Shown piece by piece: positions 1 through 64,000 of a stretch of 64,000 nt of DNA; positions within the stretch are counted from its first letter, which is position 1, and each line of letters starts with the position of its first letter. The stretch is from Acidobacteriota bacterium. GTDB lineage: Bacteria > Acidobacteriota > Terriglobia > UBA7540. The notes under the pieces were generated by a model. The model was not told the origin of the DNA. It was given only the letters and a program-made list of their open reading frames with translations, and did no database searches. A program made the translations under genes and the position numbers. The DNA lies in the NCBI GenBank assembly GCA_021838785.1, contig JAKCCV010000020.1:1-64000 (forward strand), read 5' to 3'.

Positions 1-55
1 CCGCTTCCTTCAGGACTCCAATGATCTGCTCCTCCGTAAATCGGCTCGACTTCAT
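1..55 (-). CDS. IS3-family transposase OrfA, N-terminal fragment
   Basis: Reading from 55 leftwards gives MKSSRFTEEQIIGVLKEA, the typical N-terminus of the helix-turn-helix OrfA protein of IS3-family elements (related to IS407 OrfA). A strong ribosome binding site, GGAGGACAGA, sits directly before the ATG. Only 18 codons are inside the window and the rest continues beyond position 1. The protein would bind the element's ends; the catalytic OrfB is not visible. Confidence 0.8.
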   Translation of the reverse strand, partial: MKSSRFTEEQIIGVLKEA

Positions 56-127
56 TCTGTCCTCCTTGGGCTTTTATACCCTGGAGAACTCACATTTCAA
101 CTGGTACAGTTTTCGGGGGGCAGGTCA
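1..127 (-). mobile_element. End of an IS3-family insertion sequence
   Basis: The window opens inside an insertion sequence read on the minus strand. It holds the first codons of an OrfA-type transposase and, about 60-70 bases upstream of them, a candidate terminal inverted repeat. On the minus strand this begins TGACCTGCCCCCCG at position 127 (plus-strand 114-127), a type of end used by IS407-like IS3 elements. Immediately past it, at 128, an open frame of another gene resumes, which fits an insertion. The other end of the element and the target duplication lie outside the window, so family assignment rests on the transposase N-terminus and this one end. Confidence 0.7.
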
Positions 128-666
128 CCGGGACCATCAACGCCGGGATCAAGACCAGCAGTGGCGCCGGCAATGTGTTCGTCATCAGGCCGTCAGCAGT
201 CATCGGACTGTTGACGGACGTAAGCTTGCAGAAGAACTCGACGCTTGACATCGGAACGAGCACGGCGTATGCGGGCGTGGACTTCAGCGTCATGGTTAAC
301 CCGCTCTCCGGCCAGTCCGCTCCGACCGTCACCCCGGACTATCCCATCACTTACGCTGCGCGCTTTATCGAAATCAGCTCCAATCTGTTCGACGTGCTCG
401 GCAGCACCTGCACAACGGTGGGAACGAACTCGTTGGGAGGGACCGTCACCGCCCAAGGCTGCTACATCACCTTTGACGAGAGCACCGTCTCCGCCCATAG
501 CTTCGACTGGATCGCCTCGAACCTCTCATCCGGCGATTACGGCGTCGCGGCCAACTGGCAGGCTTCTCTCGGGAACTCGGGGATCAGCGAATCACTTACG
601 TGCGTTGGACCCGTTAACCTCACGGTTGAACAAAATAAGGTGTTCAGCTTCAACACGATCAACTAA
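128..666 (+). pseudogene. 3' fragment of a gene cut by the IS
   Basis: An open frame of about 179 codons runs from the IS edge to the stop at 664-666. No start codon with a ribosome binding site is seen at its beginning; GTG 175 is the first possible start but the frame is open further upstream to the IS boundary. The translation is rich in Thr, Ser, Gly and Val, has two Cys pairs and few charged residues, as in exported or surface proteins. I do not recognise the family. The most likely reading is a secreted-protein gene whose 5' part lies on the other side of the insertion sequence. Confidence 0.6.
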
Positions 667-688
667 CAGCTAGCTTCGCAAACAGTGA

Positions 689-723
689 GTCAGGCCTCGA
701 GCCCTTTCGGTTTGAGGCCTGAC
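689..723 (+). terminator. Terminator-like hairpin after the interrupted gene
   Basis: A perfect 10-bp stem, GTCAGGCCTC at 689-698 with GAGGCCTGAC at 714-723, encloses a 15-base loop 23 bases after the stop. No U-run follows on the plus strand, so it may be a weak or factor-assisted terminator. Confidence 0.5.
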
Positions 724-729
724 AGCAGA

Positions 730-786
730 GTAGCGCCCGCCCTCAGGCGGGCAATCATTTTGTGGTGACCTAAAGGTCGGGGCTAC
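730..786. repeat. Two-hairpin dispersed repeat, copy 1
   Basis: The stretch is bounded by GTAGC and its complement GCTAC. It contains two small hairpins: GCCCGCC-CTCA-GGCGGGC and a second one built on GACC-TAAA-GGTC. A related copy with the same two-hairpin layout and the same core GACCTAAAGGT occurs at 45617-45666. No gene is present in the stretch. It looks like a non-autonomous dispersed repeat. Confidence 0.65.
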
Positions 787-839
787 AGGTGCGCTTTCTA
801 TCGCGGTTGAGGTATCACTACGGCACGGAGGAAGTGCGG

Positions 840-1493
840 ATGCCTTTGCGGTTACGGCGTTTTCTGTTTTGCGCTTTGGCCATGCTGTTTTGCGCTCGAT
901 TTTCCGCCGGGGCGGACGTCGCCTCGGCTGAGCACGCCTTTAATCGGAAAGACTACGCCGCGGCGCTCAAAGAACTCCGGCCCTTGGCGAAGCAGGGCAA
1001 CGCGACGGCTCAGGTCCTCCTTGCCAGGATGTACATGATGGGCTACGGAGTTCTCAAAGACCCCGGCCAGGCGCACAAATGGCTCAAGTTGGCCGCCGCA
1101 CAGGGCAACCCTGACGCCGAATTCCTGCTCGGCGCTCCCAGCATCCTGCGCCACGTGAAAATTGACCAGGGTTTGAAGCTTCTGCGGCTTTCCGCCGACC
1201 AAGGCAACCAGGACGCTCAGTTGCTGCTGGGCGAAACCTACCTGCAAGGGATTCGGGGAGCGGTTGAGCGCGACCCGGTGAAGGCCGAAATGTGGCTGTG
1301 GCTGGCGGCCAAGAACAATCTGCCGTTCTACAAGCTTCAACTCGAAGACGCCGAGCAGCAAATGACCCCGGCGCAGATCGCCCGGGGCAAGGCGCTCGCC
1401 GCAGCGTGGAAGCCGCAACACGGGCTGAGGCCTGGCAGCAAACCCAAGCCCGAAGTGAAGCTGCAAAACGGCGCACGCCCCGCCAGCAACTAA
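840..1493 (+). CDS. Exported Sel1-repeat protein
   Basis: This 217-residue protein starts with a signal peptide (two arginines, then a hydrophobic run to about residue 24, ending near SAGA). It continues with Sel1-type TPR repeats: alanine-rich helices with the pattern AxxGNxxAQxxLAxMYxxGxGV, WLxxAAxQGNxxAxxxLG and LRLSADQGNQDAQLLLGETY. Sel1 proteins are adaptor scaffolds, often in the envelope; the partner is unknown. ATG 840 is chosen because GGAGGAAG precedes it. A longer in-frame start at 789 has no such site and would put residues before the signal peptide. A paralogue with the same N- and C-terminal layout lies two genes downstream (2811-3428), so the pair probably arose by duplication. 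Confidence 0.85.
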   Translation: MPLRLRRFLFCALAMLFCARFSAGADVASAEHAFNRKDYAAALKELRPLAKQGNATAQVLLARMYMMGYGVLKDPGQAHKWLKLAAAQGNPDAEFLLGAPSILRHVKIDQGLKLLRLSADQGNQDAQLLLGETYLQGIRGAVERDPVKAEMWLWLAAKNNLPFYKLQLEDAEQQMTPAQIARGKALAAAWKPQHGLRPGSKPKPEVKLQNGARPASN

Positions 1494-1681
1494 AGATACC
1501 GAGTCACGGGGAATTTGGCGACGCTCAGGCGTCCGACCAGATCGTAGTTGCTAGGATATGCCGCCACGAGAATGGCGCTGCTTTCCAAAGCCCTCCGTCG
1601 GACATCGCGCTCAGGATGCCCCGGCGGGACGTCCAACCCGTCGCGCGCCCTCAAACCGCAGAAAGAAGGTATGCTGAAGAA

Positions 1682-2779
1682 ATGAAAAAGCGATACGTTC
1701 GGACCGCCTGCTGCTCAGTCCTGCTGCTGGCTTCCTCGGCGTGGGGACTGGCGCGAAGCAGTTCCCGCAACCAAGGCGCGGCCTGTTCCGCGCCCAGCGC
1801 GGTTGGCAAGACGGTTGGCGACTCGCCGATTGCCATCGTCGAAGGCCAGCCTGTTTACAAGAGCGATCTGACCGGCCCGGCGGCCGCGCAGATGCTTCAG
1901 ATTCGCCAGCAAGAGTACAAGATCGAAAGCGCGGCTCTAGACGCGCTGATCGACCAGAAGGTGGTCGAGGCGGAGGCGAAGAAGCAGGGAATGACCGTCC
2001 AGCAGCTTTACCAAAAAGAAGTGGACTCGAAAGTCCCCGACCCCTCCGACGCGGAGGCCAAAGGCTATTATCTTGCCGTCAAAGGCCAGACTACGCTTCC
2101 GTTCAGCGCCGTCGAGCCGCAGATCAAGCGCCTCATCAAGAACGCCGAAATCCAGCGGGCTCGGGAGAAATACGCCGAGGCCCTGCGTGCCCGGGCCAAC
2201 GTCATCGTTTATCTTCAGCCGCCGACGGTCGAAACGGGCAAGAACGATCCGGCGCGCGTCGAAGGCAATCCCAAAGCCCCCATTACCATTGTCGAGTTCG
2301 GCGATTTCGAGTGCCCTTTCTGCGGCCGCGTCGAGCCGACGCTGATGGACCTATTGAAGAAGTACAAAGGGCAAGTGAAGCTGGCTTTCCGTGACTTCCC
2401 ACTTTCAACGATTCATCCCTTCGCTGAAATCGCCGCCGAGGCCGGCCGCTGCGCTGAGGCGCAGGGAAAGTTCTGGCCGATGCACGACGCCATGTATGCC
2501 CATCAGTCGAACCTGACCGAGGCCGATTTAGTCAAGACCGCCGGCAAGCTGGGGATGAACACGAAATCCTTTTCTGCCTGCCTGAAGTCGGGTAAATACA
2601 AGGCCGCCATCCAGCGGGACGTAGAGGCCGGAATGCGGGCGGGTGTGACAGGAACGCCCGCCTTCTTCATCAACGGCCGGTTTTTGAGCGGCGCGGTGCC
2701 GGAAGAACAATTCGAGCAAATCATTGATTCGGAGCTGGCGGCCCTTAAGAATCAAAACCGCACCGTGGCTTCTCGGTGA
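1682..2779 (+). CDS. Exported DsbA-like thiol oxidoreductase with SurA_N-like part
   Basis: The 365-residue product has a signal peptide (MKKRYVRTACCSVLLLASSA), a SurA/parvulin N-terminal-like helical region from about 45 to 175 (IAIVEGQPVYKSDL, LIDQKVVEAEAKKQG), and a DsbA-family thioredoxin domain from about 190 onward. The active site is CPFC within EFGDFECPFCGRVEP, and the cis-proline loop is GVTGTPAFFINGR. Proteins of this type catalyse disulfide formation or isomerisation in the periplasm. The fusion to a chaperone-like N-terminus is common in DsbA-like proteins of Acidobacteriota and relatives (from memory). Start ATG 1682 is the first that yields a signal peptide; the frame is open much further upstream but reads through the end of the preceding Sel1 gene. 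It sits between two exported Sel1 genes, suggesting an envelope function for all three. Confidence 0.85.
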   Translation: MKKRYVRTACCSVLLLASSAWGLARSSSRNQGAACSAPSAVGKTVGDSPIAIVEGQPVYKSDLTGPAAAQMLQIRQQEYKIESAALDALIDQKVVEAEAKKQGMTVQQLYQKEVDSKVPDPSDAEAKGYYLAVKGQTTLPFSAVEPQIKRLIKNAEIQRAREKYAEALRARANVIVYLQPPTVETGKNDPARVEGNPKAPITIVEFGDFECPFCGRVEPTLMDLLKKYKGQVKLAFRDFPLSTIHPFAEIAAEAGRCAEAQGKFWPMHDAMYAHQSNLTEADLVKTAGKLGMNTKSFSACLKSGKYKAAIQRDVEAGMRAGVTGTPAFFINGRFLSGAVPEEQFEQIIDSELAALKNQNRTVASR

Positions 2780-2810
2780 ATTCATCGTGGCCTTGTCGTC
2801 GGAGCTCCAC

Positions 2811-3428
2811 GTGGGACGGCTTAAACGAAACGCGGGCTGGGGCTTGGCCTTCCTGCTAACTGCCGCGTTGTCGGCTCGGGCGGATTGGAAATCCGCCCAA
2901 AAGGCCTACGGTCAGCGTGACTACGCAGCCGCGCTTGAAGAACTGAAACCGCTTGCGACCAAGGGTGACGCGAAGGCGGAGGCTCTTCTCGGCCTGATGT
3001 ATGAATTCGGTCGAGGCGTGCCGCGTGACTTCCACCGTGCATTCAAGTTGAGCAAAGCGGCTGCTGACCAGGGCAACGCCAGTGGCGAACTGCAGGTTGG
3101 GACGATGTACCTGAACGGCTGGGGCGTTGCGGCGCGCCCAACCTTGGGACTGTGGAATGTAAGGCTCGCCGCTCACCAGGGTCTTCCGGAGGCTTGCTTT
3201 ACTCTGGGGATGACTTACCTGGGCCGCCCGGGCATTCCGGCGGAGATCGTCAAAGCGGATACCTGGTTCCGTGTGGCGGCGGCGCGTGGCGAGTCGTTCG
3301 CGGCCCAGCAGCGCCGAAACATGGAAGGCCGCATGACCGCCGCGCAAATCGTCGAAGCCAAATCTCTGGCGCTCGAGTGGGAAGCGAGCCTGCCCCCAAT
3401 CCCTCCACCCAAGCCGAAAAGGCCGTAG
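2811..3428 (+). CDS. Exported Sel1-repeat protein (paralogue)
   Basis: From GTG 2811 the product is 205 residues: a signal peptide (GRLKRNAGWGLAFLLTAAL, then SARA) followed by Sel1 repeats (DYAAALEELKPLATKGDAKA, LSKAAADQGNASGELQVGTM, WFRVAAARGESFAAQQR) and a proline/lysine-rich tail. GTG 2811 has GGAG six bases upstream; GTG 2787 or an ATG at 2724, inside the preceding gene, are alternatives. The N-terminal ADWKSAQKAYGQRDYAAALEEL and C-terminal MTAAQIVEAKSLALEW parallel the gene at 840-1493, so the two are paralogues around the DsbA-like gene. The partner is unknown. Confidence 0.8.
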   Translation: MGRLKRNAGWGLAFLLTAALSARADWKSAQKAYGQRDYAAALEELKPLATKGDAKAEALLGLMYEFGRGVPRDFHRAFKLSKAAADQGNASGELQVGTMYLNGWGVAARPTLGLWNVRLAAHQGLPEACFTLGMTYLGRPGIPAEIVKADTWFRVAAARGESFAAQQRRNMEGRMTAAQIVEAKSLALEWEASLPPIPPPKPKRP

Positions 3429-3577
3429 GGCCGCACCGTCTCTGTTGGCCGGGCATTTCTGATTCGGGCCCCGCTGCCCGACGCGCCCCAGGTCCTTTGC
3501 GCGCTCTGCGCCCTTGCGTGGAGCACTCTCGTAATCCTCGCCGAGCTTCCGATTCGGGACAGCAGCCCTCAGCCAAC

Positions 3578-4129
3578 TCAATCGCAGCCAAATCGCTCGA
3601 TCTTGCGATAGGCGGCGCCGGCGGGCGAAAGTTGGCTTTCCCACAAAAAGAATTCTGAGACTTCAAACCCGCCCAAGCTTTCCTCGCGGGTTTCCGCCAG
3701 GAGCCTTTCGAGCGCCGCCTGTGGCCGCGGGTCTCGAAAGCGCGCCAGCGTCAGATGCGGATGGAAATCTCTGGCTTCGCGCTTAAAGCCCAATTCGACC
3801 ATGGCATCCTCGATGCGAGCGGCAAGCTCGGTGAGTTCAGGCGGCGCTTGAATTCCCACCCAGAAGACACGTGGCTGCCGGCGGGAGGGGAAAAAGCCAA
3901 ATCCCCGTACTTCCACCCTGAAACTTCCAAATTTCCCCAATGTCGCGAGCTTCCGGCTTACAACTTGGATGCGATCGTCCGCCACTTGCCCGAGAAATTT
4001 TAGCGTCAAGTGAAAGCCCTGGGGCGCAGTCCAGCGAGCGCCGATAGCTGCGGCGCGAAAGCGCGCCTGGGCCTTGGCCAGGCGCTGGCAAATAGTTTCT
4101 GGGGTTTCGATGGCGATGAAAGCTCGCAC
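3578..4129 (-). CDS. thpR: RNA 2',3'-cyclic phosphodiesterase (2'-5' RNA ligase family)
   Basis: The 183-residue protein opens with RAFIAIETPETI and carries the two HxTx catalytic motifs of the 2H phosphoesterase superfamily: FHLTLKFLGQV near residue 40 and FHPHLTLARF near 125. Length and layout match ThpR, which hydrolyses 2',3'-cyclic phosphate RNA ends to 2'-phosphomonoesters and can ligate tRNA halves in vitro. The start is GTG 4129, without a clear Shine-Dalgarno sequence. It is convergent with the Sel1 gene and divergent from pyrK. RtcB, another RNA-end enzyme, is encoded 4 kb away but not in the same transcript. Confidence 0.9.
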   Translation of the reverse strand: MRAFIAIETPETICQRLAKAQARFRAAAIGARWTAPQGFHLTLKFLGQVADDRIQVVSRKLATLGKFGSFRVEVRGFGFFPSRRQPRVFWVGIQAPPELTELAARIEDAMVELGFKREARDFHPHLTLARFRDPRPQAALERLLAETREESLGGFEVSEFFLWESQLSPAGAAYRKIERFGCD

Positions 4130-4280
4130 GGAAGGATTATGGCCTGAGAAGTCTGCCTCGGTAAACGATAATAGTCTCGCGCCTCAACCTTCCGCTTTCC
4201 TCGCCCTTGAAACGTGCTTGCGAGGTGGTTCGTCACCGGCGGTGCCAAGCCGTTCGACGAGGGGGACGAGATTTGCTAAC

Positions 4281-5171
4281 ATGACGAGGATGTACGATGA
4301 AATCGTGGCCGTCACGGAGAATCGCCCGCTCACCGGCGGCCATTTCCTGCTCAGCCTTCGCGCTCCGCGACAGGCGCAGGCCACGCGCCCGGGGCAGTTC
4401 GCCATGGTGCGATTGCTCGGCCGCTCGGACGTTCTCCTGCGCCGTCCCATGAGCGTTTACGACGTCTCGCCGACCACTCGGCCGCCCCGCGCGGCAGGGA
4501 AACGCGGCGCGAATGCCCATCGCCAGCCGGAGATTCTGCAGTTGCTCTACAAGATTGTGGGACGCGGAACGCGCCTCATGGCAGAGCTTCGGCCCGGTGA
4601 TTCCGTGGGACTCGCGGCGCCGCTCGGGCACGGGTTCTTTGCGGAGGAATATCTCGAAGAGGCCCGGCGCGCCGATGAAGTGCTGCTGGTTACGGGCGGC
4701 ATCGGCATTGCGGCGCTGCTGTTGCCCGCGCGCGAGTTGGCCACTGCCGGAATCAAGTCGCGCCTCTTTTTCGGAGGCCGCACGCGGGCCGACCTTGTGG
4801 GCGTTCAGGACTTTGAAAGTTCGGTCGCCGGAATCACGCTGGCGACCGAAGACGGCTCGAAAGGGCATCGCGGCTACGTCACCGAGCCGCTGGCGAATTA
4901 CCTCGAGCGCCATCGCGGCCGGAAATTTCTGCTGATGGTCTGCGGGCCTTGGGGAATGCTGCGCGCCTCGGCTGAGCTGGCGAAGCGGCACGGCCACGCG
5001 TGCCTGGTCTCGATGGAAAACCGCATGGGCTGCGGGTTGGGCGTGTGCCTGGGATGCTCGATTCGCGTGGAGGGAACCGGCCACGGCGCCTACGAGCGCG
5101 TCTGCACGGAAGGCCCGGTCTTCAACGCCGAGCATGTAATTTGGGCGCGAGAGGAAATACCCAAAATTTAA
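4281..5171 (+). CDS. pyrK: Dihydroorotate dehydrogenase B, electron transfer subunit
   Basis: This 296-residue flavoprotein has an N-terminal FAD-binding barrel (RPMSVYDV near 60), an NAD(P)-binding Rossmann domain ([18 protein letters not shown]) and a C-terminal [2Fe-2S] site with four cysteines in [12 protein letters not shown] and RVCTEGPVF. It passes electrons from PyrD's FMN to NAD+. An insert after the barrel ([19 protein letters not shown]) is slightly longer than usual. ATG 4281 is chosen, but ATG 4290 three codons later is equally possible since neither has a strong Shine-Dalgarno sequence. The stop lies 5 bases before pyrD, so the pair is co-transcribed and should form the PyrD2K2 enzyme of pyrimidine synthesis. 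Confidence 0.92.
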
Positions 5172-5176
5172 GGACA

Positions 5177-6259
5177 ATGCAGAAAGTGAAAAGCGGGAAA
5201 TCCGGAGCCGCCCGCAGAAAGTCAAAATCCGAAGGTCGGCGGAAGCGGAGCGATCGAACGGCATCGGCCTCGATGGCCGCGCCCATCGCCGAGCGCGAGC
5301 GCACGCCCGCCGGCACGGAATTTAACCCGCAGATCGGCGTCGAAATCTCCGGGATTCATTTCGCAAATCCTGTCCTGACGGCGAGCGGAACGTTCGGCTA
5401 CGGCCAGGAGTTCGCCCGGCTGATAGACCTCAATCAACTGGGCGGGATCGTGGTCAAGGGTATTTCCGCCGAGCCGATGGAGGGGAATCCCCCGCCGCGC
5501 ATTTACGAAACCGAAGCGGGCATGCTCAACGCCATCGGCTTGCAGAACGTCGGCGCGCGTCGGTTCGTGGAAGAGAAGCTGCCGTTTTTGCGCGGGCTTC
5601 GGACGCGCACCATCGTCAACGTTTTCGGTTATACGACGGAAGACTACGTTCGCGCCATCGAGATTTTGAACGACGGTTCCGGGATTGACGCCTACGAGCT
5701 GAACATCTCCTGCCCGAACACGCGCGCGGGCGGCATGGTTTATGGCAACGACCCGAGGCTGACGGCGGAAGTGGTGGCGGCGTCGAAGCGGGCGGCACGG
5801 CGTCCGCTGTGGGTCAAGCTCTCGCCGAACGTCACCGACATCACGGAGCTGGCTCGCGCGGCGGAAAGCGCGGGCGCGGACGCGCTGACGCTGGTCAACA
5901 CGTTTGTCGGGATGGCGATTGACATCGAAACGCGGACGCCTCGCGTCTCGAACGTGACCGCCGGTCTGTCGGGGCCGGCCATCAAACCCGTGGCGCTGCG
6001 GATGGTTTACCAGACGGCGCGCGCCGTGCGGGTGCCCGTCATCGGCATCGGCGGCATCGCTTCGGCCGAGGACGCGCTCGAGTTCATCATCGCCGGGGCG
6101 TCGGCGGTCCAAATCGGCACGGCCAATTTTTATGCTCCCGACACCGCGCTCCGCGTCGTTGAGGGCATTCGCGCCTGGTGCCGGTCGAAACGCCTGAATC
6201 TTTCGGACGTGGTCGGTTCCATCAAAATCCCCCCTTCCGCCGCGTCGCCCGTCAGTTAA
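5177..6259 (+). CDS. pyrD: Dihydroorotate dehydrogenase B, catalytic subunit
   Basis: This FMN-dependent (beta/alpha)8 barrel oxidises dihydroorotate to orotate. Visible motifs are [13 protein letters not shown] at the barrel start, VVKGIS, the active-site loop [13 protein letters not shown] whose Cys is the class 1B base, [10 protein letters not shown], and the phosphate-binding [20 protein letters not shown] plus VQIGTANFY. From ATG 5177 (AAGGA just upstream) the protein is 360 residues with a 30-residue basic N-terminal extension; ATG 5273 would give 328 residues, closer to the usual 300-310. It follows pyrK by 5 bases. Confidence 0.93.
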
Positions 6260-6520
6260 AGTTGGAGATTGCCGGCTAGCCGCACGCGCAAGAGCGCGCG
6301 CTATCGGCTCTTTCATCTCAAAGTTGAGGCGACTCGATTGAGTCCTTGTAGGAGTTGTGACCGGGCACGCGGCTGCCAAGGTGACAAACTCGCCACAACG
6401 GTCAAGAGGAGTGGCGTGCTCGGCGCGGGCATGTTGGCCGAACCTGGCCGGCAGAAGCGGCGATTCAGGGGGGTGTCCGCTAAGGGCATTTTTCGCTATG
6501 ATGAAGCGGAGGCCAGCCTG

Positions 6521-7945
6521 ATGTTCTCTCGGCACAACCGGATGATGGGTTTTCTCTACCTCCTTGCCGACACGCTGCTGGGGCTGCTGAGCTTCGCGAT
6601 GGCCCATTGGCTCCGCTCCGACGTAGTCACTCCGCGGCCGCTTTATCCGCTGATCTATTACTTCTGGATTGTTCCTCTCGCCGTGGGCCTGTGGGTGACG
6701 GTCGGGGTGGCGACCGGGATTTACCGCGAAATCGAAGAAGAAAATTTTCGTCGCATTTTTACCGATCCGCTCCAAGTCTTCCTCATCTCCACCACGGTGT
6801 TGTTTGCGCTCACCTATGCGTTCAAATGGTTTTTTATCAGCCGACTGTTGCTGGGCTTTTATGCCGTGGCGAACCTGGTGGCGATGGTGCTGTTTCGCTG
6901 GGTCGCTCGTCGGCTGGGAGACCCCTTACGCCGCTCGTTTGGCGGCTATCGTGAATTTCTGTTGGTGGGGGATACTCCGGAAGCCGTGGAAATTGCCCGC
7001 ACGCTTGAAGCCAACGAGTCGCGCGGCGCGCGCCTGTTTGGCGTGGCGCGGGTCGGCGCGCTCGAGGAAAACGAATTCCGTCATCCGCAACTTCGTCGTT
7101 CCTATCCTCTCTACCCAATTCGCGCGCTCCCGGAGCTGATTCGTCGCCACGTCATTGACGAAGTTATTTTCGCCGTCTCCAAGGAAGACCTTGAAAGGCT
7201 CGAGGAGGCATTCTTGCTGTGCGAGCAGGAGGGAATCAAAACCCGTGTCCTGCTCAGTTTTTTCCCGCACGTCATTTCGCGGGTTTATCTCGAGCGCTTG
7301 CGCGACATGCCGTTGCTCACCTTTACCACCACGCCCGCCAGCGAGTCGCTGTTGTTGCTGAAGCGCGCCTTTGATTTCACGCTCGCCCTGCTCTTGCTGG
7401 TGGTGCTCTCACCCCTGTTGGCGATCTTGGCGGTTCTTATCAAACTCACCTCCGAGGGTCCCATCCTTTATCGGCAAACCCGTTGCGGGTTGGGGGGACG
7501 GAAATTCATCGTGTATAAGTTCCGCTCCATGCGCGCGGATGCCGACCTGCACCGCGAGGAACTCGAGGCCCTCAATGAGATGGACGGTCCCGTTTTCAAA
7601 ATCTCTCGTGATCCCCGGTGCACAACCCTCGGCCGGTGGATGCGTAAGTTTTCATTGGATGAGCTGCCGCAGTTGGTGAACGTGCTGAGGGGAGACATGT
7701 CCTTTGTGGGGCCGCGTCCCCCGCTTCCGGAAGAGGTCGAGCACTATGAACCCTGGCAGCGGCGCCGTCTTCGCATGGTTCCGGGCCTTACATGTCTGTG
7801 GGCGCTCGAGGGCCGCAATCGCCTCAGCTTCCGCCGGTGGATGGAACTGGACCTCGAATACATTGACCGCTGGTCGCCTCTGTTGGATTTGAAGATTATC
7901 CTGAAAACCATTCCGGTAGTGGTTTTGGGCCGTGGCGCGTCGTAG
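6521..7945 (+). CDS. Polyisoprenyl-phosphate sugar-1-phosphate transferase
   Basis: The 474-residue protein has four or five N-terminal membrane helices (FLYLLADTLLGLLSFAMAHW, YYFWIVPLAVGLWVTVGV, VFLISTTVLFALTYAF), a CoA-binding-like Rossmann part (FLLVGDTPEAVEIARTLEAN), another membrane helix near residue 290, and the C-terminal bacterial sugar transferase domain with KFRSM, FSLDELPQLVNVLRGDMS and VGPRPPLPEEV. This architecture is that of WcaJ/WbaP-type enzymes, which load the first sugar phosphate onto undecaprenyl phosphate for exopolysaccharide or O-antigen. ATG 6521 has GGAGG about 9 bases upstream. No other polysaccharide genes adjoin it, so the sugar and end product cannot be inferred. 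Confidence 0.9.
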   Translation: MFSRHNRMMGFLYLLADTLLGLLSFAMAHWLRSDVVTPRPLYPLIYYFWIVPLAVGLWVTVGVATGIYREIEEENFRRIFTDPLQVFLISTTVLFALTYAFKWFFISRLLLGFYAVANLVAMVLFRWVARRLGDPLRRSFGGYREFLLVGDTPEAVEIARTLEANESRGARLFGVARVGALEENEFRHPQLRRSYPLYPIRALPELIRRHVIDEVIFAVSKEDLERLEEAFLLCEQEGIKTRVLLSFFPHVISRVYLERLRDMPLLTFTTTPASESLLLLKRAFDFTLALLLLVVLSPLLAILAVLIKLTSEGPILYRQTRCGLGGRKFIVYKFRSMRADADLHREELEALNEMDGPVFKISRDPRCTTLGRWMRKFSLDELPQLVNVLRGDMSFVGPRPPLPEEVEHYEPWQRRRLRMVPGLTCLWALEGRNRLSFRRWMELDLEYIDRWSPLLDLKIILKTIPVVVLGRGAS

Positions 7946-7977
7946 CGGCGGCGAAGATGTTCGCGCCCCGAAGGTGA

Positions 7978-9429
7978 ATGATGCGCATCGAAAGGCAGCA
8001 TTTACACCAAGTTGATGAGTATCGTTGGCTGATTCCCCGCCACATCCACCCAGACATGCGAACCGACGCTCTGGTTTATGCGAGCGAGCCGTTGCTGGTT
8101 GACGTGCTGCGGGATCAGTCGCTCGAACAGGCCGTGAACGTCGCCATGCTGCCCGGCATTATCGGTAAATCGTTAGCGATGCCGGACATTCACCAGGGTT
8201 ATGGCTTTCCCATCGGGGGCGTGGCGGCAACGCTGCCGGACGAGGGCGGCGTCGTTTCCCCCGGCGGAGTCGGCTTTGACATCAACTGCGGCGTGCGGTT
8301 GCTGGCGAGCGAACTGACGTTCGAGGAGGTGCGTCCCAAAATCCGCGAGTGCGTCCATCAGCTTTTCCGAGACATTCCTTCCGGTGCCGGTCGTTCCGGC
8401 TCGATCCGGCTTTCACACCAGGATCTGGATCGTGTCATGGTGGAGGGTGCGGCGTGGATGGTGGCGCAGGGATACGGAGAACCGGAGGACCTCGCCGTCT
8501 GTGAGGAAGAAGGGGCGATGGAGGGTGGGGACCCCGACGCCGTCGGCGAGCGGCCTCGCAAGCGCGGCTTGCCGCAGCTTGGCACGCTCGGCTCGGGCAA
8601 TCACTTTCTGGAAGTCCAATATGTCGAACGCATCTTTGAGCCCGAAGTGGCGCAAAGGTTTGGCCTGTTTGAAAACCAGGTGGTGATGCTGATTCACTCC
8701 GGCTCACGGGGTTTTGGCCACCAAGTTTGCACCGATTACTTGAAGGATATGGACGCCGCCATGCGTCGGTACGATATTCAACTCCCGGACCGGCAGCTTG
8801 CCTGCGTGCCTGTGCATTCTCGGGAAGGGCAAGCGTATCTCGGCGCGATGCGCGCGGCCGCGAATTTTGCTTGGGCTAACCGCCAGGCGATCACCCATTT
8901 TGCGAGGCAGGCCTTCCGGCGGATATTTGGGCCAAAGCAATCCTTGCGCCTCGTTTACGATGTGTGCCATAACATCGCCAAGCTCGAGCGGCACAATGTG
9001 GATGGCCGGGAACGGAACGTGTTGGTGCATCGCAAAGGGGCGACGCGAGCTTACCCGGCGGGGCGACCAGAGATCCCGACAGCCTATCGAAACCTTGGAC
9101 AGCCAGTGCTGATTCCAGGCTCCATGGGAACCGCCTCCTACGTCCTGGTGGGCGCGGAAGGGGCACTCAAGGAAACCTTCGGAACCACCTGTCACGGTGC
9201 GGGACGGGTTATGAGCCGCACCGCCGCCAAGAAATCTCCCTGGGCCCAAAATGCCCGCGAGCGGTTGGAGGAGCGCGGCGTTTATGTTCGCTCTGAGACC
9301 CGCGACGGCATCGCGGAGGAGATTCCCGAAGCCTACAAGGATGTGGACGCCGTGATTGAGGTGGTACACAACGCCGGATTGTCACGCCGTGTAGCGCGGC
9401 TCAAGCCGCTGGGGGTCATCAAAGGCTAA
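7978..9429 (+). CDS. rtcB: RNA-splicing ligase RtcB
   Basis: This 483-residue protein is full length for RtcB, which joins 2',3'-cyclic-phosphate or 3'-phosphate RNA to 5'-OH RNA using GTP and Mn2+. Metal ligands are seen in GGVGFDINCGVR (Asp and Cys), GNHFLEVQ (His), HSGSRGFGH and YDVCHNIAKLE. The guanylylated histidine is in TTCHGAGRVMSRTAAKK. A segment near 170-200 (CEEEGAMEGGDPDAVGER) matches the variable loop of bacterial RtcB. There are two tandem ATG codons at the start (7978 and 7981). No archease or RtcA gene is adjacent, so the substrate context is not given by the neighbourhood. Confidence 0.95.
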   Translation: MMRIERQHLHQVDEYRWLIPRHIHPDMRTDALVYASEPLLVDVLRDQSLEQAVNVAMLPGIIGKSLAMPDIHQGYGFPIGGVAATLPDEGGVVSPGGVGFDINCGVRLLASELTFEEVRPKIRECVHQLFRDIPSGAGRSGSIRLSHQDLDRVMVEGAAWMVAQGYGEPEDLAVCEEEGAMEGGDPDAVGERPRKRGLPQLGTLGSGNHFLEVQYVERIFEPEVAQRFGLFENQVVMLIHSGSRGFGHQVCTDYLKDMDAAMRRYDIQLPDRQLACVPVHSREGQAYLGAMRAAANFAWANRQAITHFARQAFRRIFGPKQSLRLVYDVCHNIAKLERHNVDGRERNVLVHRKGATRAYPAGRPEIPTAYRNLGQPVLIPGSMGTASYVLVGAEGALKETFGTTCHGAGRVMSRTAAKKSPWAQNARERLEERGVYVRSETRDGIAEEIPEAYKDVDAVIEVVHNAGLSRRVARLKPLGVIKG

Positions 9430-9548
9430 GGATGCATTAGCAACCTCGCCGGGCTCGACTCTCCTCTTTATGGCGGGCGGGGCACGTGCTTTAATGGAAT
9501 GGCAGAAAGCCGCCTTGGGAACTTGGCGGTGGGGCTGGGCCGCCCGTC

Positions 9549-10568
9549 ATGAAGAAGGGGGAATTCGTCATTTCCGTGGCACTGGCTGCGCTGGTCATGA
9601 CGATGTTCATCATGGCGCAGCAGCACTGGCAAACGCCCACCTTCAAGGCGGTCGCCCAACACGCCGAAGCTTACCTCTTGAATCACGCCAAAGCGAGCGA
9701 CGGACTCCCCCAGCTTTCGGGGTTCGATGTGGCGCGAGTCTATCCTCTGAATTACGGTCTCCGTGCCGTGCTCTACCGGTCCAAGGTGGTGACCTTGGGT
9801 TTCTCACCTGGCCGACTCATCATTTACAATCGCGCCGATCAGCCCCTTTACGCGCATGACACCCTCGAAGGGGCGCGCGACAACTGGACCGCCATCTACG
9901 ATTTCGCGGGCCGGCACGGAATGCCCGTGACCGGAGGACGGCCCGGCCCGCTTTTTCTGCGCGACATCAATGGCGACGGCAAAACAGAAATGATCATCGG
10001 CCAATACTCAGGGGGCGACCGTTGCTGCACCACGTTGACCGTGCTTGAAGTCAACGCCCATGGACTCGAGACGATTGCCCATATCCAGGGTCTCAACGGC
10101 TGGCCGTTCGACGGGTTGGAGGTCCGCCGGCTGGGGCACGACCGCACCTGGCAGCTCATTGTCCATCGGCCCGTGACCACCGCCTGTGGCTCGCGGAGCG
10201 ACGCCGCAGACGTCATTTCAATCTATGCGTATGGCAACGGAAAGTATTCGAACCAAACCCAGAAATTCAGCACCTACTTGGACGGCGTGCTCCGTGAAGA
10301 CCTGGCCCGCTGGGCGCGGGAGAAATCTCCGCCGATTTCTCTTTTGCAGAGCCTCGCCGCGCTTTATGCGGAACTTGGTCAGCCGGATCGCGCCAAGAAG
10401 TTCTTCGCCCAAAATCTGCCTCACTTCGTCCCTCAGCTTCAACAACAAGGATTGGATCCTAACGCCTGCCTAAGCGATGTGAATCATTTGGTGGATACTT
10501 TGGCAAAACCTCCGGCGCGAGGGGAAGCGCCGCGCGCACTTGGGACTGCTGTGGCTTCGGTTCCCTGA
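9549..10568 (+). CDS. Membrane-anchored protein with FG-GAP-like motif
   Basis: The 339-residue protein has an N-terminal signal anchor (FVISVALAALVMTMFIMAQQ), an extracytoplasmic region with one calcium-loop motif resembling FG-GAP/VCBS repeats (LFLRDINGDGKTEMIIGQYS near 135), a Cys pair in GGDRCCTTLTV, and a TPR-like helical tail (ISLLQSLAALYAELGQPDRA). I do not recognise the family and assign no function. ATG 9549 lies directly after a GC-rich spacer from rtcB. It is probably a single-gene unit, because 554 non-coding bases follow. Confidence 0.75.
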   Translation: MKKGEFVISVALAALVMTMFIMAQQHWQTPTFKAVAQHAEAYLLNHAKASDGLPQLSGFDVARVYPLNYGLRAVLYRSKVVTLGFSPGRLIIYNRADQPLYAHDTLEGARDNWTAIYDFAGRHGMPVTGGRPGPLFLRDINGDGKTEMIIGQYSGGDRCCTTLTVLEVNAHGLETIAHIQGLNGWPFDGLEVRRLGHDRTWQLIVHRPVTTACGSRSDAADVISIYAYGNGKYSNQTQKFSTYLDGVLREDLARWAREKSPPISLLQSLAALYAELGQPDRAKKFFAQNLPHFVPQLQQQGLDPNACLSDVNHLVDTLAKPPARGEAPRALGTAVASVP

Positions 10569-11122
10569 CGCGCGCGCCGCGCTCTGGCTTCTGCCACGCT
10601 AGCGGAGGTCTTTGACCGGCAACTTGTCAGCCGCCCCACCTGCCTCCCGACGAGCTTCTCCGATGGCACGGTTTCGGCCCTGAAGCGAGTTCCGATCGTC
10701 AAGCCAGAGCGGCCAGGGATTTGGCGCAGGTTGGCCAGACCAGCGCGTGAATCTCAGAGCGATCGGAGCAACCCGCAACACGCAAAACAGCGTGGCGGCC
10801 ATACACCCCGGTAGCTGCAGCAGTATCGTTTCCATCGCTGGATTGTCGTGCGCTAGAAAGTTTGCCGCCTGTGCTGCGCAAGCCCATCAACATCAATAAC
10901 TTGCCAGTTCTAAGCGGAGGCTGTGGCTCGACAGGAGCAAAAGTTGGCAACAAACTTGACTCGGTTGTATAGATTCGATAGGATAAGAGGGCAAGAGTGG
11001 GGCAGGGTCCTTCCATGGGCAAGCGGCACGACGGCCCGTAGCGCTGCGCCCACTTTTTGCGGAGTCGAGGAAGGCCAGCCGAGACGTTCGTCCGGCATGG
11101 CCTTAAGCCTGAAGGAGATGAG
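10569..11122 (+). other. Long intergenic region before sufB
   Basis: No convincing gene is seen in these 554 bases. Open frames here are short or run antisense into sufB. The second half holds a good promoter (10956-10984) and a leader of about 130 bases that ends in the sufB ribosome binding site AAGGAG at 11112-11117. The first half has no recognisable structure. Confidence 0.6.
10956..10984 (+). promoter_or_regulatory. Sigma-70-like promoter of the suf operon
   Basis: TTGACT at 10956-10961 and TAGGAT at 10979-10984 are separated by 17 bases, a good housekeeping promoter about 140 bases before sufB. An Rrf2-type regulator encoded at the far end of the operon (19200) probably acts here. No clear palindromic Rrf2 operator can be picked out by eye. 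Confidence 0.6.
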
Positions 11123-12568
11123 ATGCCAACACCGGTCAATAACGTCGAAGAACTGGCAACCAGGGAATATAAATACGGTTTTGTGACCGAGGTCGAGCAG
11201 GAAACGGTTCCGCCCGGACTCAACGAGGATGTCATCCGGCTGATTTCGGCCAAAAAGCACGAGCCCGAGTGGCTGCTCGAATGGCGGCTCAAGGCTTACC
11301 GGCACTGGCTGACCATGACCGAGCCGAAATGGGCCAACATCAAGTACGGCCCGATTGATTACCAGGCGATTCGGTATTACGCCGCGCCCAAGAGCGCCGC
11401 GGGCCCGAAGAGTTTGGACGAAGTTGACCCGGAAATTCTGCGGACCTACGAGAAGCTGGGCATTCCGCTACGCGAGCGTGAGGCACTGGCGGGCGTGGCC
11501 GTGGACGCCGTCTTCGACAGTGTCTCGGTTGGCACAACGTTCAAGGAAAAGCTCAAGGAACTGGGCATTATCTTCTGTAGCTTCTCGGAGGCCGTTCAGG
11601 AGCATCCTGAGCTGGTCCGCAAGTGGCTGGGCTCCGTGGTTCCCTACACCGACAACTTCTTCGCCACGCTCAACTCCGCCGTGTTCAGCGACGGCTCGTT
11701 CGCTTATGTCCCGAAGGGCGTGCGCTGCCCGATGGAGCTCTCCACTTACTTCCGCATCAACGCCAAAGAAACCGGACAGTTCGAGCGGACACTGATTGTG
11801 GCCGAGGAAGGCGCCTACGTCAGCTATCTTGAAGGCTGCACGGCGCCGATGCGCGATGAAAATCAATTGCACGCCGCGGTGGTCGAGCTGGTGGCGCTCG
11901 ACAACGCCACGGTCAAATACTCGACCGTGCAGAACTGGTATCCGGGCGATAAGCACGGCAAGGGCGGCATCTACAACTTCGTCACCAAGCGCGGCAAATG
12001 CCTGGGCGTGAATTCCAAAATTTCATGGACGCAGGTTGAGACCGGCTCGGCGATTACCTGGAAATATCCGAGCTGCATTTTGCAGGGCGATAATTCCGTG
12101 GGCGAGTTTTATTCGGTTGCCGTGGTCAATAACTACCAGCAGGCCGATACGGGAACGAAGATGATTCACCTGGGGAAGAACACCAGGAGCACCATCGTCT
12201 CGAAGGGCATCAGCGCCGGGCGCGGGCAGAACAGCTACCGCGGCGCGGTGCGGGTGCTCAAGAACGCCGCGAACGCAAGGAATTATTCGCAATGCGATTC
12301 GCTGCTGATCGGCGATAAGTGCGGCGCGCACACGTTTCCCTATCTCGAAGTCAAGAACTCCACGGCGCAAATCGAGCATGAAGCTTCAACATCGAAAATC
12401 GGCGAAGACCAGATCTTCTATTGCCGCCAGCGCGGACTTTCCACCGAAGACGCCATCGGCATGATCGTCAACGGGTTCTGTAAACAGGTCTTCCGCGAAT
12501 TGCCCATGGAGTTCGCCGTCGAAGCGCAAAAGCTCTTGGGCGTGAGTTTGGAAGGAAGCGTGGGGTAA
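11123..12568 (+). CDS. sufB: Fe-S cluster assembly scaffold SufB
   Basis: The 481-residue protein has the usual length for SufB and the conserved C-terminal beta-helix core, with [20 protein letters not shown] (the Cys of QCDSL corresponds to the proposed cluster-site cysteine) and [20 protein letters not shown]. SufB with SufC and SufD builds Fe-S clusters from sulfur delivered by SufS/SufU. ATG 11123 has AAGGAG six bases upstream. It is the first gene of the suf run, but sufC does not follow directly: a SIR2-like and a Uma2 gene lie between them. Confidence 0.96.
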
Positions 12569-12625
12569 TTTTGAATTATGAATGGCGAATTACGAATTAG
12601 GACCTGTTCGGGCCGGTAGATATTT

Positions 12626-13582
12626 ATGCGAGTATATGTGCTTGGCGCGGGGGCTTCAGTGCATGCGGGCTACCCGCTCACGAAGGACTTAGGGACAGGG
12701 CTCGGCGAGTGGGCCGACGCAAACCCTCCCCCCTGGAACTTTGCCTATTGGCCCGACAGCCAGGGGCGCAGAGACTACGGCCCAATCAACGACATCGAGG
12801 ATGCTGTGGGCCGGCTTGAGCGCGCCGATAAGCCCGGGAAAATGCTGGAAGGGTTGCTTGTGGCGCTGTGTGGATACTTCAATCGCATCCGGTGCGACAG
12901 TGCTCCGCTGTACCGCCGCTTCTCCAGGGACGTTGTTCGCCATGGGGATGTGATTATCACACTTAACTACGACGTGTCTTTGGAGCGGGAACTACGGCAG
13001 GCCGGAAAATGGGAAATCAGCAACGGTTACGGTTTCGAGATGGGTATCAGCGGCCTGCGCAGGTCACCCACGAGGCTCCTGAAGCTCCACGGCAGCACAA
13101 ACTGGATGCGCGACATTGGCAAACTGCCGGTCATCCCTTATCCGCAGGATTTCGAATTCCTCGGGTACGAAGGTATAAGCGACCCAAAGTTTGATGGCTT
13201 CGTTGCGTTGCGGTACGGCGCCATGATTCCCCTGGGTCCCAGCAAGCAGTTCTTCGTAAACAGCTCGTTCAGCCCTCGTGAGGGCGAGGAGTTCTGGAGC
13301 TCCCTCTGGGGTCAAGCAGCGGATGCATTAAGGGAGGCAGAGGAAGTCGTGATAATCGGGTACAGTTTGCCGAAGGCCGACGCACGGGCGCGGCTGCTCC
13401 TTCTGGAAAGAGCCAACCACGACGCGCAGCTTACAGTTTGCAGTGCATCTCAAAGCAAGGACCTCGCTGGTGAGTTCGCCGCAGCGGGCTTTGGGCGCGT
13501 CCGAATTCGCTCAGACGTCAAGACCTTTGAGGAGCTCTTCGCGATATATGCAAATGCGGGCAGCGCAGCAGGTAGCAGGTAA
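12626..13582 (+). CDS. Stand-alone SIR2-like domain protein
   Basis: The 318-residue protein has sirtuin-like nucleotide-binding motifs: VYVLGAGASVHAGYPL at the N-terminus, VIITLNYDVSLERELRQ near 112 (the Asn-Tyr-Asp of SIR2-like proteins), LKLHGSTNWMRD near 152 with the candidate catalytic His, and EEVVIIGYSLPKADARAR near 245. No zinc-binding cysteine quartet is present, so it is not a deacetylase-type sirtuin. It belongs to the SIR2-like group found in NAD-depleting antiphage systems such as Thoeris, DSR and Sir2-HerA, though also in proteins of unknown role. No second domain is visible. It starts 57 bases after sufB, behind an AT-rich stretch, and is followed by a Uma2 gene. Defence function is inference only. 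Confidence 0.85.
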   Translation: MRVYVLGAGASVHAGYPLTKDLGTGLGEWADANPPPWNFAYWPDSQGRRDYGPINDIEDAVGRLERADKPGKMLEGLLVALCGYFNRIRCDSAPLYRRFSRDVVRHGDVIITLNYDVSLERELRQAGKWEISNGYGFEMGISGLRRSPTRLLKLHGSTNWMRDIGKLPVIPYPQDFEFLGYEGISDPKFDGFVALRYGAMIPLGPSKQFFVNSSFSPREGEEFWSSLWGQAADALREAEEVVIIGYSLPKADARARLLLLERANHDAQLTVCSASQSKDLAGEFAAAGFGRVRIRSDVKTFEELFAIYANAGSAAGSR

Positions 13583-13592
13583 CCGGTAGCAT

Positions 13593-13613
13593 CAGACTTG
13601 TTCCTCAAGTCTG
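13593..13613. repeat. Palindromic hairpin upstream of the Uma2 gene
   Basis: CAGACTTG-TTCCT-CAAGTCTG is a perfect 8-bp stem with a 5-base loop, 11 bases after the SIR2-like stop. It is followed by CGGCGC. A related hairpin with the same GCAGACTT and CAAGT core lies directly after the Uma2 gene (14183-14207), so the gene is bracketed. Confidence 0.6.
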
Positions 13614-13641
13614 CGGCGCTTCTGGCAAAGGACTTAAGACA

Positions 13642-14172
13642 ATGGCAACCAAAACGCTTTTGACGGTCGAGGAATTCCTCCGGCTGCCGGAGCCGCCGGA
13701 CGCGCACTATGAGCTGGTGGAAGGAGTACTCATCACCGTGTCACCGACCATGCCGGAACACAACAATGTCCGAGACACACTTCTGGTTGCCCTCCGCAAC
13801 TTTCTGGCAGGGCGCGAATTGGGTCGGGTGTGGTCGGAACAGGCTTTCCACCTCTTTGGCAATACGGTCCGCATTCCCGACATCTCTTTCGTACGCGCTG
13901 GGCGCGTAGTTGATCCTCACCATCTTCCCGAAGGCGCGCCCGACTTGGCGGTGGAAGTGATTTCCCCAACCAACACGCCTCGGGAAATGGATCAACGGGT
14001 CAGCGACTTCTTCGCCGCCGGGTGTCAGCGGGTGTGGGTGGTTTACCCCGAACACCGTGAAGTTTACATCCACGGTTTGGCCGGCGTGAGCCGCCGGCGT
14101 GCAGAGGAGACTCTGGAAGACACCGAGTTGCTGCCGGGGTTTTCGGTGAGGGTTTCGAGCTTGTTTGAATGA
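13642..14172 (+). CDS. Uma2-family putative endonuclease
   Basis: This 176-residue protein matches the Uma2 (DUF820) family of PD-(D/E)XK-fold putative nucleases. Visible motifs are LTVEEFLRLPEPPDAHYELVE at the N-terminus, IPDISFVRAG near 76, APDLAVEVISPTNTPREMD with the PD...ExxS core near 95-112, and RVWVVYPEHREVYIH. Such genes are numerous in cyanobacteria, Acidobacteriota and Chloroflexota and often behave as mobile accessory genes; their substrate is not established. It interrupts the suf operon together with the SIR2-like gene and is flanked by related hairpins at 13593-13613 and 14183-14207. Confidence 0.9.
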   Translation: MATKTLLTVEEFLRLPEPPDAHYELVEGVLITVSPTMPEHNNVRDTLLVALRNFLAGRELGRVWSEQAFHLFGNTVRIPDISFVRAGRVVDPHHLPEGAPDLAVEVISPTNTPREMDQRVSDFFAAGCQRVWVVYPEHREVYIHGLAGVSRRRAEETLEDTELLPGFSVRVSSLFE

Positions 14173-14182
14173 AAACATGCGG

Positions 14183-14207
14183 CGCAGACTTAATCTTCAA
14201 GTTTGCG
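14183..14207 (+). repeat. Hairpin after the Uma2 gene
   Basis: CGCAGACTT and AAGTTTGCG form a 9-bp stem (one G-T pair) with a 7-base loop, 10 bases after the Uma2 stop. Five Ts follow at about 14212-14216, so it could also terminate transcription. It is related in sequence to the hairpin at 13593-13613. Confidence 0.55.
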
Positions 14208-14248
14208 ACAGTTTTTCAGCAGGGGCGGTTCATGCATCGCCCGTGCAT

Positions 14249-14304
14249 GTCATCTCCGCGAAGGCGGGGGACCAGGACTGGATTCCCGCCTGCGCGGGAA
14301 TGAC
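14249..14304. repeat. REP-like palindrome (GTCAT...ATGAC)
   Basis: A 56-base imperfect palindrome begins GTCATCTCCGCGAAGGCGGG and ends CCCGCCTGCGCGGGAATGAC. The two arms pair over almost their whole length around a short CCAGGACTGG-like centre. This GTCATTCCCGCG...GGCGGGAATCCAG type of dispersed palindrome occurs in many unrelated GC-rich genomes. It lies in the 215-base gap between the Uma2 gene and sufC. Confidence 0.75.
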
Positions 14305-14387
14305 GAGAAGTGGGGCGGGAACGACAAGTTAGACACAGCGGACCGGGACAATGGACTAAGAACAACTGACAAAGGACGAAAAAACGA

Positions 14388-15149
14388 ATGTTATTGGAAA
14401 TCAAAAATCTGCACGCCAAGGTTGGCGGGAACGAAATTCTGAAAGGGATTGACCTGAAAGTCGGCCTGGGCGAGGTGCATGCCATCATGGGGCCGAACGG
14501 CTCGGGAAAATCCACGCTCGCGCAAGTGCTGGCGGGCCGCGATGTCTATGCGGTGACGGAAGGCGAAGTCCTCTACGAGGGCAAAAACCTGCTCGAGATG
14601 GCGCCCGAAGACCGCGCCCGCGAGGGCGTTTTCATGGCGTTTCAATATCCGGTGGAAATTCCGGGCGTGTCGAACACTTATTTCCTGCGCACCGCGCGCA
14701 ACGCGATTCGCAAGCATCATGGGCAGGAAGAGATGGACGCCATGGATTTTCTGACCTTCATCCGCGAGAAGATGAAGCTGCTCGAGATGGACGAGAGCCT
14801 GATGACCCGGCCGGTGAACGAAGGTTTTTCGGGCGGAGAGAAGAAGCGCAACGAAATTTTCCAGATGGCGGTGCTAGAGCCGAAGCTGGCCATTCTCGAT
14901 GAGACCGATTCCGGACTCGACATTGACGCGCTCAAAATTGTGGCGCGCGGCGTGAACGCGATGCGCTCGAAAGACCGCTCGATGATTGTGGTGACGCATT
15001 ACCAGCGCCTACTGAATTACATCGTGCCGGATTTCGTCCACGTGTTGTCGGACGGCCGCATCGTGAAATCGGGCCGCAAGGAGCTGGCGCTCGAACTCGA
15101 ACAAAAAGGTTACGGCTGGCTGGAAGGCGCCGTGAACGCGACGGCCTAG
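14388..15149 (+). CDS. sufC: Fe-S cluster assembly ATPase SufC
   Basis: The 253-residue ABC-type ATPase has Walker A GPNGSGKST, signature FSGGEKKRNEI and Walker B LAILDETDSGLDI, and the H-loop VVTHYQRLLNYI. It powers the SufBCD scaffold. ATG 14388 has AAAGGA about 11 bases upstream. It is separated from sufB by 1.8 kb of accessory genes and repeats, and followed after 119 bases by sufD. Confidence 0.97.
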   Translation: MLLEIKNLHAKVGGNEILKGIDLKVGLGEVHAIMGPNGSGKSTLAQVLAGRDVYAVTEGEVLYEGKNLLEMAPEDRAREGVFMAFQYPVEIPGVSNTYFLRTARNAIRKHHGQEEMDAMDFLTFIREKMKLLEMDESLMTRPVNEGFSGGEKKRNEIFQMAVLEPKLAILDETDSGLDIDALKIVARGVNAMRSKDRSMIVVTHYQRLLNYIVPDFVHVLSDGRIVKSGRKELALELEQKGYGWLEGAVNATA

Positions 15150-15176
15150 CGCGGGCGCCGCTCGATGAGGAAAGAC

Positions 15177-15195
15177 CGCCGGTCACAGACCGGCG
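15177..15195. repeat. Small hairpin between sufC and sufD
   Basis: CGCCGGT-CACAG-ACCGGCG is a perfect 7-bp stem followed by GCTACA. The trailing GCTACA is also the end of the dispersed repeat at 730-786. It may be a reduced member of the same kind of intergenic element. Confidence 0.45.
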
Positions 15196-15268
15196 CTACA
15201 GCGCGCAGCAACGCGGGCCACGAACCGGCGCCTCGGTGGAGCAAGGGCGGCAAGGGAATTAGAAAATC

Positions 15269-16591
15269 ATGACGACTGCGATCAAAGAGAACCTGGACGT
15301 TTACCTCCAAAGCTTCCGCGAGCTGGAACGGCGCGGGAAGGTGCCGGAGTGGCTGGCGCGGATTCGGACAGAGGCCATCGAGAGATTTCTCGATTTGGGT
15401 TTTCCGACCCCGCGCGACGAGGAATGGAAATATACCAACGTCGCCTCCATCGCCCGCACGCCGTTTGAGCCCGCGCCGGCCGTGCCGGCGGAGCGCGCGG
15501 CGGAGCGGATAGCCACGCACGCCCTGGCGCAACTCGATTGTCCGCGATTAGTTTTTGTGAACGGAAAGCCGGTGCCGGAGCTTTCCTCACTCGGCGGACT
15601 CGAGGCTGGCGTCAAGGTAATGAGCTTGGAAAAGGCCGTGGCCAGCGGTACCGAGCCCGTCGAGCAATATCTGGCCCGCACGGCAGACCCTGCGACGCAC
15701 CCCTTTGTCGCGCTGAACACCGCTTTCCTTCAAGACGGCGCTTGGGTTGAAATCCCCAAGCGCACGGCGCTCTCGAAACCGATCTACCTGCTCTACGTCA
15801 CGCTGCCGGGATCGAAGCCGACGGTCACTTATCCGCGCAATGTGGTCCTGATCGGCCGCGAGAGTCAGGCGACGCTCATCGAGGGCTATCTTAGCTTGGG
15901 GGATTCGGCGTATCTGACGAACGCCGTGACGGAAATCATCGTTGAAGAAAACAGCGTGCTCGAATACGTGAAGTTGCAGAGCGAAAGCCCTGCCGCCTTC
16001 CACGTCGCCACGGTCAAGATGCAGCAGGCGCGAAACGCCAGCGCGCACGCGACGACGGTGACGTTGGGTGCCCGGCTGGCGCGTGAGGAGACGGCGTCGG
16101 TTCTCGATGGCGAGGGCGGCGAAGCGACGCTCAACGGCCTTTACGTCCTCACGGGCGAGCAGCACGTGGACAACCACACCACGCTTGACCATGCCAAGGC
16201 GCATTGCTCCAGCCGCGAACTCTACAAAGGCATTTTAGAGGGCCGCTCCACGGGTGTTTTTAACGGGAAGATCATCGTTCGGCCCGACGCGCAGAAGACC
16301 GATTCGAAGCAGAGCAACAAGAACCTGCTGCTCTCTGAGGACGCCACCATCAATACCAAGCCGCAGCTTGAAATCTACGCTGATGATGTGAAGTGCACGC
16401 ACGGCGCGACGGTGGGGCAAATTGACGCCGAGGCGCTGTTTTACCTTCGATCGCGCGGCATTAGCCAGCGAGAAGCTCGCAACCTGCTGACGGTCGCCTT
16501 TGCCAATGACGTGCTCGATAAAATTAAGTATGCGTACCTTCGGGAACGCCTAAAGGCGTCCGTTCTGGAGCGACTGGCCACGCAGCCGTAA
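15269..16591 (+). CDS. sufD: Fe-S cluster assembly scaffold SufD
   Basis: The 440-residue protein pairs with SufB. Its C-terminal core contains KTDSKQSNKNLLLSEDATIN and LEIYADDVKCTHGATVGQID, whose His in CTHG corresponds to the residue proposed to take part in cluster formation at the SufB-SufD interface, then ARNLLTVAFANDVLDKI. The N-terminal part has PTPRDEEWKYTNV, typical of SufD. ATG 15269 has only a weak upstream AAGGGA. It lies between sufC and the small heptad-repeat gene. Confidence 0.95.
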   Translation: MTTAIKENLDVYLQSFRELERRGKVPEWLARIRTEAIERFLDLGFPTPRDEEWKYTNVASIARTPFEPAPAVPAERAAERIATHALAQLDCPRLVFVNGKPVPELSSLGGLEAGVKVMSLEKAVASGTEPVEQYLARTADPATHPFVALNTAFLQDGAWVEIPKRTALSKPIYLLYVTLPGSKPTVTYPRNVVLIGRESQATLIEGYLSLGDSAYLTNAVTEIIVEENSVLEYVKLQSESPAAFHVATVKMQQARNASAHATTVTLGARLAREETASVLDGEGGEATLNGLYVLTGEQHVDNHTTLDHAKAHCSSRELYKGILEGRSTGVFNGKIIVRPDAQKTDSKQSNKNLLLSEDATINTKPQLEIYADDVKCTHGATVGQIDAEALFYLRSRGISQREARNLLTVAFANDVLDKIKYAYLRERLKASVLERLATQP

Positions 16592-16640
16592 ATCCCGCTG
16601 GGGGCGGGCCGCAAGGCCGCGGACGAAGGCAGGATGGAAC

Positions 16641-16928
16641 ATGATGACGACCGAAGAAATCGAACGGCGGCTGAACCAATTGAGCGAAATCCAGATTGTC
16701 CAAGGCGAACTCCTGAACCGAATTGAGCAGGCGGTAGCGCGCAATACGGAGGCCATCGCCAGCAATACAGAGGCCATCGCCAGCAACCGCGAGGCGATTG
16801 CTCGCACCGCGGAGGCGGTCGGCAAACTGACCGACGGAATGACCCTTCTGCAAGCCGCCATGGAGCGGTTGTTTGAACACATGGACCGGTTCCTTCGCGG
16901 GCTGGAATCGAACGGTCACAAGAACTAA
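16641..16928 (+). CDS. Small heptad-repeat coiled-coil protein
   Basis: This 95-residue protein is largely a predicted coiled coil. Its centre has four near-identical heptads, ARNTEAI, ASNTEAI, ASNREAI and ARTAEAV, followed by GKLTDGMTLLQAAMERLF. No enzyme motif is seen and I do not recognise the family. Two tandem ATG codons begin it at 16641/16644. It lies between sufD and sufS with 49 and 17 bases of spacing, so it is probably co-transcribed, yet it is not a known SUF component. Similar short heptad-rich proteins occur widely as unassigned accessory genes. Confidence 0.7.
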   Translation: MMTTEEIERRLNQLSEIQIVQGELLNRIEQAVARNTEAIASNTEAIASNREAIARTAEAVGKLTDGMTLLQAAMERLFEHMDRFLRGLESNGHKN

Positions 16929-16945
16929 AAGGGGAGGCAGGGATC

Positions 16946-18214
16946 ATGGGAACGGCCACCACCGCATCGCACGATGTTGGGCATCGCCCGCGGCGCCCGT
17001 TCGACGTGCAGCGCGTGCGTGAGGATTTCCCTATTCTGAAGCAAGAGGTCCACGGCAAACCACTGGTTTACCTCGACAACGCGGCCACCACCCAGAAGCC
17101 ACGCCAGGTGATCGAAGCGGAGCAGCAGTTCTATCTTCACGACAATTCCAACATTCATCGCGGCGTCCACGAGCTTTCCGAGCGCGCGACCCAGGCTTAC
17201 GAGGATGGAAGAGAAAAGGTGCGACGGTTTCTCAACGCGCGCGAGAGTCGCGAAATCATCTTTGTCCGCGGAACCACCGAAGCTATCAACCTGGTGGCGC
17301 AAACCTTCGGGCGCGAGCGCGTGGGAGCGGGCGACGAAATCGTAATTTCCGCCATGGAGCACCATTCCAACATTGTGCCGTGGCAAATTTTGTGCCAGGA
17401 AAAGGGCGCGCGATTGCGCGTGGCCCCCATCAACGATCGTGGCGAGCTGATTTGGGAAGAGTTTCTGAAGCTGTTGGGAGCGCGCACCCGCCTGGTGGCG
17501 GTGACGCACGTCTCCAACGTGCTCGGGACCGTCAATCCGGTCAAAGCCATCGTGGACGCCGCCCACCGGCTCGATATCCCCGTGCTTTTGGACGGCGCTC
17601 AGGCCGCGCCGCACCAGCCGGTGGACGTGCAGGCGCTCGATTGCGACTTCTACGCTTTTTCAGGGCACAAGGTTTACGGGCCGACCGGAGTCGGCGTGCT
17701 TTACGGCAAAGCCAAACTGCTCGAGGCGATGCCGCCTTACCAGGGTGGAGGCGACATGATCAGTTCGGTCACCTTCGAGAAGACAACGTACAACACCCTG
17801 CCCTACAAGTTTGAGGCCGGCACACCGAACGTGGCCGGCGTGGTGGGTTTGGGCGCCGCCATAGATTACGTAAGCGAAATCGGCCTGGAGCGGATTGCGG
17901 CTTATGAGCAAGAGCTTCTTCAAGACGCGATCCGGAAACTGGAAAAGGTTCCGGGGCTCACCATGATCGGCGCGGCGCGACAGAAAGCGGCCGTTATCTC
18001 GTTTGTGCTGGAGGGCCTGCACCCGCACGACGTCGGGACAGTGCTCGATCAGGAAGGCGTGGCGGTGCGCACCGGCCATCATTGCGCCCAGCCGCTGATG
18101 GATCGCTTCCAAGTCCCGGCGACCACCCGCGCTTCGTTCGCTCTTTACAATACCCATCAAGAAGTGGATGCCCTGGTGGCCGGCCTTCACAAGGTGCGCG
18201 AGGTGTTGGGGTAG
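16946..18214 (+). CDS. sufS: Cysteine desulfurase SufS
   Basis: The 422-residue group II cysteine desulfurase uses PLP to release sulfur from cysteine. Motifs: YLDNAATTQKP, FVRGTTEAINLVAQ, ISAMEHHSNIVPWQ, VLLDGAQAAPHQPVDV, the PLP lysine in AFSGHKVYGPTGVG and the sulfur-carrying Cys in RTGHHCAQPLMDRF. ATG 16946 follows the GGGAGGCAGG site. It is followed 26 bases later by sufU, its usual sulfur acceptor partner. Confidence 0.96.
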   Translation: MGTATTASHDVGHRPRRPFDVQRVREDFPILKQEVHGKPLVYLDNAATTQKPRQVIEAEQQFYLHDNSNIHRGVHELSERATQAYEDGREKVRRFLNARESREIIFVRGTTEAINLVAQTFGRERVGAGDEIVISAMEHHSNIVPWQILCQEKGARLRVAPINDRGELIWEEFLKLLGARTRLVAVTHVSNVLGTVNPVKAIVDAAHRLDIPVLLDGAQAAPHQPVDVQALDCDFYAFSGHKVYGPTGVGVLYGKAKLLEAMPPYQGGGDMISSVTFEKTTYNTLPYKFEAGTPNVAGVVGLGAAIDYVSEIGLERIAAYEQELLQDAIRKLEKVPGLTMIGAARQKAAVISFVLEGLHPHDVGTVLDQEGVAVRTGHHCAQPLMDRFQVPATTRASFALYNTHQEVDALVAGLHKVREVLG

Positions 18215-18240
18215 AGACGCCAACGCGAAGGAATCACTCG

Positions 18241-18684
18241 ATGTCCGATCTTCGGACGCTTTATCAAGAGGTCATCCTCGATCACAGCAAGCGGCCAAGA
18301 AACTTCCGGCTGCCGGCGGATTCAAACCGTCAGGCCGAAGGCTTCAATCCGCTGTGCGGCGATCGGATCACGCTTTACCTGAAGCTCGACGGCGACCGAA
18401 TCACCGACCTCGCGTTCCAGGGTTCGGGGTGCGCCATTTCCACGGCCTCCGCCTCGCTGTTGACGGAGACACTGCGGGGCAAAACCACGGCGGAAGCGGA
18501 AGAGCTCTTTGGCAAATTTCACGACTTGGTCACGGGGAAAGCCAAGGGAACGGATTCGCTGGGCAAGTTGGCGGTTTTTTCCGGCGTGTCGGAGTTTCCG
18601 ATCCGTGTGAAATGCGCCACGCTCGCCTGGCACACGCTCAAAAGCGCTCTTGAAGGCGGTGAGAAACCGGTTTCTACCGAGTAG
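18241..18684 (+). CDS. sufU: SufU-type sulfurtransferase / scaffold
   Basis: The 147-residue IscU-fold protein begins MSDLRTLYQEVILDHSKRPR, typical of SufU. It has the three conserved cysteines in NPLCGDRI, GSGCAISTAS and RVKCATLAW, and the extra segment between the second and third cysteines that separates SufU from IscU. SufU binds zinc and accepts persulfide from SufS in Gram-positive-type SUF systems. It is directly downstream of sufS. Confidence 0.94.
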   Translation: MSDLRTLYQEVILDHSKRPRNFRLPADSNRQAEGFNPLCGDRITLYLKLDGDRITDLAFQGSGCAISTASASLLTETLRGKTTAEAEELFGKFHDLVTGKAKGTDSLGKLAVFSGVSEFPIRVKCATLAWHTLKSALEGGEKPVSTE

Positions 18685-18695
18685 GAAGGGTTGCT

Positions 18696-19118
18696 ATGAC
18701 GGAAGAATTCAAACCGGCCAACGCGCCATCTACCGAAGCCCCGGCGACGTCCGAGCGGGCCGTGCCAGGCTCGCAGGCGTCGGAGAGCGCTCCGTTGCTC
18801 GACGCTGCGGGCGTGGCGGCGCTGCGCGAGAGGGTCATCGAGGCGCTCAAAACGTGTTTCGACCCCGAAATTCCCGTCAACATCTACGAGCTCGGCCTGA
18901 TTTATGACATTCAGGTTGAGCCGACGGCAGCGGTCACGGTGAAAATGACCCTCACCACGCCCGCCTGCCCTGCGGCGCGCACGTTGCCCGGAGAAGTGGA
19001 AGACAAGATGTACCTGATGGCCAAGGCCAAGGATGTGAAGGTGGAGGTGGTCTGGGACCCTCCCTGGGACACCAGCAAAATGTCCGAGGCCGCCAAGTTG
19101 CAATTGGGATTGATGTGA
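18696..19118 (+). CDS. sufT: SufT-type DUF59/MIP18 Fe-S maturation protein
   Basis: The 140-residue protein has a 45-residue low-complexity N-terminus rich in Ala, Ser, Glu and Pro and then the MIP18 (DUF59) domain: FDPEIPVNIYELGLIYDI, KMTLTTPACPAARTLPGEVE and VVWDPPWDTSKMSEAAK. SufT proteins assist late Fe-S protein maturation. GGAAGG precedes ATG 18696. It begins 11 bases after sufU and ends before a strong hairpin. Confidence 0.92.
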   Translation: MTEEFKPANAPSTEAPATSERAVPGSQASESAPLLDAAGVAALRERVIEALKTCFDPEIPVNIYELGLIYDIQVEPTAAVTVKMTLTTPACPAARTLPGEVEDKMYLMAKAKDVKVEVVWDPPWDTSKMSEAAKLQLGLM

Positions 19119-19119
19119 C

Positions 19120-19151
19120 CCCTGGGCGGCGAAGCGGTTTGCCGCCCAGGG
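19120..19151 (+). terminator. Hairpin between sufT and the Rrf2 gene
   Basis: CCCTGGGCGGC at 19120-19130 and GCCGCCCAGGG at 19141-19151 form a perfect 11-bp stem with a 10-base loop. Outer GACC/GGTCC arms can extend it. It starts almost at the sufT stop. No U-run follows on the plus strand, so it is either a weak terminator, separating the structural genes from the regulator, or an mRNA stability element. Confidence 0.5.
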
Positions 19152-19199
19152 TGGGGTCCAAAAAGCGTGGAATCTTGATCGTAAGCAAAGGAATCAACC

Positions 19200-19688
19200 A
19201 TGAAACTCACCGCTCAGGAAGAATACGGACTGCGTTGCCTGTTGCGGATTGCCAAGGAAGGCGAAACGGCCAGCTTGACGATTCCTGCCATCAGCGAGAA
19301 GGAGGGGATTTCCAGCTTTTACGTCGCCAAGCTGCTGCGCATTCTCCGGCAAGCGGGATTCGTGCGAAGCGCGCGGGGGCAATCCGGCGGCTACCAGCTT
19401 GCGCGTCCGGCTCACCAAATCAACGTCGGTGAGGCTCTGGCCGCGCTGGGCGGAAGGCTTTACGATCCGGCGTTCTGCGACGAGCATCCGGGCAGCGAAG
19501 CCATCTGCGCCAATTCGGTGGATTGCTCCGTGCGCTCGCTGTGGCGCGCCGTGCAAACCGTGGTGGACCGCCTTCTCAGCAAAACCACCCTTCAGGATTT
19601 GCTCGCTGACGAGCAACGCATGAGCTCGTGGGCGGAGCATCTGGTCAAGGCCTCCGAGCTCTCCCGACCGCTTTCGCCGCGATGCTGA
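19200..19688 (+). CDS. Rrf2-family Fe-S regulator
   Basis: The 162-residue protein has the Rrf2 winged helix (KLTAQEEYGLRCLLRIAKEG, YVAKLLRILRQAGFVRSARG, GGYQLARP). A cluster-binding region has three cysteines in FCDEHPGSEAICANSVDC, like IscR/NsrR/SufR. It probably senses Fe-S status and controls the suf operon that it belongs to. ATG 19200 has AAAGGAAT upstream. The operator was not identified by eye. Confidence 0.92.
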   Translation: MKLTAQEEYGLRCLLRIAKEGETASLTIPAISEKEGISSFYVAKLLRILRQAGFVRSARGQSGGYQLARPAHQINVGEALAALGGRLYDPAFCDEHPGSEAICANSVDCSVRSLWRAVQTVVDRLLSKTTLQDLLADEQRMSSWAEHLVKASELSRPLSPRC

Positions 19689-19808
19689 GGAAAGCTCGGC
19701 GTACCCTAGGCCGCTCACTTTGCCGAAGTCGAGCGCCATCGTTCGCTCGGTCCTCCTGCGGCCAATTCATGGGAGAGCGCACGCCGTGGCGCTCGCTGAC
19801 GTACTGTC

Positions 19809-20897
19809 ATGACCGAACTCCTCCGTTCACCATTGGCTGATTTCCACGCTTCCCAGGGCGCAGAGCTTGGTCCGTATCACGGGGCGGTCGTTCCCACCCG
19901 TTTCACGGACCCGCGCGCGGAGCACTTGGCGGTGCGCGGCGCTTCCGGCCTGTTGGACTTGTCCTTTCGCGCGTGCTTCGCCATGAGGGGCCGGGATGCG
20001 GTCAAATTCCTGCATCGCATGGTCTCAAACGACGTTCAGGGGCTTGCGCCGGGCCAGGGAACCTACGCCGCGCTGCTCACGGCGCAAGGCCGAATCGTCG
20101 CCGACCTGCGGGTTTACCGGCTGGACGCCGAACTTTGGGTCGAAACCGACGCCGACCTGCGACCTAAACTTATGGAGGCTCTCCGCCGATACATTATTGG
20201 GGACAGGGTCGAGATCGAGCCTCTTGAGCTTTACGCCGTGGGTTTCGAGGGTCCCAAGGCGCGGGGGCTGCTGGAAAAGACGCTCCATGTTGATCTGCCG
20301 CCCTTGCGCGAGTACGACCACTTTTCGACGAATTACGCGGGGTTTCCTGTTCGGGCCGTGCGGGCTTCCCATAGTGGGGAAGAAGGTTACTCGGTTTGGA
20401 TCAGCTCCAAGGGCATGATGGGCTTGTGGGGCGGAGCGTGCGGCCAGTCGCCCACTTACGGAACGGTTTCCTGCGGGACGCAAGCTCTGGAAACCTTGCG
20501 GATCGAAGCCGGAATCCCGCGCTACGGCTCGGAGCTGGGCGAAGACACACTGCCGCATGAAGCGCGGCTGATGAATGCGTTGAGCTTTACCAAAGGCTGT
20601 TATGTCGGCCAAGAGATCGTCGAGCGAACCCGCAGCCGCGGCCACGTTAACTGGCTTCTCTGCGGCCTTTTCGTGGACACGGCGGAGCCGCCGGCGTCCG
20701 GCTCAAAATTCTTCGCGGGAGAACGGGAAGTCGGCGAAGTCACGAGCGCCTGCCATTCTCCCACGCTGGGTCGGACCATCGCCTTGGCCACCCTGCGGCG
20801 TGAATTTTCCGAACCGGGGACCAAGCTTTCTCTCGCCTCTGGCGTCGCCGCCGAAGTCACCCCTCTACCCTTCTACCATCGCAACATCCCCGGATAG
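19809..20897 (+). CDS. ygfZ: YgfZ/GcvT-family folate-binding Fe-S protein
   Basis: The 362-residue protein has the GcvT-like fold (FLHRMVSNDVQGLAPGQGTY) and the YgfZ signature KGCYVGQEIVERTRSRG with its conserved Cys near residue 265. YgfZ (IBA57 in mitochondria) is a folate-dependent factor for maintaining certain Fe-S enzymes. A bona fide glycine-cleavage T protein would lack this motif. Its place after the Rrf2 gene supports the Fe-S role. Confidence 0.92.
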   Translation: MTELLRSPLADFHASQGAELGPYHGAVVPTRFTDPRAEHLAVRGASGLLDLSFRACFAMRGRDAVKFLHRMVSNDVQGLAPGQGTYAALLTAQGRIVADLRVYRLDAELWVETDADLRPKLMEALRRYIIGDRVEIEPLELYAVGFEGPKARGLLEKTLHVDLPPLREYDHFSTNYAGFPVRAVRASHSGEEGYSVWISSKGMMGLWGGACGQSPTYGTVSCGTQALETLRIEAGIPRYGSELGEDTLPHEARLMNALSFTKGCYVGQEIVERTRSRGHVNWLLCGLFVDTAEPPASGSKFFAGEREVGEVTSACHSPTLGRTIALATLRREFSEPGTKLSLASGVAAEVTPLPFYHRNIPG

Positions 20898-21462
20898 CCC
20901 TGAAGGCCCATCGTGGGCAAGTGGCCGGACGCAAGCGGGTTTTTCCCTGCTCGAGCTCCTTATCGTCATCGCCGTCATCCTGATTCTAGTAGCCATTGAA
21001 CTTCCCAACCTCTGGCGAGCACGCATGGTGGCGAGCCAAGCCGCTGCGGAAGTGACGTTGCGAGACATTCAGGTGGCTGAGGCAACTTACGCCTCCACTT
21101 ACGGTTATGGTTATTCGACATCCTTGGCCGAGCTTGGACCGCCGCCGCCCCATACCCTTGCCTCATCGGCCGCCGCGGGATTGTTGGATAGCTCGCTGGC
21201 CAGCGGCCGCAACGGCGCTTATCGCTTCATTTATCTACCGGGGCCGGAGGTTAACGGCAAGGTGCTGACGTACACGATTAAGGCCGTGCCTTCCCAGCCT
21301 TGCGTCTCGGGCACCGCGTATTACAGCCTTAACGCGAATGGGGAAACGACGGCGCAAAACCTCCTTTCCTCGCTCCAGCCGGAGACCCCGGCCCAGGTGC
21401 TGGCGTATGTGCTGGGAGGTGGGTCGGGAGCCCAAATGCTCAACTGCGGCGTGGGACCCTGA
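20800..21462 (+). CDS. Type IV pilin-like protein, start uncertain
   Basis: The frame carries a class III prepilin signal: AGFSLLELLIVIAVILILVAIE, with prepilin-peptidase cleavage expected between Gly and Phe at about 20940 and the Glu at +5. The mature part of about 175 residues resembles major pseudopilins (RARMVASQAAAEVTLRDI, tyrosine-rich STYGYGYS, C-terminal Cys pair). No ATG with a ribosome binding site is seen close before the signal. GTG 20800, inside the end of ygfZ, is an available start but gives an unusually long leader. A non-canonical start or a lost start codon is possible. No other pilus genes are adjacent. Confidence 0.7.
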   Translation: MNFPNRGPSFLSPLASPPKSPLYPSTIATSPDSPEGPSWASGRTQAGFSLLELLIVIAVILILVAIELPNLWRARMVASQAAAEVTLRDIQVAEATYASTYGYGYSTSLAELGPPPPHTLASSAAAGLLDSSLASGRNGAYRFIYLPGPEVNGKVLTYTIKAVPSQPCVSGTAYYSLNANGETTAQNLLSSLQPETPAQVLAYVLGGGSGAQMLNCGVGP

Positions 21463-21596
21463 AGGTAGTGCCGAGCGGGCAAAGCGAGCTTCGACGGACG
21501 CGACCGGGGTTCGCGATGGCCTTCAAAAGGCCATTTCCACCTGAACCTTATGCTTGGCGGGCCGGGATCGCGGAGGCACAGGCTTCGTCCACTCTG

Positions 21597-23282
21597 ATGA
21601 CCGTGATGACCAATAACGCAACGCAAACCCGGCGGTCGGAACGGATCATGCTGACCGTGCCGCTCGCGGCTTCGGGGGTTAATGCGGAGGGGCAACCGTT
21701 CAACTGTCCGGCGCGCACCGTGAGCGTCAATCGCTATGGAGCGCGAATTCAATTGTCCCAGTCGGTCGTGGCGGGACAGACCATCGAACTCCGCAACCTT
21801 ACGAACCAACTTTCATGCTCCTTCCGCGTCGTGGCTCAGGTGGGCGAGGATGCCCATGTCGCCAAGCAATGGGGTGTTGAAACGCTGAACCCAGAACTTG
21901 ATTTTTGGGGAATTTATTTCCCTCCTAAGTCGCCGGATCAGCCTGAATCCACAGCCTTGCTGGAATGTTGCGGTTGTCACACTCTCGGGTTGCTGCCGTT
22001 ATCCCTGCCGGAAGTTGAAACCCTCGATGCAGGGGGGAAGGTTTCAAGGCTTTGCTCTGGCTGCGGAATCGAGAAGGATTGGAGCTATCCCGACAAGTCA
22101 GGCCTGGACTTGCTGCCGTCAAGGGTTCCTGAAGCCGAACCGCTACCGGGAGTTGCGTCCATCTCCAGACCATCGGCTGCGAACGCTCCTGAGACTCGAA
22201 CCGTATCCGCGACCTTGCCCGCAGCGGCGGCTTCACCGGCGGAAACCCGTCAGGATAGAAGACGATATGTTCGGCGATCCATCACCATTCGCGACTCAAC
22301 AGGGCGAAGCGACTCCACCGTGACCGAGAATCTATCCAAGAGCGGTGTCTGCCTGACCAGCGAACTCGACTACGCTTCCGGGCAGAAAGTCACTCTGGTT
22401 TGGCCTCACCCGGTGACGGGTCAGCGTTACGAAGCCCGAGCCCGCATCGTGCGCCGTCATGATCTGGGCGGCACGGCACGCAAAATTTATGGCCTGGAGT
22501 ATCTATCGGGGCCCGTTTTGGTGGCCGCCCGACCGCTTGACCCGCGCGCGCTTTACTGGAAGCTGGCCGTGCTCATCGCAGCGGCGGCAGCGGCGTGGGC
22601 GATGGCGGCCTTTCGGCTGGGCATGGCGCTGGTCGTCCCCATGAATACCTGGCAGCCCGCTTTGGAACTGCTGATGGCAACTTTGTTGCTCTCCCTCGCT
22701 CACCGGACTTGGCGCCATCTAAAGGAACGTGAGTCGAGAAATCCTGTTCGGACAATGCTCCATCGAACGGCCGCCAGTCTCCTGGTCGGCGCGGTGTTGG
22801 CCGGAGCGATTGGCGCGGGAGCATTCACGGGCTATCGCAACGGGACGCGGCGCGCCGACACCCTGCGGCTTATCAACGACCTTTCGGTGAGCGACGCCAT
22901 CGAACAGAGCGCCGATCAGAGCGAGACATTGGACCTCGGCACGATTTCCGATTACGCCGCCGCCTCCAACCGCCTTGAGATTTTGTCGCACCAATGGGCG
23001 CAAGCCTTGAACCGAGTGTCGGCGGACGTGGGCGCGCTCAGAGCCGAGGCAGGAATGGACGGGCCGTCAAAATCTCAGCTTTCCACGCTGGGTGAGCTTT
23101 TGAAGCTCGACCGTGAAAAACTGAATCTGTTGGATGAGCAAGCGGGTTTGGCGGCGGCTGCCGGCATGCTTCCCGCCAATGAGCGGCTCGCCTTCTGGCA
23201 GTCCCATTTCCAAGCTTTGCGCCGTCGCATCGGGCAAATCAACCGAAAGCGCAATCGGCTGGTTAAATCCCTCGCTCCGTGA
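21597..23282 (+). CDS. Two-PilZ-domain membrane protein
   Basis: The 561-residue protein has an N-terminal PilZ-like domain (QTRRSERIMLTVPL ... RTVSVNRYGARIQL, residues about 8-60), a zinc-ribbon-like cysteine region (LECCGCHTLG and SRLCSGCGIEKD, about 120-160), a Pro/Ala linker, and a second PilZ domain with a well kept c-di-GMP signature (RQDRRRYVRR and TVTENLSKSGVC). Three membrane helices follow (WKLAVLIAAAAAAWAMAAF, LELLMATLLLSLAHRTW, SLLVGAVLAGAIGAGAF) and then a helical tail. The first domain has Asn-Arg in place of the usual [D/N]xSxxG, so only the second may bind c-di-GMP. ATG 21597 is chosen as the first start near the domain; a weak site leaves ATG 21606 open. Confidence 0.8.
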   Translation: MTVMTNNATQTRRSERIMLTVPLAASGVNAEGQPFNCPARTVSVNRYGARIQLSQSVVAGQTIELRNLTNQLSCSFRVVAQVGEDAHVAKQWGVETLNPELDFWGIYFPPKSPDQPESTALLECCGCHTLGLLPLSLPEVETLDAGGKVSRLCSGCGIEKDWSYPDKSGLDLLPSRVPEAEPLPGVASISRPSAANAPETRTVSATLPAAAASPAETRQDRRRYVRRSITIRDSTGRSDSTVTENLSKSGVCLTSELDYASGQKVTLVWPHPVTGQRYEARARIVRRHDLGGTARKIYGLEYLSGPVLVAARPLDPRALYWKLAVLIAAAAAAWAMAAFRLGMALVVPMNTWQPALELLMATLLLSLAHRTWRHLKERESRNPVRTMLHRTAASLLVGAVLAGAIGAGAFTGYRNGTRRADTLRLINDLSVSDAIEQSADQSETLDLGTISDYAAASNRLEILSHQWAQALNRVSADVGALRAEAGMDGPSKSQLSTLGELLKLDREKLNLLDEQAGLAAAAGMLPANERLAFWQSHFQALRRRIGQINRKRNRLVKSLAP

Positions 23283-23442
23283 GCGAAGCTAACGGGTTGC
23301 GAGCCGACTTGGTTTTCCTTTATGATTCCTCTAGGCGGCGGGTTGGGGGCGGGAGTATTTCCTGCCGATGACCCGGCTTCGGACGAACTTCCGCACGGGC
23401 GCGGAAGGGGAGACCGCTTTTCAAGGTTTCGATTCAAGCTGA

Positions 23443-24063
23443 ATGGTCACTCGTCAGATCGGCAAAGCGTGCGGCTACGCCCACGACGCCCTGGTTCGCG
23501 TCTTTGCCACCTTGCGCGTCAATCCCAACATTCTGACCTCCATCGGGTTTGTCATCAACATGGTGGCAGCCTATTTGTTCGCGTTCGGTTACTTTTTCGC
23601 GGCCGGGGTCACGGTGTTTCTGGCGGGTATTTTCGATCTCACGGATGGCCCCGTGGCTCGATTTACTCGCCGCGTGACGCCGTTTGGAGGCTTCTTGGAT
23701 TCGGTTCTGGACCGCTACTCCGACCTGATCTTGCTCATCGGTTTACTGGTCTATTATGGCCGCATCAACCGGTTCGGTTATGTCGCGCTGGTGGCCGTCG
23801 CCATGATTGGCTCGGTCATGACGAGTTACACACGGGCTCGCGCCGAGAATCTGATTCCTACCTGCAAGGTTGGTTTCCTGGAACGCCCAGAGCGGATTGT
23901 GCTCATCATCATCGGCGCGCTGTTTGATCGCATGGCCCCAGTGTTATGGGTCATCGTTGTCCTCTCGAACCTGACCGTTTTGCACCGCATTCTCTATACC
24001 TTTCACCGAAGCCACCGCCTGGCCAATTCGTCGCCACAAACCTCCGGAGAACGAGCGGGCTAA
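23443..24063 (+). CDS. CDP-alcohol phosphatidyltransferase
   Basis: The 206-residue membrane protein carries the family signature D-G-x2-A-R-x8-G-x3-D-x3-D in DGPVARFTRRVTPFGG FLDSVLDR (positions about 68-90). Five or six membrane helices follow. Such enzymes transfer a phosphatidyl group from CDP-diacylglycerol to an alcohol. The substrate cannot be told from sequence: phosphatidylglycerophosphate, inositol-phosphate and archaetidyl-type synthases share it. A different member, pssA, is at 61048-61890. Start ATG 23443. Confidence 0.87.
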   Translation: MVTRQIGKACGYAHDALVRVFATLRVNPNILTSIGFVINMVAAYLFAFGYFFAAGVTVFLAGIFDLTDGPVARFTRRVTPFGGFLDSVLDRYSDLILLIGLLVYYGRINRFGYVALVAVAMIGSVMTSYTRARAENLIPTCKVGFLERPERIVLIIIGALFDRMAPVLWVIVVLSNLTVLHRILYTFHRSHRLANSSPQTSGERAG

Positions 24064-24320
24064 GAATTCCTTTCCGGCAGCATCGTTAGGTCAGTAAGCG
24101 ACAAAAGATATGGGCCCCAGGCCCGCCGCAGGACCGGGCGCTCGCTGTCATGCGCCATGATGCTGCGCGACGGAGCTGCGACTCTTGTTGTGAGTCGGGC
24201 GATGACAACGAGATTGCACCGGTGTCATGAAAGGCCCTAAAACGCGCACCCTCCCATTGCCGCTCAAGGAACCGAGGTTGCGGGACGCGATTGAAAAATT
24301 CGCAGGCACCAAAATTTTTC

Positions 24321-24349
24321 TTGCATTCAGACGACCGTTGTTGTATGTT
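24321..24349 (+). promoter_or_regulatory. Candidate sigma-70 promoter of the respiratory operon
   Basis: TTGCAT at 24321-24326 and TATGTT at 24344-24349 are 17 bases apart. It is the best promoter match upstream of actA. Confidence 0.5.
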
Positions 24350-24442
24350 GCCAGCTTTGCAATGGGTAGTACGTTAGGAATTCTTCTACAGCTTGTCACC
24401 AACAAAGCCCGTATCCCAGGAGGAGACGGCGGAGTGGTGGCG

Positions 24443-24473
24443 CGGTTGGGCGACGCACGTATCCGCCCAACCG
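24443..24473. other. Perfect hairpin in the ACIII leader
   Basis: CGGTTGGGCG at 24443-24452 pairs with CGCCCAACCG at 24464-24473 around an 11-base loop. It is followed by AAAAGAT, not Ts. Its role is unknown. Confidence 0.5.
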
Positions 24474-24519
24474 AAAAGATGGCGTGAAGAATTTCCAGCG
24501 ACGCTGAAGCCAGTTTCCT

Positions 24520-24543
24520 CCCCGTCGGAAGCCGGGGTCTTTT
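24520..24543 (+). terminator. Possible attenuator stem in the ACIII leader
   Basis: CCCCG and CGGGG (24520-24524, 24533-24537) form a short GC stem followed by TCTTTT. The stem is only 5 bp, so the call is weak. Confidence 0.3.
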
Positions 24544-24714
24544 GGGAAGTCGGCAAGGTTTCCGTCAGACGTACTTCAGGGCCAAGCGCCGTTCAAGCTT
24601 AAGACCCGAGTCGGAGCCTTCCCGGAGGGTGTCGGACGATGGACAACCTCGCTTCCAACAGGAGCGTGCTCCAGGCGATTTGATGGGGCTGAGCGAAGGG
24701 CATAAACAACTTCG

Positions 24715-25404
24715 ATGCCGCAGATCTTTCATCGCAGTTTCAATACTCTTGCGCGGGCGAGCATTCTGGGGATCATCCTGCTGATCGCCGCGATCGGCTA
24801 CATCAGTTGGCGAGTCAATCGGTCTGCTTACATCACCTATATCAAAGAACCGCTGCCGCAGCCGGTTCCGTTCAGCCACCGGCACCACACGGTGACGGAC
24901 GGCATTGATTGCCGCTATTGTCACACGACGGTCGAGACTTCTTGGTATGCGGGTATGCCCACCACGCACACGTGCATGACCTGTCATTCTCAACTGTTTG
25001 TTCATAGTCCCATGCTGGCCCCGGTGCGCGAGAGCTATCGTGAAGATAAGCCCATTGCGTGGACGCGGGTTAATACGCTGCCCGACTTTGTTTATTTCAA
25101 CCACGCCATCCATATTCATAAGGGAATTGGGTGTACGACCTGCCACGGGCAAATCGGCGAGATGCCGATTACTTGGCGCGCGCACACACTGTATATGCGC
25201 TGGTGCTTGAATTGCCATAACCATCCGGCCCGGTACGTTCGCCCGCACGCTCATGTGTTCGATCCCATTTACCATCGCCCGAGCCGGATGCACCCGCTGG
25301 TGTATGACGGCGTGGTTTATACCAGCCAGCTTCGTCTCGGCGAACTGTTGGTTAAAAGGTACAGGATTCGCAGTCTCACAAGCTGCGACACGTGTCACCG
25401 TTAG
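24715..25404 (+). CDS. actA: Alternative complex III pentaheme cytochrome, ActA
   Basis: The 229-residue protein has one N-terminal membrane anchor (ASILGIILLIAAIGYISW) and five CxxCH heme motifs: CRYCH, CMTCH, CTTCH, CLNCH and CDTCH. Pentaheme cytochromes of this type are ActA of alternative complex III, the quinol:electron-acceptor oxidoreductase that replaces bc1 in many Acidobacteriota, Bacteroidota and Rhodothermus. ATG 24715 lies at the end of a long leader. It is followed by the actB gene after 26 bases. Confidence 0.93.
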   Translation: MPQIFHRSFNTLARASILGIILLIAAIGYISWRVNRSAYITYIKEPLPQPVPFSHRHHTVTDGIDCRYCHTTVETSWYAGMPTTHTCMTCHSQLFVHSPMLAPVRESYREDKPIAWTRVNTLPDFVYFNHAIHIHKGIGCTTCHGQIGEMPITWRAHTLYMRWCLNCHNHPARYVRPHAHVFDPIYHRPSRMHPLVYDGVVYTSQLRLGELLVKRYRIRSLTSCDTCHR

Positions 25405-25430
25405 ATGCCGCTTGAGGCTTGAAGTCGAAA

Positions 25431-28400
25431 ATGAACGATCGAAAGTCCAAAGATTTCGTTGATATTGCGGCGCTGCGAGCGAGCTTGGCGCAGGACAAGC
25501 CGCGGCGCTTCTGGCGAGGACTCGAGGAGCTGGCGGAAACGCCCCGCTACCAGGAGATTGCGAAAGGTGAGTTCGGGGCGACCGGCCTTCCCAACCCCCA
25601 GCGCGGCATCAGCCGCCGAAATGTCCTCAAACTGATGGCCGCTTCTGCCGCCATCTCCGGCATGACGGCATGCGTCAAAATTCCGCTTGAGAAAATTGTT
25701 CCCTACGTGCATCCCCCGGTCGAATTTCAGCCCGGTCGGCCGCTTTTTTACGCGACTGCGATGCCCTTGAACGGCTGCGGCATTGGCCTTCTGGTTGAAA
25801 GCCATCTGGGGCGGCCGACTAAAATCGAAGGGAATCCCGACCACCCCGCGAGTTTGGGTGCGACCGACACGCTGTCTCAGGCTTCCATCTATGGCCTTTA
25901 CGACCCCGACCGCTCGCAGGTTGTTTTGCACGAGGGGCGGCTTAGCAACTGGAGTACTTTTCTGGGAGTCCTCGCGGATCTGCGAAGCTATTATGCGGCG
26001 AGCAAAGGGGCGGGGCTGAGAATATTGACGGAGACCGTCGCTTCCCCCACGCTAGGCGACCAGATGGCTCGGTTGCTGGAACAATTCCCTGCCGCGCAAT
26101 GGCATCAATACGAGCCTGTGGGGCGCGATGCGGCGCGGGAAGGCTCACGGCTGGCGTTCGGCGAATACGTGAACACCTATTACCGCTTTGACCAGGCGGA
26201 CGTGATTCTTTCGCTGGACGCGGACTTCCAGTGCTTTGGTCCGGGGACGGTCCGCTATGCGCGAGACTTTTCAAACAAGCGACGGATTACCGGTCCCCAA
26301 AGCTCCATGAACCGGCTTTACATGGTGGAGACCATGCCGTCGGGGACCGGAACCCTGGCCGACCATCGGCTGGCGCTGTCTTCCTATCAGATTGAGGCAT
26401 TTGCCCGAGCCGTCGCGGCGGCGGTGGGCGTGAAGTTTGGCGGAGCTGCTCCGCCCGCGCCGCCGCAAGTTCCGCCGGATTGGATACCGGCGTTGGTGCG
26501 CGACCTGCAAAACCATCGTGGGGCCAGCATCGTGATGGCCGGCGACCAACAGCCACCGGCCGTGCACGCGCTCGCCCACGCCATCAATGACGCTTTGGGC
26601 AACGTCGGCAAAACCGTCATTTATACCGACCCCATCGAGGCGGGCCCGATTAACCAGCTTCAGCCGCTGCGCGATTTGGTGAAGGATATTCATCAGGGAC
26701 AGGTCGAAACCCTGCTCATCCTGGGCGGCAATCCGGTGTACGACGCTCCCGCCGACCTCGAATTCGATCAGGCGCTGCTCAAGGTGAAGATGCGCGCGCA
26801 TTGGAGCCTTTACGACGACGAAACCTCTTACCTGTGCCAATGGCACATCCCCGCCGCCCATTACTTGGAGTCGTGGAGCGACGTTCGCACCTATGACGGG
26901 ACGGCCACGGTCATTCAACCCCTGATTGCCCCGCTTTACGGCGGCAAGACAGCCCACGAATTGATGAGCCCGCTGTTGGGCGACGTGTACGCCACGCCGC
27001 ATCAAACGGTTCGGAATTATTGGAAATCCCAGAACCTCTCGAAGGATTTCGAGCGCTCCTGGGAGGCGGCGCTTGAGCGCGGCGTAATCCCCGGAACGAC
27101 GTTTGCTCCCAAATCCGTCAAGCTGAATGCGAACCTCAATGTGCCGCCAAGCCCCGCAGGACCGAACTCGAGTGCGCCGATTGAAATCTCCTTCCAGCCC
27201 GACACGAACGTCTGGGACGGTCGTTTTGCCAATAATCCCTGGCTGCAAGAAGTTCCGCGTCCCATCACCAAGCTGACCTGGGACAATGCCGCTATGGTCA
27301 GTCCGGCCACTGCCGAGCGCCTGCGCCTGACCCGCGAAGAGGTGGTCAAGATTACGGTCAATGGACGCAGCCAAAACTTCCCCATCCTCATCGTCCCCGG
27401 GCACGCGGACGGCAGCATCACCCTGCCGCTCGGTTATGGCCGCACGCGGGCCGGGCGCGTGGGCAATGGTCCGGGATTCAATGCTTACTCGATTCGGACT
27501 TCGGACCATATGTGGGCGGCCTTTGTCGCGGCGCCGCAGCCGACGGGCGGGCGCTATCATTTGGTGACCACGCAATATTTCCACACCATTGAGCGACACG
27601 GCGAACCTATGGAGCTGGAGAGTGTGAACGCTTTTAAGCGCGACTTGGTGCGGGTGGCGACGCTGGAGGAATTCCGCCGGAACCCGGACTTTGCCGCTGA
27701 CCCGCCCAGTGAAACCTCCGAGGCTCCGTCACTCTATCCGCCTTACAACTATAAGGAAGGCTACCAATGGGGAATGTCCATTGACCTGAACAGTTGCGTG
27801 GGGTGCAACGCCTGCGTGGTGGCCTGCTATTCGGAGAACAATATTGCCGTGGTCGGCAAAGAGCAGGTGGACGATGGCCGCATCATGCAGTGGATCCGAA
27901 TAGACAATTATTTTCACGGCGATTTGGATCATCCCGAAATCTACAACGAACCCTTGCCCTGCATGATGTGCGAAAATGCCCCGTGCGAATACGTCTGTCC
28001 GGTGGGCGCCACCATGCACAGCCCCGGCGGGCTCAATCTGATGATTTACAACCGCTGTGTCGGCACACGGTATTGCTCCAATAACTGCCCGTACAAGGTG
28101 CGGCGGTTCAACTTCTATCTCTATTCCGACTGGACCACCCCCAGCCTTTATGGTTTAAGGAACCCGGACGTCACCGTGCGAAGCCGGGGCGTGATGGAAA
28201 AGTGTACGTATTGTATTCAGAGGATCGAAGAAGCCAAAATCAAAGCTCAACTGGAAAATCGTAAGGTCCGGGATGGCGAAATCCAAACCGCCTGCCAGCA
28301 GGTTTGTCCCACGGAGGCGATTGTGTTTGGAAACATCAACGACCCTCACAGCCGTGTTACTCGACTGAAGGCACAAAGCCGCCAGTACGGCCTGTTGCGA

Positions 28401-28490
28401 GAATTGAACACCCGACCGCGCACCACGTATTTGGCGCGGCTTAGGAATCCGAACCCAGAGATTAAGGAGTCCGTCAATGGAACCCGTTGA
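25431..28490 (+). CDS. actB: Alternative complex III Fe-S/molybdopterin-like subunit ActB
   Basis: The roughly 1019-residue protein fuses a molybdopterin-oxidoreductase-like domain (about residues 90-730) to a ferredoxin-like domain (about 780-950). Cysteine motifs for [4Fe-4S] and [3Fe-4S] clusters are visible: CVGCNACVVAC, CMMCENAPCEYVCP, CVGTRYCSNNCP, CTYCIQR and CQQVCPTEAI. A twin-arginine-like stretch GISRRNVLKLMAASAA is near residue 60, not at the N-terminus, as in other ActB proteins. In this family the first domain lacks the cofactor. Start ATG 25431; a TTG four codons before is also open. The last 14 bases overlap actC. Confidence 0.93.
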   Translation: MNDRKSKDFVDIAALRASLAQDKPRRFWRGLEELAETPRYQEIAKGEFGATGLPNPQRGISRRNVLKLMAASAAISGMTACVKIPLEKIVPYVHPPVEFQPGRPLFYATAMPLNGCGIGLLVESHLGRPTKIEGNPDHPASLGATDTLSQASIYGLYDPDRSQVVLHEGRLSNWSTFLGVLADLRSYYAASKGAGLRILTETVASPTLGDQMARLLEQFPAAQWHQYEPVGRDAAREGSRLAFGEYVNTYYRFDQADVILSLDADFQCFGPGTVRYARDFSNKRRITGPQSSMNRLYMVETMPSGTGTLADHRLALSSYQIEAFARAVAAAVGVKFGGAAPPAPPQVPPDWIPALVRDLQNHRGASIVMAGDQQPPAVHALAHAINDALGNVGKTVIYTDPIEAGPINQLQPLRDLVKDIHQGQVETLLILGGNPVYDAPADLEFDQALLKVKMRAHWSLYDDETSYLCQWHIPAAHYLESWSDVRTYDGTATVIQPLIAPLYGGKTAHELMSPLLGDVYATPHQTVRNYWKSQNLSKDFERSWEAALERGVIPGTTFAPKSVKLNANLNVPPSPAGPNSSAPIEISFQPDTNVWDGRFANNPWLQEVPRPITKLTWDNAAMVSPATAERLRLTREEVVKITVNGRSQNFPILIVPGHADGSITLPLGYGRTRAGRVGNGPGFNAYSIRTSDHMWAAFVAAPQPTGGRYHLVTTQYFHTIERHGEPMELESVNAFKRDLVRVATLEEFRRNPDFAADPPSETSEAPSLYPPYNYKEGYQWGMSIDLNSCVGCNACVVACYSENNIAVVGKEQVDDGRIMQWIRIDNYFHGDLDHPEIYNEPLPCMMCENAPCEYVCPVGATMHSPGGLNLMIYNRCVGTRYCSNNCPYKVRRFNFYLYSDWTTPSLYGLRNPDVTVRSRGVMEKCTYCIQRIEEAKIKAQLENRKVRDGEIQTACQQVCPTEAIVFGNINDPHSRVTRLKAQSRQYGLLRELNTRPRTTYLARLRNPNPEIKESVNGTR

Positions 28491-29856
28491 ACCGGGGAAA
28501 AACGCCGCCGTGGCGGAGCCCGTCCTCGCTCCCGGGCATTCGTTCGGGTCGGTGACGGACCAGATTAGCGCCATTGTCCTGACGCGCGGCACGGGCAAGA
28601 AGTGGATGGGCGGCTTTGCGGTCGCCATCGCGCTGCTGCTGATGCTCAACTTCGCCATCACGGTACTGTTCGCCAAGGGCGTGGGCATCTGGGGCATCAA
28701 CATCCCGGTCGGCTGGGGCTTCGCCATCGTCAATTTTGTCTGGTGGATTGGAATTGGGCACGCCGGAACGCTGATTTCCGCCTTTCTCTTGCTGATGCGC
28801 CAGCAATGGCGATCCTCGGTCAACCGCTTTGCCGAGGCGATGACGATCTTCGCCGTCGCCTGCGCGGGAATGTTCCCGCTGCTGCACATGGGCCGGCCGT
28901 GGTTGTTTTACTGGCTGTTCCCCTATCCCGATACGATGACCCTGTGGCCGCAGTTCCGCAGCCCACTGGTCTGGGACGTCTTCGCGGTTTCTACCTACGC
29001 CACGGTTTCCATCCTGTTCTGGTTTGTCGGCTTGATTCCGGACTTGGCGACGCTTCGTGACCGCGCGACCACCAAGATCAAACAAGTCGTTTACGGAATC
29101 TTATCCATGGGCTGGCGAGGCTCGGCCAAGCATTGGAAGCGGTACGAAACGGCTTCTCTGCTGCTGGCCGGCTTGGCCACGCCGCTGGTCGTCTCCGTCC
29201 ACACGGTGGTGAGCTTTGATTTCACCATTGCCATTGAGCCCGGCTGGCACAGCACCATCTTCCCGCCCTACTTCGTCGCTGGGGCGATTTATTCAGGTTT
29301 TGCTATGGTGCTATGTCTCGCCATTCCGTTACGAAAATATTACGGACTGGAAGACTTTGTGACTCTTCGCCACATGGACACGATGGCCAAGATTATGCTG
29401 GCCACCGGGTGGATTGTCGCTTACAGCTACATCATGGAAACCTTCATGGCGTTTTACAGCGGCAATCCCTTTGACCGTTACATGATCATGAATCGCATGT
29501 TCGGGCCGTACGCCACGGTTTATTGGATTTTGATCGCCGCGAATCTGGTGATTCCGCAGCTTCTTTGGATCAAGAAAATGCGGAGAAACATGCTGACGCT
29601 TTTCCTTCTGTCACTCTGCGTGCAGACCGGCATGTGGCTGGAACGGTTTGTCATCATCATCACCAGTCTGAGTCGCGATTTTGTTCCGTCTTCTTGGGGA
29701 ATGTACTATCCGACTCGGTGGGATTGGATGACGTTTCTCGGTTCCATCGGTCTTTTCTTTACCCTGTTCTATCTGTTTATCCGCTTCCTCCCGATGATCT
29801 CGATTCACGAGATGCGGGAGTTGGTTCATAAGACGGAGGAGGAACCCGCCGCTTGA
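28477..29856 (+). CDS. actC: Alternative complex III quinol-binding membrane subunit ActC
   Basis: The 459-residue NrfD-family protein has about ten membrane helices, among them GFAVAIALLLMLNFAITVLF and GFAIVNFVWWIGIGHAGTLI. His and Trp in IGIGHAGT and HMGRPWLFYW are typical of the quinol-side motifs of ActC. It overlaps actB by 14 bases and ends 13 bases before actD. Confidence 0.92.
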   Translation: MEPVEPGKNAAVAEPVLAPGHSFGSVTDQISAIVLTRGTGKKWMGGFAVAIALLLMLNFAITVLFAKGVGIWGINIPVGWGFAIVNFVWWIGIGHAGTLISAFLLLMRQQWRSSVNRFAEAMTIFAVACAGMFPLLHMGRPWLFYWLFPYPDTMTLWPQFRSPLVWDVFAVSTYATVSILFWFVGLIPDLATLRDRATTKIKQVVYGILSMGWRGSAKHWKRYETASLLLAGLATPLVVSVHTVVSFDFTIAIEPGWHSTIFPPYFVAGAIYSGFAMVLCLAIPLRKYYGLEDFVTLRHMDTMAKIMLATGWIVAYSYIMETFMAFYSGNPFDRYMIMNRMFGPYATVYWILIAANLVIPQLLWIKKMRRNMLTLFLLSLCVQTGMWLERFVIIITSLSRDFVPSSWGMYYPTRWDWMTFLGSIGLFFTLFYLFIRFLPMISIHEMRELVHKTEEEPAA

Positions 29857-29869
29857 CGGGCGATGCAAG

Positions 29870-30415
29870 ATGGCACCTATGGCTGGCAGGCGACTTTACG
29901 GCTTGATGGCGGAATTCGACACTCCGGAGGCCCTGCTGTATGCCGCCCGGGCCGCCCGCGAAGAAGGCTACCGAAAATTCGATGCCTACTCTCCGTTCGG
30001 CATCGAAGGCTTGGCGGAAGCGGTCGGTTTCCCGAAGACTCGTCTTCCCGTTTTGGTGTTTTTTGGAGGCTTATTCGGTTGCTGCGGCGGATTCTTCATG
30101 CAATGGTGGGCCAACGTCATCGGTTATCCCTTGAACATCGGCGGCAAGCCGTACGACAGTTGGCCGGCCTTCATTCCTATTACCTTCGAATTGACGATTC
30201 TGTGCGCCGCGCTTACGACGGTCATCGGGATGATCGCCTTGAACGGATTGCCTGCACCCTATCATCCGGCGTTCAATGTTCCGCGGTTTGCCTTGGCCTC
30301 GCGCGACCACTTTTTCCTTTTGATTGAAGCGGAGGATCCCAAGTTTGATCCAAAGGAAACGCAGGAATTTTTGGAAGCCTTGCACGCTCAGGAGGTTAGC
30401 GAAGTTGAAGCTTGA
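29870..30415 (+). CDS. actD: Alternative complex III subunit ActD (DUF3341)
   Basis: The 181-residue protein has an N-terminal GLMAEFDTPEALLYAARAAR segment, a soluble part (KFDAYSPFGIEGLAEAVGF), two membrane helices (PVLVFFGGLFGCCGGFFMQW and PITFELTILCAALTTVIGMI) and an acidic C-terminus. This is the DUF3341 ActD layout. Start ATG 29870 or 29879 (three codons later). It overlaps the start of actE by 11 bases. Confidence 0.9.
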   Translation: MAPMAGRRLYGLMAEFDTPEALLYAARAAREEGYRKFDAYSPFGIEGLAEAVGFPKTRLPVLVFFGGLFGCCGGFFMQWWANVIGYPLNIGGKPYDSWPAFIPITFELTILCAALTTVIGMIALNGLPAPYHPAFNVPRFALASRDHFFLLIEAEDPKFDPKETQEFLEALHAQEVSEVEA

Positions 30416-31046
30416 GCGCCTTGGCAACTTGCGCCGATTTGTGAATCGCCTTTTCGGGTCCGTCCGCCTGTCGCGCCGCCTGCTATCCTGTGCCGTGTTA
30501 TTGGGGATCGTGGGCTTGACGGGCTGCCGCCTCGATATGCAGATTGAACCCAAATACCGCGGCTATGAGGCAAGCAATTTCTTCCGCGATGGACATTCCG
30601 AGCAGCAGCCCGTTCCCGGCACGGTGGCACGCGGTGAGCTGCGCACCGACACGCTGATGTACGCCGGCCTGCTGGACGGCAAGGAAGCGAATGTGTTCCC
30701 CTTCCCCATCACGAAAAAGGATCTCGAGCGCGGCCAGCAACGTTTCGATATCTACTGCACGCCCTGCCACGATTTCACCGGCAGCGGCCACGGCATGGTC
30801 GTTCAGCGTGGGTTCCCGGCCCCGCCGTCCTATTACGAGAAAAAGTTGATGGACGCGCCGGTGGGCCACTTTTTCCGGGTTATGACTTACGGCTACGGCA
30901 CGATGTACAGCTACGCCGACCGGCTTTCGACCAAGGACCGGTGGTGCATCGCCGCCTACATTCGAGCGCTGCAGATGACGCATCAACCCAACATGAATAA
31001 CGTGCCCCCTCAAGAGCAGAAAATCCTGGAGGCGAGCGGCCAATGA
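30405..31046 (+). CDS. actE: Alternative complex III monoheme lipoprotein ActE
   Basis: From TTG 30405 the product is 213 residues. GGAGG at 30391-30395 lies 9 bases before this TTG, which decides the start over the longer open frame. The N-terminus is a lipoprotein signal with lipobox LTGC, and one heme motif CTPCH is near residue 117, followed by a Met ligand region (GHGMVVQRG). ActE is the monoheme cytochrome that passes electrons on to the oxidase. The stop overlaps actF in ATGA. Confidence 0.88.
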   Translation: MKLERLGNLRRFVNRLFGSVRLSRRLLSCAVLLGIVGLTGCRLDMQIEPKYRGYEASNFFRDGHSEQQPVPGTVARGELRTDTLMYAGLLDGKEANVFPFPITKKDLERGQQRFDIYCTPCHDFTGSGHGMVVQRGFPAPPSYYEKKLMDAPVGHFFRVMTYGYGTMYSYADRLSTKDRWCIAAYIRALQMTHQPNMNNVPPQEQKILEASGQ

Positions 31047-32185
31047 ACGATTCTCCAGCGACAGTGCTCAGCCGCATTCAGCAACGCTCTTTGGGCATTG
31101 GGATTGTCGTATCGGCGATTTGCGCGTGGGGCGCCTACGTCCACTGGACTCGCTTTCTTCAAGCTTACCTGGTGGCCTTCTTCTTCTGGCTGAACATTTC
31201 GCTCGGTTGCTTTGCCATCTTGATGCTCCAACACATGATTAAGGGCCGCTGGGGCCTCGTCATCCGGCGCAGCCTCGAGGCAGGCGCCAGCACCTTGCCG
31301 CTCATGGTGTTGTTTTTTATCCCCCTCCTAGCGGGGCACGCGCGGCTTTACCCGCCGCCGCCCACGACCGGTTTCAAGGCCGTTTACCTCAACTGGCCCT
31401 TCTTCCTGGGGCGCGCCGTGTTTTATTTTGCGGTGTGGGTGCTGATGGCGTGGCTGCTCAACAAATGGTCCGATGACCAGGACCGCACGGGCGACCCGGT
31501 GTTCCAAGCGCGATTAACTCGTTTGAGCGGTCCCGGCCTTATCATCTTTGGACTTACCATCACCTTCGCGGCCGTGGACTGGGTCATGTCGCTTGAGACC
31601 GGCTTCTTCTCCACCATCTATGGAATGATTTTCATGGTGGCGGCGGCGCTGGCCGCCATGGCCTTCATCACGGTGATGGCCATGATTCTGGCAAGGTACA
31701 AACCGCTTTCCGAAGTGGCCACGGCAGAACGCTTTCACAACTATGGGAACTTGCTGCTGGTTTTTGTTCTGCTCTGGGCTTATCTCTCGTTCTCGCAATT
31801 TCTCATTATTTGGGCCGGCAATCTTCAAGATGAAATCCCTTGGTATGTTTCACGGGCTTACGGCGGCTGGGGAGTGATTGCGCTATTCTTGGTTCTGTTC
31901 CATTTTGCAATTCCGTTCGTGCTCTTGCTCAACCGTCCCATCACAAAATCGTCGCGTGCCTTGGCAGGTGTGGCGATCGCCCTTTTCATAATGGGGTGGG
32001 TGGATTTATACTGGATTATTGAGCCGGCCTTCCGCCCGCAGGGACCGCAATTGAGCTGGATGGATATTGCCACGCCGTTCGGGCTGGGTGGCTTATGGAT
32101 GGCGGTTTTCCTCCAAAAGCTGCGGAAACGTCCTTTGCTTCCGCTTCACGATCCGCGCTTTGAGGAGGTCTTGGAATATGATTGA
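31043..32185 (+). CDS. actF: Alternative complex III membrane subunit ActF
   Basis: The 380-residue NrfD-type membrane protein has about ten helices (SLGIGIVVSAICAWGAYVHW, STLPLMVLFFIPLLAGHARL, FGLTITFAAVDWVMSLETGF, NYGNLLLVFVLLWAYLSFSQ). It resembles ActF, the second polytopic subunit. It is coupled to actE by ATGA and overlaps the next small gene by 8 bases. Confidence 0.9.
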   Translation: MNDSPATVLSRIQQRSLGIGIVVSAICAWGAYVHWTRFLQAYLVAFFFWLNISLGCFAILMLQHMIKGRWGLVIRRSLEAGASTLPLMVLFFIPLLAGHARLYPPPPTTGFKAVYLNWPFFLGRAVFYFAVWVLMAWLLNKWSDDQDRTGDPVFQARLTRLSGPGLIIFGLTITFAAVDWVMSLETGFFSTIYGMIFMVAAALAAMAFITVMAMILARYKPLSEVATAERFHNYGNLLLVFVLLWAYLSFSQFLIIWAGNLQDEIPWYVSRAYGGWGVIALFLVLFHFAIPFVLLLNRPITKSSRALAGVAIALFIMGWVDLYWIIEPAFRPQGPQLSWMDIATPFGLGGLWMAVFLQKLRKRPLLPLHDPRFEEVLEYD

Positions 32186-32645
32186 TCCCCACACACGGAC
32201 TGTGGATTCCGGGCCGCATCACGAAACGCGGGAGGCTCAAACTCGCCCGGTCGTCGTTTTCCTGGCTGCGCTCTTTGTGCTGGTCGTGGGCGCCCTCATC
32301 GCCTGTTGGGGAATTTTTCGCTTGGTCGTGCGCCTTGAGCCGCGGGGCGCGCCCGCCGCGCCTTATGAACATGCCCGGACGCTGCCGCCGGCGCCGCGCC
32401 TCCAGGTCGCTCCTGCCCAGGATTATCAAGCCTATCGGGCCCACGAAAACAAGATTCTGGATTCCTATGGTTGGGTGAACCGTCAGAAGGGCATCGTGCG
32501 GATTCCCATCCAGCAAGCGATGAGCCTTCTGCTCAAGCAAGGGTTGCCGGCGGTGAGCGCCACAACGCCGCGCAACCAACAGCCCCTGAAGCAGGGTGAA
32601 GTTTTGCAATATACGGTTCCGTCAGGGTTTACGCCGCAAAACTAG
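32178..32645 (+). CDS. Small single-pass membrane protein of the ACIII operon
   Basis: The 155-residue protein has one central membrane helix (PVVVFLAALFVLVVGALIAC) and an extracytoplasmic tail with the motif HENKILDSYGWVNRQKGIVR followed by IPIQQAMSLLLKQ. Such proteins often sit between actF and the SCO gene in this type of operon and are described as hypothetical or as an extra subunit. The motif resembles that of small proteins in other caa3/ACIII clusters (from memory). ATG 32178 has GAGGAGG about 9 bases upstream; it overlaps the end of actF. Confidence 0.7.
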   Translation: MIDPHTRTVDSGPHHETREAQTRPVVVFLAALFVLVVGALIACWGIFRLVVRLEPRGAPAAPYEHARTLPPAPRLQVAPAQDYQAYRAHENKILDSYGWVNRQKGIVRIPIQQAMSLLLKQGLPAVSATTPRNQQPLKQGEVLQYTVPSGFTPQN

Positions 32646-32686
32646 GCGAGCATCGAGCCGCCCCGCGGCCTGGAGAGGAAGTGAAG

Positions 32687-33574
32687 ATGGATACTCGATT
32701 CCGCCAACCGGATGGGCTGGACCAGTCACCGCCTCGGGCGAAGCGGCGCGGACACTTTCTGGCGGCCCTGCTCGCTCTTTGCGCGCTCGGATTCGGCTTC
32801 AGCCGGCCGCTGAGGGCGCAGGTTAAGAACCCGCTCAATTCCATCTCAGACCCGGCCATCCTTCAGGGCGTCGGGATTGATCAGAGGCTCAATGACCAGA
32901 TTCCTCTGAACCTGACGTTCCGCGACGAAACGGGGAAAACGGTCCGCTTGGCGCAATATTTCGGGCACAAGCCGGTGATTCTATCGCTGGTTTACTTCAG
33001 TTGCCCCATGCTCTGTACCTTGGTCACCAACGCCTTGGCGCACAGCATGAAAAATCTCGATTTCACCGCCGGCAAGCAATTCAACGTCCTGACCGTGAGC
33101 TTTGACCCTCACGACACGCCCCAGATGGCCGCGGACAAGAAGGCCATCTATTTGAATATGTATGGCCGGCGCGCCGCCGACCACGGTTGGCACTTTCTCA
33201 CGGGCGATCAGCAGAGTATCACCGCCCTCACTCAGGCCGTCGGTTTTCACTATAAACGCATTCCCGGCACCGACCAATTTGCTCATGCCACCGGCATTGT
33301 GGTGCTGACCCCGCAAGGGAAAATTTCGCAGTATTTTTACGGCATCCAGTATCCGGCAGGCAGCTTACGCCTGGCCTTAGTTCAAGCCTCCGGTGGCCGG
33401 ATCGGCAATCCCGTGGACGAGATACTGTTGTATTGTTGCGAATACAACCCAACGACGGGCAAATACGATTTCATCGTTGCCAGAATGTTGCAGGTCGGGG
33501 GAGTGATTACCCTGCTGGTGGTTGGCTCCATCATCTTTATCGTGGCGCGGGCCAAGCCTCACCCGCAAGGCTAA
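32687..33574 (+). CDS. SCO1/SenC-type copper chaperone
   Basis: The 295-residue protein has an N-terminal membrane anchor (HFLAALLALCALGFGF), a thioredoxin-like domain with the Cu-binding CPMLC pair (SLVYFSCPMLCTLV) and the distal His in TDQFAHATGIVV, and a C-terminal membrane helix (VITLLVVGSIIFIVARA). SCO proteins deliver copper to the CuA site of the oxidase, whose subunit II gene follows. ATG 32687 has GGAGAGG upstream; GTG 32681 is also possible. Confidence 0.93.
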   Translation: MDTRFRQPDGLDQSPPRAKRRGHFLAALLALCALGFGFSRPLRAQVKNPLNSISDPAILQGVGIDQRLNDQIPLNLTFRDETGKTVRLAQYFGHKPVILSLVYFSCPMLCTLVTNALAHSMKNLDFTAGKQFNVLTVSFDPHDTPQMAADKKAIYLNMYGRRAADHGWHFLTGDQQSITALTQAVGFHYKRIPGTDQFAHATGIVVLTPQGKISQYFYGIQYPAGSLRLALVQASGGRIGNPVDEILLYCCEYNPTTGKYDFIVARMLQVGGVITLLVVGSIIFIVARAKPHPQG

Positions 33575-33692
33575 AAGAGAGGAGGGCCGCGGCACACGCT
33601 GAGCCTCGTTGCGGCCAAAAGACTTTGTGGCAGGCGGACGCGAGGACCGGCTCCCCTGCCCAAGAGACTGTTGACTGAGGGCATTTAGACCC

Positions 33693-34634
33693 ATGTTGCC
33701 ACATTTCATTCCTCATCTTCCTGAAGCCTCCACCATGGCGAGGCCCGTGGACTATCTGTTCTGGTTCTGCGTCGCCGTGCTGGTGTTCTTCACGGCGCTC
33801 ATTTTCCTTTGTATTTTTTACTTTGCCATCCGCTATCGTCGCCGTTCCGAAGACGAGGTTCCGCCGCAGATTCACGGCAGCCTGCCGCTCGAAATTATTT
33901 GGACGGTTATTCCGTTGGGCATTGTCGCCGTCATGTTCGTTTGGGGAACGGCGCTTTTCATCCGCAATGCCCGCCCTCCGGCCGATGCCACGCAAATCTA
34001 CGTGACCGGCAAGCAGTGGATGTGGAAGATTCAACATGGCAACGGCAAGCGCGAAATTGACGCCTTGCATGTCCCCGAGGGCGTACCCATCGAGCTGGTT
34101 ATGACCTCGGAGGACGTCATTCACGACTTCTCGATTCCGGCCTTTCGGATCAAAAAGGATGTTCTGCCGGACCATTACACCAGCCTCTGGTTTACCGCGG
34201 ATCGTCTGGGTAAATACCGCTTTTACTGCGATCAGTATTGCGGCATGGGACACTCGCTCATGCGCGGCTGGCTTTACGTGATGACTCCCGACGCTTACGA
34301 AGCGTGGCTGCACCATGGCGTCCAAGCACAAACCATGGCTCAAGCCGGCGCTTTGCTTTACAACCGCATGGGCTGCGTCACTTGCCACGGCACGGGCAAG
34401 GGACCTCCCTTTGCCGGACTCTACGGTAAAACCGTGAAGCTGGCCGACGGCACAACGGCGGTGGCGAATGATGCCTACCTTCGCCAAATGATTCTTTACC
34501 CTGGCCAAGAAATTGTGGCCGGCTATCGCGACATCATGCCGACCTTCAAGGGCCAGTTGAGCGAGGAGGAAGTTCTGGACCTGATCGCCTACATTAAATC
34601 TCTTGGGTCCAAACCAAGCAATACTGGAGAATGA
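33693..34634 (+). CDS. coxB: caa3 oxidase subunit II with cytochrome c domain
   Basis: The 313-residue protein has two N-terminal membrane helices, a cupredoxin domain with the CuA ligands in YCDQYCGMGHSLMRG (C-x3-C-x3-H-x2-M), and a C-terminal cytochrome c domain with CVTCH near residue 227 and Met ligand in DIMPTFKGQ. The fused heme domain marks a caa3-type oxidase, which can receive electrons directly from alternative complex III. The gene ends 3 bases before coxA. Confidence 0.96.
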   Translation: MLPHFIPHLPEASTMARPVDYLFWFCVAVLVFFTALIFLCIFYFAIRYRRRSEDEVPPQIHGSLPLEIIWTVIPLGIVAVMFVWGTALFIRNARPPADATQIYVTGKQWMWKIQHGNGKREIDALHVPEGVPIELVMTSEDVIHDFSIPAFRIKKDVLPDHYTSLWFTADRLGKYRFYCDQYCGMGHSLMRGWLYVMTPDAYEAWLHHGVQAQTMAQAGALLYNRMGCVTCHGTGKGPPFAGLYGKTVKLADGTTAVANDAYLRQMILYPGQEIVAGYRDIMPTFKGQLSEEEVLDLIAYIKSLGSKPSNTGE

Positions 34635-34637
34635 ACC

Positions 34638-36278
34638 ATGGCGACCACCACCATCACCGCGATTTCTACGGACACGGGCCTCGAAACGCGCAATTATCTG
34701 AACGCCGACTACAGCCTGAAGTCCTGGTTGCTCACCACCGACCACAAGCGGATTGCCTGGCTTTATCTCATCGCCATTACGTTCTTCTTCTTGGTGGGCG
34801 CCATCGCGGCCTTGCTGATTCGAATTAATCTCCTGGTGCCTCAAGGCCTCATCGTCACGCCTGAAACCTATAACAAGCTCTTCACTATGCACGGCATCAT
34901 CATGGTCTTTCTTTTCCTGATCCCCTCCATTCCCGCCGTGTTCGGGAATTTTTTCATCCCCATGATGATCGGCGCGCGCGACGTGGCTTTCCCGAAGCTC
35001 AACCTGCTGAGCTGGTATGTCTTCGTGGCCGGCGGGCTAATGGTCATGTACGCCGTTCTCGCGGGCGGCGTGGACACCGGCTGGACTTTTTACACCCCGC
35101 TGAGCACCAGTTATCTCAACACTCACGTCATGGCCGCGGCTTCTGGCGTCTTCATTGCCGGGTTTTCCTCCATTTTGACTGGCCTCAACTTTATCGTCAC
35201 CATCCATAAAATGCGCGCCCCGGGCATGACATGGTTCCGCATGCCGCTGTTTCTGTGGTCCATGTACGCCACCAGCATCATTCAGGTTTTGGGGACGCCG
35301 GTCCTGGCCATTACACTTTTTCTTCTCGCGATGCAGCGCATGTTCCATGTGGGCATCTTTGACCCGGCGCTGGGTGGCGACCCGCTGCTGTTTCAGCACC
35401 TTTTCTGGTTCTATTCGCATCCGGCCGTTTACATCATGATCTTGCCCTCCATGGGAGTGGTCAGCGAATTAATCGCGGCGTTCTCCCGCAAGCGCATCTT
35501 CGGTTACGAATTTGTGGCTTTCTCCAGTATCGCCATCGCCGTCATTTCCTTTCTGGTTTGGGGGCACCACATGTTTGTCAGCGGTGAATCGGTCTATGCC
35601 GGCGTGGTGTTCTCCGCTCTGAGCATGGCGGTTGCCATTCCTTCCGCCATTAAGGTCTTCAACTGGACGGCCACGCTCTATAAAGGCTCGATTTCGTTCG
35701 ACGCGCCCATGCTTTACGCCCTCGGCTTCATTGGGCTGTTCACGATGGGTGGGCTGACGGGGCTCTTCTTGGCCACCTTGGCCGTGGACCAATATGTCCA
35801 TGACACTTACTTTGTTGTCGCCCACTTCCACTACATCATGGTGGGAGGCGCCATCATGGGTTACATGGGCGCTTTGCATTATTGGTGGCCGAAAATGACC
35901 GGCCGGCTTTATCCGGACCGCTGGGCCCGCGCTGCCGCCTTCATCATCTTTATTGGTTTCAACTTGACCTTTTTCCCCCAGTTCATCATGGGTTATTTGG
36001 GCATGCCTCGCCGTTACGCCATCTATCCCGCCAAGTTCCAGACGCTCAACGTGCTCTCCACCGCTGGCGCCACCATCCTGGGGGTGGGTTATATCATCCC
36101 GCTCATCTACTTTATTTGGTCGTTCCGTTATGGGCCGGTCGCCGGACCGAACCCCTTCCGCGCCAAGGGGCTCGAATGGACCACTTCCTCGCCTCCGCCC
36201 ACACATAATTTCGAGGTGACGCCCATCGTCACCGAGGAAGCCTACGCCTACGGAAGCGGGGTGCCGCACAATGTCTGA
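34638..36278 (+). CDS. coxA: caa3 oxidase subunit I, A2-type
   Basis: The 546-residue protein has twelve membrane helices with the heme-copper ligands: [10 protein letters not shown] (low-spin heme), [14 protein letters not shown] and [10 protein letters not shown] (CuB) and [11 protein letters not shown] (heme ligands). Helix VI reads YSHPAVY instead of HPEVY, so the proton-channel Glu of A1-type enzymes is replaced and a Tyr-Ser pair is present. This is the A2 subfamily, as in Rhodothermus marinus. It overlaps coxC by 8 bases. Confidence 0.96.
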
Positions 36279-36957
36279 AGCGCGCACGGACGCCGCGGTC
36301 GCCGAACAATTTGACGACCGCGAACAGCAGCACGAAGCCGCCGGTTTCGGCATGTGGATATTTCTGGCCACCGAAATCATGTTCTTCGGCGGATTGTTTG
36401 CGAGCTATACCATTTACCGCAACCTCTATCCGACGGCGTTCCTCGCCGGCAGCGGGTTACTCAACGTCAAGATCGGGGCTTTCAACACGGTGGTGTTGAT
36501 CACGAGCAGCCTCACCATGGCCATGGCCGTCCATTCCGCTCAACTGGGCCGCCGCAAGGCCCTGATTGCTTTCCTTATCCTTACCTTGCTGTTAGGTCTT
36601 ACCTTCCTCGTGGTCAAACTCCGCTTTGAGTGGTATCACGATTACGTGACGCACGTCGCGCCGGGCTTTGGCTTTCATCCGGAAGGCGCCGACCTCGCGC
36701 ACATTCAAGCTCTCCATGCGCCGCTGTCCGGGGTCGAGCTTTTCATGTGTTTCTATTTCTTTATGACGGGGGTTCACGCCCTTCACATGGTGGTGGGGGT
36801 GGGGATTTTGACGGCGCTCATCATCATGGCCTGGCGAGGCCGCATCACCAAGGACTCCCATAACGTGGTGGAAATGGCCGGACTCTATTGGCATTTTGTG
36901 GACATTATTTGGATCTTCTTGTTTCCACTCTTATATCTCTTAGGAGTCACCCGCTGA
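36271..36957 (+). CDS. coxC: caa3 oxidase subunit III
   Basis: The 228-residue membrane protein has the subunit III fold: [40 protein letters not shown] and [20 protein letters not shown]. The motif [12 protein letters not shown] is diagnostic. It starts within coxA and its stop TGA overlaps the ATG of coxD. Confidence 0.95.
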
Positions 36958-37340
36958 TGTCCGAACACGTCGCTTCTCCCAAGATGTACGTCATCATTTT
37001 CCTGACCCTGTTGGCGCTCACCGCGCTCACCACGGCCGTCGCTTACGTTGACCTCGACGCCATCTTCGGCTTGAAGAACTTCCCGCTCAACACCATCGTG
37101 GCGCTGCTCATTGCCGTTTGCAAAGCCAGTCTGGTCGCGCTTTTCTTTATGCACCTCCGCTGGTCGTCGAATGTCATGCGGCTGGTGGCGGTCTGCGCCG
37201 TCTTCTGGTTGGCCATTTTGATTGTTCTCACCGGCGCCGACTTCTTTACGCGCAACTGGACTCCCATCCCTCGCCCTTGGCAAGCCTCGATCACGGTGCA
37301 GCCTAATAGCGGTATCGTCATCCCTCACCCCCGACCGTAG
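36957..37340 (+). CDS. coxD: caa3 oxidase subunit IV
   Basis: The 127-residue protein is a small subunit IV of prokaryotic oxidases: three membrane helices (IIFLTLLALTALTTAVAYV, TIVALLIAVCKASLVALFFM, VAVCAVFWLAILIVLTGADF) and the motif FMHLRW. Start ATG 36957 is in TGATG overlap with coxC, which decides it over a longer open frame. It is the last gene of the operon; no clear terminator is seen after it. Confidence 0.9.
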   Translation: MSEHVASPKMYVIIFLTLLALTALTTAVAYVDLDAIFGLKNFPLNTIVALLIAVCKASLVALFFMHLRWSSNVMRLVAVCAVFWLAILIVLTGADFFTRNWTPIPRPWQASITVQPNSGIVIPHPRP

Positions 37341-37446
37341 CCGGAGCCTATCAGGCGGGTACCGGAGCAATCACGAGGAAGGTAGCTCGCCAGAACTTCC
37401 AACCCGGCATATAATGCCGTGAGAGATTCAACGGGAGGTTGAAATC

Positions 37447-38022
37447 ATGCTCAGAGTTCTTCTGGTGGCGGGAGACGCGACGGAATCCCTCGACACCTGG
37501 TACCCTTATCATCGGCTCCGCGAGGAAGGCATTGAGGTTCACATCGCCGCGCCGGCCAAAAAAGTCCTCAACTCCGTGATTCACGACTTTGAGCCTGGCT
37601 GGGACACTTACGTCGAGAAACCCGGCTATCGCATCCCCGCTAACATCGCCTTCCGCGACGTTCGCCCCGAGGATTACGATGGAATTATTTTGAGCGGTGG
37701 ACGTGCGCCCGAGTACCTACGTAACAATGCGGACCTGCGCCGCATTGTTACCCACTTTGTCGAACGCGAGAAGCCTATCGCGGCGCTTTGCCACGGCTCC
37801 CTTATTCTTGCCGCGGCGGATGCGTTGCGGGGCCGGAGCGTCGCCACCTATGAAGCCCTGCGCCCCGACATGGAACGTGCCGGCGCTCACTTCCAGGATA
37901 CAGAGGTTGTGGTGGACCGAAACCTGGTGAGCTCGCGCACCTGGATGGACCTTCCCTTCTTCACCCGCGAGTTTCTCAGGGTGCTAAAAACGGCGGCCTC
38001 GAGTAGCGCTGCCGCCGCATGA
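37447..38022 (+). CDS. DJ-1/PfpI-family protein
   Basis: The 191-residue protein has the DJ-1/PfpI fold with the nucleophile-elbow Cys in IAALCHGSLILAAAD near 113, the DYDGIILSGGRAPEYLR strand, and the acidic residue of DATESLD near residue 12. These are Cys-dependent hydrolases or stress proteins; the substrate is not predictable. GGGAGG precedes ATG 37447. It is probably a separate unit from coxD. Confidence 0.9.
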   Translation: MLRVLLVAGDATESLDTWYPYHRLREEGIEVHIAAPAKKVLNSVIHDFEPGWDTYVEKPGYRIPANIAFRDVRPEDYDGIILSGGRAPEYLRNNADLRRIVTHFVEREKPIAALCHGSLILAAADALRGRSVATYEALRPDMERAGAHFQDTEVVVDRNLVSSRTWMDLPFFTREFLRVLKTAASSSAAAA

Positions 38023-38128
38023 CGACTGACGTTGCCGCGCCTCGACCGGCAATGAATGCCGCGCGCAGCCGCAGAAACTTGCGGGGAAGGAGCGGGCATG
38101 AGCCGAGCTTCGCCTGCAAAAGCCACCC

Positions 38129-38521
38129 TTATCGTCCCCAAAGGCTGTACGCCCAGGGCAAAGGAATGGAGAGGATCATCAGCAAAGCTCCGATGAGCGC
38201 CCAGTTCTTCATGAAGTTGACGCGCTCGCCCATTTTCGCTTGAGGGTCCTGAACGGTCCAGTAATTGTGCATCGTGAATGAGGCGCCCAGCAGGAAAATC
38301 ACCAGCAGGATCACGCCCACCTCGGGAAAGGCTCCGAGGAGAAGGCTCAAGCCGCCCAGAAGCAATAAAAGCCCCGTCCCGGCCACAGCGGCACCCGGCG
38401 CTGGCACGCCTTTGCTCTGGCTGTAGCCCTTCATCATGCCGAAATTTGCAAAGTGGTTAATCCCGCTCATGATGAAAAATCCGCCCAAGATGATTCTTCC
38501 GACCAATAGCAAAATGCCCAT
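38129..38521 (-). CDS. DoxX-family membrane protein
   Basis: The 130-residue protein has four membrane helices (MGILLLVGRIILGGFFIMSG, GTGLLLLLGGLSLLLGAF, GVILLVIFLLGASFTM, LIGALLMILSIPLPWAY) and the DoxX-like GGFFIMSGINHFANF. ATG 38521 has AAGGAGG seven bases upstream, which decides it over a longer frame to 38569. Roles of DoxX proteins are mostly unclear (redox or oxidative stress). Confidence 0.85.
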   Translation of the reverse strand: MGILLLVGRIILGGFFIMSGINHFANFGMMKGYSQSKGVPAPGAAVAGTGLLLLLGGLSLLLGAFPEVGVILLVIFLLGASFTMHNYWTVQDPQAKMGERVNFMKNWALIGALLMILSIPLPWAYSLWGR

Positions 38522-38598
38522 GGAAGTTCCTCCTTCTGCTAACAAATCAGGTACCCGCCCCGCTGGCACGGAGCGGATGTTAATTCATTGCTCTAATT

Positions 38599-39327
38599 CT
38601 ATGCCTCGCCATTATCAATAGATGAAACAGGGTCAATCTCGGTTACGTCACCAGCGGCGATGGCCCGCCGGAATTCGCCTTCGGCGGCTTCCCAGTCTCC
38701 GGCTTGCATGAAGGCCAGACCTAAAAGGTTGTGCAGGGAAGCCAAAGGTGGGTTGAGCCTGGCGGCTGTTCGGAATTCTCGCAAGGCGCGCACGGGCTGC
38801 TTCTGCTGCTCTTCGGCGAGCCCCAAATAGTAGTGATGCTGGACGTTGGACGGTGGCTGCGCACACGCCGGGGCGCTTAGAACTAGGTTCAGGAGATTGA
38901 ATCGCGCTGAAAAATGGCGGGGATTAAGGCGAAGGGCTTGAAGAAACGCCTGCTGCGCCCGCTGCGGTTCGTTCATTATCACATAGTGGTTTCCCAAATT
39001 GGTGTAGATGGAGGCAGAGGGCGCCAGGCGCAGAGCGGTTTCAAAGTCTCGCTCGCCGGAGCTGAAATGTTTTTCTCTGTCGTCAATGAGTCCTTTGAGA
39101 TTCCAAGCAGCCGCACTTTGTGGGTGAGCTTTGAGGAAGGCCTGCGTCAGCCGCTCTGCGGAGGCGAGATCGGAGTGCTCAAATGCCTCAATTGCTGCCG
39201 ACAAGCCTGACGATGGGGCCGAGGCCGAGGGGGATGGCGCGCGTCCCTTGAGCAGGGCTGCCGGACTGCTCAGGATGAAAACGGCGGCAGCGACGCAGAT
39301 ACCATGTCTGGCGGCTCTTCTCTGCAC
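38599..39327 (-). CDS. TPR-repeat protein
   Basis: The 242-residue protein has an N-terminal signal peptide (GICVAAAVFILSSPAALL) and at least four TPR units (SAAAWNLKGLIDDREKHFSS, ASIYTNLGNHYVIMNEPQRA, NVQHHYYLGLAEEQQKQPVR, LASLHNLLGLAFMQAGDWEA). It is a scaffold of unknown partner. Start GTG 39327 has GGGAG nine bases upstream. It is 54 bases from the end of the GntR-type gene, so the two may be co-transcribed. Confidence 0.85.
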   Translation of the reverse strand: MQRRAARHGICVAAAVFILSSPAALLKGRAPSPSASAPSSGLSAAIEAFEHSDLASAERLTQAFLKAHPQSAAAWNLKGLIDDREKHFSSGERDFETALRLAPSASIYTNLGNHYVIMNEPQRAQQAFLQALRLNPRHFSARFNLLNLVLSAPACAQPPSNVQHHYYLGLAEEQQKQPVRALREFRTAARLNPPLASLHNLLGLAFMQAGDWEAAEGEFRRAIAAGDVTEIDPVSSIDNGEA

Positions 39328-39381
39328 TTTGCTGCTCCCTCACCTGACATGCCCCTGCCGAGCCCATCCGTCTCGGTGTCG

Positions 39382-40194
39382 CTATTTCAGTTCCACCCTC
39401 AACTGGCACCGGTCACCGCGAATGACGCCGCGCGAGTATTCGATGGGAATGCCTTCCACGCTAAAAGCGATTCGCTCCAGCCACATGCCCGCGCTCCGCG
39501 GCGGAACCTGAAGTAATTTTGCTGCCTCAGCGCGCACGAGGACCGGCTCGAAGGTATCCTGACAACGCACGGGCGAGGTGTTGTATTTTCTTGCGAGCAG
39601 ATCGTAAAGCGCGACATTATCGTGGTCCTCGTGCTCAAGGCCGGGAAACAGGCGTTCGGGCAGATAAGAGGTGTGAAGGAAGAAAGGCTCGTCGTTCAAA
39701 AATCGAAGCCGCTCGATACGTAAAACCCGCTCTCCATCGGCCAGCGCCAGAGGCCGCCGCACCATAGGCGTTGCCTTTTCCACGCCCAACCTTAGATTCT
39801 CCCACCTCGGATGAAATCCTTGTTTTTGCATCTCGGTGGTGAAGCGGTAGAAATGCTCCAAAACTTGTGTCACCCTCGGGGAAGCTACAAACGTTCCCCG
39901 GCCACGATGCCGCACCACGCGTCCCAGCGACTCCAGCTCATCCAAGGCGCGTTTGGCCGTGATGGTGCTGACGCCGTAATCCTGGCAAAGTGCTTTCTCG
40001 GTAGTAAAGAAATCGCCCGGCTTTAAGGCGCCGCTACGAAGGCCATGCTCCAGCCGCTCCTGGAGACGCTCGGTCAGTTGGGCGAACAAAGGAAGAGAAC
40101 TGTGATGGTCGAGGCGAGATTCGCTGACATCGCCCCCGCCACGTTCGACGTACACGTTGCTCACTTGTTGCTCGTGGTCTTCAAACAGTATCAA
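39382..40194 (-). CDS. GntR-family regulator (HutC/UTRA type)
   Basis: The protein of about 270 residues has a GntR winged helix (FTTEKALCQDYGVSTITAKR, GRVVRHRGRGTFVASP) and a C-terminal UTRA ligand domain (LRIERLRFLNDEPFFLHTSY, GMWLERIAFSVEGIPIEYSR). UTRA regulators usually bind sugar phosphates or other small metabolites. GGAGGAGG lies 7 bases before TTG 40194, so this TTG is the favoured start; GTG 40212 is inside that site. The promoter overlaps a perfect palindrome at 40303-40314, so it is probably autoregulated. The divergent sugar-metabolism genes are likely targets. Confidence 0.9.
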   Translation of the reverse strand: MILFEDHEQQVSNVYVERGGGDVSESRLDHHSSLPLFAQLTERLQERLEHGLRSGALKPGDFFTTEKALCQDYGVSTITAKRALDELESLGRVVRHRGRGTFVASPRVTQVLEHFYRFTTEMQKQGFHPRWENLRLGVEKATPMVRRPLALADGERVLRIERLRFLNDEPFFLHTSYLPERLFPGLEHEDHDNVALYDLLARKYNTSPVRCQDTFEPVLVRAEAAKLLQVPPRSAGMWLERIAFSVEGIPIEYSRGVIRGDRCQLRVELK

Positions 40195-40286
40195 AGAGGA
40201 ATCCTCCTCCACATAAGATACTCCAACGACACTGCGCCCGCCCGATGTTTTCCCCTCCGTGCAATCCGTGCCAGCCTACTCCGTAA

Positions 40287-40314
40287 ATCATATATTTTTA
40301 TCTTGACATGTCAA
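40287..40314 (-). promoter_or_regulatory. Promoter and likely operator of the GntR gene
   Basis: On the minus strand, TTGACA at 40314-40309 and TATGAT at 40292-40287 are separated by 16 bases, a near-consensus promoter about 93 bases upstream of the TTG start. The -35 box is half of a perfect 12-bp palindrome TTGACATGTCAA (40303-40314), a plausible operator for the GntR protein. Confidence 0.6.
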
Positions 40315-40329
40315 TTGGGTTGCGCTACC

Positions 40330-41086
40330 ACGGTGAAGGCAGCGGGGCCGCTGGCGGGCACGACCAATGCCACCATTAGCCAGATGATTAGTGCCGCCAC
40401 GATCCAGCGCGTGCCTCCGGTGGACCGGGATGTTTGCAAGTTAGTTCAACTCAGCCCTGGCATCACGCCGGTCAATGGAGCCGTCAACAACGTCGAATTT
40501 AACGAAAGACCCGGAGCCGATGTTTCCGGTTTCAGCATCAACGGACTTCCTCAAGGAACTCTGTATTATCCGGAGGATGGGGCGCCGCTGACCATCGCCG
40601 AAAATAACCTGGGGGCGATGATTCCGGCGGAGATTCCTCCGCTGGGCTCCATTCAGGAGTACCAGATCGAAACGAACAACGTCCCGGCGTCCACTCAAAG
40701 TTTCGGGACCGGCGTTCTGAGCCTGGTGAGCAAGTCCGGCACCAACAAAGTTCATGGGGATGGCTTCTTTTATGGGCGTCCCAACTTCTGGGCTGCCAAC
40801 GACCCTTTTGTGAAGGCCAGCCAGTTGGAGGCACACGAGCCGAACAAGCCACCTAACTTTCATCGCTATCAATGGGCGGGCAGTGTCGGCGGACCCATCA
40901 GACACGACAAGGTATTTTATTTTGCAGACTACGAACTTGCTGCCTTCAATCAATGTCACCAATTCAGTTCAGTTGGGTATTCCGAATGCCTTTTGGAATC
41001 CGGCCAGCTTGGCGAGCTTCGGCCAAGTGACCTACGCCGCAAGCCAGCCGCGGCAGTTCCAATTCGGGTTGAGATTCATCTACTGA
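40330..41086 (+). pseudogene. Remnant of a TonB-dependent receptor (Oar-like)
   Basis: In one frame, about 40330-40950, the translation matches the plug domain start of Oar-like TonB-dependent receptors: TIQRVPPVDRDVCKLVQLSP GITPVNG, ENNLGAMIPAEIPPLGSIQE, VLSLVSKSGTNKVHGDGFFY and VGGPIRHDKVFYFADYE. In another frame, about 40945-41086, it reads INVTNSVQLGIPNAFWNPAS and then PRQFQFGLRFIY, the typical last strand of such receptors with its terminal aromatic residue. A whole receptor would be about 1000 residues; the barrel middle (some 600-700 residues) is missing and the ends are out of frame. An internal deletion explains this. Confidence 0.75.
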
Positions 41087-41190
41087 GGGGCCGGCGAGCG
41101 CGGACGTGAAGCATCCGAAGAGGGACGCGAGTCCATGAGTTGTGCCCGCCGAAAGGTGGTATCTTATCGTTTGGGAAAGGCGAACACCAC

Positions 41191-41946
41191 ATGTCCTCAC
41201 TTCAGTATTTCACCCGAATCAGCGAAATCCTCCGCCAGATCGAGCAGACGCAGCACGAGGCCATCGAAAGGGCGGCTGAGGCGATGGCCAAGAGCATCCA
41301 GCAGGACGGTTGGGTTTATTTGTTTGGGAGCGGTCATTCGGTGATTCCGGTCTTGGACACGTTTCCCCGGTATGGCAGCTTTGTGGGTTTCTGTCCGATA
41401 TATGATCCGCGCTTGATGTGGTTTAACGTGGTGGGGCCGGGCGGAGCCCGCGAGTTGCTGTGGCTGGAGCGGGCGGAAGGTTACGCGAAAAATTTGCTGG
41501 CCAGTTACGTGCTGGAGCCTCGCGACACGATGCTGGTGTTCTCCCACGGGGGTCTGAACGCGGCGCCGATTGAGGTGGCCCTGGAAGCCAAAGCACGAGG
41601 CTTAACCGTGGTCACGGTTTCTTCGCACGAAAATTATCGTCAGGCGCGGCCCCTTCATTCCAGCGGCCAGCAGCTTCCGAACATTGCGGACATCGCCATT
41701 GACAACTGCGTGCCGCCGGAAGACGCGCTGGTGGGGGTGGACGGAAGGCAAGAGAAATTTGCGGCTGGCTCGACCGTTGCCGGGGTGACCATCGCGATGG
41801 CGCTGGTGGCGGAAGTGGCCGCCCGGTTGGTGCAAAGTGGCTATCGGCCGACTACCTTCGTGTCGCCCAACATCGAGCTTGAGCCGGATCACAACCAACA
41901 GGTTTTTCTGGAATACGCCCGGCGGCTGGCCAAGCGGGCTCCGTGA
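41191..41946 (+). CDS. SIS-domain sugar-phosphate protein (UPF0309-like)
   Basis: The 251-residue protein has SIS motifs: VYLFGSGHSVIPVLDTFPRY and MLVFSHGGLNAAPIEVALEAKARG, and LTVVTVSSHENY. It resembles the UPF0309 group of putative sugar isomerases or sugar-phosphate binding proteins. ATG 41191 with AAAGG upstream is preferred over an in-frame ATG at 41140. It is likely controlled by the neighbouring GntR/UTRA regulator and precedes a beta-galactosidase gene. Confidence 0.85.
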   Translation: MSSLQYFTRISEILRQIEQTQHEAIERAAEAMAKSIQQDGWVYLFGSGHSVIPVLDTFPRYGSFVGFCPIYDPRLMWFNVVGPGGARELLWLERAEGYAKNLLASYVLEPRDTMLVFSHGGLNAAPIEVALEAKARGLTVVTVSSHENYRQARPLHSSGQQLPNIADIAIDNCVPPEDALVGVDGRQEKFAAGSTVAGVTIAMALVAEVAARLVQSGYRPTTFVSPNIELEPDHNQQVFLEYARRLAKRAP

Positions 41947-42116
41947 GGCTTTCTCGCTGTCCTCGAGAGGGTCCTCGGCGGGGCGAAGGTGCGGTTTCGA
42001 AGGGGTCAGGGCTACCGGGAGCCCGTTTGCTCCAAGCGCTCGATTCGGCGCCGTGATGAAGGCGGCAGCGACTCAGCCAAGCCTGGGCAAGTCCGTGAGC
42101 CGCGAGTGAGGGAATC

Positions 42117-44468
42117 ATGGATGATACGACCAGCCGACGAAACTTCATCAAAGCGATTGCAGGCAGCTCGGTTCTCCCTTATCTTCCCAACCCTGCCAGT
42201 GGGACCTCTGCTGAAGGAAATCGGAGTCCCGACGTTGCCGCGCCTGCGGCTTCGGCATCATTTTTCCCTGTAGCCGTTTGGTATGGAGGCGGCAAGGCGC
42301 GCGCCCCCATGCTGGAGCCGGTAGATTCAGCGAGTGCGCGGAGGTGGGGGAAAGACCTCGACCAGATTCGGGCGGTTGGTTTCAATACCGTCAAGTGCTG
42401 GGTGGATTGGGCGACGGCGGAGGCAACGCCGGGGCAGTATGATTTCAAGAATCTCGCTCTCCTGTTGCGCTTGGCGGAAGAGCGCGGCTTGCGGGTGGTG
42501 GTGCAGGTCTATACGGATTCGGCGCCCGATTGGGTGGGGCAGCGTTATCCCGAAGCGCGTTTTGTGGATCGCTCGGGCGCCGTCATCCACTCGCAGGCGG
42601 CGCCGGGCTATTGCATGGATCATGAAGGAGTCCGCAGCGAAATTGTGAAGTTTTACGAAGCGCTGTCGCAGGAGGCCAACCGCCACGCTTCCTTGTACGG
42701 GTGGGATGTCTGGAGCGAGCCGCATGTCATCAATTGGGCAGAGTTTGATTATCTGAAGGACCCTGAGTTCTGCTACTGTCCGTCCACGCAGGCACGGTTT
42801 CGAAGCTGGTTGCAATCGAAATACAAGTCGCTGGACGCGCTCAATCAGTCATGGTACCGGAGGTTTTCAAGTTGGGACGAGGTGAGCCCGCCCCGATTTT
42901 CCACCATTCTCTCCTTCACCGATTATTTGGACTGGCGAAGTTTTATTGTGGACAAGCTGGCGGCGGATTTGAAAACCCGGGTGGAGGCTGTGCGCCGCGC
43001 CGACGCTACCCATCCGATTACCAGCCACGCCGCGGCGCCCGGGCTGTTTACCGACCCTCGGGACGGTTACGGCGAGCCGGATGATTGGAAGATGGCCGAA
43101 AATGCCGACTTTTTCGGCACCAGCCTCTACCCCATGCACGCCGAACTGAGCAAGCCTTTGAGTTATCCGGCGCTCGCCGCTGGGTTGGACTTTGAGCGCT
43201 CGGCGGGGCTCAGCTTCGGCAAAGGATTCTGGATCGGAGAGCTGCAAGCCGGCCAAGGCGTGACCGGGATGCGCATCGCCGAACCCGTCACCGGACGCGA
43301 TGTCACCTACTGGATGTGGCAAGTCATCGCGCACGGGGCAAAGGAAATTGCGGTCTATGCGTGGTATCCGATGGATGCCGGCTATGAATCGAGCGGTTAC
43401 GGCCTGATAGATTTAGACGGAACTTTGACGCCGCGTGCCCACGCTGCCGGTGAAACCGCAAAAATCCTGGCGCAGCACGCAGCGGATTTGAACCGAGCGC
43501 GGCCAGCGGAAGCTCAGGTAGCTGTCCTGTATAACCGTCTGTCATACATGGTTGGAGGAACCGAGCCGTCACTCTCCACCCTCGGCGATGCCGAGCGGGA
43601 TTCGCTCCAGGGCGTGCATCGCGCTTTCTTAGAGGAGCAAATCCCGGTGGATTTTGTGAGGCCCCTGGAGGTAGCTAGCGGCAGGATGCAGCGTTATAAG
43701 ATTCTTTACCTGCCCTATGCGGTGATGATTTCGAGCGAGCTTGCCGAAGCTATCCGACGGTACCTTGAGCAGGGCGGGACGGCGGTGGCGGAGGCGCGGC
43801 TGGCTTGGAACGACGGGCGAGGGTTGGCCAGCGCAGTGATTCCGGGGCTCGGGCTGGCCGAGGTTTTCGGGGCGAGGGAAAAGCGGATTCGACCGGTCGA
43901 GACGGCCCGCTTGGTGATGGAGCAAGTTCCGGCATTGCCCGGCATGAAGGCCGGCGCGGTCGTGCGCGGCGATGCGTTTGAAGAAGAACTGGAGCCGCTT
44001 GCCGGAGCACGGGTGTTGGCGCATTTCGCCAACGGCCGGCCGGCCATCGTCGAGAAGACCTTTGGGAAAGGGCGGGCTATCCTGGCGGGGACCTTCCTCG
44101 CGCTCGCTTACGAGCGCCAGCACGATCCTTCTACAAAACAACTTCTGGTGGCGCTGGCCCGCGCTGCGGGCGTCAAACCGGAGGTTCGGGTTTCAGGGCA
44201 AGCGACAGGCCACGTTGAGGTTCGCCGGTTGATGGACCCGCACAGGCAATGGGTTTTTATCTTCAATCACGCTGAGCAACCGGCCGAGGCTTCCATTTCA
44301 ATCGAGGTGCCGTGGAGCGTCTCAAAAGCCGAGGATATTCTGCGAGGTCGCCCGGTCAAGTTCCGCAAGATGAACGGCCAGGTCATGCTTGACAAGAAGC
44401 TCGACGGCAACGAGATATGGATCGTCAGGCTCAGTTCGGCGGAGGAGCGTTCCGAGTCGCGTTCGTAA
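42117..44468 (+). CDS. GH42-type beta-galactosidase, exported
   Basis: The 783-residue protein has a twin-arginine signal (TTSRRNFIKAIAGSSVLPYL), a GH42 (beta/alpha)8 domain (SARRWGKDLDQIRAVGFNTV, WATAEATPGQYDF), a putative acid/base Glu in YGWDVWSEPHVINW and a putative nucleophile in FWIGELQAGQG. The beta-galactosidase trimerisation-type domain follows (YLEQGGTAVAEARLAWNDGR near residue 550). Substrate could be beta-galactosides or another beta-linked sugar. Start ATG 42117 has GAGGGAA upstream. Confidence 0.88.
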   Translation: MDDTTSRRNFIKAIAGSSVLPYLPNPASGTSAEGNRSPDVAAPAASASFFPVAVWYGGGKARAPMLEPVDSASARRWGKDLDQIRAVGFNTVKCWVDWATAEATPGQYDFKNLALLLRLAEERGLRVVVQVYTDSAPDWVGQRYPEARFVDRSGAVIHSQAAPGYCMDHEGVRSEIVKFYEALSQEANRHASLYGWDVWSEPHVINWAEFDYLKDPEFCYCPSTQARFRSWLQSKYKSLDALNQSWYRRFSSWDEVSPPRFSTILSFTDYLDWRSFIVDKLAADLKTRVEAVRRADATHPITSHAAAPGLFTDPRDGYGEPDDWKMAENADFFGTSLYPMHAELSKPLSYPALAAGLDFERSAGLSFGKGFWIGELQAGQGVTGMRIAEPVTGRDVTYWMWQVIAHGAKEIAVYAWYPMDAGYESSGYGLIDLDGTLTPRAHAAGETAKILAQHAADLNRARPAEAQVAVLYNRLSYMVGGTEPSLSTLGDAERDSLQGVHRAFLEEQIPVDFVRPLEVASGRMQRYKILYLPYAVMISSELAEAIRRYLEQGGTAVAEARLAWNDGRGLASAVIPGLGLAEVFGAREKRIRPVETARLVMEQVPALPGMKAGAVVRGDAFEEELEPLAGARVLAHFANGRPAIVEKTFGKGRAILAGTFLALAYERQHDPSTKQLLVALARAAGVKPEVRVSGQATGHVEVRRLMDPHRQWVFIFNHAEQPAEASISIEVPWSVSKAEDILRGRPVKFRKMNGQVMLDKKLDGNEIWIVRLSSAEERSESRS

Positions 44469-44596
44469 GCCCCGAGGAGCGAGTAGCTCCGCCGCGGAAA
44501 CCATGACGGCGCGGCCTATCTGTCACGGGGAGGAAGCGAAGTGAAGTCCAAGCGCGTGCCACGAATCTATCACATTGCGAGAAGCGGTGAAGCTCC

Positions 44597-45445
44597 ATGA
44601 AGCACACTTCACGGCGGGAAGTCCTGAAAGGATTCGGAATGGCCACCGCGCTGCTGGCAACTTCGGATGCTCCTCGGGCCGTTGCCAGCCAGCCTCCACC
44701 CCAAGCCGGCGCTGCACCGGTTTCGCCTGCCGCCATGATGGCCATCGCAGCCCAACCCGGGGACGCTGTGTTTACGATGGGAGCGGCAATCGCGCAGCAA
44801 ATCCGAGGAGGTGGGAAAGGAATCTTCTTCAGTCTGACTCACGGGGAGCGGGGTAATCCGGCCGTTGCTCCGTCAACGTATGGGGCGATGCAAATCGCTG
44901 CCACTCAAAAAGCTGCGGGAATCCTGGGGGCTCAATCTTCCTTCCTTTCCTACCCCGATGGCGAACTTCCCGACAACGAAGAAGCGCGTCTCGCCGTCTG
45001 TGATGCCATCCGACAATACCGGCCGGGGATTATCATCACTCATTGGAAGGGCAGCATGCACAAGGACCACCGCGCCTGCTACCACGTCGTCACGGATGCC
45101 ATTTTCTATGCGGGGCTTCCCGGCCTCAAGTCCAAGCTCCCCGCGCACTCTGTCGCCACGCTTCTTTTCGCTGAGAACTGGGAAGACGCCGAAGGTTTTC
45201 GGCAGGATCTCTACTTGGATGTGAGTGAGGTTTTTGCGCGCTGGATGAGGGCATGCGCGGCTTTTCCCATGTGGCGCGGAGAAACCGGATTTCGATACGA
45301 CGTTTACTATTCGAGCCTGGCAGCAGCTCGCGGCGCTTTGGCGAGCATCGGGCAAAAAAGCGGCGCCCGCTTCAAATACGCCGTCGCGCTCATGTTCCCT
45401 CGCCAATGGGTCGGCCGACCCGTCCGTTCGTTGACCGCCGAATAG
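44597..45445 (+). CDS. PIG-L-like protein with altered active site
   Basis: The 282-residue protein has a twin-arginine-like signal (HTSRREVLKGFGMATALLAT) and a PIG-L/LmbE N-acetyl-sugar deacetylase fold: AIAAQPGDAVFTMGAAIA, FFSLTHGERGNPAVAPSTYG, LSYPDGELPDNEEARLAVCD and ITHWKGSMHKDHRACYHVV. The first motif is normally AHPDDE; here the metal His is Gln and the general-base Asp is Gly. The HKDHRA motif is kept. It may be inactive or have altered chemistry. It lies downstream of the beta-galactosidase gene and ends before a strong terminator. Confidence 0.85.
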   Translation: MKHTSRREVLKGFGMATALLATSDAPRAVASQPPPQAGAAPVSPAAMMAIAAQPGDAVFTMGAAIAQQIRGGGKGIFFSLTHGERGNPAVAPSTYGAMQIAATQKAAGILGAQSSFLSYPDGELPDNEEARLAVCDAIRQYRPGIIITHWKGSMHKDHRACYHVVTDAIFYAGLPGLKSKLPAHSVATLLFAENWEDAEGFRQDLYLDVSEVFARWMRACAAFPMWRGETGFRYDVYYSSLAAARGALASIGQKSGARFKYAVALMFPRQWVGRPVRSLTAE

Positions 45446-45480
45446 ACCTGTGGTCGGCAGCCGTTGGGGTGAGTCGGTAG

Positions 45481-45512
45481 CCGCGACACTGCTTTGTGTG
45501 TCGCGGTTTTTT
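45481..45512 (+). terminator. Intrinsic terminator
   Basis: CCGCGACAC at 45481-45489 and GTGTCGCGG at 45498-45506 form a perfect 9-bp stem with an 8-base loop followed by six Ts. It ends the transcript of the sugar genes. It is the clearest terminator in the window. Confidence 0.9.
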
Positions 45513-45616
45513 GTCTCGCATGCCGTGGGTGTTTCCGTAACGTTTCTTGTTGCTGCCATTGTCGCTCCATTTCAGGGCGACGCGCTTGGGCTGCAGGCGG
45601 AACACAAAATCTTTGA

Positions 45617-45666
45617 GTGGCGGCGGGCTTGAGCCCGCCACGTGGCGACCTAAAGGTTGCCGCTAC
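45617..45666. repeat. Two-hairpin dispersed repeat, copy 2
   Basis: Like the copy at 730-786, this stretch has a GC-rich hairpin (GGCGGGC-TTGA-GCCCGCC) followed by a second hairpin built on GACC-TAAA-GGT and ends in GCTAC. It lies in the 377-base gap between the PIG-L-like gene and the tRNA gene; apart from it and the terminator no gene is seen there. Confidence 0.65.
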
Positions 45667-45822
45667 GCCGACGCTGAACCCCACCACGCACTTAATTCCA
45701 GAGACTCCTCGTCACGTAATTCACAAGCTGGAGCGGGTTTTGTTCCCAAGGGTTCCCAAATCGGATGGGGACGGAAACCCGCCGGTATGCTAGGCTGTTG
45801 GAAAAGAAGGAATCGGGTTTAC

Positions 45823-45899
45823 GGGCCTGTAGCTCAGAAGGATAGAGCAGCGGTTTCCTAAACCGCGGGTCGGGGGTTCGAATCCCTCCAGGCCTACCA
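45823..45899 (+). tRNA. tRNA-Arg (anticodon CCT)
   Basis: A complete 77-base cloverleaf is seen. Acceptor GGGCCTG pairs with CAGGCCT, the D arm is TAGCTCAGAAGGATAGAGCA, the anticodon stem-loop is GCGGT-TTCCTAA-ACCGC with anticodon CCT, and the T arm has GGTTCGAATCC. The 3' CCA is encoded. Read AGG codons for arginine. Confidence 0.97.
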
Positions 45900-46090
45900 C
45901 GCCATCCGCGTTGGCGAACCGGCTCCTATATGGTTCGGCGCCGGTCGGCGTCCGACGTCGGGCGATGCCGAACTGGAGTCACGGGCTGCTGGACTCGGCT
46001 GACGCAACGGATTATGTTTTGCCTTGCTCATCCATCGCAACGGCTCGCTCGCCGATGGCGGTGGTACAATGGTTAAAATATGCGGGGTTC

Positions 46091-46492
46091 ATGATGGCTG
46101 AGAAGGTGAAGAAGACCGACCAGGAATGGAAAGCGACCCTCACGCCGGAACAGTACACGGTGACGCGGCAGAAGGGAACGGAACCTCCTTTCACCGGGCG
46201 ATACTGGGACCAGCACGAGGCCGGCATTTATTGTTGTGTCTGCTGTGGAGCGGAATTGTTCAGTTCAGAAACCAAGTTCGATTCCGGAACCGGCTGGCCA
46301 AGCTTTTGGGCTCCGCTCGATGCCGAGCGAATTGCGACGGAGATTGACCGGAGCTTTTCCATGCAACGCACGGAGGTCCTTTGCGCACGGTGCGACGCTC
46401 ACTTGGGTCATCTTTTTCCCGACGGCCCACGACCAACAGGGCTTCGTTACTGCATCAATTCGGTGGCTCTCCGATTCAAGCCTTCCGCTTAG
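46091..46492 (+). CDS. msrB: Peptide-methionine (R)-S-oxide reductase
   Basis: The 133-residue protein has the MsrB fold: [20 protein letters not shown], zinc-binding CVCCGAELF and [15 protein letters not shown], and the catalytic Cys in [11 protein letters not shown]. It repairs methionine-R-sulfoxide using thioredoxin. Tandem ATGs at 46091/46094 are the likely start; upstream open sequence (from 45911) is weakly supported. No signal peptide, so cytoplasmic. Confidence 0.94.
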
Positions 46493-46738
46493 ATGAAATA
46501 GGAAATTCCCACTGCTTCGCCTCAACTCTCCGGCTGTGCCGGCAGCATCGCATGGTCGTGAAGGTAAGACAGATTTTCTCGCCCAAACACCCTTGACGCT
46601 GGTATCATTTGGCGGGTCGGGGCCGGGCCGGCCGAGATGAGATGGCTGCCGCGGCCGGCTGCGGAATATGATAGGCTAGTCAGCCCAAACGAAGTGGCGA
46701 GGGCACCGAGGATTACCTGGAGGAGCGAAAGGAGGCTT

Positions 46739-48097
46739 ATGCGTCGTCGTGAATTCTTAGCAGCGGGATGGGCCGCGGCTGCTGCGGCATCCGGACAAAC
46801 AGCGGTGGGCAAGTTGCGCGCGGATCCAGCAGGCGCGGCGGGGCAGTCGAGCGTGGTCACGCCGGTCTCGCGCCGTGCGGATATCTTTCTCTCGCACCGG
46901 CTGGGAACGGACCATGCTGAAGCGATTTCGGTGCTGGACATGAACGGTGACGGCCGGCCCGATATTGTCAGCGGCGCCTATTGGTATGAGAATCCCGGAC
47001 CCGACCATACCCAATGGAAGCGTCACCAATTCCGCTACATCAGCGTTTGGCCGTTTCACATTGCCGGTCAAACCAAAATTGAGTTTGTGGCGGATTGTAT
47101 TCAATTTCTGGATGACGTCAACCACGACGGGGCAATGGATCTGGTGACGGCGGCTTGGCAGACAGACGGCATCTGGTGGTACGAGAACCCTCAGAAGGCC
47201 GATGTGTTCTGGAATCGGCACCTCATCTGTCACTCTCGGGCGACGGAAGGCGGCGTGCAGGCGGACATCAACGGCGACGGCAAGCCGGACATCGCTTTTG
47301 CCCATTACGCGCCGTCCAACCTGATTTGGATTAACTTCGCGGGACCCAAACCCGTGGTTCACTATGTCGGCGGCAAAGCGGCGGATGGGCATGGCGTGGG
47401 CGTGGCGGACATCAACGGCGACGGCAAGCCGGACCTGCTCTCCATTCACGGTTGGCTGGAAAATGTGGATGCCGACCGCGATCAGTGGCGCTGGCATCCG
47501 GAGTGGGAGTTGGGCGAAGCGGGCTTCCCCATCCTCGGCTACGATGTCAATGACGACGGCAAGATGGACATCATCTACGGTCATGGTCACAGCTTCGGCT
47601 TGTACTGGCTCGAGCAGCGGAAAGTGAACGGGAAGCGGAGTTGGAAGCGCCATATCATTGACAACTCGTTCTCGGAGGCTCACGCCCTCAAGCTGGCGGA
47701 TATTGACGGCGACGGCGAACCCGAGCTCATCACCGGCAAGCGTTATCGTGGCGACCCAGACCCCGGCCTTTACGATCCGCTCTGCATCTTTTACTACAAG
47801 ATCAACCGCCGCCGTGGCACATTCACTCGTTTCCCGGTGAGTTACAACGGGACGGCGGAGATTGGCACGCAGGTCATCGTGACGGACATTGACGGCGACG
47901 GAGACCAGGACATCCTTGTGGCGGGCAAGACGGGCGTTCATTGGCTGGAAAATCTGCGCATTGATAAGGTGCCCGCCACCGTGCGCGAGAAGGAGCTGTG
48001 GCTTAATGTCAACTGGCCCTTCGCCGGCGAGAGCGGACCGAACAGCCCGGCGGGCCATGAAATAGACAGCGCCTCCATCGTCAAGTGTGATGGATAA
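46739..48097 (+). CDS. Exported FG-GAP/VCBS repeat protein
   Basis: The 452-residue protein has a twin-arginine-like signal (MRRREFLAAGWAAAAAA) and at least seven Ca-binding loops of FG-GAP/VCBS type: DMNGDGRPDIVSGAYW, DVNHDGAMDLVTAAW, DINGDGKPDIAF, DINGDGKPDLLS, DVNDDGKMDIIYGHG, DIDGDGEPELITG and DIDGDGDQDILVAGK. The repeats fold as a beta-propeller, often part of surface or sugar-binding proteins. GGAGG lies only 3 bases before ATG 46739. It precedes the alpha-fucosidase gene by 91 bases. Confidence 0.9.
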   Translation: MRRREFLAAGWAAAAAASGQTAVGKLRADPAGAAGQSSVVTPVSRRADIFLSHRLGTDHAEAISVLDMNGDGRPDIVSGAYWYENPGPDHTQWKRHQFRYISVWPFHIAGQTKIEFVADCIQFLDDVNHDGAMDLVTAAWQTDGIWWYENPQKADVFWNRHLICHSRATEGGVQADINGDGKPDIAFAHYAPSNLIWINFAGPKPVVHYVGGKAADGHGVGVADINGDGKPDLLSIHGWLENVDADRDQWRWHPEWELGEAGFPILGYDVNDDGKMDIIYGHGHSFGLYWLEQRKVNGKRSWKRHIIDNSFSEAHALKLADIDGDGEPELITGKRYRGDPDPGLYDPLCIFYYKINRRRGTFTRFPVSYNGTAEIGTQVIVTDIDGDGDQDILVAGKTGVHWLENLRIDKVPATVREKELWLNVNWPFAGESGPNSPAGHEIDSASIVKCDG

Positions 48098-48188
48098 CCG
48101 CGGCTGGAGGCCGGAACCTTTCGCTGCGGTTGGCCGGGTGCGGTTTTCTGCCGTCCCGAATGCTTTTTAAGGAGGCGAAGGTAGGGCG

Positions 48189-50042
48189 ATGAGACGACGC
48201 AGGTTTTTTCATATTTTGGGCGGTTTGGCCGCTCAATCCGCGGCCTGGTCATGGCCGGGCACCAAAGCAGCCGATCTGGGTTCTGCACCTCAAGACGCGG
48301 CGAACAGTGGCGTGGCCCAGGCTGGCGCCACGGCGATCGCGCCTGGCTTTGACCATTACACCGAAGACTATGCTCAATTTTGCGCGACCCCGGCGCACCA
48401 GCGTGTCTTTTATGCCTTGCGGAACGGCGGCATTGTTTCCGAACATCTGAATGAACAGGACTGGAGACCCACTGGCTGGGGGAATCCGCCGGCGTTGCCG
48501 GTTCCCGGAGGATCGCACGACGGCGTTCCCATGATCTCGCCCATTCCGGATTTGGCGGGCGATGGCCCGTACAAGGCCACGTGGGATTCGCTGCTTCAGT
48601 ACGAGTGCCCCGAATGGTATCGCGACGCCAAGTTCGGCTTGTGGAATCACTGGAGTCCGCAGTGCGTTCCAGAAGACGGCGACTGGTACGCCCGCAACCT
48701 CTACCGACAGGGCTCCAAGCAAAACCGCTTCCAGTTGGCCCATTATGGCCCTCCCTCCCGTTTTGGTTACAAAGACTTGTGCGCCCAGTGGACGTTGCTG
48801 AATTGGGAGCCCGCCGAATTGATGGACCTGTATGTCCGCGCCGGCGCCAAGTTTTTTGTCGCGCTGGCCAACCATCATGATGGGTTTGACACCTGGAATT
48901 CCAAACACCATCCCTGGAACGCCATCAATATCGGTCCCCATCGCGACGTCATCGGCACGTGGGCGGCGGAAGCGCGGAAGCGCAATCTGCGCTTTGGCGT
49001 GACCGTCCACCAGGCTCGCAACTGGTGGTGGTTCCAAACCAGTCACGGCGCTGACGCTTCCGGACCCTTGGCTGGCATCCCTTATGACGGCCGTTTGACG
49101 CTGGCGGAAGGCAAGCGTCAGTGGTGGGAAGGCTTCGACCCTCAGCAGCTTTACAGCGTTAAGCACCCCCACGATGCTTTGCCGGATGTTTCCTACGTCA
49201 AAAACTTTTATGATCGCACCCGTGATTTGGTGGATCAGCACAACCCCGATTTGCTTTATTTTGACAACCCGCTTTTCCCGCTCGGCTGGGGCGGAATGAA
49301 CATCGGCGCCTATTACTACAATCACAATCTGGCGTTGAACAGCGGCAAAATGGAAGGCGTCATCACCATCAAAGAGGTTCCACCGCATCTTGCCAAAGCC
49401 GTGGTTGCCGATATCGAGCGTGGCCTGGCCGCTCAAATCCTGCCTTATCCCTGGCAATCCGAGACCTGCATCGGCGACTGGCACTATCAGCGCGCTTTGT
49501 TCAACCAGCCGGGGCCGTACGGGGGTTACATGCATCCCCGTCAGGTGATTCATTGGCTGGTGGATACGGTCAGCAAAAACGGAACCTTTCTGCTGAATAT
49601 TCCCGGCAAGCCCGACGGCACCATTGACCGCAAGGAGCATTTGATTCTTGAGCGACTCGCGGAATGGTTCAAAATCAACGGAGAAGCCATTTACGCCACG
49701 CGTCCTTGGACGGTGTTTGGCGAAGGGCCGCACATGATCAAGCCGGGTTCCTTTCAAGGAAAGACCACAGGGGAGTTGGATGCGCGGGATATCCGCTATA
49801 CGCGGAACAAAGCCGGGACGGTGGTTTACGCCATCGTCCTCGGCTGGCCGGCGCCGACCTTCGTTTTGAGCTCTTTCGGCGCCTCCGCGGCCACTCGTCC
49901 CGGCAAGGTGGCGCGCGTGGAGCTGCTGGGTTCCCCTGAGAAGGTCCGTTTTCGGCAAACGGATCAAGGCCTGCGGATCGAGCGGCCTCAGCAGAAGCTG
50001 GCGTCCGATGAGGCAGTCGTTTTCAAACTGACGCTCGCCTAA
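48189..50042 (+). CDS. GH29 alpha-L-fucosidase, exported
   Basis: The 617-residue protein has a twin-arginine signal (MRRRRFFHILGGLAAQSAAW) and GH29 motifs: ECPEWYRDAKFGLWNHWSPQ (family signature FGIF/W-HW), KFFVALANHHDGFDTWNSKH, LRFGVTVHQARNWWW and the nucleophile-containing DLLYFDNPLFPLGWGG (Asp). The C-terminus is a beta-sandwich-like region (GTVVYAIVLGWPAPTF). It releases terminal alpha-fucose, consistent with glycan use by this cluster. Confidence 0.92.
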   Translation: MRRRRFFHILGGLAAQSAAWSWPGTKAADLGSAPQDAANSGVAQAGATAIAPGFDHYTEDYAQFCATPAHQRVFYALRNGGIVSEHLNEQDWRPTGWGNPPALPVPGGSHDGVPMISPIPDLAGDGPYKATWDSLLQYECPEWYRDAKFGLWNHWSPQCVPEDGDWYARNLYRQGSKQNRFQLAHYGPPSRFGYKDLCAQWTLLNWEPAELMDLYVRAGAKFFVALANHHDGFDTWNSKHHPWNAINIGPHRDVIGTWAAEARKRNLRFGVTVHQARNWWWFQTSHGADASGPLAGIPYDGRLTLAEGKRQWWEGFDPQQLYSVKHPHDALPDVSYVKNFYDRTRDLVDQHNPDLLYFDNPLFPLGWGGMNIGAYYYNHNLALNSGKMEGVITIKEVPPHLAKAVVADIERGLAAQILPYPWQSETCIGDWHYQRALFNQPGPYGGYMHPRQVIHWLVDTVSKNGTFLLNIPGKPDGTIDRKEHLILERLAEWFKINGEAIYATRPWTVFGEGPHMIKPGSFQGKTTGELDARDIRYTRNKAGTVVYAIVLGWPAPTFVLSSFGASAATRPGKVARVELLGSPEKVRFRQTDQGLRIERPQQKLASDEAVVFKLTLA

Positions 50043-50163
50043 TCGTCTTGGTGTCCAGGCGAGCCGGGCTCAGCATCGAGGGCGAGCCGGCCTCCGCCGA
50101 ATCTGTGGTAGGGCGCTCGTCGGCGCGAGCGCATGCATCGAGGAACGTTGGACTTTGCGCGCC

Positions 50164-50829
50164 ATGCCGAGATGCCGCGAGCTTCGTGAATATCGTTGTA
50201 CGCTTCACCTCGAAGCTTACGCCTGGCGGCGCGGCTGGCACCTGGTGGCCGGAACCGACGAAGCCGGCCGCGGCGCGCTGCTCGGTCCCGTTTACGCCGC
50301 CGCCGTCATCCTTGACCCAGAGCGGCCGATCCCGGGCCTTGATGATTCCAAAAAGCTCACGCCGGCGGAGCGTGAGGAGCTGGCGGCGGAGATTTACGCC
50401 AAGGCGCGGGCCTGGTGCGTGGCCTCCGTTTCGGCAGTGGAAGTGGATCGGCTCAATATCTATCAAGCTTCGCGGCAGGCGATGCTGCGAGCGTTAGCGG
50501 GCCTTCGCCCCAAGCCCCAATACATTTTGACCGACGCCATGCCCTTGTCGCCGAACGGCACGCATCCCCTCGGCGTGCCGTTTTCAGCCATCGTCCACGG
50601 GGATGCCCGTTCGGGCAGCATCGCGGCGGCCTCCATCCTGGCCAAGGTGGCCCGTGATGCCCAAATGCGCGACCTCGACCGTCTTTATCCACGTTACGGC
50701 CTCGCTCAGAACAAGGGTTACGGCACTGCCGAGCACCTCCAGGCGCTGCGCCGATGGGGTCCCTGTCCGGAGCATCGCAAAACCTACGGCCCCGTCAAGA
50801 GCTGCCTCCAACCCCTGTTTCCGGCATGA
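50164..50829 (+). CDS. rnhB: Ribonuclease HII
   Basis: The 221-residue protein has RNase HII active-site motifs: LVAGTDEAGRGALLGPVYAA, GLDDSKKLT, ILTDAMPLS and GSIAAASILAKVARDAQM. It nicks RNA at RNA-DNA hybrids and removes ribonucleotides. ATG 50164 is preferred; TTG 50155 is in the same frame. 60 bases separate it from pyrC. Confidence 0.95.
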   Translation: MPRCRELREYRCTLHLEAYAWRRGWHLVAGTDEAGRGALLGPVYAAAVILDPERPIPGLDDSKKLTPAEREELAAEIYAKARAWCVASVSAVEVDRLNIYQASRQAMLRALAGLRPKPQYILTDAMPLSPNGTHPLGVPFSAIVHGDARSGSIAAASILAKVARDAQMRDLDRLYPRYGLAQNKGYGTAEHLQALRRWGPCPEHRKTYGPVKSCLQPLFPA

Positions 50830-50888
50830 GGCCCGTGGCGGCACGAACCTTTGATGCTATAGTGTCTTGAGAGGAGCCGTCGTTTTCC

Positions 50889-52193
50889 GTGGCTTCGCCT
50901 CCCATTGCTCAAATGACTCGGCTGCTTATTCAAGGAGGGCGGGTCGTTTCGCCCGCCGATTCTCTCGACGACGAGCTGGATATCCTCATTGAGGGTGAGC
51001 GGATTCAGCGCCTCGGGCATCGGCTTCCCGCAGACGGCGCGGCCCGTTTGGACGTGCGCGGCCAGGTCGTGGCCCCGGGCTTCGTAGATATTCACGTTCA
51101 CCTCCGCGAACCGGGCGATTTGCTTTCCGAAACGCTAGAAACCGGCTTGCAAGCAGCCGTGGCGGGCGGCTTCACGGCGGTTTGCCCCATGCCCAATACC
51201 CGTCCCGTCAACGACCAGCCAGCGTTAACCCGCACGATGATCGCCAAGGCTCGGCAAATTGGCTTGGCGCGGGTGTTTCCGATTGCTGCCGTTTCGCTCA
51301 GCAGTCAAGGAGAGCAGCTTGCGGACCTTGAAAGTCTGAAGGCCGCCGGAGCCGTCGCCTTCTCCGACGACGGCCGTCCGATTAAGACGGCGGCGTTGCT
51401 TCGCCAAGCCCTCCGGCTAGCGCGTCGGCTCGGCACCCCCATCATAGACCACTGCGAAGACCCCGCGCTGAGCGCTGGAGGCGTCGTCAATGCCGGACCG
51501 GTCGCCAGCCGCCATGATTGGCCCGGCATCTCCAACCGCTCGGAAGAGGCTTGCGTGGCGCGTGACATCGAGGTGTGCCAGGCCGAGGACGGCCCGCTCC
51601 ACATCGCTCATCTCTCAACCGCCGGGGCGCTTGAAACCGTGCGTGCCGCCAAGCGGCGTGGCCTGAAGGTCACTTGCGAGGTCACACCCCATCACTTGGC
51701 CTTAACTGAAGAAGCGGTGGAGCATTACGGAACCAACGCCAAAATGAATCCTCCTCTCCGCAGCGCGCAGGATCGGGAAGCCCTTTTGGAAGGATTCAGT
51801 GATCGTACCGTGGACGCCATCGCCACCGACCATGCTCCCCATGCTCCGCAGCGCAAGGCCCTGCCGATGGCGCAGGCGCCGTTTGGCGTCATCGGACTGG
51901 AAACGGCGTTTGCCGTCGCCCTTCAAGAACTCGTCCATTCGAACCGCATCTCGCTCGCCCAAGTGATCAGTCTCTTGAGCGTTCAGCCGGCTCGCATCAT
52001 CCGCCAACCGCTTGGCAGGCTGCAAGAAGGCGCCCTGGCCGACCTCACCATCTTTGACCCTCAGCTTGAATGGACTTACTCTGCCGCGAGAGGCTTCTCC
52101 AAGAGCCGCAACTCGCCCTTCGAGGGCCGCGCCTTCCGCGGCGCCGTGACCGCTACTTTAGTGGGCGGTAAAATCGTTTATCAACGCCGATAA
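50889..52193 (+). CDS. pyrC: Dihydroorotase
   Basis: The 434-residue amidohydrolase makes dihydroorotate from carbamoyl-aspartate. Motifs: VAPGFVDIHVHLREPG (metal His pair), VCPMPNTRPVNDQPAL, AVAFSDDGRPIKTA, HIAHLSTAGALETVRAAKRR, VTPHHLALTEEAV and AIATDHAPHAPQRK. This is the class I (PyrC-type with DDGR loop) bacterial form. Start GTG 50889 with GAGGAG upstream; ATG 50913 is an alternative. Confidence 0.94.
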   Translation: MASPPIAQMTRLLIQGGRVVSPADSLDDELDILIEGERIQRLGHRLPADGAARLDVRGQVVAPGFVDIHVHLREPGDLLSETLETGLQAAVAGGFTAVCPMPNTRPVNDQPALTRTMIAKARQIGLARVFPIAAVSLSSQGEQLADLESLKAAGAVAFSDDGRPIKTAALLRQALRLARRLGTPIIDHCEDPALSAGGVVNAGPVASRHDWPGISNRSEEACVARDIEVCQAEDGPLHIAHLSTAGALETVRAAKRRGLKVTCEVTPHHLALTEEAVEHYGTNAKMNPPLRSAQDREALLEGFSDRTVDAIATDHAPHAPQRKALPMAQAPFGVIGLETAFAVALQELVHSNRISLAQVISLLSVQPARIIRQPLGRLQEGALADLTIFDPQLEWTYSAARGFSKSRNSPFEGRAFRGAVTATLVGGKIVYQRR

Positions 52194-52309
52194 TCCCGCC
52201 TTCGATTGACTTTTTCAGTCACCGTAGGCATCATCCGGTTGAAATTCGTGGGGCGGCGGCGCGGGAAGGATGGTCCGCTCCCCGCAGAGCTTGTTTTGAG
52301 GATATCCTC

Positions 52310-53365
52310 ATGTCGCTTTCCGCGACGGGCGCGGTCTCGGCTGCCTTTGAACAGACCGGGCAACAACTTTTTCACCCCTGGCGGCCTCGCTTCTGGGCTC
52401 GCATGGCGGTCGTCGCCATGACCACCGGCGAGTTTTCATCCCCCGGAAGTTATAACGAATGGGGACATTGGCTGCCCACTTCACAACCAAGGCGGCTGAA
52501 CGTCCCCTGGCGAGGAACTGCAAAAGCCATTTGGGAGCGAATGCTCCATTTCTGGCCGCTCTTGGTGGTGCTCGCGATTTTGACCGTGGTCTTGGCCGCC
52601 ATGTGGATTTACATGGCGTGTGTGTTTCGGTTCATCCTGTTTGAATCCGTGCTGGATGGCGAATGCGATGTGAAAGCCGGTTGGCCCAAGTGGAAGCCGC
52701 AAGGGCTGAGCTACTTGCTTTGGAAAGTCGTCTTGTGGCTGAGCACCGCCGTAGTCACCTTCGCCCTGGTGGGCGTTCCTTGGGCATGGGCCGTTCACGT
52801 TGGCCTTTTGCGGCGACGTTGGGGGCATCTGCCCCTGAGCACTCCTGGGGGCGCCGTTTCGTTGGTTTTCATGGCGTTGTTCCTGCTGACCTTCGGAATT
52901 GCCTCACTTCTGGCGCAGGACTTTGTCGTCCCCATTATGGCGCTTGAGAAGGTGGGCATTCTGGAGGGCTGGCGAAGGTTCTATCCCATGCTGCGGCAGG
53001 AAAAGAAGTCCTACGCAGGCTACCTCCTGATGAGGATTCTCCTGTCGCTGGGTGTGGCCATCGTGTTCGGGATCGCCAGTTTGCTCGCGCTATTGTTGAT
53101 GATGATTCCGCTGGCCATCCTGGGGTTGGGGATTTTTCTTGCCGGCGAAGCGGCCCACCTTGCCTTTAACTATTACACCTTCAGCGCCGTTGTGATCCTC
53201 GCCGGAGGCGCCCTGGCGGCTATCGTCTATGTACTTTCTCTTGTTTCAACACCCGCCATGATTTTCTTTCAGTCGTACGCCAACCATTTTTTAGGCTCAC
53301 GTTATCCGGCCCTGGGTGCGCGGGTTTTTCGGGGCGCGTCTCCGGCGCCGTCGTCGGAGCTATAG
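52310..53365 (+). CDS. Polytopic membrane protein of unknown function
   Basis: The 351-residue protein has six or more membrane helices in two groups (FWPLLVVLAILTVVLAAMWI, FTLVGV-type WLSTAVVTFALVGVPWAWAV, VSLVFMALFLLTFGIASLLA, LLSLGVAIVFGIASLLALLL). The sequence EKVGILEGWRRFYPMLRQEK between groups is reminiscent of DUF4013/glycerophosphoryl-type membrane domains, but I cannot name the family with certainty. The ribosome binding site GAGGA is within the perfect palindrome GAGGATATCCTC (52298-52309) immediately before ATG 52310. Confidence 0.7.
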   Translation: MSLSATGAVSAAFEQTGQQLFHPWRPRFWARMAVVAMTTGEFSSPGSYNEWGHWLPTSQPRRLNVPWRGTAKAIWERMLHFWPLLVVLAILTVVLAAMWIYMACVFRFILFESVLDGECDVKAGWPKWKPQGLSYLLWKVVLWLSTAVVTFALVGVPWAWAVHVGLLRRRWGHLPLSTPGGAVSLVFMALFLLTFGIASLLAQDFVVPIMALEKVGILEGWRRFYPMLRQEKKSYAGYLLMRILLSLGVAIVFGIASLLALLLMMIPLAILGLGIFLAGEAAHLAFNYYTFSAVVILAGGALAAIVYVLSLVSTPAMIFFQSYANHFLGSRYPALGARVFRGASPAPSSEL

Positions 53366-53394
53366 CCTTGCCCCACTGTCTCGGCGGGGCAAGG
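53366..53394. terminator. Bidirectional terminator-like hairpin
   Basis: CCTTGCCCC at 53366-53374 and GGGGCAAGG at 53386-53394 form a perfect 9-bp stem with an 11-base loop between two convergent genes (ending at 53365 and 53417). It begins directly at the stop codon of the membrane protein. Confidence 0.7.
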
Positions 53395-53416
53395 ACCTCT
53401 TTCAGCCGCCGGAACT

Positions 53417-53992
53417 CTACTTTCGGGTTCGGCTGCCGGGCTTCACCACCGGCATGCCCGCTCTGCACATGGGGCAATCGGCAACTTCGTAATTGGAAAC
53501 ATGAAGGGTCATCAACGCAGACTGAGGTAATCCGAACCCCACCTGTCCTCCGCTCCGATCCACCAGCGCCCCGATGCCTGCAATTTTCCCTCCCGCTTCT
53601 TCCACGCAGTGCATGGTTTCGCGGGTCGAGAGGCCGGTTGTGATGACGTCCTCCACCACCAACACCGGCTCACCCGGCTCAAAGGAAAACCCTCGCCGCA
53701 ACTTCATCGCGCCGTCTTGCCGCTCCGTGAACACCGCGCGCGCGCCGAGGGCTCGCGCCACCTCATGGGCCACAATCACCCCCCCCAGCGCCGGCGCTGC
53801 GACGGCGCTCACGCGCAGGTCTTTGAGCTTGGCCGCCAGTTCGCCGCACAACTGTTCGGCGACGCGCGGGTATTGCAACACCAAGGCGCACTGAATATAA
53901 CGATCGCTGTGCAGGCCCGACGAAAGCACAAAGTGGCCCTCCAGTAGTGCGGCATGATCTTGAAAGATTTGGAGAATTTCCTCTTCGGTCAT
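53417..53992 (-). CDS. pyrE: Orotate phosphoribosyltransferase
   Basis: The 191-residue protein has the PRPP-binding motif VLVVEDVITTGLSTRETM, the phosphate-binding loop AAPALGGVIVAHEVARALGA and FTERQDGAMKLRRGF. A C-terminal CPMC motif (VADCPMCRAGMP) is typical of this PyrE subgroup. ATG 53992 overlaps nothing and lies 7 bases after the pyrF stop; the frame also opens to 54019 inside pyrF. It converts orotate to OMP in pyrimidine synthesis. Confidence 0.95.
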   Translation of the reverse strand: MTEEEILQIFQDHAALLEGHFVLSSGLHSDRYIQCALVLQYPRVAEQLCGELAAKLKDLRVSAVAAPALGGVIVAHEVARALGARAVFTERQDGAMKLRRGFSFEPGEPVLVVEDVITTGLSTRETMHCVEEAGGKIAGIGALVDRSGGQVGFGLPQSALMTLHVSNYEVADCPMCRAGMPVVKPGSRTRK

Positions 53993-53999
53993 GGCGATC

Positions 54000-54728
54000 T
54001 CAGTTCGCGCCGAACGCACCCAGCGCGCGTTCTATTTCCTGGACGATGCCGTCGGCGGCGCTCGCCGGGTCCGGAGCGGTGGTGATGGGGCGGCCCACCA
54101 CCAGGTAGTCCGCACCTGCCTCAATGGCGGCCCGGGGCGTGGCGGTTCGTTGTTGGTCGTCGGCAGCCGGGCCAGCGGGCCGAACCCCCGGCGTCACGAT
54201 GACAAACCGAGGCCCACAGGCGCTCCGCAACGCGGCCACCTCCCGCGCCGAGGCTACCACGCCATCCAGCCCCGCCGCTTGCGCCATGCGCGCCCAACGA
54301 ACCACCACTTCCTCCGCCGTTCCATTAATCCCCAGCTCAGCCAGCTCCGGCGTCTCCAAGCTGGTGAGGACGGTGACGGCAAGCACAAGGGGCCTCGTCC
54401 CGCGACCGCCCTCGCGCGCCCCCTCCACGGCCGCCTCCATCATTTTTCGCCCACCGCAGGCATGAACGTTCATCATTCGTACTCCCAGCCGCGCGGCCTC
54501 GCGGCAGGCACCGCGCACCGTGTTCGGAATATCATGGAATTTCAGGTCCAGGAAAACCCCCTCGCCCATCGAGACCAGCTTGCGCGCCAGGGAGGGTCCC
54601 TCCGCCGTGAACAATTCCGACCCAATCTTGAACATGCCCACGCGCCCGCGCAGCTTCTCCGTCGTTCTCAAGCCGATTTCGGCGGTGGCGCAATCCAAGG
54701 CCACGATAAGTTTGTCGCGGGCCGGCAA
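54000..54728 (-). CDS. pyrF: Orotidine 5'-phosphate decarboxylase
   Basis: The 242-residue protein has the class I active site VFLDLKFHDIPNTVRGACRE with the DxKxxD catalytic set and the phosphate-binding region VTPGVRP and VVGRPITTAPDP. It makes UMP from OMP, the last step before pyrE's product is consumed. Start TTG 54728 is supported by GGAGGATAAA directly upstream. The gene leads pyrE on the minus strand. Confidence 0.95.
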   Translation of the reverse strand: MPARDKLIVALDCATAEIGLRTTEKLRGRVGMFKIGSELFTAEGPSLARKLVSMGEGVFLDLKFHDIPNTVRGACREAARLGVRMMNVHACGGRKMMEAAVEGAREGGRGTRPLVLAVTVLTSLETPELAELGINGTAEEVVVRWARMAQAAGLDGVVASAREVAALRSACGPRFVIVTPGVRPAGPAADDQQRTATPRAAIEAGADYLVVGRPITTAPDPASAADGIVQEIERALGAFGAN

Positions 54729-55097
54729 TTTATCCTCCTCCGCTAGGCCGACTCGCCATTCCCAAACCGGCGCAGCCGGGGTTTCCCAGGGGGGACAGTC
54801 ATTCTATAGGAGCAATGCCCAAAAGTGAATGGCGCAGCAGGCCTTGCATGTTTTTGGGGAGCGCGAAGCAACACGAGCCCAAACAGGCTCGGTTTGGATT
54901 TTGAAGGCGGGCCTCTTCCCCACCTCATCCGGGAGAGGTTGCGGCGCCTGCTGCGCTTGAGTTCCTTCGGTAGATATGGATTGCAGGTTGCCGTCGGAAT
55001 GGGTTTTTGAGCCGAGAGTCGGCCAGGAGACAAATCCCGCCAGCCATTTTAAGGCTCTCGTTGGCGCCTCAGCCGCTGAAGTTCTCTTGGGGAAGGA

Positions 55098-55138
55098 GGA
55101 AGTGGGTAAATCGGCTTCGTCCGGTCCTACCCACTTCC
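55098..55138. other. Perfect 11-bp hairpin in gene-free DNA
   Basis: GGAAGTGGGTA at 55098-55108 pairs with TACCCACTTCC at 55128-55138. The 19-base loop itself contains a CGG/CCG mini-stem around CTTCGT. It has no T-run. It could be a structured RNA, a repeat or a processing site. Confidence 0.5.
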
Positions 55139-55605
55139 CCAGGTAGTCACAGAGTTGGTTACTTCGGTTGACGCCGTGGGGTCGGAAAGGGTTGCCTAGG
55201 ATTTTTCAACTTTCCGAGTGCCAGGGTTTGCCGGAGTTCGATGATCTTGAGCCGAACCGACTCTGCGCGGCCGGCAATTGGTTCTGCCCTACAGAAGTGC
55301 CCGAACCCATTCCGATACACTGCATCGCGTTGCGGCTGGCGTAGTCGCTCAGAGCAGATTCGGCGCAGCGTCCACAAATACGAAGCGGTGTGCGGCGCCT
55401 CGGCACAGCCGCGTGGAATTTGGTAAGAACCCGGCCCGGGATGCAGTCACATTTGTTTGACCGGCAACGATTCCTTCCCGCGGCAGGGTGAGACATCGGC
55501 CTTGAGTTTGGGTTTTGCTCCACAACCGCCTGTAAATAAATAGTCTATTTGGACTAATAATTTTTTGGACGCGCCAAAATTTTTCGCATCCCTGCGAATT
55601 TAGGG

Positions 55606-55635
55606 TTGACGTCTTCACTCAGTTAAACGTAAAAT
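55606..55635 (+). promoter_or_regulatory. Sigma-70-like promoter of the lytic transglycosylase gene
   Basis: TTGACG at 55606-55611 and TAAAAT at 55630-55635 are 18 bases apart, about 80 bases before the start at 55714. It is in an AT-rich stretch unlike the surrounding DNA. Confidence 0.6.
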
Positions 55636-55713
55636 CGCCAGCGGCTTTGGTTTTCTCGGATTAGGCAGTCTGGAAGAACTCAAATTGCTTGAAATACCTA
55701 AGGAGGGGCGAGC

Positions 55714-57633
55714 TTGCGCTTGTTAAAGGTTATGGCATGTTTGGGGTTGGTGGGGCTGCTGGCCTCCTGCACTCACACGTCGAGTTCCAGTGTATCAAGC
55801 CTCCCTACCGACTCGGTGCCGAAGCCGCAACCGATCGCCACGCGCTCGCCTACGGTCCAAAAGAACGCCATTTCCAGCTCCACGGCTACTTCAGATCCCA
55901 TCGGCCAACTCCTGGCAAAAGTCAAAGCTACCTACGCTGAAGGACAGCAGGATTATCAAGCAGGGAACCTCGAGGGAGCTAAGGAGAAATACGATCAAGC
56001 TCTATCCATGCTGCTTGAGAGCAATTATGACATTCGCGGCCACGAGCGACTGTACAACGAGTTTGAGAGCCTCGTGCATGAAACGTATGAGATTGAGCTG
56101 GCTACGGTAGAAAGTGGCAATAGCCTGAGCGCACACGAGTATGAGCCGGCTCCGCTCGATACCTTCGGCAGCTTGACGTTTCCAGTCAACCCGAATATTC
56201 GCTTACGGGCGCAGGAGGAAATGCGCTCGCTTCATTCGGATTTGCCCCTCGTTTCCAACGACGCCGTGGACGGCTACCTGTCGTATTTCCAGGGTGAGGG
56301 CAGGGATTTCATCGAAAAGGTTCTGCGACGAAAGAATCGTTACGCAGCGATTATTCACAGGGCGTTAGCCCAAGAGGGGCTGCCCAGAGATTTAATCTAT
56401 CTAGCTGCGGGTGAAAGCGCCTTCAACCCCTTCGCGGTTTCGCGCGCTGGGGCGAGGGGTATTTGGCAGTTTATGCTGGGCACGGCCCGGTTGAATGGTC
56501 TGGTGGTCAACCGCTGGGTAGATCAGCGGCAAGATCCTGTTTTATCCAGCGAGGCGGCGGCTCGGCACCTGAAGGATTTATACGAGGAGTTCGGGGATTG
56601 GTATTTGGCCATGGCGGCTTACGACAGTGGCTCCTTGACGGTGCAGAGAGCCATTGAGCGGACCGGTTACGCCGATTTCTGGAAGTTGCGCGAGCTCCAC
56701 GTTTTACCTGCCGAGACGGAAAATTATGTTCCCATCTTTCTGGCTATCGCGCTGATTTGCAAGGATCCGCAGGCATACGGTTTCCAGGTCACGCCGGACC
56801 CGCCACTCCGCGCGGACCATGTGGTGACACCAGTCCCGACCGACCTTCGCTTGGTCGCGGACATTATTGGCTGCTCTCCGCAGGAACTCATCAAGCTGAA
56901 TCCGAGCCTGCTCCGCTGGACGACTCCGGTGGACGATCCCAATTTTGTTCTTAACCTGCCGCGCGGAACCAAAGCCGAGTACGAAAAGGAGATTGCCTCG
57001 ATCCCCCCCTCCAAGCGGATCTGGTGGCGGGTGACCCGCATGCCGGCGGGCGAAACCCTGTCCCAAATCGCTGCGAGATATCACATTACCACTGCGTCGT
57101 TAATAAAGGCCAACCATATTGCCCCGGACGACCCGGTTGAGACCGGTGCGATGCTCGTCCTGCCGCTTCCGGCCTGGCGGGAATCGCTCTCCCGTTGGCA
57201 TGAAGAAGGCCCTCCGCGGCGACTGACTTGGTACCGTATTCGACCGGGCGATACCCTGTACGCCATTGCGGACCGCTTTGACGTAACCGCTTACGAGATC
57301 CGGCGGTGGAACGGATTGCGAACCTCACGGATTATCGCCGGGCACTTGTTGAGGCTTTATCCTATCCGCCGCGTCGAGGTCCGCTACCATCGGCTGCGCG
57401 GCTTGGCGCCGGGACTACACTTTTACCGAATCCGGCCGGGCGATACTCTTTATGGAGTGGCCATCCAATACGGCGTTACGGTATCTCAGCTTCAGCACTG
57501 GAATGGCCTGCGAGGTTCTACGATCGTTCCGGGTCGGGTGTTGAAGATTTACGTTGCTCCCCGCTCGACCCGCTTGTCCGCCCGTCGCAGTGGAAGGGGC
57601 AGGGTAGCCGTCCGAACCGTGGCCTCGCGTTGA
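55714..57633 (+). CDS. MltD-like lytic transglycosylase lipoprotein with LysM domains
   Basis: The 639-residue protein starts with a lipoprotein signal (lipobox LLASC near residue 19) and has a low-complexity region, then a goose-lysozyme/SLT domain: LPRDLIYLAAGESAFNPFAV (catalytic Glu) and GARGIWQFMLGTARLNGLVV, about residues 190-330. Three LysM domains follow (MPAGETLSQIAARYHITTAS, RIRPGDTLYAIADRFDVTAY, RIRPGDTLYGVAIQYGVTVS). It cleaves peptidoglycan to anhydromuropeptides. Start TTG 55714 has AGGAGGGG seven bases upstream. Confidence 0.94.
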   Translation: MRLLKVMACLGLVGLLASCTHTSSSSVSSLPTDSVPKPQPIATRSPTVQKNAISSSTATSDPIGQLLAKVKATYAEGQQDYQAGNLEGAKEKYDQALSMLLESNYDIRGHERLYNEFESLVHETYEIELATVESGNSLSAHEYEPAPLDTFGSLTFPVNPNIRLRAQEEMRSLHSDLPLVSNDAVDGYLSYFQGEGRDFIEKVLRRKNRYAAIIHRALAQEGLPRDLIYLAAGESAFNPFAVSRAGARGIWQFMLGTARLNGLVVNRWVDQRQDPVLSSEAAARHLKDLYEEFGDWYLAMAAYDSGSLTVQRAIERTGYADFWKLRELHVLPAETENYVPIFLAIALICKDPQAYGFQVTPDPPLRADHVVTPVPTDLRLVADIIGCSPQELIKLNPSLLRWTTPVDDPNFVLNLPRGTKAEYEKEIASIPPSKRIWWRVTRMPAGETLSQIAARYHITTASLIKANHIAPDDPVETGAMLVLPLPAWRESLSRWHEEGPPRRLTWYRIRPGDTLYAIADRFDVTAYEIRRWNGLRTSRIIAGHLLRLYPIRRVEVRYHRLRGLAPGLHFYRIRPGDTLYGVAIQYGVTVSQLQHWNGLRGSTIVPGRVLKIYVAPRSTRLSARRSGRGRVAVRTVASR

Positions 57634-57993
57634 GATTGTGACCCGCCCGCCTTCTCGATTGGCTCAAGAGAACCGCGCCGTTTCTACCGTACTCGCAGGC
57701 AATGGCTTCGCGATAATCTCAACGCAGTGGTAACCGGAGACATGCTTCGTCTCACGAATGTTTTTCCGCCAAAGGAAAAGCATCCACATCGGACCGGAGC
57801 TTTTGATGGAGGTAGGCAACGCCCTTGCCTACCAACAAGGCTGGTGGTCTGTGGTCCGCCTCTCGCTCGCGCGCTTCATGCGTGGAAAAGCGAGGCGATG
57901 TGAGAGGGCTCTCCCACGCTTTCTGGGCGCGTTGACGCCTCCCCAAGACTCTGTTAACTTAAAGATTCGAGCCCAACGGCGAAAGGAGCTTCT
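57634..57993 (+). other. Gap before rpsT
   Basis: These 360 bases hold no supported gene. A short open frame at 57758-58018 overlaps rpsT's start and has no domain. The stretch ends with a promoter (57932-57960) and the AAAGGAG site of rpsT. Confidence 0.55.
57932..57960 (+). promoter_or_regulatory. Candidate promoter of rpsT
   Basis: TTGACG at 57932-57937 and TAACTT at 57955-57960 are 17 bases apart, about 30 bases before GTG 57994. Confidence 0.45.
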
Positions 57994-58263
57994 GTGGCAA
58001 GTCACAAATCGGCGCTGAAGCGCATCCGTCAGACCCGCAAGCGAACGATCCGAAATCGTTCTCACGAGACCCGTCTAAGACACCAGATTCGCAAGCTACA
58101 ACAGGCGATCAGCGCCAAAGACGCGGCCCAGGCGAAATCGCTTCTACTGCCGACCGTCTCCCTGATTGACCACATGGTGCGAAGGGGGATCCTGCACGTC
58201 AACGCAGCGGCGCGTTACAAGTCCCGCCTCACTCGGCGGGTCAATGCTCTCGCCAAAGTGTGA
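57994..58263 (+). CDS. rpsT: Ribosomal protein bS20
   Basis: The 89-residue basic protein has the S20 pattern: MASHKSALKRIRQTRKRTIR, NRSHETRLRHQIRKL, an alpha-helical middle (LLLPTVSLIDHMVRRGILHV) and NAAARYKSRLTRRVNALAK. It binds 16S rRNA early in small-subunit assembly. GTG 57994 has AAAGGAG five bases upstream. It is convergent with holA. Confidence 0.95.
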   Translation: MASHKSALKRIRQTRKRTIRNRSHETRLRHQIRKLQQAISAKDAAQAKSLLLPTVSLIDHMVRRGILHVNAAARYKSRLTRRVNALAKV

Positions 58264-58321
58264 GGGTGATTTCGCTTGACCCGCTCAACGGGTGGTCACC
58301 TCGATGTGCGGATGTTCCCGT

Positions 58322-59404
58322 TTATGAGGGGGCGATTCCAGCGGCGGCATCCCAACCGCCAAGATTTGTTGCATTGCCCTTCCCGCTCGTGATTTGCCAT
58401 ATCAGCATCTCGAGCAGCAGGTGGGAATCCTTCCACGACGACTTGATTCCGAGGTCGGCTTGACGGGTCAGCCGAAGCGCGCCCGCCAGCTCCTCCACGC
58501 TGTAGTAGCGACGCGCCAGAGGAGCAATTTCCCACGTAGCATATGGATTAGACCGAGACGACCACGAAGCCCGTCCCCCGGAGCCGCTTGAAACGACCTT
58601 CAGCGCCTGCCGAAACATGTCAGCGATGCACCAAAGCACGAGCGTTTCCGCCACCTTGCCGGCCAGCAGCGCTTGCAGCAGGCGCAGGGCCTCGTCGCAA
58701 CGTCGTTCCGCCAGCGCGCGCAGCATCTTTCCGACTTCATATTCCTCTCGAAGCCCAGCGACAAGCTTCAAATCTTGCATTTCGATTCTTTTGGCATCGT
58801 GCTTAGCGGCGAGCAGCTTATCAAGCTCGGTGCGCAACCACAGCAAGTTGACGGCTTTTGTAGCGCCCGTTCGTTGTGCCGGCGGCATGACAAATCTTTC
58901 TACCAGCGCCTCCGGCACCTTGGCATCCAATTGAAATCCGGCGCCTGCAGAGTATTCGCGGATCCAAGCGACGGCCTCGTGCTCGGTCAGGGGGGTAAGT
59001 TCCACGGTTTCCGCTTTCTTCTCAAGAAGCTGAACGAATCGCCGCCTCCGGTCGGGCTCGATGGCCGCAAAAATCACCGTAGAAAAAGGCGCCGGTCGCG
59101 CCAGATAGCGATCCAGGGCTTCGGTATCTTCATCGCTGGCGCGACGAAAATCCTCGGGATCGGAAAATATTAAAAAGTTGTGTCCGCCGAGCATCGGCAT
59201 CTGTTGCGCGCTCTCCAGTTGATGAGCCAGCGCCCCGGGTGAAAACTCCATGGTCTGAAGGCACCACTCGCGCGTATCGGCGGGTAACACTTGAACGATG
59301 GCGTTGCGGCATTCCTCGTGTAGAAACCGGTCGGGGCCTCTTAGAAAATACGCCGCGCCGACTTTCCCTTGGCGAAGCGCGGCAATAAATTGCGCTGGTC
59401 GCAT
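58322..59404 (-). CDS. holA: DNA polymerase III delta subunit
   Basis: The 360-residue protein has the HolA layout: AAYFLRGPDRFLHEECRNAI (N-terminal ATPase-like domain, near 20), FSTVIFAAIEPDRRRRFVQL, TPLTEHEAVAWIREYSAGAG and the helical C-terminus (LKLVAGLREEYEVGKMLRAL, LRLTRQADLGIKSSWKDSHL). It is the clamp-loader wrench that opens the beta clamp. ATG 59404. It is the last of a minus-strand run and lies 68 bases after lptE. Confidence 0.88.
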   Translation of the reverse strand: MRPAQFIAALRQGKVGAAYFLRGPDRFLHEECRNAIVQVLPADTREWCLQTMEFSPGALAHQLESAQQMPMLGGHNFLIFSDPEDFRRASDEDTEALDRYLARPAPFSTVIFAAIEPDRRRRFVQLLEKKAETVELTPLTEHEAVAWIREYSAGAGFQLDAKVPEALVERFVMPPAQRTGATKAVNLLWLRTELDKLLAAKHDAKRIEMQDLKLVAGLREEYEVGKMLRALAERRCDEALRLLQALLAGKVAETLVLWCIADMFRQALKVVSSGSGGRASWSSRSNPYATWEIAPLARRYYSVEELAGALRLTRQADLGIKSSWKDSHLLLEMLIWQITSGKGNATNLGGWDAAAGIAPS

Positions 59405-59472
59405 AACGTGAAAGGCTATGATACCCGCAGTCCCGGAGAGCGCAAGCGGATTTTCGCGGGCGCAGCCGCTCT

Positions 59473-60009
59473 TCAGAAATTTTCCACGATGTCGGTGACT
59501 AGGGTTCGCGCAAAATCACGCGACAGTCGCCGGAGTGCCGGCGTGTCTTCCTCGAAGAGCGCGGGCGCGGACTCGCTCACTTGGTACTGCTCTCGAAAGA
59601 CGTAATTCGGATTGGAGAACAACACTTTTTTGGAATGCAAATCTATCAGTTGCACGGCGGCCCTCACCTCGATTTGGAAAGCCGTGGCGCGCCCCGTGCT
59701 GGGGTCGAAAGTGACCGCCGTGGCTTGAACCGACTTGACCGTTCCCCGAAGCACCGCATCCGCCCCAGCGACCGTGTGCGTGATTTGAAAATTGGTCCGC
59801 TCAATGAACTGGCGCGTCACCGCCGACGTCAGCATTTGTTCAATGCGGAAGCGTGCTGTTTGGTTCACAAACGTGGGAATGGCGATGGTCTTGACGTCGG
59901 GGGGAAGCGAAGTTGCACGACCCGCTTCATGGTAGCCGCAGCCGGTCGCCGCGCAGGCGATGCCTAGCGCCAAGACCAGCCGGCGGTCGAATTTCAGCTT
60001 GCTGGCCAT
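59473..60009 (-). CDS. lptE: LPS-assembly lipoprotein LptE
   Basis: The 178-residue lipoprotein has a signal with lipobox AATGC and the LptE N-terminal motif GCGYHEAGRATSLPPDVKTI AIPTF, then FRIEQMLTSAVTRQFIERTN and the C-terminal LFEEDTPALRRLSRDFARTL. LptE forms the plug of the LptD LPS translocon in the outer membrane, so the host is a diderm. It starts one base after the preceding gene, in the psd-pssA run. Confidence 0.88.
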   Translation of the reverse strand: MASKLKFDRRLVLALGIACAATGCGYHEAGRATSLPPDVKTIAIPTFVNQTARFRIEQMLTSAVTRQFIERTNFQITHTVAGADAVLRGTVKSVQATAVTFDPSTGRATAFQIEVRAAVQLIDLHSKKVLFSNPNYVFREQYQVSESAPALFEEDTPALRRLSRDFARTLVTDIVENF

Positions 60010-60010
60010 G

Positions 60011-61051
60011 TCATCCGGCGGACCTCCGTTTTCTTATGCTTTCGGCGGTTTGAATCGCGTTGGCGGCCGCCAGCCGGAGCGGATCGGCAACCACCCACAG
60101 CCACAGTCCTGACGGATGGCCAGGGCCCGCCTCGACTCGGTCCACCCAGATCGTTTCCGTATCCGACGCTTCGGCCGCTGACGGAGGTGCTTCCGTGGCC
60201 TTTGAAATTCTTACAGGGTCGCCAGCAAGCGCCGTCTCGGCAGCCGCCGGCAGGACCACCTCTTTCGCCTCGATGTACAACGACATACTGAGCGAATAGA
60301 AAATCGGCGCCTGCACCACCCGCAAGGAGGGCAAGGGCGCCCAATTGCCAAGGTGGGCCCCGAGCTCTCTGCGAAGCCGGGCTTCCATCTGAGGGTTCGC
60401 TGTGCTGTTTTTGCCGGCCAAGCGGGGCAACAGATTGAACGCCATGCGACCCCCATAGACATCTTGTGGAATCTTTTGAAAGCTCAGCAGGTTGATCGTC
60501 TGCTTTTGCAGCTCTTCGATGGCGCGAGAACCAAGTTCGGCGGCCGGGCTGAAGATATGTGCCGTCACTCGCTCGATTTCGAACCTTGCGCTCAAGCGCC
60601 GGAGCAGGAGCGCTGTGACGATGGTCGCCCCATGAGGAGCGATGGCGACGACTCCCTGGCGCTCGGGCCTGGAGGTCGTTTCCCCCTCGAGCATGGGAAT
60701 GCGGACCTCTGCTGACGCGGAAGGCTCGAGCCGTCCGCTTAGATCAATGACCGCGCAACCCGCTTCCACCCCTTCCACGGGCTTTGCCAGAAACGACGGC
60801 CACGGTTCCGGAGATGTAACCAGAAAAGTGAAATCCAGATCGGAACTGCGAACCGATTCATCCGACGCCAGTCGCTGCCCGCCAGAGCCCAAATCCACAA
60901 TCGGTAGTTCATCTTCTCCTGACTCAGCCTCGTAGGTGAGGAGTTGCTCCACCGGGAAGCCTCGTTCTTCGAACTGATGCAGCAGCTCTTTGCCAAGGAG
61001 CGAGGATGCCCCGATCACGGCCACGCGAAAACCCTTTGTTCCGCGTCTCAT
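60011..61051 (-). CDS. Aspartate-semialdehyde dehydrogenase-like protein without catalytic Cys
   Basis: The 346-residue protein has the ASADH Rossmann start RVAVIGASSLLGKELLHQFE and a C-terminal Asd/ArgC dimerisation-like part (RLRRELGAHLGN...LRVVQAPIFYSLSMSLYIEA). The region normally reading NPxCxT, with the nucleophile Cys, is AIAPHGATIV: Cys is Gly and Asn is Ala. It cannot do the usual acyl-enzyme chemistry. It is comparable to E. coli Usg-1, an ASADH paralogue lacking the Cys. It is coupled to pssA by an ATGA overlap and to lptE by one base. Role unknown. Confidence 0.85.
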   Translation of the reverse strand: MRRGTKGFRVAVIGASSLLGKELLHQFEERGFPVEQLLTYEAESGEDELPIVDLGSGGQRLASDESVRSSDLDFTFLVTSPEPWPSFLAKPVEGVEAGCAVIDLSGRLEPSASAEVRIPMLEGETTSRPERQGVVAIAPHGATIVTALLLRRLSARFEIERVTAHIFSPAAELGSRAIEELQKQTINLLSFQKIPQDVYGGRMAFNLLPRLAGKNSTANPQMEARLRRELGAHLGNWAPLPSLRVVQAPIFYSLSMSLYIEAKEVVLPAAAETALAGDPVRISKATEAPPSAAEASDTETIWVDRVEAGPGHPSGLWLWVVADPLRLAAANAIQTAESIRKRRSAG

Positions 61052-61890
61052 GAAGCGTGAGCCTCTTCTGAAGCTGGTGGGCTTGGTCGTAGCTTTGAAA
61101 TCACGCGCAGGGCCAATCCGGAAACGAGGTAAGTCAAGGCTAGCGTCAGCAGGACCGTTTCGGAATACATCACGATGGCCCAGGTGAGCACACCAATAAA
61201 GATGATGGTCACGTAGGGGCGTCTCCGCTGGAGGTCAATGGCCTTGAAGCTGTAATAGCGAACCCGGCTCACCATCAAGAATGCCAGGAGCAAGGATAAG
61301 GCCATCCAAACCACCGCCGCCGGCCAGCTCTGGAGCGGCTTCTTCTCCCAATGAACGATGGCCGCGATAACGCCGGCGGCTCCCGGAATCGGCATGCCCA
61401 CAAAAAACCGCCGGTCGGAGGATGACCGGACACTCTCAATGTTGAAGCGCGCCAGGCGGGCCGCGCCGCAGATGACAAAGGTGAAGGTGATAATCCAGCC
61501 GGCCTGTTGAAGGTGCATGGCCAACGAGGCGCTGGCCGAAGCCATCACGGCTCGCATTCCCCACGTGTAGGCCAGCAGCGCCGGCGCCACCCCGAAGGTA
61601 ATGATGTCAGCCAGAGAATCAAATTCGCGGCCGAAATTGGACGCCGAATTGGTTAGCCGAGCAATGCGACCATCCAGCCCATCGAAGACAATGGCAATGC
61701 CGATGGCCTTCGCGGCACTGTCAAAAGCCTGGGCCGCCATGGCCGCTCCGTGGGGTGAGGAGAGCATTCGATTGGCTTCGAGCGAAGACAAGATGGCGTA
61801 GTACCCGCACACCAGGGTTCCCACCGTGAACAGGCTTGGCAGAATGGAGAAGCCCCGCTGCAAGCCTCGTTCGGACTCTGGTCTAGTCAT
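61048..61890 (-). CDS. pssA: CDP-diacylglycerol-serine O-phosphatidyltransferase
   Basis: The 280-residue membrane enzyme has SILPSLFTVGTLVCGYYAIL and the CDP-alcohol motif FDGLDGRIARLTNSASNFGREFDSLAD split as DGRIAR and FGREFDSLADI. It makes phosphatidylserine, the substrate of the next enzyme's partner psd. ATG 61890 overlaps the end of psd by 8 bases, which supports it over a longer open frame to 61983. The stop overlaps the Asd-like gene. Confidence 0.93.
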   Translation of the reverse strand: MTRPESERGLQRGFSILPSLFTVGTLVCGYYAILSSLEANRMLSSPHGAAMAAQAFDSAAKAIGIAIVFDGLDGRIARLTNSASNFGREFDSLADIITFGVAPALLAYTWGMRAVMASASASLAMHLQQAGWIITFTFVICGAARLARFNIESVRSSSDRRFFVGMPIPGAAGVIAAIVHWEKKPLQSWPAAVVWMALSLLLAFLMVSRVRYYSFKAIDLQRRRPYVTIIFIGVLTWAIVMYSETVLLTLALTYLVSGLALRVISKLRPSPPASEEAHAS

Positions 61891-62527
61891 CTTGGTTGGC
61901 GCTGTACCCAAGAATGCTGCTCCCTGCGCGGACGCGGTGGCCCTTTCGGACCGCAACCCGAACGGACATGTCCATAAGAACATCTACCCGCGATCCGAAC
62001 CGAATCAAGCCTACGCGCTCACCGCGCATGATATAGTCGCCCGGGCGCTTCCAAAAGGCTATCCGCCGCGCCACCACGCCCGCGATCTGCCGCACCATCA
62101 CTTCGCCCTGTTTGCCACGCACCCAGAAGATATTCTGCTCATTTTCGACGGATGCCCGCGGATCATAGGCCACGCGAAACTTTCCCTTCCGGTAGCTCAC
62201 CTCTCCAATTGTACCTGCAATCGGCGAGCGATTGACATGCACGTCAAACGGCGACATGAAAATGCTGACTCGCTGAAAGCGTTTTGAGCCGATCAGTTCT
62301 TCGCTGATCTCCACCACCTTCCCGTCGGCTGGTGAGGCGATGGCGTATGGATCGGCAGGAGCGATGCGCTCCGGATCGCGGAAAAAATTCATTACCAAAA
62401 GAGCTAGAGCGAGAAAGAAGATCCCCCCTGCGGTCAGCCCCTCTGCCGACCCGGAATAGCCGAAGCTCATCAAGCCGCAGGCAATCAGCAGCAGAGGCAG
62501 CCCAAACCAGTACCCTTCCTTGACCAT
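61883..62527 (-). CDS. psd: Phosphatidylserine decarboxylase
   Basis: The 214-residue short-form enzyme has the N-terminal membrane segment (LTAGGIFFLALALLVMNFF), VSIFMSPFDVHVNRSPIAGT and the autoproteolytic cleavage site in LIRFGSRVDVLM, where the Gly-Ser bond yields the pyruvoyl subunit. It turns phosphatidylserine into phosphatidylethanolamine; pssA, encoded next, supplies the substrate. ATG 62527. Confidence 0.93.
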   Translation of the reverse strand: MVKEGYWFGLPLLLIACGLMSFGYSGSAEGLTAGGIFFLALALLVMNFFRDPERIAPADPYAIASPADGKVVEISEELIGSKRFQRVSIFMSPFDVHVNRSPIAGTIGEVSYRKGKFRVAYDPRASVENEQNIFWVRGKQGEVMVRQIAGVVARRIAFWKRPGDYIMRGERVGLIRFGSRVDVLMDMSVRVAVRKGHRVRAGSSILGYSANQDD

Positions 62528-62630
62528 GCTGTTACGCCCGAGAGGGTCTTCGTTGCCGCGTGCGCCTGCTGCGGCTGACGACGCTGGTGTGGTGGCCTCC
62601 AGGCGGAGGCATCGTTTGGCAGGCCACGTC

Positions 62631-62858
62631 TCAGTTGCGCTTGCTTGCTTGCTCCAGCAGCGCAGCCATTTGGTCTTTTAGCCGTAGTTTCAGCTTCTTC
62701 AGGCGGATTTCCTCCATTTTTTCTTGGTCACTGAGGTGGGGTTTGCTGAGTAGCCGGTCGAGTTCGGCGGCGTAGGCGGCGTGTTGACGTTGCAATTCTC
62801 GGTACTGCTCGTTCGTGGCCATCAATTGCTCCCGGATGGCCTCGGTCGGGGTGCTCAC
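62631..62858 (-). CDS. DUF465/YdcH-family small protein
   Basis: The 75-residue coiled-coil protein has the DUF465 pattern MATNEQYRELQRQHAAYAAE and LSDQEKMEEIRLKKLKLRLK. GTG 62858 has AGGAGG ten bases upstream, which decides it over a longer open frame to 62963. YdcH-type proteins have no settled function. Confidence 0.85.
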   Translation of the reverse strand: MSTPTEAIREQLMATNEQYRELQRQHAAYAAELDRLLSKPHLSDQEKMEEIRLKKLKLRLKDQMAALLEQASKRN

Positions 62859-63282
62859 GGGTGTGCCACCTCCTGAATAGATTTTGACTTCTGAGGGGAG
62901 CCTACCACACGGCTTGAGCAACATCAAGGGCCGGATGAGCTTGCCCATCGAGGGGGTGGCCAACGCTTGCGCCGTGACGTCCGGGGCTGGCGAGAGGAAT
63001 ATGCCTCCCCGTCTGCCGAGTCGTCAATCTTGGCTGGAGATCTGGCTGGGCGGCCAAATTCGGGGCGCGCTCCGGCACGCGCTATGCCCATTTCAGGGCG
63101 TCCGACCGCCGGCCAAGTACCATCGCTATCCGGGATTGACAGTGCCGCAGCCGGCCATCATACTTGTCATTGGAGAGAGCGGTCTTCCGGCGTGCTCTGA
63201 CAACCGCATGCAACCGGAAGTCGGCTTCCTGAATCGTATGAGGAAGGGAAGTCGAACGTCGAGTCATTCGGTGGAGTAAGCC
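62859..63282. other. Gap between DUF465 and the last gene
   Basis: These 424 bases hold no supported gene. A candidate promoter (TTGACA 63136-63141, CATACT 63159-63164, 17 bases apart) points toward the gene at 63283. An open frame of 131 codons ends here but has no codon-usage or domain support visible to me. Confidence 0.45.
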
Positions 63283-63972
63283 ATGCGAAGAGACTGGAGG
63301 ATCATCACTTGGGCGTTGATAATGATGACCACGCCCGTGATGTCGTTCGCCGACTCAAAACCGAAAGCAATACTTCCCGCCGGAACCCGCATTAACGTGG
63401 TTTTGGTCTCCCCGCTCGATTCTTCCGTGGACCATAATGGAGACGGCTTTACGGCGAAAGTGGAGGATCCGGTCTTCGTGGGTGGTGAGGAAGTGATTCA
63501 TCCGGGCAGCACGCTGCACGGACATGTGACTTTCGTAAAGCCGCCCGGCCGTATTCGTGGCAAAGCCGAAATGCGCCTGGTGGCGGATGAAATTGTGACG
63601 AAGAAAGGACAAGCCTTTGCGTTCACGGGCGAGCTGGGCAATAGCCAAACGTCGTCTGTCAAGGTCAAAGGGAACGAAGGCACGGTCCAAGGCCCCTCCA
63701 AGACCGCCAAGCAGACGGCCAAAGACGCCGGGATCGGCGCTGCGATCGGCGCGGGTGGCGGGGTTTTGGTGGATGGTGGCACAGGAGCTTTGTACGGCGT
63801 CGGCGCCGGCGCGCTCGTTGGGCTGATCTCCTATCTCGTTAAACATCACAAAAACGTGGTGCTTCAGCCCGGCACGGAATTGACCTTCGTTCTTACGTCG
63901 CCGGCCACGGAAACCAAGACAACTGCTTCCCACGCTCCTTCTGCGCCGTTTATATGCACTACCTGCCAGTAG
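63283..63972 (+). CDS. Exported glycine-zipper protein of unknown function
   Basis: The 229-residue protein has a signal peptide (IITWALIMMTTPVMSFA), a beta-rich region (ILPAGTRINVVLVSPLDSSV, VFVGGEEVIHPGSTLHGHVT), and a glycine-zipper membrane-like segment (GIGAAIGAGGGVLVDGG, then TGALYGVGAGALVGLISYLV). The start resembles the ILPxGTxIxVRL-type beta domain found in some envelope proteins. I cannot name the family. A C-terminal CTTC lies near the end. ATG 63283. Confidence 0.75.
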   Translation: MRRDWRIITWALIMMTTPVMSFADSKPKAILPAGTRINVVLVSPLDSSVDHNGDGFTAKVEDPVFVGGEEVIHPGSTLHGHVTFVKPPGRIRGKAEMRLVADEIVTKKGQAFAFTGELGNSQTSSVKVKGNEGTVQGPSKTAKQTAKDAGIGAAIGAGGGVLVDGGTGALYGVGAGALVGLISYLVKHHKNVVLQPGTELTFVLTSPATETKTTASHAPSAPFICTTCQ

Positions 63973-64000
63973 GAGGAGCGGTTTCCGACGCTTCATCACC

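Follow-up and report, generated by a model that had tools for sequence, protein, structure and literature searches.

The sufB-sufC junction of the window

The window, i.e. the whole stretch of 64,000 nucleotides of Acidobacteriota DNA analysed here, contains a suf operon with the gene order sufB, SIR2-like gene, Uma2 gene, sufC, sufD and sufS, all on the plus strand (Table 1). Coordinates and profile matches confirmed the initial annotation, according to which a SIR2-like and a Uma2 gene lie between sufB and sufC and are read in the same direction. The gap between sufB and sufC, referred to as the slot in the following, amounts to 1819 bp. The GAATTA motifs described earlier behind sufB were recovered as four heptamers, and the palindromic repeats described at the gene pair were found at three sites.

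Table 1. Genes and repeats at the sufB-sufC junction (positions within the window)
Feature	Position	Strand	Description
sufB	11123-12568	+	NF008773 SufB, 925 bits; upstream border of the slot
Four heptamers GAATTAT GAATGGC GAATTAC GAATTAG	12573-12600	+	4 nt after the sufB stop codon
SIR2-like gene, 318 aa	12626-13582	+	SIR2_2 (PF13289); GAGAS nucleotide-binding motif, N114 and H155 intact
GTAG-tagged REP-like palindrome	13586-13614 (palindrome 13593-13613)	+	GTAG CAT CAGACTTG TTCCT CAAGTCTG C
Uma2 gene (PD-(D/E)XK-type), 176 aa	13642-14172	+	PF05685; member of the slot-specific Uma2 clade
Second, degenerate palindrome copy	14183-14207 (palindrome 14185-14205)	+	Downstream of Uma2
Further palindrome TTCCCGCCTGCGCGGGAATGAC	14279-14304 (palindrome 14283-14304)		2 matches (one site, one per strand) vs 0.15 expected
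Five heptamers GGACAAT GGACTAA GAACAAC TGACAAA GGACGAA	14346-14380	+	Just upstream of sufC
sufC	14388-15149	+	TIGR01978 SufC, 367 bits; downstream border of the slot

An Rfam search of the slot matched no RNA element, and intrinsic terminators and promoters were present in the sufB-sufC gap at chance level. Judging from the sequence, read-through from the suf promoter probably drives the SIR2-like and Uma2 genes, which would then be co-transcribed with the suf genes. Further downstream in the operon, a GTAG-tagged hairpin is located between sufC and sufD (15177-15199, minus strand), and a 95-aa repetitive, coiled-coil-like reading frame with no convincing Pfam match between sufD and sufS (16641-16928, plus strand).

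A pattern of three heptamers matched twice in the window, compared to an expectation of 0.03. The 7-nt periodicity recurs in slots of the family described below, reaching z = 10.6 in their first 50 nt (33 slots) and z = 11.8 in their last 60 nt (28 slots), and it was absent from their middle. It is not exclusive to the slot, being weaker after sufC (z 5.5) and absent or marginal after sufD. Intergenic heptamer repeats such as the cyanobacterial STRR and the TAACTGA repeats (PMC4679880) likewise consist of 7-nt units directly before start codons or between genes. In contrast to these, the heptamer sequence of the slot varies by species, and only the period and the place are common.

The junction in related genomes

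The comparison of the window genome (3.42 Mb, 98% complete) covered the 39 genomes of its family, 28 of which carry sufB and sufC on one contig. In these 28 genomes the sufB-sufC gap ranged from 101 to 2731 bp with a median of 652 bp, and exceeded 300 bp in 22 of them; in G037 it measures 220 bp. The median in other families of the class was 44 bp, with a gap of more than 300 bp in one of 48 genomes, and the sufC-sufD gap of the family itself has a median of 106 bp. Long junctions are therefore specific to the sufB-sufC position of this family, as measured against control junctions taken from the suf operon only.

Nearly all of these relatives are metagenome bins, so that individual gaps could be assembly errors. 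The long gap is backed by two near neighbours, genomes of the same genus with gaps of 1852 and 639 bp. An assembly artefact is an unlikely source of the long gap because the latter recurs in further genomes of the genus, G001 and G003.

In G003, the closest relative (SufB 99% and SufC 98% identical to the proteins of the window genome), the slot contains neither SIR2 nor Uma2, a different small gene being present instead. An alignment of both slots survives only at the sufB end and in the last stretch before sufC. The coupling to an Fe-S operon, which had been regarded as unusual from the window alone, is real, but it belongs to the junction of the family and not to the SIR2-like and Uma2 genes.

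Content and orientation of the slot

The content of the slot differs between the genomes of the family. Uma2 genes are present in the window genome, G007, G010, G018, G021, G028 (two copies), G030 and G035 (frameshifted), and genes encoding DUF2283 proteins in G010, G020, G023, G024, G026, G035 and G038. Further cargo comprises DinB_2 proteins, assigned by NCBIfam to the YfiT bacillithiol-transferase type (G028, G029, G032-G035), DoxX (G015, G016), VOC and a second DinB type (G017, G018) and a Y1 (RAYT-type) transposase (G001, G032). SIR2 was detected in the slots of the window genome and G001 only. A GNAT protein, a 3-dmu-9 methyltransferase-like protein, a partial uracil-DNA-glycosylase-like frame and unnamed proteins were single cases, and some slots are nearly empty. 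No integrase was recognised among the cargo examined.

Using 19 cargo queries, tblastn yielded 47 matches on the suf strand and none on the opposite strand, a count which includes the 19 self-matches and was obtained with queries chosen from plus-strand frames after inspection. For DUF2283, seven of nine close homologues are located inside the slot and an eighth on the same suf contig. A role of DUF2283 as antitoxin found no support in a literature search. In the slots of G023 and G038 (L080, L065) the DUF2283 gene is preceded by an unnamed gene of 81 aa, making them a candidate two-gene pair, and four slots (G015, G017, G018, G030) share a family of unnamed proteins of about 140 aa with no Pfam match. 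In G248, which belongs to the same class, a ParD-ParE toxin-antitoxin pair lies between sufB and sufC (L220, 3006-3599).

We consider it likely that the family has a variable cargo slot at its sufB-sufC junction and that the SIR2-like and Uma2 genes are independent occupants, not a system. The cargo, single small accessory genes that read with suf, lies inside a housekeeping operon amid GTAG-tagged REP palindromes, with a heptamer-repeat tract at either end, and would have changed between genomes by gain, duplication and loss. In the window, the slot holds a Uma2 gene from a lineage that is probably an old resident of the slot, along with a SIR2-like gene that occupies it in two genomes only.

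REP palindromes and the origin of the slot

The GTAG-tagged palindrome and its degenerate copy are the only two matches in the whole 3.42-Mb genome, and both flank Uma2 in the slot. The chance of both copies falling in the gap at random is about 3e-7. A search for the Y1 transposase gene (PF01797) gave no match in the window genome; it was found in 34 of the 39 family genomes, two of which (G001 and G032) carry it inside the slot. The G001 genome likewise has two copies of the palindrome, identical or nearly identical to that of the window, and these flank the Y1 transposase of its slot; the arrangement in G032 is similar. REPtrons share with the window palindrome the GTAG foot and the hairpin, and in G001 and G032 some palindromes are oppositely oriented and flank the Y1 transposase (PMC3733652). 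The window genome differs from REPtrons in holding two copies only and no Y1 gene; for this reason its palindromes are probably relics of a REP/RAYT element rather than an expanding REP family.

GTAG repeats are known to border RAYT genes, and the GTAG motif is a cleavage site of an E. coli RAYT (PMC3733652). One might assume that a REPtron opened the junction in an ancestor and that the cargo arrived via REP-based single-strand transposition or recombination. Hairpins tagged with GTAG or GTGG number 15 in the 29.5 kb of slot sequence and 6 in the 53.7 kb of the sufC/D region behind it. This distribution is in line with such a landing site, as are the REPs flanking the Y1 gene in two slots. 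However, many slots are devoid of such a REP, as is the window genome of a Y1 gene, and neither target duplications nor precise cargo ends were seen. Furthermore, REPs are common dwellers of intergenic regions and may have arrived later. We regard this route as unlikely.

A neutral explanation would be that the distance between sufB and sufC is uncritical, the junction merely tolerating DNA, with the genes as random debris on their way out. Decay was indeed observed, since the Uma2 gene of G035 is frameshifted and the Y1 gene in the slot of G032 contains an internal stop, and the nearly empty slots fit as well. Yet the Uma2 and DUF2283 clades persist in different genera and their frames are intact, the SIR2 pair is apparently under purifying selection (see below) and the orientation of the cargo is one-sided, making random debris an improbable account of the slot.

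The Uma2 protein

All Uma2 homologues of the family with at least 58% identity are located in the slot or, on a short contig, just upstream of sufC (G007, G030); all remaining ones share at most 49% identity. The slot Uma2 proteins form one clade against 21 others (support 100/100). Their carriers are scattered on the sufB+sufC tree, requiring 8 changes vs 7.3 with shuffled labels. The slot Uma2 may be an old resident, perhaps derived from an early tandem duplication as in G028, which was lost many times; alternatively, it may have been exchanged repeatedly between slots.

The Uma2 protein of the window matches PF05685 over the full length (107.5 bits, E 6.8e-31; residues 9-171 on positions 1-171 of 172 of the profile). 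Of the nuclease-fold residues, D80 and E105 are present and the usual lysine position is occupied by R119. Arginine replaces the lysine of solved relatives in the window protein and in most other slot members. Because of this exchange, catalysis by the predicted nuclease-fold protein is doubtful. The family Uma2/DUF820/COG4636 has been described as a likely solo toxin which is rarely associated with antitoxins (PMC2701414). Compared to this family at large, the clade of the window protein is tied to one operon junction.

The SIR2-like protein

The match of the SIR2-like protein to PF13289 is marginal (24.8 bits, cut-off 24.5), but the motifs support the assignment. N114, D116, H155 and G156 are invariant in 24 aligned SIR2 sequences, and the nucleotide-binding motif G7-A8-G9-S11 is kept in at least 92% of them. 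As the catalytic Asn and His are intact, NADase activity is predicted, and in all likelihood the protein acts alone, as an NAD-consuming effector of the SIR2_2 type with a presumed role in defence. A phmmer search against the PDB gave no sequence match. A PDB profile search with the SIR2 alignment retrieved SIR2-like chains at E 0.05-0.5 only, mixed with unrelated eIF2B, and was not counted; the single-sequence AlphaFold model (pLDDT 39.9) was left unused.

The G001 copy is the sister of the window copy (support 100/99), with 57% identity, and starts 3 nt past the sufB stop codon. For this pair we calculated a dN of 0.36 and a dS of 2.2, i.e. a dN/dS of about 0.17, with the limitation that a dS above 2 is saturated. 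The ratio indicates that the pair is under purifying selection. Since the dS of the suf genes is 0.65-1.07, the SIR2-like gene appears to have been kept functional and not simply co-inherited. Its divergence, saturated as dS is, suggests two arrivals or an allele replacement in place of simple joint descent.

The SIR2 relatives elsewhere in the class are mostly solitary genes, too. Several are located directly behind genes which, by eye, resemble those for seryl-tRNA synthetase (L205), DnaB (L212), release factor 1 (L215), HemB (L208) and an AddA-like helicase (L207). In G341 (L215) the SIR2 relative starts 7 nt after the release-factor-1-like gene and is located upstream of a possible prmC (by eye). 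Behind the relatives in G149 (L207, about 5312-6835) and G306 (L212) lies in each case a gene for a small protein, of 156 and 189 aa, respectively; both proteins have a similar layout with an apparent N-terminal membrane segment and may form a two-gene module with SIR2. No match to SIR2-like relatives was obtained in viral contigs, phages and plasmids, whereby the viral scan detects close relatives only, and a scan of named genomes with the SIR2-like query found nothing.

With the SIR2_2 defence sirtuins (ThsA of Thoeris, DSR1/DSR2, SIR2 of SPARSA) the protein shares the SIR2_2 domain, the GAGAS motif and N114 and H155 of the catalytic type. It differs from them in its length of 318 aa, with no second domain and no known partner adjoining, and its PADLOC matches are weak and partial. 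ThsA of Thoeris carries a C-terminal SLOG sensor domain and is accompanied by the TIR protein ThsB; the window protein, in contrast, consists of SIR2_2 only, and its gene has sufB and Uma2 as neighbours. DSR1 and DSR2, with their long C-terminal helical region, comprise about 1000 aa and are far larger. In SPARSA/Aga-SIR2 systems a short prokaryotic Argonaute is adjacent, whereas the window gene is adjoined by sufB and Uma2 and shows a weak domain match only.

Two occupants or one system

The initial annotation had offered two readings of the SIR2-like and Uma2 genes, a small defence or toxin-like pair and two independent accessory insertions. The latter is supported: the phylogenetic distributions of Uma2 and SIR2 among the slots differ, and every recognisable cargo gene reads in the direction of suf. 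That the two genes form an antiphage or toxin-like unit which landed in the suf operon is highly improbable, and this reading was rejected because the co-occurrence is absent. The genes are adjacent and co-directional, and defence libraries include both families (weak matches of PADLOC SIR2 models, best E 7.9e-07; PDC-S03 vs Uma2 with E 3.6e-20), but a second case is missing. In G001, SIR2 is accompanied by a Y1 transposase and not by Uma2, seven other slots contain Uma2 without SIR2, and tblastn detected no Uma2 in the neighbourhoods of 13 SIR2 relatives. The co-occurrence check proposed at the outset has thereby been carried out and counts against the pair. Moreover, the REP palindrome separates both genes.

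A housekeeping role linked to Fe-S, e.g. NAD-dependent regulation of SUF, could account for the place of the SIR2-like gene in the operon and would agree with the close spacing to sufB in G001 and with the low dN/dS, but is hardly credible as only 2 of about 30 genomes have SIR2 in the slot, the closest relative G003 lacks it, and the SIR2 relatives follow unrelated genes.

Significance of the slot

Among named organisms with sufB and sufC, the sufB-sufC gap exceeded 300 bp in 7 of 78 loci, compared to 0 of 68 for sufC-sufD (p about 0.01), in a small sample not designed for testing a docking place. The long gaps contain mostly small co-directional genes, encoding PDDEXK_3 (L159), a 23S rRNA IVP (L184) and DUF433 (L149); the genes of L140 and L190 have no Pfam match and L172 has an antisense frame only. 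The gap of L141 measures 4.8 kb, and its sufC may not be a true one. The ParD-ParE pair of G248 adds a case from the class of the window genome. Only tentatively do we suggest that the sufB-sufC junction might be a docking place on the Fe-S operon, used independently in several phyla, for small toxin-, nuclease- or NADase-like genes. If so, these genes, being co-directional and often a few nucleotides past the sufB stop, would be expressed constitutively and would be hard to lose without disturbing suf.

Mapping usually places hotspots of accessory genes between core operons, at tRNA genes or in prophages. The slot has fixed core borders and a rapid accessory turnover in common with chromosomal hotspots and core defence hotspots (PMC5635113, PMC10250203). 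In contrast to these hotspots, it is bordered by two genes belonging to the same housekeeping operon, and its cargo amounts to between one and four small genes, all co-directional, among which no integrase was recognised. A family-wide slot within an operon, carrying single co-directional genes and repeats, would escape searches for defence islands and could hide solitary effectors.
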